A DNA stretch of 21,084 nt from an uncultured Duganella sp. (GTDB lineage: Bacteria; Pseudomonadota; Gammaproteobacteria; Burkholderiales; Burkholderiaceae): assembly GCA_946482635.1 (NCBI GenBank), contig CAMLSG010000080.1, positions 1-21,084 on the forward strand, in the 5' to 3' direction. Both the position numbers and the translations under genes were made by a program. Positions 1-21,084 of the stretch are shown one piece after another; the first letter of the stretch is position 1; each line of letters starts with the position of its first letter. The notes beneath the pieces are model-generated. The model was not told the DNA's origin, did no database searches, and was given only the letters and a program-made list of their open reading frames with translations.

Positions 1-431
1 ACGATCACCTTGCCAGTCGAGTCTTTGATGTCCACCGGACCAAAGGCCATGTTCGATGGGATGATCACGAGGCGCGAGCCGCCTGCTTGCATGCCGGTCA
101 AGGCCTTGTCCCAGCCCGCAATACGAGTGCCGACGCCGACCGTCATGGTAAGCGGCTTATCTACGGAATCGACGACGGAAGTTTCGAACTGAGCGCCCTT
201 CTTATCGGTCTTGGTTTCGTCGTAGAGCCAGCCGGTGTAGCTGAAGGTGACCAGGTCGCCGGTAGCAACTACCGGAGCACTGCTGCCACCCGGCTCGTTG
301 TCCACAACGACCGCATAAGCAGGCTGCGGCGGCAGCGGCGTGGTGTCATTATTTTTGGCACCACCACCGCATGCTGTCAGGGCCGCGGCGCAAGCCAGGG
401 TGGCGATTGCCTTGAACATCGAGTTCTTCAT
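1..431 (-). CDS. FKBP-type peptidyl-prolyl isomerase lipoprotein (3' end cut)
   Basis: The minus-strand frame starts at the ATG at 431 and runs off the left edge, so about 143 residues are present and the C-terminus is missing. The N-terminus is a lipoprotein signal peptide: basic start, hydrophobic stretch and lipobox LTAC with the cysteine at about residue 21, followed by a Gly/Asn/Pro-rich linker. From about residue 58 it matches the FKBP fold: VTFSYTGWLYD, a TMTVGVG strand, IAGWDKALTGMQAGG, and a LVIIPSNMAFG segment. FKBP proteins catalyse cis-trans isomerisation of Xaa-Pro bonds; as a lipoprotein it would act in the periplasm on exported proteins. An ATG at 419 (MFKAIAT) is an alternative start and neither has a strong Shine-Dalgarno sequence. 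The family call is confident; the substrate is unknown. Confidence 0.9.
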   Translation of the reverse strand, partial: MKNSMFKAIATLACAAALTACGGGAKNNDTTPLPPQPAYAVVVDNEPGGSSAPVVATGDLVTFSYTGWLYDETKTDKKGAQFETSVVDSVDKPLTMTVGVGTRIAGWDKALTGMQAGGSRLVIIPSNMAFGPVDIKDSTGKVI

Positions 432-459
432 TTCAATCTTGCCTATTCGTTAAAGGAGG

Positions 460-521
460 GTAACGGAGCAGAAGTTTAGCAGACCGTTAATCCCCCCTCC
501 ATATGAGGCAAGATCCGTTAC
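460..521. repeat. 8-bp inverted repeat in kup-FKBP gap
   Basis: GTAACGGA at 460-467 and its exact reverse complement TCCGTTAC at 514-521 flank a 46-bp spacer, with a third partial copy (CCGTTA, 484-489) between them. The repeat fills the short gap between the kup stop and the FKBP start, both on the minus strand. There is no T-run, so it is not a normal terminator. It could be an operator pair or chance. Confidence 0.35.
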
Positions 522-524
522 AAA

Positions 525-2402
525 TTAAATTTCCACTTGTGTGCCAAGCTCGATGACGCGGTTAGGCGGGATCTGGTAGTAGTCCGCCGCTGCGCGTGCA
601 TTGCGCGACATGGCCACGAACAGGTGCTCGCGCCAAGGCGCCATGCCGGCGCCCGGCGACGAGATCACGGTCTGGCGCGCGATGAAGAAGGAAGTTTCCA
701 TCATCTCGAACTTCAGGCCTTTCTCTTCGCACAGGGCCATGATGGCCGGCACGTCCGGCTCGTCCTTGAAGCCGTAATTGATATTGAGCTGGTAGCACTC
801 GTGGCCCAGGGCGGTGACGCGCACCTGTTCTGCCGGCGGCACATAAGGTTCTTCGACGATGTGCACGGTAAAGAACACCACGCGCTCATGCAGCACCTTG
901 TTGTGCGACAGGTTATGCAGCAGCGCGTGCGGCACGCCATCGCTTTCGCCGCGCAGGAACACTGCGGTACCTGGCACGCGGGTTGGCGGAGCCATGAACA
1001 GGGAGTTCAGGAAGTCTTCCAGCGGGATCGCGTGCTTTTCCAGGTTTTTGAAGACCAGTTCACGGCCGGTGCGCCAGGTCAGCATGGTGGTGAACAGCGC
1101 GGTACCGAGCAGCAGCGGGAACCAGCCGCCGTGGAACAGCTTCAGTGCGGAGGACGAGAACAGCATCACGTCCATGATGATGAAGAAGCCAGTCGCCGCG
1201 AAGCAAAGCACCAGCGGCAGGTGCCAGCGGTAGCGGATCACGAAGAAGGTCAGGATCGTGGTGGCGAACATGGTCGCGGTCACCGCGATACCGTAGGCGC
1301 TGGCCAGGTTGTCCGAGCTCTTGAAGCTGATCACTGCAATCAGCACGACGATCAGCTGCAGCCAGTTCACGACCGGAATATAGATCTGGCCGATTTCGCT
1401 GGCCGAAGTATGCTGCACGCGCATGCGCGGCAGCATGCCGAGCGCAATCGCCTGCTTGGTCATCGAGAACGATCCGGAAATCGTGGCCTGCGAAGCAATC
1501 ACGGCGGCAGCCGTCGACAGCACCACCAGCGGGTACACGCTCCATGCGCCAAGCTGGTTGAAGAACGGGTTGGCAATAGCGTCCGGATTGCGGATCAGCA
1601 GCGCGCCCTGCCCCAGGTAGTTCAAGATCAGCGAAGGGAAGCAGACCCAGAACCAGGCCATGCGAATCGGCTTCTTGCCGAAGTGGCCCATGTCGGCGTA
1701 CAGCGCTTCAGCGCCAGTAATCGCCAGCACCACCGCACCCAGGGCCACGAAGGCGATGAAGCCATTGTCACGCATGAAAATCGCGGCATGGTAAGGATTC
1801 AGCGCGGAGAGGATGGCTGGGGTTTCGACTATATTCACGACACCCATGGCGGCCAGCACGCCGAACCAAATCGTCATGATCGGCCCAAAGAAACGGCCGA
1901 TACCGGCCGTGCCATGGCGCTGCACCGAATACAGGGTGACCAGCACGACAATCGTCAGCGGCACCACATATTGCGCGAGGCCCGGTGCGGCAACTTCCAG
2001 GCCCTCGATTGCGCCCAGCACCGAAATGGCCGGCGTGATGACGGAGTCGCCATAGAACATGGTGGCGCCAAAGGTACCAATCAGCAGCAGCGGGAAGTGC
2101 GCTTTCGGCGCAGCCTTGTGCACGGAATTCAGCGCCAGCGCCATGAGGGCCATGATCCCGCCCTCGCCGCGGTTGTCGGCACGCAGCACCAGGCTGACGT
2201 ACTTCAGCGACACGATCAGGGTGAGGCTCCAGAAGATCAGGGAAATGATGCCCAGCAGGTTGGCTTGGTTGAGTGCCAGTCCGTGGGTGGGATCGAAGAC
2301 AGTTTTGAGGGTATAGAGGGGGCTGGTGCCGATATCGCCGTAGACGATGCCAATCGCGGCCAGCGTCAGTGCAGCTACGCTGCTTTTCTTATGTTGTGAC
2401 AA
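525..2402 (-). CDS. kup: Kup low-affinity potassium:proton symporter
   Basis: Kup-family K+ transporter of the inner membrane. The N-terminus carries the family signature GIVYGDIGTSPLYTLK, followed by about twelve hydrophobic segments and a hydrophilic C-terminal domain of roughly 170 residues. Length is 625 aa from the chosen start, against about 622 in E. coli. The start is uncertain because there is no in-frame ATG upstream of the signature. I chose TTG at 2402 (giving MSQHKKSSVAALTLAAIG) because it has a GGGTGA-like ribosome site just upstream and resembles Kup N-termini I recall. A TTG at 2438 would add 12 residues (MCDAPKPILGEI). The gene is divergent from rarD and precedes the FKBP lipoprotein on the same strand with a 93-bp gap. 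The function call is very secure; the exact start is not. Confidence 0.96.
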   Translation of the reverse strand: MSQHKKSSVAALTLAAIGIVYGDIGTSPLYTLKTVFDPTHGLALNQANLLGIISLIFWSLTLIVSLKYVSLVLRADNRGEGGIMALMALALNSVHKAAPKAHFPLLLIGTFGATMFYGDSVITPAISVLGAIEGLEVAAPGLAQYVVPLTIVVLVTLYSVQRHGTAGIGRFFGPIMTIWFGVLAAMGVVNIVETPAILSALNPYHAAIFMRDNGFIAFVALGAVVLAITGAEALYADMGHFGKKPIRMAWFWVCFPSLILNYLGQGALLIRNPDAIANPFFNQLGAWSVYPLVVLSTAAAVIASQATISGSFSMTKQAIALGMLPRMRVQHTSASEIGQIYIPVVNWLQLIVVLIAVISFKSSDNLASAYGIAVTATMFATTILTFFVIRYRWHLPLVLCFAATGFFIIMDVMLFSSSALKLFHGGWFPLLLGTALFTTMLTWRTGRELVFKNLEKHAIPLEDFLNSLFMAPPTRVPGTAVFLRGESDGVPHALLHNLSHNKVLHERVVFFTVHIVEEPYVPPAEQVRVTALGHECYQLNINYGFKDEPDVPAIMALCEEKGLKFEMMETSFFIARQTVISSPGAGMAPWREHLFVAMSRNARAAADYYQIPPNRVIELGTQVEI

Positions 2403-2536
2403 GATTTCACCCAAAATTGGTTTTGGTGCATCGCACAATAGGCCAACTAAAAGCCTTTTGCAAGTTTTTCAGCCGCCGGTGAAAACTTGGCGGATGTGCT
2501 ATTTTCCACCTTTACTCCAAGAAAATCATCGCTCTC

Positions 2537-3412
2537 ATGAATACCGGCATGCTGTACGCCGCAGGCGCTTTCCTGTCCTGGGGCCTGTTCCCGCTGTATT
2601 TTCACGCAATTAAAGATGTGCCGGCGTCCGAAATCCTGGCGCACCGCATGGCTTGGTCGCTGCTGTTCCTGATGCTGGTCCTGGCCGTGCGCCGCCAATG
2701 GAAGTGGCTGCCCCAAGTGTTACGCCAGCCCAAAGTGGTCGGCAGTTTCCTGGCCAGCGCCTTCCTGCTGAGCGCGAACTGGTTTGTGTATATCTGGGCG
2801 GTAAATAACGGCCATGTGGTGGACGCCAGCCTGGGCTACTTCATCAATCCCCTGGTGAATGTGCTGCTGGGCATGCTGGTGCTGAAGGAAAAGCTGCGTC
2901 GCGGGCAGTGGATTGCGATCGGCGTTGCCGCCACGGGCGTGGCCTGGCTGACCTGGCAGGCCGGCCAGATCCCGTATATCGCCCTGGTGCTGGCCCTGAG
3001 CTTTGGCGCCTATGGCCTGTTGCGCAAAACTGCGGCGCTGGCAGCCCTGGAAGGACTGTCTTTTGAAACCCTGATCCTGTTCCCGCTGGCGGTGGCTTAC
3101 CTTGGCTGGCTGGTGGTCCACGGCCAGAGCGTCTTCCTGAATGCGGAATCGGACAGCACGCGCTGGCTGCTGGCTGCCGCCGGCCCGACCACGGCGATCC
3201 CGCTGCTGCTGTTTGCGGCCGGCGCGCGCCGCATTCCGATGTCGGTGCTGGGCATGCTGCAATACATGTCACCATCGCTGCAGATGCTGCTTGGCGTGTG
3301 GGTCTTCCACGAAGCGTTTTCCTCGACCAAGCTGGTAGGTTTCCTGTTCATCTGGAGTGCATTGGCCATCTACATGCTGGAGGGTTGGTTGACCAGCAGA
3401 AAGGCGAGTTGA
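2537..3412 (+). CDS. rarD: RarD-type EamA family (DMT) transporter
   Basis: Inner-membrane protein of 291 aa with about ten hydrophobic segments, the two-repeat layout of the drug/metabolite transporter (EamA) superfamily. The N-terminus (YAAGAFLSWGLFPLYFHAIKD, then EILAHRMAWS) and the NWFVYIWAVNNGHVVDASLGYFINPL segment at about residues 75-102 are characteristic of RarD, which is close to 296 aa in E. coli. The substrate is not established; the old name comes from a chloramphenicol-sensitivity phenotype. The ATG at 2537 fits the family N-terminus although the upstream ribosome site is poor. It is divergent from kup across about 134 bp of AT-richer DNA that must hold both promoters. No terminator is obvious after the stop. 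Confidence 0.9.
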   Translation: MNTGMLYAAGAFLSWGLFPLYFHAIKDVPASEILAHRMAWSLLFLMLVLAVRRQWKWLPQVLRQPKVVGSFLASAFLLSANWFVYIWAVNNGHVVDASLGYFINPLVNVLLGMLVLKEKLRRGQWIAIGVAATGVAWLTWQAGQIPYIALVLALSFGAYGLLRKTAALAALEGLSFETLILFPLAVAYLGWLVVHGQSVFLNAESDSTRWLLAAAGPTTAIPLLLFAAGARRIPMSVLGMLQYMSPSLQMLLGVWVFHEAFSSTKLVGFLFIWSALAIYMLEGWLTSRKAS

Positions 3413-3518
3413 GTGTCGGAAAACTTTACACGGTTACCTCTTTGATAATTCGTCTTTCCTCTTCTCAATAAAGCTTACCCTATAAGAATCAATGACCTGG
3501 ATAAACTTGTTGGCATTC

Positions 3519-3535
3519 AGGCACGATAGTTGCTT
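3519..3535 (+). promoter_or_regulatory. Sigma-54 (-24/-12) promoter
   Basis: AGGCACGATAGTTGCTT matches the RpoN consensus TGGCACG-N4-TTGCW at every position except the first. The invariant GG (3520-3521) and GC (3532-3533) are separated by exactly 10 bp. The predicted start site is near 3545, about 9 bp before AGGAG (3554-3558) and 21 bp before the ATG at 3566. Spacing, strand and position all fit a functional promoter for the following gene. Confidence 0.8.
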
Positions 3536-3553
3536 AACTTCTCGTTCCAACAC

Positions 3554-3558
3554 AGGAG
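3554..3558 (+). promoter_or_regulatory. Ribosome binding site deciding the 3566 start
   Basis: AGGAG lies 7 nt before the ATG at 3566. The in-frame ATG at 3530 lies inside the sigma-54 promoter, upstream of the predicted transcript start, so it cannot be used from that promoter. Confidence 0.75.
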
Positions 3559-3565
3559 AAGAAGA

Positions 3566-4351
3566 ATGGTAAGCAAAAAGTTTCTGGCAGGTATCGCCGC
3601 ATTGGTCTGCGCTGCTAACGTACATGCTCTTCCAATGTCCCTGACCAAGAACGTTGCCGCAGGCGACCTTCTGGTTTCCGGTACCGGCAAGACTTTCGAG
3701 ATCAATGTGAACGACTTGTTGGCTGGCAACAGCCTGAGCAGCAACTCGATCTCGCTGGGGCAGTTGACTGTATTCGGCCACTCGGATGCTGTTTACCAAA
3801 CCCAGATCGACGCCTTTGGCAACTACAAATTCACCGGTACCCGCTCACATTTCAATGCGGGGGCCTGCAACCATGGCGTTTGCAGCGTAATCGACAATGT
3901 CTACACCAGGACCGGCAGCTCGTTTCACTACGACAATATCAGCGACACCATGAAGGTGACCGTTGGCGACTCGAGCGACAGCGACACCACTGGTTTGCAG
4001 CAACGCTATGAGCGTCCCTCGACAAGCGAGGACGGCAGGTCCGGCAGCGCACGTTGGGGCTGGAACATCTACGAAACCACCGCCGACGATTACTACCGTT
4101 CCTATAGTGGAGACCTGAGCGTCACCCTGGACCTGGACAGCAAGGCACTCAGCGACATCATCAAAGACGGCATCCTGAACCTGTCGATCTTTGGCGTCCG
4201 CGGCCAGTTCAACGTTGACAGCCTGCGCCTGGACCTGCTGGCCAACATGCCTGAGCCGGCCGACGACACCCAGGTGCCGGTTCCGACCAGCCTCCTGCTG
4301 ACCGGCCTGGGCCTGGCGGCACTGGGCACGATGCGCCGCCGCAAAGCATAA
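3566..4351 (+). CDS. Exported protein with PEP-CTERM-like C-terminal anchor
   Basis: A 261-aa secreted protein. The signal peptide is MVSKKFLAGIAALVCAANVHA with likely cleavage after Ala21. The mature part is polar, Ser/Asp/Thr-rich and predicted beta-rich, with one cysteine pair (C101, C106), and I recognise no catalytic domain. The C-terminus has the tripartite shape of a PEP-CTERM sorting signal: VPVPTS (237-242), a hydrophobic LLLTGLGLAALG helix, then MRRRKA. The usual VPEP motif is VPVP here, while a true PEP sits earlier at 229-231. PEP-CTERM proteins are processed by exosortase at the inner membrane and often accompany exopolysaccharide or floc formation. The gene is monocistronic, with a sigma-54 promoter in front and a strong terminator behind. 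Its function beyond being surface or matrix associated is unknown. Confidence 0.82.
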   Translation: MVSKKFLAGIAALVCAANVHALPMSLTKNVAAGDLLVSGTGKTFEINVNDLLAGNSLSSNSISLGQLTVFGHSDAVYQTQIDAFGNYKFTGTRSHFNAGACNHGVCSVIDNVYTRTGSSFHYDNISDTMKVTVGDSSDSDTTGLQQRYERPSTSEDGRSGSARWGWNIYETTADDYYRSYSGDLSVTLDLDSKALSDIIKDGILNLSIFGVRGQFNVDSLRLDLLANMPEPADDTQVPVPTSLLLTGLGLAALGTMRRRKA

Positions 4352-4373
4352 GCAGCAGCGTTGCACCTGAAAG

Positions 4374-4400
4374 GACCCGGCACTTGCCGGGTCTTTTTTT
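4374..4400 (+). terminator. Intrinsic terminator of the PEP-CTERM-like gene
   Basis: A perfect 8-bp GC-rich stem GACCCGGC (4374-4381) / GCCGGGTC (4386-4393) with loop ACTT is followed directly by seven T residues (4394-4400). It lies 22 bp after the stop at 4351 and separates this gene from ettA. Confidence 0.93.
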
Positions 4401-4457
4401 ATGCGCCACCACAATGCGCTAAACTAGCGCCTTTACGAACCGACAAGAACACACACC

Positions 4458-6125
4458 GTGGCCAATTACGTCTATACCATGAACCGCGTGGGCAAAATCG
4501 TCCCACCGAAACGTCAGATTCTGAAGGACATTTCGCTGTCCTTCTTCCCGGGCGCCAAGATCGGCGTGCTGGGCCTGAACGGCTCCGGCAAATCGTCCCT
4601 GCTGAAAATCATGGCAGGCATCGACACCGACATCCAGGGCGAAGCGCGCCCGATGCCAGGCCTGAACATCGGCTACCTGCCGCAGGAACCACAGCTGGAT
4701 CCAGAAAAAACCGTGCGCCAGGAAGTGGAATCCGGCTTGGGCGAAGCCTTTAACGCACAAGCACTGCTGGAAGCGGTGTATGCCGCCTACGCCGAACCGG
4801 ACGCGGACTTCGACGCGCTGGCCAAGGAACAGGAGCGCCTGGAATCGATCATCGCTGCTGCCGACGGTGGCAACCTGAACCTGCAACTGGAAATGGCTGC
4901 CGACGCCCTGCGCCTGCCGCCATGGGACCAGAAAATTGGCGTGCTGTCCGGCGGTGAAAAGCGCCGCGTGGCGCTGTGCAAGCTGCTGCTGTCCAAGCCT
5001 GACATGCTGCTACTCGACGAACCGACCAACCACCTGGACGCCGAATCCGTCGAATGGCTGGAACAGTTCCTGGTCCGCTTCCCTGGCACCGTGGTTGGCA
5101 TCACCCACGACCGCTACTTCCTCGACAACGCCGCCGAGTGGATCCTGGAACTGGACCGCGGCCACGGCATCCCTTGGAAGGGCAACTATTCGTCGTGGCT
5201 GGACCAGAAACAGGCCCGCCTGAAGCAGGAAGAAGCCACCGAATCCGCACGCCAGAAGGCGCTGCAGAAGGAATTGGAATGGTCGCGCCAGAATCCGAAG
5301 GCACGCCAGGCCAAGTCCAAGGCCCGCATGGCGCGCTTTAACGAGCTGAGCGAATACGAATACCAGAAGCGCAACGAAACCCAGGAGATTTTCATTCCTG
5401 TCGCCGAACGCCTGGGTAACGACGTGATCGAGTTCAAGAACGTCAGCAAGTCCTTTGGCGACCGCCTGCTGATCGACAACCTGTCCTTCATCATCCCGCC
5501 CGGCGCCATCGTCGGCATCATCGGCCCGAACGGCGCCGGTAAGTCGACCCTGTTCAAGATGATTGCCGGCATCGAGCAACCGGACAGCGGCGAAGTGGCG
5601 ATCGGCAAGACCGCCAAGATTTCGCTGGTGGACCAGAGCCGCGACAAGCTGGACAACGAGAAGACCGTGTTCGAAGCAGTGTCCGGCGGCGCCGACATCC
5701 TGAGCGTGGGCCGTTTCGAAATGCCGTCGCGCGCCTACGTCGGCCGCTTCAACTTCAAGGGCTCGGACCAGCAGAAGATCGTTGGCAACCTGTCCGGCGG
5801 TGAGCGTGGCCGACTGCACCTGGCCAAGACCCTGCTGATGGGCGGCAACGTGCTGCTGCTGGACGAACCGTCCAACGACCTGGACGTGGAAACCCTGCGT
5901 GCGCTGGAAGATGCGCTGCTGGAGTTCGCCGGTTCCGTGATGGTGATTTCGCACGATCGCTGGTTCCTGGACCGTATTGCGACCCACATCCTGGCCTTCG
6001 AAGGCGATTCCCAGGTGACCTTCTTTGCGGGTAACTACCAGGAATACGAAGCGGACAAGAAGAAGCGTTTGGGTGAGGAAGGCGCGAAGCCGAAGCGTAT
6101 TCGTTACAAGCCGCTGCACGGCTAA
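4458..6125 (+). CDS. ettA: EttA energy-dependent translational throttle, ABC-F ATPase
   Basis: A soluble ABC-F protein of 555 aa, the same length as E. coli EttA and closely similar throughout. Two nucleotide-binding domains are complete: Walker A GLNGSGKS (39-46) and GPNGAGKS (356-363), signature LSGGE (163-167 and 445-449), Walker B LLLDEP (184-189 and 466-471), and switch histidines in THDR and SHDR. The arm insert is about residues 96-140 and the charged linker between domains about 245-310. There are no membrane segments. EttA binds the ribosomal E site and gates entry into elongation according to the ATP/ADP ratio. The start is GTG at 4458, supported by the conserved N-terminus MANYVYTMNRVGK; the ribosome site is weak. 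It follows the terminator at 4374-4400 and so probably has its own promoter in the 57-bp gap. Confidence 0.97.
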   Translation: MANYVYTMNRVGKIVPPKRQILKDISLSFFPGAKIGVLGLNGSGKSSLLKIMAGIDTDIQGEARPMPGLNIGYLPQEPQLDPEKTVRQEVESGLGEAFNAQALLEAVYAAYAEPDADFDALAKEQERLESIIAAADGGNLNLQLEMAADALRLPPWDQKIGVLSGGEKRRVALCKLLLSKPDMLLLDEPTNHLDAESVEWLEQFLVRFPGTVVGITHDRYFLDNAAEWILELDRGHGIPWKGNYSSWLDQKQARLKQEEATESARQKALQKELEWSRQNPKARQAKSKARMARFNELSEYEYQKRNETQEIFIPVAERLGNDVIEFKNVSKSFGDRLLIDNLSFIIPPGAIVGIIGPNGAGKSTLFKMIAGIEQPDSGEVAIGKTAKISLVDQSRDKLDNEKTVFEAVSGGADILSVGRFEMPSRAYVGRFNFKGSDQQKIVGNLSGGERGRLHLAKTLLMGGNVLLLDEPSNDLDVETLRALEDALLEFAGSVMVISHDRWFLDRIATHILAFEGDSQVTFFAGNYQEYEADKKKRLGEEGAKPKRIRYKPLHG

Positions 6126-6136
6126 ACCCGGTAAGG

Positions 6137-6165
6137 CGGTGTCTGACCCACAGGGTCAGACACCG
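6137..6165. repeat. Perfect 13-bp palindromic hairpin (REP-like)
   Basis: CGGTGTCTGACCC (6137-6149) and GGGTCAGACACCG (6153-6165) form a perfect 13-bp stem with a 3-nt ACA loop, 11 bp after the ettA stop. Only TTT follows a few bases later, so it is a poor intrinsic terminator. Palindromes of the GTGTCTGACCC type are, as I recall, repeated in Oxalobacteraceae intergenic regions; no second copy was seen in this window. It may protect or punctuate the ettA transcript. Confidence 0.8.
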
Positions 6166-6177
6166 ACTGGTTTAAAG

Positions 6178-6183
6178 AGGAGG
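6178..6183 (+). promoter_or_regulatory. Strong ribosome site for a TTG start
   Basis: AGGAGG lies 5 nt before TTG at 6189. This ideal spacing, followed immediately by a signal peptide, is why the rare TTG is taken as the start. Confidence 0.75.
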
Positions 6184-6188
6184 TCAAA

Positions 6189-6662
6189 TTGCGCAAACAA
6201 TTCCTTTGTGGCCTGGTGTTAGCCAGCGCCGGCGCCATTGCGCACGAGGCCCCCATCGACAAGCTGTCCTGGCTAGCCGGCTGCTGGTCGCACACCGGCG
6301 CCGAAAAAGGCTCCGTGGAAATGTGGACCCTCCCCGCCGGCGGCACCATGCTGGGCGTAGCCCGTACGGTAAAAAATGGCAAGACGGTCGAGTGGGAACA
6401 CACCATGATCCGCGAAACCGAGCCAGGCATCTGGGCCTATGTGGCCAAGCCGAGCCGGCAACTGGAAGCTGCCTTCCCGATCAAGTCGATCGGCGATGGC
6501 GAGGTGATCTTTGAGAACCCGCAGCATGATTTCCCGCAGCGGATCATTTACAAGCGCGATGGCGCCGATGGCATCAAGGCGCGCATCGAAGGGGTCTCGA
6601 AGGGCAAGGAAAAAGCCTTCGATTACCCGATGCAGCGGACGCAGTGTCCGAATGGAGGGTGA
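6189..6662 (+). CDS. Exported DUF6265 family protein
   Basis: A 157-aa protein beginning with a signal peptide (MRKQFLCGLVLASAGAIA, cleavage probably before His19). The mature domain fits the DUF6265 pattern: KLSWLAGCWSH near the N-terminus, then VEMWTLPAGGTMLGVARTVKNG, a central YVAKPS segment, and the FENPQHDFPQRIIYKRDG motif followed by LRARIEG-like KARIEG. The family is presumed to form a small beta-barrel of lipocalin type; no enzymatic role is established. It would be periplasmic or outer-membrane associated. The TTG start is supported by AGGAGG at 6178-6183. The 63-bp gap after ettA holds a strong palindrome, so co-transcription with ettA is possible but not certain. Confidence 0.82.
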   Translation: MRKQFLCGLVLASAGAIAHEAPIDKLSWLAGCWSHTGAEKGSVEMWTLPAGGTMLGVARTVKNGKTVEWEHTMIRETEPGIWAYVAKPSRQLEAAFPIKSIGDGEVIFENPQHDFPQRIIYKRDGADGIKARIEGVSKGKEKAFDYPMQRTQCPNGG

Positions 6663-6763
6663 GGCGGGCACAAGGACATTGGCAGCGCAAAGCTGCCGTT
6701 GTCGCGCCCGGCCTCGATCGGGACTTTGCGGGGGGAAGCAGCTGAACTGCCCTCCCCCTCGAC

Positions 6764-7348
6764 TCAGAAGCTAGCCTTCACGCCCAGGTTGACCGCGCCT
6801 TTGCGGCGGCCCTGGTCGATATCGTTCTTGCCGAAGTGCTCGTACTCCAGCACGCCCGAGACTTTCTCGGTGAAGGCGTATTCAGCGCCAACCGAAGCGT
6901 ACAGCGCGTTACGGCTGCTATCGCCGTTGTACGCGGAAGCCAGGCCGGTGGCATTCACGTCATTCTTGTTGTGGGCAATACCCAGCTTGCCGGTCAGCGC
7001 GACCTGCTGGTTGATCGGGAAGGTGCCCTTGCCGGCCAGGTAGAAGGACTTGGCTTTGCCTTCGATGCTGCCGGTACCGGCGCCGGTGGTGTAGTTGTAC
7101 GACTGCTTGCCGAAGTCTACATAGCCGGCTTCCACGCCCCAGGTCTTGTCGATCTGTACGCCACCGAAGATCTTGCCACCATATTCAGTGCTTTTCTTGT
7201 CACCGTCAGTGGTGTCATTCGGCAGGGTGTACTTGTTCGAGTTCGCCACGACGCCCGCGCCGATGTACGGCTTCAGCTCCTGGGCCTGGACGGATGCCGC
7301 GCCCAGGGCAACGGCGGAAGTGATAAGAGCGAATGCGATTTTTTTCAT
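6764..7348 (-). CDS. Outer-membrane beta-barrel protein, OmpA-like fold
   Basis: A 194-aa protein with a classic signal peptide (MKKIAFALITSAVALGAASVQA, cleavage before Gln23). The mature part is an 8-stranded barrel by pattern: LKPYIGAGVV, GGKIFGGVQIDKTWGVEAGYVDFG, AKSFYLAGKGTF, ALTGKLGIAHN, ALYASVGAEYAFT, VSGVLEYEHFG and a terminal strand ending VKASF. The C-terminal Phe is the BAM recognition residue of outer-membrane proteins. It has only the barrel and lacks the peptidoglycan-binding OmpA C-terminal domain. Role is unknown; related small barrels act in envelope stability or adhesion. It is convergent with the DUF6265 gene. The 184-bp region upstream (7349-7532) must hold its promoter, but I could not fix one. 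Confidence 0.88.
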   Translation of the reverse strand: MKKIAFALITSAVALGAASVQAQELKPYIGAGVVANSNKYTLPNDTTDGDKKSTEYGGKIFGGVQIDKTWGVEAGYVDFGKQSYNYTTGAGTGSIEGKAKSFYLAGKGTFPINQQVALTGKLGIAHNKNDVNATGLASAYNGDSSRNALYASVGAEYAFTEKVSGVLEYEHFGKNDIDQGRRKGAVNLGVKASF

Positions 7349-7532
7349 GTTCGTGATCTTTCAGCAAAAGTAAGTCGGACTTGCTTGGGATCGCGCTTCG
7401 TCTGTGGAAGTGCGATGGAAAGCACGATAACACTGCCAAAAGTTCAAGGGGGAGACGAACTGGTAAGAATTGTGTGATTTTGTAAGCGGACTTGAATTAC
7501 CAATGTTCAGCCCAAAATGAGCGAACTTGGCT

Positions 7533-8126
7533 TCAGATAAGCCGAAATGTCAGATTGATACGCGGTCCGCACGGTTTTCGCTCTTTATTGATGCCATGCC
7601 GCCAGCAGTGCTGGAGTTTTCCGGCCATCAGCAACAGGCTGCCGTCGGTCAGGTCGATCTTGACGGTTTTTGGCTGCTTTTTGTGCTTGAGGATAAAGGT
7701 GCGCGTGGCGCCGAAGCTGACCGAGGCGATGGCCGGTTGCGGTCCCAGCTCCGGTTCATCATCGCTATGGAAGCCCATGCTGTCCTGCTCGTGTCGGTAA
7801 TAGTTGAGCAGCAGGCTGTTGAAGCGCTTGCCGCTGGCGGCCTCAACAGCGCGCTTGATTTCAAGCTGCAGCGGCGTGAATGGCAGCGGCTCAAACGTGC
7901 GGCCTGAATAGGTGTAGCGCTGCTCTCCATGCCAGGCGCTCAGGCGCGGTTGCGCCACTTCACGGCCGAACAGGAAAATGGTTTCCGCCTTCCATGCCGT
8001 TTCGTCCAGCAGGCGTTGCATAACTTGCGCGTTATCCACAGCGAGCGGAAGCTGCTGCATGAAATACAGCTCGCCATCTTCGATCGGGATCGGCAGCAAC
8101 TCGGTATCAGCGGAAAACAGGTCCAT
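7533..8126 (-). CDS. alkB: AlkB-type alpha-ketoglutarate-dependent dioxygenase
   Basis: A 197-aa Fe(II)/2-oxoglutarate dioxygenase that reverses alkylation damage such as 1-methyladenine and 3-methylcytosine by oxidative demethylation. The metal triad is visible as H120-x-D122 (GFHSDDE) and H177 (WRHGI), and the 2-oxoglutarate-binding arginines are in PRINLTFR near the C-terminus (R189, R195). NYYRHEQDSMGFHSDDEPELG is typical of the short AlkB/ALKBH2-3 type. The ATG at 8126 (MDLFSAD) is preferred; an ATG 12 bp upstream (8138) is possible. The same frame is open far upstream, but that part is antisense to the next gene. Start codons of this gene and its divergent neighbour are only 18 bp apart. 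No Ada-type site is recognisable. Confidence 0.93.
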   Translation of the reverse strand: MDLFSADTELLPIPIEDGELYFMQQLPLAVDNAQVMQRLLDETAWKAETIFLFGREVAQPRLSAWHGEQRYTYSGRTFEPLPFTPLQLEIKRAVEAASGKRFNSLLLNYYRHEQDSMGFHSDDEPELGPQPAIASVSFGATRTFILKHKKQPKTVKIDLTDGSLLLMAGKLQHCWRHGINKERKPCGPRINLTFRLI

Positions 8127-8144
8127 ACGCGTTATCATATAGCA
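8127..8144. promoter_or_regulatory. 18-bp divergent start region with overlapping -10-like boxes
   Basis: Only 18 bp separate the alkB ATG (minus) from the ATG at 8145 (plus). It contains TATCAT (8133-8138, plus), which would put a transcript start at about the plus ATG. On the minus strand TGC-TATATG (box at 8141-8136) looks like an extended -10. Neither has a good -35, and neither gene has a Shine-Dalgarno sequence here. Confidence 0.4.
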
Positions 8145-8723
8145 ATGAAGAAACGCCAATTCCTCGGCGCCGTGGCAGCGGCCGGCGCCCTCCCCTCGTT
8201 GGGTGCCGCAGCTTCCAAGCCTGAGCGCAGTCCAACGCTGCTGACCGTCACCGGCGCCATTGCCAAGCCTAACCGCGGCAGTTTCGACCGCGTGACGGAC
8301 CAGATGATGCACCGCCAGCGCCTGACTTTCGACAAGGCCTTCACCTTCGATTTTGCCGCGCTGCTTGGGTTGCCTGCCATCACGATCAAACCGACCCTGG
8401 AATACGATGGGCGGCAACACACCCTGTCGGGCCCGCTGCTGGTGGACGTGCTGAAAGCCGCTGGCGCGCTGACTGGCGAGAACAGCAACCTCATCTTGCG
8501 AGCGGTGGATGGATATGCGACGGCAGTGGCCCTGGCCCGTGCCAGGGCACAGCGCTATATCGTTGCCACACACCTGGACGGCGTGCCAATGGCGCTGGGC
8601 GGCCTCGGCCCGCTATGGGCGATCTACGATGCAGACCGTGTGCCGGAAATGGCGAACAGGCCCGTGGGCGAGCGCTTTACCACCTGCCCCTGGGCCCTGT
8701 ATCACATCGAAGTTCAGGCGTAA
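8145..8723 (+). CDS. Exported molybdopterin-dependent oxidoreductase-fold protein
   Basis: A 192-aa protein with an N-terminal export signal (MKKRQFLGAVAAAGALPSLGAAA). KR-QFLGA resembles a twin-arginine motif but lacks the RR pair. The rest matches the small sulfite-oxidase-like Mo-cofactor domain: LLTVTGAI, a middle LSGPLLVDVLKAAGAL, then VDGYATAVAL, YIVATHLDGVPMALGGLGPLWAIY, and a C-terminal CPWALYHIEV. The only cysteine is C181 at the end; the central Mo-ligating cysteine of true sulfite oxidases is absent, so it may not be a conventional molybdoenzyme. It diverges from alkB and its last 10 bp overlap the end of the convergent gene at 8714-9076. Domain family is fairly sure; activity is not. 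Confidence 0.78.
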   Translation: MKKRQFLGAVAAAGALPSLGAAASKPERSPTLLTVTGAIAKPNRGSFDRVTDQMMHRQRLTFDKAFTFDFAALLGLPAITIKPTLEYDGRQHTLSGPLLVDVLKAAGALTGENSNLILRAVDGYATAVALARARAQRYIVATHLDGVPMALGGLGPLWAIYDADRVPEMANRPVGERFTTCPWALYHIEVQA

Positions 8724-9076
8724 GCTTCGGCCAGCGACATCACGCGCGGGGTGATCGCCACCCCGATATCGCCGAAGATCTTGTTGATGATGGCCATGTT
8801 GGCTTCGGCTTCTTCCGCCTTCCAACCGTTGAACAGGTCGGTGCCATCTTTCTGGAAATGCAGGTCCAGCACCTTGCCGCGGTCCTTGTGGGTGTAGCCG
8901 GAGCTGTGCACTTGCTTGAAGCCGCCAGCGGCCAGCGCTTCGAGCACGGAAGTCGGCGGATTATCCGGGTCGGTTGCCATGTACACGCCGAAAGTCTTGC
9001 CAGGCGGTTTGGCGGCAATATCAACTTCGTAAATGCCAGGCGCCTTGGTGACAGACGTCGATTTCAAAAATAACAT
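8714..9076 (-). CDS. Unrecognised small soluble protein
   Basis: I do not recognise this 120-aa protein. It has no signal peptide or membrane segment and is mildly acidic, with alternating strand and helix patterns: FGVYMATDPDNPPTSVLEALAAGGFKQ, VLDLHFQKDGTDLFNGW, then a helical C-terminus rich in Ala/Glu (AEEAEANMAIINKIFGDIG). There is no cysteine and no evident catalytic motif. The ATG at 9076 follows AGGGGA about 7 nt upstream, which supports it as a real gene. Its stop overlaps the end of the convergent molybdopterin-fold gene by 10 bp. It is divergent from the marR-ahpD-thioredoxin operon across 217 bp, so a shared stress response is possible but only inferred. Confidence 0.72.
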   Translation of the reverse strand: MLFLKSTSVTKAPGIYEVDIAAKPPGKTFGVYMATDPDNPPTSVLEALAAGGFKQVHSSGYTHKDRGKVLDLHFQKDGTDLFNGWKAEEAEANMAIINKIFGDIGVAITPRVMSLAEAYA

Positions 9077-9155
9077 AGCGTTCCCCTAGAACTTTGTGTG
9101 GCTTAGGTGGACAAGCTTATTGCTAACGACCAATTTTGTCACTCGCTGGAACTAT

Positions 9156-9192
9156 CTTTTTGCTCGACCACAACAGAAGCTGGAGCAAAAAG
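9156..9192. repeat. Perfect 10-bp inverted repeat in divergent gap
   Basis: CTTTTTGCTC (9156-9165) and GAGCAAAAAG (9183-9192) are exact reverse complements around a 17-nt spacer. The element lies mid-way between the unrecognised minus gene and marR, with no T-run after it on either strand. It is better read as a protein-binding dyad or upstream structure than as a terminator. The rest of 9077-9293 shows only the marR promoter and operator. Confidence 0.6.
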
Positions 9193-9245
9193 CATTACCT
9201 GCCCTTCAACTATACTTTTGCACTGCTGATTTACAAGCCGGAAGA

Positions 9246-9260
9246 TTAGTTAGGAGTCCT
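9246..9260 (+). promoter_or_regulatory. Putative MarR operator, copy 1
   Basis: TTAGTTAGGAGTCCT contains the palindrome AGGA-G-TCCT and its last base is the first base of the -35 box. The same 15-mer, with only the central base changed (C for G), recurs at 9938-9952 before the ahpD-like gene. Confidence 0.65.
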
Positions 9261-9287
9261 TGACATATTGTTTTTTGCCCATATACT
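9260..9287 (+). promoter_or_regulatory. Sigma-70 promoter of marR, probably leaderless
   Basis: A perfect -35 TTGACA (9260-9265) is followed after 16 bp by TATACT (9282-9287). The expected start site is about 9294, the A of the marR ATG, implying a leaderless transcript. No Shine-Dalgarno sequence precedes the ATG, in agreement. Confidence 0.75.
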
Positions 9288-9293
9288 TGGCGC

Positions 9294-9914
9294 ATGGACA
9301 CGACTTCGACCCGCATCATTTCCGCCATATCCCGCATCGGCAGCGTGCTGCGCTCGGGGATGTGGGAATTTGCGACCAGCGAAAACCTGAATCCGGCGCA
9401 GGCTGAGATCCTGCAATTGCTGCATAGCCGGGCTCAGGGCGTGCGCTTGTCCTGGGTTGCGCGGCAACTCTCGATCTCAGCAGCCAGCGCCAGCGATTCG
9501 GTTGCAGCCCTGGTAGCGAAAGGCCTGGTTCGCAAAGCCCGCGCGCTGGACGATGGCCGTGCCACCGACCTGCATCTTACCGAGGACGGCCGTCAAATGG
9601 CGCAGCGGATTGGCGGCGCCACCGGCTTTGCCGACGAGGCAGTCGGCAAGCTGTCGCCCCAGGCGCAGGAGCAGTTGCTGGGCGGCTTGCTGCAGTTGAT
9701 TGGCCAGTTGCAGAAGACTGAACGCTTCCCGGAACTGCGCGCCTGCCTGTCTTGCAAACATTTCCAGCCTGACCGGCACCAGGATGCCGCCGCCCCGCAC
9801 CACTGCGGACTGGTCAACGCGCCGCTGTCGGTGGCAATGCTGCGGATTGATTGCCCGGATCACTTGCCGGCCGATCCGGCGCAGCAAGTAAAGAATTGGC
9901 AGGTCCTCGCTTGA
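9294..9914 (+). CDS. MarR family regulator with four-cysteine C-terminal motif
   Basis: A 206-aa winged-helix regulator. An N-terminal dimerisation helix (7-27) is followed by LNPAQAEILQLLHS, the DNA-reading helix region LSWVARQLSISAASASDSVAALVAKGLVRKA (52-82) and the wing DDGRATDLHLTEDG (86-99). After the second dimerisation helix an extra segment carries C151-x2-C154, C171 (PHHCGLV) and C187 (RIDCPDH), spaced CX2C-X16-C-X15-C. This suggests a metal or Fe-S ligand set used for redox or NO sensing, which is inference. MarR proteins usually repress their own operon and release DNA on ligand binding or oxidation. It leads an operon with an AhpD-like and a thioredoxin-fold gene, and a matching palindrome lies over its promoter and before the second gene. 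Confidence 0.88.
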   Translation: MDTTSTRIISAISRIGSVLRSGMWEFATSENLNPAQAEILQLLHSRAQGVRLSWVARQLSISAASASDSVAALVAKGLVRKARALDDGRATDLHLTEDGRQMAQRIGGATGFADEAVGKLSPQAQEQLLGGLLQLIGQLQKTERFPELRACLSCKHFQPDRHQDAAAPHHCGLVNAPLSVAMLRIDCPDHLPADPAQQVKNWQVLA

Positions 9915-9929
9915 GGGCGGCCTTTTTTT
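9903..9929 (+). terminator. Weak terminator or attenuator at the marR end
   Basis: GTCCTC (9903-9908) and GAGGGC (9913-9918) can form a 6-bp stem with a GCTT loop (one G-T pair) spanning the marR stop. GGCC and seven T residues (9923-9929) follow. The stem is short and the T-run is displaced, so partial read-through into the ahpD-like gene is likely. Confidence 0.35.
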
Positions 9930-9937
9930 GGTCCTAT

Positions 9938-9953
9938 TTAGTTAGGACTCCTA
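9938..9953 (+). promoter_or_regulatory. Putative MarR operator, copy 2
   Basis: TTAGTTAGGACTCCTA repeats the marR upstream motif and contains a perfect 11-bp palindrome TAGGA-C-TCCTA. A further half site TCCTA lies just upstream (9932-9936). It sits in the spacer of a possible promoter (TTGGTC 9928-9933, TATTTT 9952-9957), where binding would block transcription of the ahpD-like gene. Confidence 0.65.
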
Positions 9954-9975
9954 TTTTAATGAAAGGAACTTTACC

Positions 9976-10503
9976 ATGTCGCGCATTCCACTGAACACCA
10001 ATGACTCCACCGGCTTACTGGCCCAGGTTCACCAGGCTTTCGGCGCTACGCCAAATATGTTCAAGGCAGTGTCGAACTCCCCGGCTGCCTTGAAAAGCAT
10101 GTGGGGCAGCTTTGGCGCGCTTAGCGGAGGCAAGCTTGGCGCCAAACTGGGCGAACAGATTGCCGTGGCGATTGCTGACCGCAACGATTGCGAATACTGC
10201 CTCGCAGCGCATACGGCCCTGGGCCGCAAGGCCGGCGCCTCCGCCGACGAAATGAGCGCTGCCCAGGCTGGCCAGTCGAGCGATCCGAAAACGGCTGCTG
10301 CTTTGCGCTTTGCGGTAGCGGTGGTCAGCAACCGCGCCAGGATCGACGATGAACAGGTGGAGGAACTGCGCACAGTCGGCTTCAGCGATGATGAGATCGT
10401 GGAGATCATGGCGCATGTGGCGTTGAACCTGTTCACCAACTATGTGAACGTGGCGTTCAAGGTGCCGGTCGATTTCCCTGGCGTGAAGCTGCGCGCAAAA
10501 TGA
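9976..10503 (+). CDS. AhpD-like carboxymuconolactone decarboxylase family protein
   Basis: A soluble, mostly helical 175-aa protein of the CMD/AhpD family. The redox centre is C72-E-Y-C75 followed by H79 (CEYCLAAHT), preceded by Glu60 in GEQIAVAIADRN, which matches the AhpD proton relay E...CxxC...H. Enzymes of this type are alkylhydroperoxidases or thiol-dependent reductases rather than true decarboxylases. The remaining regions (LGRKAGASADEM, AALRFAVAVV, GFSDDEIVEIMAHVALNLFTNYVN) are typical of the family. An AAAGGAA ribosome site precedes the ATG at 9976. The putative MarR operator lies 23 bp upstream, and the stop overlaps the start of the next gene, so the two are translationally coupled. 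A role in peroxide or electrophile detoxification is inferred. Confidence 0.9.
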   Translation: MSRIPLNTNDSTGLLAQVHQAFGATPNMFKAVSNSPAALKSMWGSFGALSGGKLGAKLGEQIAVAIADRNDCEYCLAAHTALGRKAGASADEMSAAQAGQSSDPKTAAALRFAVAVVSNRARIDDEQVEELRTVGFSDDEIVEIMAHVALNLFTNYVNVAFKVPVDFPGVKLRAK

Positions 10504-11027
10504 TGCAGCTCGATGTTTCGGCGTGGCTCAACGGGGCCGCGCCCGCCACTGACGGCAAGGTAGTCGCGGTGCATGCCTTCCAGATGCTGTGCCCTGGATG
10601 TGTGGCGCACGGCATTCCACAGGCGGTGAAGATGCAGCAGGCGTTTCCTGAAATGGTGGTGATTGGCCTGCACAGCGTCTTCGAACATCACGATGTGATG
10701 ACACCGCGGGCGCTGGAAGTGTTCATCCATGAATACCGCTTGCCGTTTCCGGTGGCGGTCGACAGGCCGGTTCCCGGTTCGCCAGTGCCGGCCACCATGC
10801 AGCACTATGCGCTGCGCGGCACTCCCAGCCTGCTGCTGTTCGACCGTGAAGGACGCTTGCGGCTGAACCATTTCGGAAGCATCGACGACATGGTGCTGGG
10901 TGGGGTGATCGGACGCTTGCTGGCCGAACAGCCAGGCAGCTCGGCGGCAGATGGTGCCGCCGCGCGCGGCGGGCAGCACAGCGGCGGCGCGGACTGCGAT
11001 GCCAACGGCTGCACACGCCCCGGGTAG
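10500..11027 (+). CDS. Thioredoxin-fold (redoxin/TlpA-like) protein with Cys tail
   Basis: A 175-aa thioredoxin-fold protein. The redox motif is C31-P-G-C34 (HAFQMLCPGCVAHGIPQA), the cis-Pro loop is RGTPSLLLFDREGRL, and a long insert HSVFEHHDVMTPRALEVFIHEYRLPFPVAVD lies between, as in AhpC/TSA-like redoxins. There is no signal peptide, so it should be cytoplasmic. The C-terminal 25 residues are low-complexity (Gly/Ala-rich) and end with a second cysteine pair, DCDANGC, which could serve as a resolving disulfide or metal site. The ATG at 10500 overlaps the AhpD-like stop (ATGA); a second ATG at 10503 is also possible. A natural inference is that it reduces the AhpD-like partner or the MarR cysteines. 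It is convergent with the DUF2520 gene across 22 bp. Confidence 0.85.
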   Translation: MMQLDVSAWLNGAAPATDGKVVAVHAFQMLCPGCVAHGIPQAVKMQQAFPEMVVIGLHSVFEHHDVMTPRALEVFIHEYRLPFPVAVDRPVPGSPVPATMQHYALRGTPSLLLFDREGRLRLNHFGSIDDMVLGGVIGRLLAEQPGSSAADGAAARGGQHSGGADCDANGCTRPG

Positions 11028-11049
11028 CGGCCCCGCGCGCGAATCCAGC

Positions 11050-11880
11050 TCAGGGCTTGCCGGCCTTTTTGCGTTCGGCCAGCGCGATGGTCGGCGGCAC
11101 CAGCGCGCGGTATAGCTGGCCCGTCCCAGCATCCCATGCCATCACGGCATCCTGCTGGCGCAGCACCGTCGCCATATCGCCGCGCGCTACCGGTCCGGTA
11201 AGCGCCGGCGCTGCGCCGAGGCGGAAGGCGTTTTCCATCGACTCCAGTGCCAGCGGCCGCGCCAGTTCGCGCGCCACCGCCTCCGGGATGCCTGCCGCCT
11301 GATAGGCGCGCAAGGCCGCGTCAATCACGGTAACCAGGTAATTGCTCGCAAAAACAGCAGCTGCGTGGTACACGGTCTTTGCGGCCGGTTCGATTTGCAC
11401 TGCCCTGGCCCCGATTGCGGCCAGTGCGGGCAGCAAAACATCTAGCGCCTGCTGGTCGCCTTCGACGCCGCAGAAGGTGCCGGCGAAACCTGCTGCCACC
11501 GCGTCAGCATCGGCAAAACTGCGGATCGGATGCACGCTGGCGACATAGGCCCCCGCCATGCGCGCCGCTTGCAAGCGGTCGGATGCCAACGCGCCGCTGC
11601 AGTGGAATACCACGGCCCCGTGCAAGGGCACAGCCGCCGCCAGCGCTTCGCAGGCTGGAACGATCTGGTCGTCGGTTACAGACAGCATGAACACATCGGC
11701 CGGCCGCAGTCCGGAATAGGAGGCCGAGGGATTACCGCTGCCTATGAAGGCGGTAGCGCGCGCCGCGCTATTGGCCGAGCGGGACAGCACATCCTGCACC
11801 GCGAACGCGCCGGCTTGCGAAAACAGGCGCCCCAGCACGCGGCCAACGTGGCCACCGCCAATGACAGTCAATCCCCGCAT
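11050..11880 (-). CDS. Rossmann-like NAD(P)-binding protein with DUF2520
   Basis: A 276-aa soluble protein. The N-terminal dinucleotide-binding domain has the fingerprint LTVIGGGHVGRVLG at residues 4-17 and continues through VFMLSVTDDQI and VVFHCSGALASDRL. The linker ASVHPIRSFADA and the helical C-terminal domain (KTVYHAAAVFASNYLVTVIDAALRAY, then ESMENAFRLGAAPALTGPVARGD) match DUF2520, a fold related to 6-phosphogluconate and ketopantoate reductases. The reaction is unknown. It is the last gene of a five-gene minus-strand operon: its ATG overlaps the DUF924 stop by one base (TGATG), so it is translationally coupled and lacks its own strong ribosome site. Confidence 0.88.
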   Translation of the reverse strand: MRGLTVIGGGHVGRVLGRLFSQAGAFAVQDVLSRSANSAARATAFIGSGNPSASYSGLRPADVFMLSVTDDQIVPACEALAAAVPLHGAVVFHCSGALASDRLQAARMAGAYVASVHPIRSFADADAVAAGFAGTFCGVEGDQQALDVLLPALAAIGARAVQIEPAAKTVYHAAAVFASNYLVTVIDAALRAYQAAGIPEAVARELARPLALESMENAFRLGAAPALTGPVARGDMATVLRQQDAVMAWDAGTGQLYRALVPPTIALAERKKAGKP

Positions 11881-12464
11881 CAGAAACTCGACCCTGGCTG
11901 CTTGAGGAATTCGATTTCTTCAGGCGTCGACTCGCGGCCGAGAATGGCATTACGATGCGGGAAGCGCCCGAAGCGCCGAATCACGTCGTAGTGCTTCTTG
12001 GCGTAATCCAGCATGCCTGCGTAGCCCGGCGAATCCGCCGCCAGCATCTCGAACAAATCCACGCAGCGCATCTGCATCGACAGGCTTTCCGAGTGCTCAA
12101 GCGGCATGTAAGAAAACGCGCGCTGCGCAGGCGGCAAGGTCTGGTTGGCGCCCGAATCGTCCAGGGCCTTGGCAGCCTCCAGCGCGAGCTCGTCGCCCGC
12201 GAAAGCCTTCGGCGTACCGCGATAGACATTGCGCGTGAACTGGTCCAGCACGATGATGCGCGCCAGCGTGCCCTGCGTGCCCTCGTCGTCCCACTGCAGC
12301 AAGCCGCCCAGCAGCCCCTGTTCGATCACGTCGCCGAATTGCTGGAAGATTGCACGGTCAAACGCATCGTCCTTGCGCCACCACTCCGGGCGCTGCATAT
12401 TGTGGCCCTTGGCGCCGATCGGCAGGAACCAGAAATCGAGAATGTCTTGCGAATGGATGACCAA
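11880..12464 (-). CDS. DUF924 family protein
   Basis: A 194-aa soluble, mainly helical protein of the DUF924 family, which has a TPR-like fold and no known activity. Diagnostic stretches are the N-terminal ILDFWFLPI, WWRKDDAFDRAIFQQFGD, ARIIVLDQFTRNVYRGTPKAFAGD, the YMPLEHSE motif, and FGRFPHRNAILGRESTPEEIEFL near the end. The start is TTG at 12464: AGGAGG (12470-12475) lies 5 nt upstream and the reading frame begins exactly with MVIHSQDILDFWF. The ribosome site overlaps the mgtC-like stop, so translation is coupled to it, and its own stop overlaps the DUF2520 start. Confidence 0.92.
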   Translation of the reverse strand: MVIHSQDILDFWFLPIGAKGHNMQRPEWWRKDDAFDRAIFQQFGDVIEQGLLGGLLQWDDEGTQGTLARIIVLDQFTRNVYRGTPKAFAGDELALEAAKALDDSGANQTLPPAQRAFSYMPLEHSESLSMQMRCVDLFEMLAADSPGYAGMLDYAKKHYDVIRRFGRFPHRNAILGRESTPEEIEFLKQPGSSF

Positions 12465-12469
12465 AGCTG

Positions 12470-12475
12470 CCTCCT
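12470..12475 (-). promoter_or_regulatory. Ribosome site of the DUF924 gene inside the mgtC-like stop
   Basis: On the minus strand AGGAGG lies 5 nt before the TTG start and shares bases with the TAG stop of the upstream gene. This fixes the rare TTG start and indicates coupled translation. Confidence 0.75.
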
Positions 12476-13217
12476 AGTTGCGTGCGTGGGTAACCTGGAA
12501 GCTGTCGATGCCTTCGTAATGGGTCATCTCTTCCGCGATGCGCGACAGCGGCGAGCCGCTGCGCTTGCTCAGTGCCAGCGCGACAAAGCGCCATTCCAGC
12601 TTGCCCTGGTCCATGCCGATGGTGAGCGAACCGCCGGCGATCTGGTAGCCGCGTTCCAGCGCCATGGCGCGCAACTGGTCTTCCTTCGGTTCAAAACCCG
12701 GCTTGAAGCGCATGGTGATCGCGATTGCATGGCGCGATGGCAGCCACGCTTCGACCTTGGACAGGAAGATCATCGACATCGCGCACAGGAATGCCAGGCC
12801 CATGGCCCCCAGGTAGAAGCCCAAGCCAACCGCCACGCCAATCACCGACGAGGCCCAGATCGACGCCGCCGTCGTCAGGCCGGAAATATTGAAGCCCTCG
12901 CGCATGATCACGCCCGCGCCCAGGAAGCCGATGCCGGTCACGATGCCCTGCACCACGCGAGTCGGATCGGTGCCGACCAGCTCAGACATATGACCGCCGA
13001 ACCACAAAGATGGGTAGCCGCACACCACGGTCAGCGCTGCGGAAGCCATGCACACCAGCCCATAGGTGCGCATGCCCGCCGCTCGCCCGTGGTAGGAGCG
13101 CTCGTAGCCGACCAGCAGGCCAAGCAGCAGCGCACCGACCAGGTTCATCAGGATCACGAGGTTGGTCGCCAGTTCGCCGGACGACCAGTAAGCACGCAGG
13201 AAATCTATGCTTGGCAT
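12474..13217 (-). CDS. MgtC/SapB family inner-membrane protein
   Basis: A 247-aa protein of the MgtC/SapB family. The N-terminal half holds four or five membrane helices with the family signature GLLVGYERSYHGRAAGMRTYGL (33-54) and the conserved GIGFLGAGVIMREG and GLTTAASIWASSVIGVAVGLG stretches. The C-terminal ~85 residues (from about TMRFKPGFEPK) form a soluble ACT-like domain. MgtC proteins in pathogens help survival at low Mg2+ and in macrophages by inhibiting the F-type ATP synthase; in free-living species the role is less clear. The ATG at 13217 is preceded by GTGAGG 5 nt upstream. The frame stays open further upstream into the 87-aa gene, but that extension has no membrane or family similarity. 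Confidence 0.92.
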   Translation of the reverse strand: MPSIDFLRAYWSSGELATNLVILMNLVGALLLGLLVGYERSYHGRAAGMRTYGLVCMASAALTVVCGYPSLWFGGHMSELVGTDPTRVVQGIVTGIGFLGAGVIMREGFNISGLTTAASIWASSVIGVAVGLGFYLGAMGLAFLCAMSMIFLSKVEAWLPSRHAIAITMRFKPGFEPKEDQLRAMALERGYQIAGGSLTIGMDQGKLEWRFVALALSKRSGSPLSRIAEEMTHYEGIDSFQVTHARN

Positions 13218-13228
13218 AGCTGCCTCAC

Positions 13229-13492
13229 TTATGGTTTTGGTGTTTTCTTGGCTGCGAGCTGCTTTTCGAATGCTACATCGAGTTTGCTGACGCGTTTTAC
13301 TTTTTGCGGGCCCTGCGCGTTGACGAAGGCTACAAAATCGTCCAGTTCCATCGGCGGGCAAAGCGCCGGCTGGCCCGGGCCTTCCGTCAGGAAGAAGTTG
13401 CCACTGCCGGTCATGGTCATCGAATAGGCCTGGTTGCCGGAGCGCTCTTTCAGCCGCGCCAGCGCATTGGATGCTTTGGTGGTGCGGCTCAT
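13229..13492 (-). CDS. Small unknown protein, 87 aa
   Basis: I do not recognise this small basic protein. It has no signal peptide or membrane segment. The N-terminus is polar and basic (MSRTTKASNALARLKERSG), the middle SMTMTGSGNFFLTEGPGQPALCPPMELDDFVAFV looks like a small alpha/beta unit, and the Lys-rich tail ends AAKKTPKP. It is probably real: GGAGG lies 4 nt before the ATG, the ATG overlaps the pepP-like stop (ATGA), and only 11 bp separate it from the MgtC-family gene. Its position suggests it is co-expressed with those two; the function is unknown. Confidence 0.75.
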   Translation of the reverse strand: MSRTTKASNALARLKERSGNQAYSMTMTGSGNFFLTEGPGQPALCPPMELDDFVAFVNAQGPQKVKRVSKLDVAFEKQLAAKKTPKP

Positions 13493-15279
13493 ATTGCCTC
13501 CGTCCTTTCGTTCAGCCAGCGCAGCGCGTCGCCGCTGACATGAGGCGACAGTCGTTGGCGCACGATGGCGTGGTAATCGTTCAGCCAGCGCACTTCGTCT
13601 TCGCGCAGCAGGGATTTATCGATGCAGCGCGTGTCGATCGGGCACAGGGTCAGGGTTTCGAAGCGCAAGAATTCGCCGAACTCGGATTCCTCAGCCGGCA
13701 CGTTCAGCACCAGGTTTTCGATGCGGATGCCCCACCTGCCGGGCCGGTAAATGCCAGGCTCGTTGGAGGTGATCATGCCCGGTTCCATCGCCGTTTGCGG
13801 GTCCGGCGGCGTCGACGGGGATATCGACTGCGGGCCTTCGTGCACATTGAGGAAGAAGCCCACACCGTGGCCGGTGCCGTGCCCGAAATCAATGCCGGCC
13901 GCCCACAACGGCGCGCGGGCGATCGCATCCAGCATCGGCGACTTTACGCCGCGCGGGAACTGGGCCACGGACAGTGCCATCATCCCTTTGAGGACCAGGG
14001 TGAAATCGCGCTTGTGCTCCAGGCTGATGACGCCAACCGGTACCACGCGGGTGATGTCGGTGGTGCCGCCGGTGTACTGGCCGCCGGAATCGAGCAGCAG
14101 CAAGCCATTGCCTTCGACCACTGCGCTGCCTTCGGCCGGCGCGCGATAGTGCATGATCGCGCCATTGGCATTGAAGCCTGCAATAGTGCCGAAGCTTGGA
14201 CTGACGAAGCCTGGGCGGCGGCGGCGCGCTTCCAGCAAATGCTGGCCAATGGCGTACTCGGTCAGCGGTTCGCGTTTCGGGTCAGCCAGGGTTTGTTCGA
14301 GCCAGCTGAAGAATTCGCACAGGGCGGCGCCATCCAGCTCCATCGTCGCGCGTACGTATTCTGCTTCATGCCCGGTCTTGCGGGACTTGGCGAAGGTGGT
14401 GGGATTGACCGCTTCAACTACCTTCACGTTGTCGGGCACCGCCTGGCGCGTACCGAAAGTGATGCGGCGCGGGTCCAGCAGCAGCGTGCTGCCCTCTGGC
14501 AGTGCGGACAGGGCCTGCGCTGCTTCTTCATAGGGTTCAACGAACACATTGTCGGCCGCCAGCAGGCCCGCCAGGCCCGGCTCGATCTTGCCGGCTCCGA
14601 CGAACAGCATGGCGCGCTCCTGGTCGACCAGGACGTGCGACAGGAAGATCGGGTTGTAGTTGACGTCCGAACCGCGCAGGTTGAGCAGGTAGGCGATATC
14701 GTCCAGCGTCGAGATGATGTGGCAGGTCGTCCCCTGGCGCGCCATTTCCGTCCTCAACGCCGCCAGCTTGGCCGCGCGGCTCTTGTCGGCGAACGGGCGC
14801 TGGTGCTCGTAGACCGGAGCATCCGGCAGGCCTGGGCGGTCAGTCCACACCTCATCCAGCAGGTCGAGGTCGGTACGCATGGCGATGCCGCGCGCCTGCA
14901 GCAAGCGCGCAATCGACAGGCCAAGTACTGCGCCATCCACCGCCAATACCTGGCCTGGCTGCAGCCTGTTTGCCAGCCAGTCCACATACTGCACGCTGGC
15001 GCCCGATGAAATTTTCATCAGTTTGACGCCGCTTCCGGCCAGCTCCGCTTCGGCCTGGGTCCAGTAACGGCCGTCCGTCCAGACGCCCGCGAAGTCCTGG
15101 GTAATGATGAAGGTGCCGACCGAACCGGTAAATCCCGACAGCCATTCCCGCCCCTGCCAGCGCGCTGGCAAGTACTCGGACAAGTGGGGATCGGAGGAAG
15201 GAACCATGCAGGCGTCAACCTGATGGCGGCGCATTGCCGCGCGCATGGTTTCCAGTCTTGTGCTGATTGATTCTTTCAT
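13489..15279 (-). CDS. pepP: Xaa-Pro aminopeptidase, M24B (aminopeptidase P)
   Basis: A cytoplasmic metallopeptidase of 596 aa that releases the N-terminal residue from Xaa-Pro peptides. It has the three-domain layout of the long APP form (about 600 aa, like eukaryotic XPNPEP1) rather than the 440-aa E. coli PepP. Two creatinase-like N-terminal domains (about 1-300) precede the pita-bread catalytic domain. Metal ligands are D397 (LLLLDSGGQ), D408 (GTTDITR), H471 (GHGTGHGVG), E507 (TSNEPG) and E521 (RIEN); H377 in IMHYRA is the proton shuttle. The ATG at 15279 (MKESISTRLETMRAAM) matches family N-termini; an ATG at 15306 would add nine residues. It is the first gene of a five-gene operon and is divergent from the nucleotidyltransferase gene. 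A -10-like TATGAT lies 6 bp before the ATG. The symbol is by family only. Confidence 0.93.
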   Translation of the reverse strand: MKESISTRLETMRAAMRRHQVDACMVPSSDPHLSEYLPARWQGREWLSGFTGSVGTFIITQDFAGVWTDGRYWTQAEAELAGSGVKLMKISSGASVQYVDWLANRLQPGQVLAVDGAVLGLSIARLLQARGIAMRTDLDLLDEVWTDRPGLPDAPVYEHQRPFADKSRAAKLAALRTEMARQGTTCHIISTLDDIAYLLNLRGSDVNYNPIFLSHVLVDQERAMLFVGAGKIEPGLAGLLAADNVFVEPYEEAAQALSALPEGSTLLLDPRRITFGTRQAVPDNVKVVEAVNPTTFAKSRKTGHEAEYVRATMELDGAALCEFFSWLEQTLADPKREPLTEYAIGQHLLEARRRRPGFVSPSFGTIAGFNANGAIMHYRAPAEGSAVVEGNGLLLLDSGGQYTGGTTDITRVVPVGVISLEHKRDFTLVLKGMMALSVAQFPRGVKSPMLDAIARAPLWAAGIDFGHGTGHGVGFFLNVHEGPQSISPSTPPDPQTAMEPGMITSNEPGIYRPGRWGIRIENLVLNVPAEESEFGEFLRFETLTLCPIDTRCIDKSLLREDEVRWLNDYHAIVRQRLSPHVSGDALRWLNERTEAI

Positions 15280-15280
15280 A

Positions 15281-15303
15281 GCGCAATCATACCCCGATTG
15301 CGC
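15281..15303. promoter_or_regulatory. Perfect dyad between divergent pepP-like and rlaP-like genes
   Basis: GCGCAATC (15281-15288) and GATTGCGC (15296-15303) are exact reverse complements with a 7-bp spacer. The 23-bp dyad lies 1 bp upstream of the pepP-like ATG. It covers the TATGAT box on the minus strand and abuts CATAAT (15304-15309) on the plus strand, as expected of an operator controlling both genes. Confidence 0.5.
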
Positions 15304-15316
15304 CATAATGCCTGGC

Positions 15317-15337
15317 TGCCGCCGCTTTCAGGCGGCA
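15317..15337 (+). promoter_or_regulatory. Hairpin ending at the rlaP-like start codon
   Basis: TGCCGCC (15317-15323) and GGCGGCA (15331-15337) form a 7-bp GC-rich stem with a 7-nt loop, and the ATG at 15338 follows at once. If 15338 is the start, this structure would cover the ribosome landing site and lower translation. Confidence 0.45.
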
Positions 15338-16135
15338 ATGGAGAGTGAATTGATACCTGAAGATATACGCGAAGAGATCATGCGCCGGCTCGCAGCGGCG
15401 GAAGCCGAACACAATGTGCGCGTCCTGCTGGCAGTAGAGTCCGGTAGTCGCGCCTGGGGCTTTGCCTCGCCGAATAGCGATTACGACGTGCGCTTCATTT
15501 ACGCGCACCCGCGTGACTGGTACGTCGCGGTCGACCTGGAAGAAAAGCGGGACGTCATCGAATACAAGATCGTCGATGAAATCGACATCAACGGTTGGGA
15601 CATTCGTAAGGCCTTGCGCCTGTTCCGCCGCTCGAATCCTGCATTTGTGGAGTGGATCCAGTCGCCCATCCTGTACCGCTCGCATGGCGGCTTCGCAGAC
15701 GGCGCACGCGCACTGCTGCCGAAAGTGTATTCCTGCGAAAACGGCACTTACCACTATCGCAGCATGGCCAAGACCAATTATCGCGGCTACTTGCGCGCCG
15801 ACATGGTGCCGTTAAAGAAGTATTTCTACGTGCTACGGCCGCTGCTGGCCGTACGCTGGCTGGAGCGCTATGGCACGCCGGCACCAATCGAGTTCAATAA
15901 GCTGCTGCACTTGCTGGAAGGCGAAACGGACTTGCTGGACGCGATCGCCGTGCTGCTGGAAAAGAAGAAGGCTGCTCCAGAGATGGGACTGTCCGAGCCA
16001 GTCCCATGCCTGAACCGCTTCATCGAAACGGAACTCGAGCGGCTCGAGCGCCCGGATGTTGTCCGCTTCCGGAGCAGCGACGTCAACGCAGACCTTAACC
16101 AGCTATTCCACACCGTCCTCGCCGAGCAGCCTTAA
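15338..16135 (+). CDS. RlaP-like nucleotidyltransferase
   Basis: A 265-aa soluble protein of the predicted nucleotidyltransferase family PF10127 (RlaP / B. subtilis YcgL type), of the DNA polymerase beta superfamily. The catalytic signature is visible as ESGSRAWGFASPNSDYDVRF: G36-S37 and the metal-binding D48-x-D50. The third acidic residue is probably in the VIEYKIVDEIDINGWD stretch (74-88). The helical C-terminal half (YRGYLRADMVPLKKYFYVLRPLLAVRW and onward) is typical of the family. Some members sit with RNA ligases in RNA-repair loci; no ligase is present here, so it is an orphan. The start is uncertain: ATG 15338 (MESEL) fits best, TTG 15350 has GGAG nearby, and ATG 15308 is in frame. 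It is convergent with the crystallin-like gene, with one base between stops. Confidence 0.85.
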   Translation: MESELIPEDIREEIMRRLAAAEAEHNVRVLLAVESGSRAWGFASPNSDYDVRFIYAHPRDWYVAVDLEEKRDVIEYKIVDEIDINGWDIRKALRLFRRSNPAFVEWIQSPILYRSHGGFADGARALLPKVYSCENGTYHYRSMAKTNYRGYLRADMVPLKKYFYVLRPLLAVRWLERYGTPAPIEFNKLLHLLEGETDLLDAIAVLLEKKKAAPEMGLSEPVPCLNRFIETELERLERPDVVRFRSSDVNADLNQLFHTVLAEQP

Positions 16136-16136
16136 A

Positions 16137-16943
16137 TTACATGCGCGGTACGCCATCGCGGTTGACCGTGATGGTGCGGCCTGGTTCCGACGAGAGCTGG
16201 GCACGGTGTTCAGTGCCGCGGAATTCATAGGTCACGTCCCAATATTGTGGGGTGCGGCTGGGGATAGCTTCGCAGCGCTGAACGTTCTGGGCGTACTGGT
16301 TGCCGGCGTTGCGGCCAACATTGGAGCCGACCGCCGCACCGGCAATCGCGCCGCCGACCGTGGCGAGGTCGCGGCCGGAACCGCCGCCTACCTGGTGCCC
16401 CAGCACGCCACCGATCAGGGCGCCGGCAATGGCGCCGGCGGTACCGCTGCCGCCCGAAGCTTCAACCTGCTGCCTCTCAACCCAGCATCGTTGTTCTGGC
16501 GGCCCCACTACGGCGCGAGCGGACGTGATAGGGGCTTCGTACACACGCTCGCTCGGCCGCATCCGGTATTCGTAGCTTGGCTGGGCTACCGGTTCAGGGG
16601 CATAAGCCATTTCATCGACACGCCGGCGTGGCGGTACGGCACGAATCGACGAGATATTGTCATTCAAGCCCATGCCTTCCAGCGATTCGTAACTACCACG
16701 CCGCAAAACCCTGCACTCACCCTGGAAGTAAGGCTGCGAGCACACTTCCCAGCGGCCACGTTCGACCACGACCGACGAAGCGCGATTGTCGAAGCCAGTT
16801 GTGCTCAGGTCGCGGACGGAACTCGAGACACTCATCGGGCGGCCGCGCCAGCCTTCGCGCGGATACAGCGTAATCTGGGCAAACGCTTGTGCGCTGATGA
16901 GGGCAATCAATGTCGCCAGCGCAGTTCTGATTGGAAAATTCAT
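16137..16943 (-). CDS. Beta/gamma-crystallin and glycine-zipper envelope protein
   Basis: A 268-aa exported protein joining two modules. A signal peptide (MNFPIRTALATLIALISAQAFA) is followed by a beta/gamma-crystallin domain of about 80 residues, with Greek-key strands ITLYPREGWRGRPMSV, RASSVVVERGRWEVCS, FQGECRVLRRGSYESL and a terminal ISSIRAV. A charged, Pro/Tyr-rich linker leads to a glycine-zipper segment (about 165-210: GTAGAIAGALIGGVLGHQVGGG, then GAIAGAAVGSNVG) of the type that inserts in membranes. The C-terminal TYEFRGTEHRAQLSSEPGRTITVNRDG is the usual end of this zipper family. It is likely anchored in the outer membrane or periplasm; Ca2+ binding is possible but not shown. GGAGG lies 5 nt before the ATG. 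Confidence 0.88.
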   Translation of the reverse strand: MNFPIRTALATLIALISAQAFAQITLYPREGWRGRPMSVSSSVRDLSTTGFDNRASSVVVERGRWEVCSQPYFQGECRVLRRGSYESLEGMGLNDNISSIRAVPPRRRVDEMAYAPEPVAQPSYEYRMRPSERVYEAPITSARAVVGPPEQRCWVERQQVEASGGSGTAGAIAGALIGGVLGHQVGGGSGRDLATVGGAIAGAAVGSNVGRNAGNQYAQNVQRCEAIPSRTPQYWDVTYEFRGTEHRAQLSSEPGRTITVNRDGVPRM

Positions 16944-17021
16944 GATGTCCTCCGATACAGATCAGGTGCGCCCAGAATGCCCCCGGCAATATGGGCTGGT
17001 CTGTTCGGGAACACTCGTTAC

Positions 17022-18020
17022 TTAGTAAACTGAACCTCCTGGCTGGGTCGAGCTCAGCACGCCCTTGATGGCCGAGATGTTGTAGTTGACGGTAGAGTTC
17101 CCGTAGCTAGCCCAATTGGTCAGGCTGAAGCTGCCGCCGCCGGACAGGCGCTGTACGCCGACGTTGCGATACGTCAGTGGCGACTTGGGCTTGCAGACTT
17201 CAGGCACCCCCACGGTGTTCAGAAAATATGCAGAGCCATTGCCGACCCGAGTTGCGTTGCCGTTTTCCACCAGCAGCGCAGTTTCCACGTCGACACCAAT
17301 GCCGTGCGTCATCGGCGTCCAGCCATCGTTCACGATGCGCGCCATGAAAGTTACCAGCCGTCCCATGCGATCGCGCGAGTCCAGGTGCATGTCCGTGATC
17401 ATATTGCCCATGCCGGGCAGCGCAAGGAAGTCGCGCCCGAGGGATACTGCCTTGTCGTAAGGGTTGGCGAGCGCCTGCGGCGAAGTGATCGAACCGTTCA
17501 GGGCAGTGAACACATACTGGCTCAGCACAGCCAGGCCGGCACTGGTGCCGCCAATCGGTATATTCTTGTTGGCCAGTCCCTGGATGGCTGCCTGCAACGG
17601 GGTATCTTTCCAGTCGTTCCAGTAATTGGCCTGGTCGCCACCGGCGATCCACAATGCTTCGGCGTTGCGCACGCGCTCAAGCACAAACGGATCGTTGGCT
17701 GCTGCGCGGTTCGGGATGATCAGGGTTTCAACCGAAGTGACGCCATTGCCAAATGCGTAGATATAGGGGTTATAGGCATCCGTTCCCGTGGCGCGGATCA
17801 CCACGAAATTGCCGCCACCTGCTTTCTGGATCATCCAGCGGAATGCGTCGTCCACATCCGTTCCTCCGCCCATCAGCACCAGCGAAGGCTGCGCCGGCTG
17901 CGGCCGCGTCACATTAGTGGGGTCTCCCACCACATAGAACTCATATGGCTTTGCAGCTTGCGCCGAAGCCGAGACGCACAGAGACAATACCAACAGCAAG
18001 AGGGCAGGCAGCGAACGCAT
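17022..18020 (-). CDS. Secreted cyanophycinase-like peptidase, family S51
   Basis: A 332-aa protein with a signal peptide (MRSLPALLLLVLSLCVSASAQA, cleavage before Ala23). The mature part fits the cyanophycinase/peptidase E class-I glutamine-amidotransferase fold: LVLMGGGTDVDDAF, ALWIAGGDQANYW, the nucleophile elbow GGTSAGLAVLSQ with Ser160, and D-M-H212-LDSRDRMGRL carrying the catalytic His. Cyanophycinases cleave beta-Asp-Arg dipeptides from cyanophycin; a secreted form would attack external polymer or another beta-aspartyl substrate. No cyanophycin synthetase is in the window. The ATG at 18020 with GGAG 6 nt upstream is preferred over GTG at 18032. A 60-bp AT-rich gap with a 6-bp inverted repeat (18040-18057) separates it from the Crp/Fnr gene, so it may have its own promoter. 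Confidence 0.85.
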   Translation of the reverse strand: MRSLPALLLLVLSLCVSASAQAAKPYEFYVVGDPTNVTRPQPAQPSLVLMGGGTDVDDAFRWMIQKAGGGNFVVIRATGTDAYNPYIYAFGNGVTSVETLIIPNRAAANDPFVLERVRNAEALWIAGGDQANYWNDWKDTPLQAAIQGLANKNIPIGGTSAGLAVLSQYVFTALNGSITSPQALANPYDKAVSLGRDFLALPGMGNMITDMHLDSRDRMGRLVTFMARIVNDGWTPMTHGIGVDVETALLVENGNATRVGNGSAYFLNTVGVPEVCKPKSPLTYRNVGVQRLSGGGSFSLTNWASYGNSTVNYNISAIKGVLSSTQPGGSVY

Positions 18021-18092
18021 GGCAAACTCCACTGAAGTGATGAATATGAAAATTCATTCTACTCATCAGTGGCAGCGCACGCTGCACGATTT

Positions 18093-18776
18093 TCAGGCTT
18101 CGAAGCGACGCAAGCCGTCGAGGTCGAGGATGCGGATGCCGCCGTAGTCCACGCGCAACAGGCCCTGTTTTTCAAGCAGCTGCAGGGCCTGGTTGGCGCG
18201 TTGGCGTGAAGAACCCGACAGCAGGCCGACTTCTTCCTGCGAAATCTGCACCAGCCGCTCGATGCCGGGATACAGGTGGGAATTAAATAGTGACGCAAGG
18301 CAGCGTGCAACGCGCGTGTCGGGGTCCAGCAAGCGCTCGTTTTCCACCATGCCGATGAACTGACCCAAACGTTCGTTGAGCTGCATCAAGAGGAAGCGGG
18401 TGAAGGGTAGGCTATTCTCGAGCAGATAGTGAAATGTGATGGCAGGCATGCGCGCGATGCGGCTATCACGCAGTGTCATGGCGTCATATCGGCGGCGTTC
18501 ATCTTTGAGTAATGAACCTTCGCCAAACCAGCCGCCAGGCGGCACGCCAGTAAATGTGACGCTTTTTCCGTTTGGGGAAAAATTATTCATTTTCACCATG
18601 CCCGAAATAATGCCGATCCAATTATCGACAATTTCGCCTTTATGGCAAACGAAGCCGCCTTTGGGGATGAACTCCTCATAGCAGGTAGCCTCTACGCGCG
18701 CCAGCTGCTCCGCAGTGAGCACAGGCGCCCAGGTGGAACTGCGTATGGCTTCAATCAGGCTCGGTTCTGTTTTCAT
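18093..18776 (-). CDS. Crp/Fnr family transcriptional regulator
   Basis: A 227-aa regulator with an N-terminal cyclic-nucleotide-binding-like barrel (about 25-120: EFIPKGGFVCHKGEIVDNWIGIISGMVKM and VPPGGWFGEGSLLKDERRRYDAM), a long dimerisation helix (FTRFLLMQLNERLGQFIGMVENERLL) and a C-terminal winged helix. The reading helix is in ISQEEVGLLSGSSRQRANQALQLLEKQG (178-205). It lacks the N-terminal cysteine cluster of FNR, so it is not an Fe-S oxygen sensor, and the effector is unknown. The ATG at 18776 (MKTEPSLIEAIRSSTWAP) matches related proteins I recall; an ATG at 18794 is the alternative. It is divergent from the acyl-CoA ligase, and a palindrome in the gap suggests it controls that operon and possibly itself. 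Confidence 0.92.
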   Translation of the reverse strand: MKTEPSLIEAIRSSTWAPVLTAEQLARVEATCYEEFIPKGGFVCHKGEIVDNWIGIISGMVKMNNFSPNGKSVTFTGVPPGGWFGEGSLLKDERRRYDAMTLRDSRIARMPAITFHYLLENSLPFTRFLLMQLNERLGQFIGMVENERLLDPDTRVARCLASLFNSHLYPGIERLVQISQEEVGLLSGSSRQRANQALQLLEKQGLLRVDYGGIRILDLDGLRRFEA

Positions 18777-18808
18777 GTTGTTGCGTCGCACCATCAAAAG
18801 TCGTCGAA

Positions 18809-18826
18809 TTGTCTTTGAAATGACAA
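18809..18826. promoter_or_regulatory. Candidate Crp/Fnr binding site
   Basis: TTGTC (18809-18813) and GACAA (18822-18826) form an inverted repeat with an 8-bp spacer in the gap between the divergent regulator and acyl-CoA ligase genes. If the promoter at 18829-18855 is right, the site is centred near -44 from the ligase start, close to the -41.5 position of class II activation. Confidence 0.45.
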
Positions 18827-18828
18827 CT

Positions 18829-18855
18829 TTGCGACATAGCTCACGCTAATATCAT
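18829..18855 (+). promoter_or_regulatory. Possible promoter of the acyl-CoA ligase operon
   Basis: TTGCGA (18829-18834) and TATCAT (18850-18855) are spaced by 15 bp, shorter than ideal, which would suit an activator-dependent promoter. The predicted start near 18862 leaves a 50-nt leader before GTG 18912. Confidence 0.3.
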
Positions 18856-18911
18856 CACACAAAAAGCGCATCACATCTAAAAAAGCGCAGCTAAAAAACC
18901 AAGGAGACACC

Positions 18912-20834
18912 GTGCAGGATAATCTGACGACCTTCCCTCGCAGGCTGCTTCAGCATGGCAAGGAGCGGCCGCACAAGCCTGCGTTCCGCGAAAAGGACCT
19001 GGGCATCTGGCAAACCTGGGACTGGCAGCAGGTGAATGCCGAGGTGCGCGCGCTGGCTTGCGGGCTGGCTGCAATCGGCTTCCAGCGCGGCATGAACCTG
19101 GCCATCATCGGCGACAACAGGCCCCGACTGTACTGGTCGATGCTGGCGGCGCAATGCCTGGGCGGCGTGCCGGTGCCGATGTACCAGGACGCGCCGGCAG
19201 CCGACATGTCCTTCGTGCTGGAGAACGCCGAAATCGCGTACGCCATCGTGGAAGACCAGGAGCAGGTCGACAAGCTGCTCGACCTGTGCGACCAGTGCCC
19301 GAACATCAAGCACATTGCCTATGAAGATGAACGGGGCATGCGCAATTACACGCACCAGCAGCTGATGTCCTATGCCCGCCTGCAGGAGCTGGGGCGCGAG
19401 TACGACAAGGCGCATCCCGGCTTTTATGAAGCGTCGATCGCTGAAGGCAAGGAAAGCGATAACGCCATCATCCTGTACACCTCCGGCACCACGGGCAAGC
19501 CGAAGGGCGTGTGCCAGACCCACAAGGCCCTGCTGTCGGCTGCCGTTGGCGGCATCGGCTTCGACAAGCTGACCGACGAAGAGAACGTGTTGTCCTACCT
19601 GCCGATGGCCTGGGTGGGCGACTGCCTGTTCTCGTTCGCGCAGGCGCTGACCGCTGGCTTTACCGTCAATTGCCCCGAATCGTCAGACACCGTGACCACC
19701 GACCTGCGCGAAATCGGTCCATCCTACTACTTCGCGCCGCCGCGCATTTTCGAAAACATGCTGACGCAAGTGATGATCCGCATGGAAGATGCGGGCACCA
19801 TCAAGCGCAAGATGTTCCATCACTTCATGGACGTCGCACGCCGCGTCGGCTCGGACATCCTGGACGGCAAACAGGTGCCACTGGGCGACCGCATCAGCTA
19901 TGCCATCGGCAATGCTCTGGTGTATGGGCCGCTGCGCAATGTGCTGGGCATGTCGCGCATCCGTGTCGCCTACACGGCGGGTGCCGCAATCGGGCCCGAC
20001 CTGTTCCGCTTCTATCGCTCGATTGGCGTCAACCTGAAGCAGTTCTACGGCTCCACCGAGACTTGCGCTTACATCTGCCTGCAGCCGGACGGCGAAATCA
20101 AGTTCGATTCCGTCGGCAAGCCGGCGCCGGGCGTGGAAGTGAAACTGGCACAGAACGGCGAAGTGCTGGTCAAGTCTCCGACTTTGATGCACTGCTATTA
20201 CAAGCGCCCTGACGCGACAGCCGAAGCCATAGACGGCGAAGGCTACTTCCACACCGGCGACGCCGGCATCTTCGACAACGACGGCCACCTGCGCATCATC
20301 GACCGCGCAGCGGACGTGGGCAAGATGAACAACGGCGCCATCTTCGCGCCAAACTACATCGAAAACAAACTGAAGTTCTTCCCCTTCATCAAGGAGGCCG
20401 TGGCTTTTGGCCATGAACGCGACAAGGTCACCGCCTTTATCAACATCGACATGGAGGCGGTCGGCAACTGGGCCGAACGGCGCGGCATCGCCTACTCGGG
20501 CTATACCGACTTGGCTGCCCACGAACAGACCTACGCGCTGGTCAAGGAGTGCGTGGAAAAGGTGAATGCCGACCTGGCACAGGAGGCCTTGATGGCGGAC
20601 ACCCAGGTCCACCGGTTCCTGGTGTTGCACAAGGAGCTCGACCCTGACGATGATGAACTGACCCGCACCCGCAAAGTGCGCCGCAAGTTCATCGCCGAGA
20701 AATATGCGGTGCTGATCGAGGCGCTGTACGGCGGCAAAGCTTCGCAATACATCGAAACCCAGGTCAAATTCGAGGATGGGCGCACCGGCATGGTGGCAGC
20801 CGACCTTCGGATCATGGACCTCAAGGCAGCATAA
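18912..20834 (+). CDS. Long-chain acyl-CoA synthetase, AMP-forming
   Basis: A 640-aa ANL-superfamily adenylate-forming enzyme that would activate a fatty or aromatic acid to its acyl-CoA through an acyl-AMP. The P-loop YTSGTTGKPKG is at 189-199, the A5 motif QFYGSTET at 377-384, and the A7 motif GYFHTGDAG at 444-452. The hinge region after HLRIIDRAADVGKMNNG and the C-terminal TRTRKVRRKF complete the domain. The length and the YFAPPRIFENM segment fit the long-chain (FadD15/Faa-like) branch rather than the short-chain one. The start is GTG at 18912, with AGGAG (18902-18906) 5 nt upstream. A Liv-type ABC ATPase starts 14 bp after the stop, so it belongs to a ligase-transporter operon divergent from a Crp/Fnr gene. 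The substrate is not deducible; uptake and activation of an organic acid is the likely theme. Confidence 0.93.
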   Translation: MQDNLTTFPRRLLQHGKERPHKPAFREKDLGIWQTWDWQQVNAEVRALACGLAAIGFQRGMNLAIIGDNRPRLYWSMLAAQCLGGVPVPMYQDAPAADMSFVLENAEIAYAIVEDQEQVDKLLDLCDQCPNIKHIAYEDERGMRNYTHQQLMSYARLQELGREYDKAHPGFYEASIAEGKESDNAIILYTSGTTGKPKGVCQTHKALLSAAVGGIGFDKLTDEENVLSYLPMAWVGDCLFSFAQALTAGFTVNCPESSDTVTTDLREIGPSYYFAPPRIFENMLTQVMIRMEDAGTIKRKMFHHFMDVARRVGSDILDGKQVPLGDRISYAIGNALVYGPLRNVLGMSRIRVAYTAGAAIGPDLFRFYRSIGVNLKQFYGSTETCAYICLQPDGEIKFDSVGKPAPGVEVKLAQNGEVLVKSPTLMHCYYKRPDATAEAIDGEGYFHTGDAGIFDNDGHLRIIDRAADVGKMNNGAIFAPNYIENKLKFFPFIKEAVAFGHERDKVTAFINIDMEAVGNWAERRGIAYSGYTDLAAHEQTYALVKECVEKVNADLAQEALMADTQVHRFLVLHKELDPDDDELTRTRKVRRKFIAEKYAVLIEALYGGKASQYIETQVKFEDGRTGMVAADLRIMDLKAA

Positions 20835-20848
20835 GCGGGGAAGCCACC

Positions 20849-21084
20849 ATGCAAATGAATGAACCGGAAGCCATCACGGCTGGCCGCAAGATCGGCGACG
20901 TGATCCTGGACTTGCGCAATATCTCGCTGTCATTCGGCGGGGTGAAGGCGCTGACCAATATCTCCTTCGACGTGCGCGAGCACGAAATCCGCGCCATTAT
21001 CGGCCCGAACGGCGCGGGCAAGAGCTCGATGCTGAACGTGATCAACGGCGTCTACCGCCCACAGCAGGGCGAAATCATCTACCG
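20849..21084 (+). CDS. Branched-chain-type ABC transporter ATPase, LivG-like (3' cut)
   Basis: The first 78 codons of an ABC ATPase, running off the right edge. LDLRNISLSFGGVKALTNISFDV and REHEIRAIIGPNGAGKSSMLNVINGVYRPQQGEI are typical of LivG-type subunits, with Walker A GPNGAGKS at about residues 52-59. A GGGGA ribosome site lies about 8 nt before the ATG at 20849. The 14-bp gap after the acyl-CoA ligase stop indicates one transcript. Genes for permeases, a second ATPase and a periplasmic binding protein are expected downstream. In this setting the transporter probably imports the acid activated by the ligase rather than leucine; this is inference from context. Confidence 0.9.
   Translation, partial: MQMNEPEAITAGRKIGDVILDLRNISLSFGGVKALTNISFDVREHEIRAIIGPNGAGKSSMLNVINGVYRPQQGEIIY

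What the first reader, a model, noticed from the sequence alone, without database searches (positions are those of the whole stretch)
3519..3566. Sigma-54 promoter drives the PEP-CTERM-like gene
AGGCACG-ATAG-TTGCT has the exact GG-N10-GC spacing, and it places the transcript start 9 bp before AGGAG and 21 bp before the ATG. Some floc-forming betaproteobacteria control PEP-CTERM genes through RpoN and the PrsK/PrsR two-component pair, as I recall, so this orphan gene probably belongs to that regulon. It also shows that the upstream in-frame ATG at 3530 is not the start.
Basis: partly seen in the sequence, partly recalled or inferred. Interest (0 to 1): 0.72.

Follow-up and report, generated by a model that had tools for sequence, protein, structure and literature searches.

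The report
Sigma-54 switch before PEP-CTERM gene
A bacterial gene for a secreted surface protein is preceded by an already published type of on-switch (an activator site plus a sigma-54 promoter), and comparing about a hundred such switches points to a third part and a strict spacing rule that the papers we searched do not mention.

Summary
The site is real: AGGCACG-ATAG-TTGCT at 3519-3534, inferred start of transcription 3545, ATG 3566. One detail is wrong: the in-frame codon at 3530 is TTG. The pair is not chance (0 of 1000 shuffles) and is conserved in two Duganella orthologs. So the gene very probably belongs to the known PrsK/PrsR-RpoN regulon. The window's genome is not held; the closest relative has prsK, prsR, rpoN and exosortase genes. 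Scanning 61 genomes gave 113 modules, 94-96 before PEP-CTERM-like genes, nearly confined to PrsR genomes. Two regularities absent from the papers searched: the motif 1-to-promoter distance is quantised at about 11 bp (near 42, 52, 64, 75, 86, 96), and an IHF-consensus site (up to one mismatch) lies about 20 bp before the GG in 62 of 113. The window has a one-mismatch site there (3487-3499). A new member of a known kind; the three-part grammar is the new element.

The parts
3414..3430 (+). Motif 1, TGTCGGAAAACTTTACA: predicted PrsR enhancer (upstream activating) site; one base separates it from the TGA (3410-3412) of the upstream EamA gene
   Evidence: matches the pattern of 113 modules in 61 genomes scanned; conserved in L001 and L002; fits the 17-nt, TTTACA-ending motif 1 of Haft et al. 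2006 as described in the text (the logo figure is not held)
3487..3499 (+). Candidate IHF site AATCAATGACCTG (WATCAANNNNTTR, recalled consensus, one mismatch), 20 bases before the GG
   Evidence: AATCAA and the CT after it kept in L001 and L002 within a diverged spacer; IHF-consensus sites at this distance enriched in 113 modules. Orientation is opposite to the commonest one
3519..3534 (+). Sigma-54 -24/-12 promoter AGGCACG-ATAG-TTGCT (GG 3520-3521, GC 3532-3533)
   Evidence: conserved as AGGCATG-GTAA-TTGCT (L001) and AGGCATG-ACAA-TTGCT (L002)
3545..3545 (+). Inferred transcription start
   Evidence: Inference from the usual distance to the -12 GC; not mapped
3554..3558 (+). Ribosome-binding site AGGAG
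   Evidence: GGAG kept in both orthologs
3566..4351 (+). PEP-CTERM-type secreted protein, 261 aa, tail VPVPTSLLLTGLGLAALGTMRRRKA
   Evidence: TIGR02595 21.7 bits, over its cut-off of 16; PF07589 19.1 bits, under its cut-off of 20.7; 46 relatives
4369..4400 (+). Intrinsic terminator: GC-rich hairpin (fold 4369-4398) with a run of seven T at 4394-4400, so the gene is probably a single-gene unit
   Evidence: Fold -22 kcal/mol, z -4.75, 0 of 200 shuffles as good; the simple terminator scan did not list it

Best explanation
The intergenic region 3413-3565 is an enhancer-dependent sigma-54 control module. Phosphorylated PrsR (an NtrC-type AAA+ activator with partner kinase PrsK) binds motif 1 at 3414-3430; IHF probably bends the spacer at about 3487-3499; the looped PrsR contacts RpoN-RNA polymerase waiting at 3519-3534 and starts a transcript near 3545 that encodes only the PEP-CTERM protein, which would be exported and sorted by an exosortase as part of the extracellular matrix. 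Shown by sequence comparison: the sites, their conservation, their link to PEP-CTERM genes and to PrsR genomes, the spacing rule of about 11 bp, the enriched IHF-like site. Inferred: protein binding, bending, the start point, RpoN dependence, sorting, and the presence of prsK/prsR in the window's own genome.
For: Site and geometry; motif 1, the AATCAA block and the -24/-12 element are conserved islands in the alignment with L001 and L002. Whole module in 0 of 1000 window shuffles. In the two Duganella genomes 27 of 83 examined PEP-CTERM hits have an exact module against 0 of 2000 control windows (one search gave 84 hits, 82 over cut-off; the one not fetched is below it). A pattern scan of 61 genomes gave 113 modules (95 + 14 + 4); 94 of 113 are followed by an ORF with a PEP-CTERM-like tail by a regular expression, 96 with a looser one; the reversed pattern gave 1 match. 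Of 60 genomes searched for PrsR, a module is in 18 of 21 with PrsR over cut-off and in 1 of 39 without, p 2.5e-11, relatedness not corrected for. The closest relative's genome G001 has prsR, prsK and epsB, exosortase, one rpoN and ihfA. Published: Haft 2006, Xia 2023.
Against: No transcript or mutant data. The window's genome is not held. The spacer (89 to GGC; 88 to AGGC) is about 3 bp longer than the centre of its band (84-87 without its two orthologs) and near the top of Haft's range (32-92, mean 62.8). The -24 begins AGG, where 71 of 93 de-duplicated modules have TGG and 11 have AGG. The tail has PVP in place of PEP, and PF07589 is below cut-off. 56 of 83 PEP-CTERM hits in the two relatives lack an exact module, and 3 of 21 PrsR genomes have none.
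Confidence: 0.92

Rival explanations
1. A real sigma-54 promoter, but driven by another NtrC-type activator than PrsR.
For: These genomes carry many other activators of the class (23 scored matches to the PrsR model in G001, of which 2 are over cut-off). One genome without a PrsR over cut-off (G033) has a module, before an acyltransferase gene.
Against: The modules track PrsR: 18 of 21 genomes with it, 1 of 39 without, and 94-96 of 113 precede PEP-CTERM-like genes.
Confidence: 0.05
2. Chance -24/-12 look-alike; the gene is transcribed from an ordinary sigma-70 promoter or by read-through from the EamA gene.
For: A match this good occurs in 106 of 300 shuffles of the whole window.
Against: 0 of 3000 shuffles of the intergenic stretch, 0 of 1000 for the module; conserved in two orthologs while the spacer diverges; the simple sigma-70 scan lists no site between 3380 and 3566.
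Confidence: 0.03
3. The module is as described, but the IHF-like element is not an IHF site: it is part of PrsR's own or another protein's site, or an AT-rich flexible stretch. (This rival concerns the third part only, so its odds do not add to the others.)
For: The spacer is AT-rich (63% against 50% upstream). The window's copy has a mismatch and the less common orientation. IHF binding was not tested. In 29 loci outside the family draw the enrichment is weaker.
Against: Exact consensus in 43 of 113 spacers against 1 of 113 in equal stretches upstream and 1 of 113 downstream, shuffle mean 0.9; it keeps its distance to the promoter although the distance to motif 1 varies.
Confidence: 0.25

Closest known systems
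PEP-CTERM cis-regulatory module (motif 1 + sigma-54 motif 2) with PrsK/PrsR, Haft et al. 2006, PMC1569441 (passages and section 7 read)
   Same: 17-nt motif 1 ending TTTACA, spacer within 32-92, sigma-54 motif 2, PEP-CTERM gene as a probable single-gene unit
   Different: Spacer at the long end; a word search of the main text finds no IHF and no helical spacing
pepA promoter of Aquincola tertiaricarbonis RN12, Xia et al. 2023, PMC9850573 (part 1 of 5 and passages read)
   Same: PEP-CTERM gene with TGGCAC / CTGCTT -24/-12 elements, mapped start, RpoN1-dependent transcription, predicted enhancer upstream
   Different: There pepA lies upstream of prsT; here the gene is between an EamA transporter and an ABC ATPase. 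The words IHF, integration host and helical do not occur in its main text
IHF-assisted sigma-54 enhancers such as NifA promoters and Pu (review PMC7057263, passages; PMC4740811, passages)
   Same: Activator site, IHF bend, -24/-12; tolerance of helical-repeat insertions or deletions reported for qrr enhancers
   Different: Activator (PrsR) and target regulon; not seen for PEP-CTERM genes in the searches made

Membership tests
Haft PEP-CTERM cis-regulatory module | 17-nt motif 1 ending TTTACA | tested here: met
   3414-3430 TGTCGGAAAACTTTACA; published logo not seen, only its description
Haft PEP-CTERM cis-regulatory module | Spacer 32-92 nt to motif 2 | tested here: met
   88 nt (3431-3518); range
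Haft PEP-CTERM cis-regulatory module | Motif 2 with -24 GG / -12 GC | tested here: met
   3519-3534
Haft PEP-CTERM cis-regulatory module | prsK and prsR in the same genome | not testable with these tools
   Window's genome not held; both present in the closest relative G001
Sigma-54-dependent promoter | Expression requires RpoN | not testable with these tools
   No expression data
PEP-CTERM protein | C-terminal PEP-CTERM sorting domain | tested here: met
   TIGR02595 21.7 bits, cut-off 16; but PF07589 19.1 under 20.7, and PVP in place of PEP
Sigma-54 enhancer of the IHF class | IHF binds between enhancer and promoter | tested here: inconclusive
   One-mismatch consensus at 3487-3499, kept in two orthologs; binding not tested

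The most novel reading that the evidence does not exclude
PEP-CTERM genes share a three-part control grammar: PrsR box, an IHF bend about 20 bp upstream of the -24 GG, and a sigma-54 promoter, with the PrsR box allowed only on one face of the DNA helix (steps of about 11 bp from 42 to 97). Spacer length can then vary between genes only by whole helical turns, which gives a precise way to find the regulon in any genome.
Probability: 0.75. Interest if true: 0.5.

Novelty: new member of a known kind. Interest (0 to 1): 0.4.

Why it matters
It places a little-described secreted protein in a known matrix/floc regulon and gives its likely start codon and promoter. The comparison turns a loosely described motif pair (spacer 62.8, s.d. 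10.6 in Haft et al.) into a tighter rule with a candidate bend site. This is directly testable with reporter constructs, and lets the PrsR regulon, including members that are not PEP-CTERM genes, be predicted with few false positives.

Tried and rejected
GG-N10-GC alone as evidence: rejected, matches equal expectation. One-mismatch -24/-12 alone over the whole window: weak. Sigma-70 alternative upstream: none listed by the simple scan. Loosening the module: with one mismatch in each motif 35 of 83 PEP-CTERM hits and 5 of 2000 control windows; with two and one mismatches 40 of 83 and 23 of 2000, with added spacers of 23-32 and 56 outside the main bands; so the strict pattern was kept. Viral contigs: no relative of the protein. 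The first phasing test included the window and was repeated without it. With the central band 61-66 left out, the periodicity in the remaining 38 de-duplicated modules is weaker but still above all 5000 jittered sets (R 0.652, null maximum 0.613). The class-level test used bands that cover 18 of the 31 possible gaps and a flat null, so it is the less strict of the two. In 29 class-level loci the PEP-CTERM link was weaker by a crude longest-ORF test: by eye 12 of 29. One literature search gave no paper.

Full report
1. Observation. The sequence at 3519-3534 is AGGCACG-ATAG-TTGCT, with GG at 3520-3521 and GC at 3532-3533. The in-frame codon at 3530 is TTG, not ATG. It is the best -24/-12 match in the window, the only one with at most one mismatch among 43 with up to three. 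By itself that is modest: 106 of 300 shuffles of the window have one as good, and GG-N10-GC is at chance level. In the intergenic stretch 0 of 3000 shuffles have one.

2. The missed partner. At 3414-3430, one base after the stop codon of the upstream EamA gene (PF00892), stands TGTCGGAAAACTTTACA. Haft et al. 2006 (PMC1569441; passages and the section on the conserved DNA read) described, before 99 of 167 proteobacterial PEP-CTERM genes, a 17-nt motif 1 ending TTTACA, a spacer of 32-92 (mean 62.8), and a 17-nt sigma-54 motif 2. They proposed motif 1 as the site of the cognate activator, PrsR. The window fits: spacer 88, and a strong terminator behind the gene. The full module occurs in 0 of 1000 window shuffles.

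3. Conservation. The orthologs in Duganella sp. Root1480D1 (L001, 74%) and Duganella sp. CF458 (L002, 41%) keep motif 1, the -24/-12 element and an AATCAA block between them, while much of the spacer diverges. The first 36 bases from ATG 3566 are nearly identical in the three. In L002 the 3530 frame runs into a TAA, which supports ATG 3566.

4. The gene. TIGR02595 matches above cut-off (21.7 against 16); PF07589 is just below. The tail has PVP, not PEP. There are 46 relatives; those listed with an organism are from Duganella, Pseudoduganella and Massilia. The window's own genome is not held, so prsK, prsR and exosortase could not be sought in it. The closest relative's genome (G001) has two PrsR genes above cut-off, PrsK and the XrtA-type glycosyltransferase beside one of them, exosortase, one rpoN and ihfA.

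5. Regulon test. In the two Duganella genomes 27 of 83 examined PEP-CTERM hits carry an exact module, against 0 of 2000 control windows of equal length. The pattern TGTCGNNNNNNYTTACA-N20..112-GGCMYNNNNNNTGCW, run without regard to genes over 61 genomes (60 of the tool's family draw, which includes G001, plus G002), gave 95 + 14 + 4 = 113 matches against 1 for the reversed pattern. Of the 113, 94 are followed by an ORF with a PEP-CTERM-like tail by a regular expression, 96 by a looser one. A module is in 18 of 21 genomes with PrsR above cut-off and in 1 of 39 without (p 2.5e-11, relatedness not corrected for). The modules before other genes include two before acyltransferases (PF01757) and two before proteins with a PAS fold and a weak Cache-domain match.

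6. Helical spacing. The 113 gaps from motif 1 to GGC (window left out) fall at 42-43, 50-53 (one at 56), 61-66, 73-77 (one at 70), 84-89, 96-97, and one at 105. The best period is 11.2 bp, R 0.793; in 93 de-duplicated modules R 0.774; the jittered nulls reach at most 0.428 and 0.456 in 5000. A further draw of 369 genomes from the class, G001 among them, gave 58 with a match, for gaps 51-81 only. In 106 places from the 57 genomes other than G001, 104 fall in the bands 50-54, 60-66, 72-78 (18 of the 31 possible values), and R at 11.2 is 0.783, against at most 0.364 in 20,000 flat random sets; with one place per genome R is 0.746. The window's 89 is about 3 bp beyond its band's centre; of the 113 only its two orthologs share it.

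7. IHF-like site. The IHF consensus (WATCAANNNNTTR, recalled) occurs exactly in 43 of 113 spacers, against 1 of 113 in equal stretches upstream of motif 1 and 1 of 113 downstream of motif 2; with up to one mismatch 88 against 9 and 7. Within 16-24 nt of the GG: 30 exact, shuffle mean 0.155, maximum 2 in 200 sets; 62 with up to one mismatch, mean 2.7, maximum 7. The peak is the reverse orientation ending 19-20 nt before the GG, with minor peaks near 10 and 31. In 29 class-level loci the effect is weaker but present: 4 exact (mean 0.044, maximum 2 in 500 sets) and 8 with up to one mismatch (mean 0.98, maximum 6). The window has AATCAATGACCTG at 3487-3499, one mismatch, forward orientation, 20 nt before the GG; both orthologs have a one-mismatch site at the same place.

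8. Comparison with what is known. The promoter and its PrsR partner are a new instance of the module of Haft et al. RpoN dependence of a PEP-CTERM gene was shown in Aquincola (PMC9850573, part 1 of 5 and passages). Word searches of both main texts find no IHF and no integration host; 'helical' occurs in Haft only in a reference title and not at all in Xia. A search for PEP-CTERM with 'integration host factor' listed three papers, judged incidental from titles, term counts and abstract openings only. A search for at least two of PEP-CTERM, enhancer and sigma54 found 529 papers; among the 25 listed, one further PEP-CTERM paper appeared, on Thioalkalivibrio, whose passages do not treat the promoter. 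IHF bending and helical phasing are known for other sigma-54 enhancers (PMC7057263, PMC4740811, passages). The library lacks most subscription journals, and supplements and figures were not seen, so an earlier description cannot be excluded.

9. Verdict. What is added is motif 1 in the window and a three-part, helically phased grammar for the regulon.

Noticed in passing
L001 5001-5783 against protein P0006: The database protein of Duganella sp. Root1480D1 (ASD58_27475) is 238 aa and covers 91% of the window's 261 aa, so its annotated start probably lies 23 codons too far downstream and drops the signal peptide (inference).
   Followed up: no
G001:C3:18437-18677 (L035): Two complete modules lie back to back on opposite strands, their motif 1 copies 47 bp apart, before two divergent PEP-CTERM-like genes.
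   Followed up: no
L155, L171, L145; L153, L147; L154, L167: Genes without a PEP-CTERM tail behind the module: a small ORF alike in three genomes (no Pfam match for L155), acyltransferases (PF01757), and PAS-fold sensor-like proteins; possible further regulon members.
   Followed up: partly
G001:C50:201746-203074 and G001:C45:67626-68954: G001 carries two PrsR paralogs above cut-off, raising the question of whether they divide the regulon.
   Followed up: no
window 4369-4400: A strong terminator hairpin was not listed by the simple terminator scan.
   Followed up: yes
G033:C48:129511-129604 (L147): A module in a genome without PrsR above cut-off, before an acyltransferase gene; either a diverged PrsR or another activator.
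   Followed up: partly
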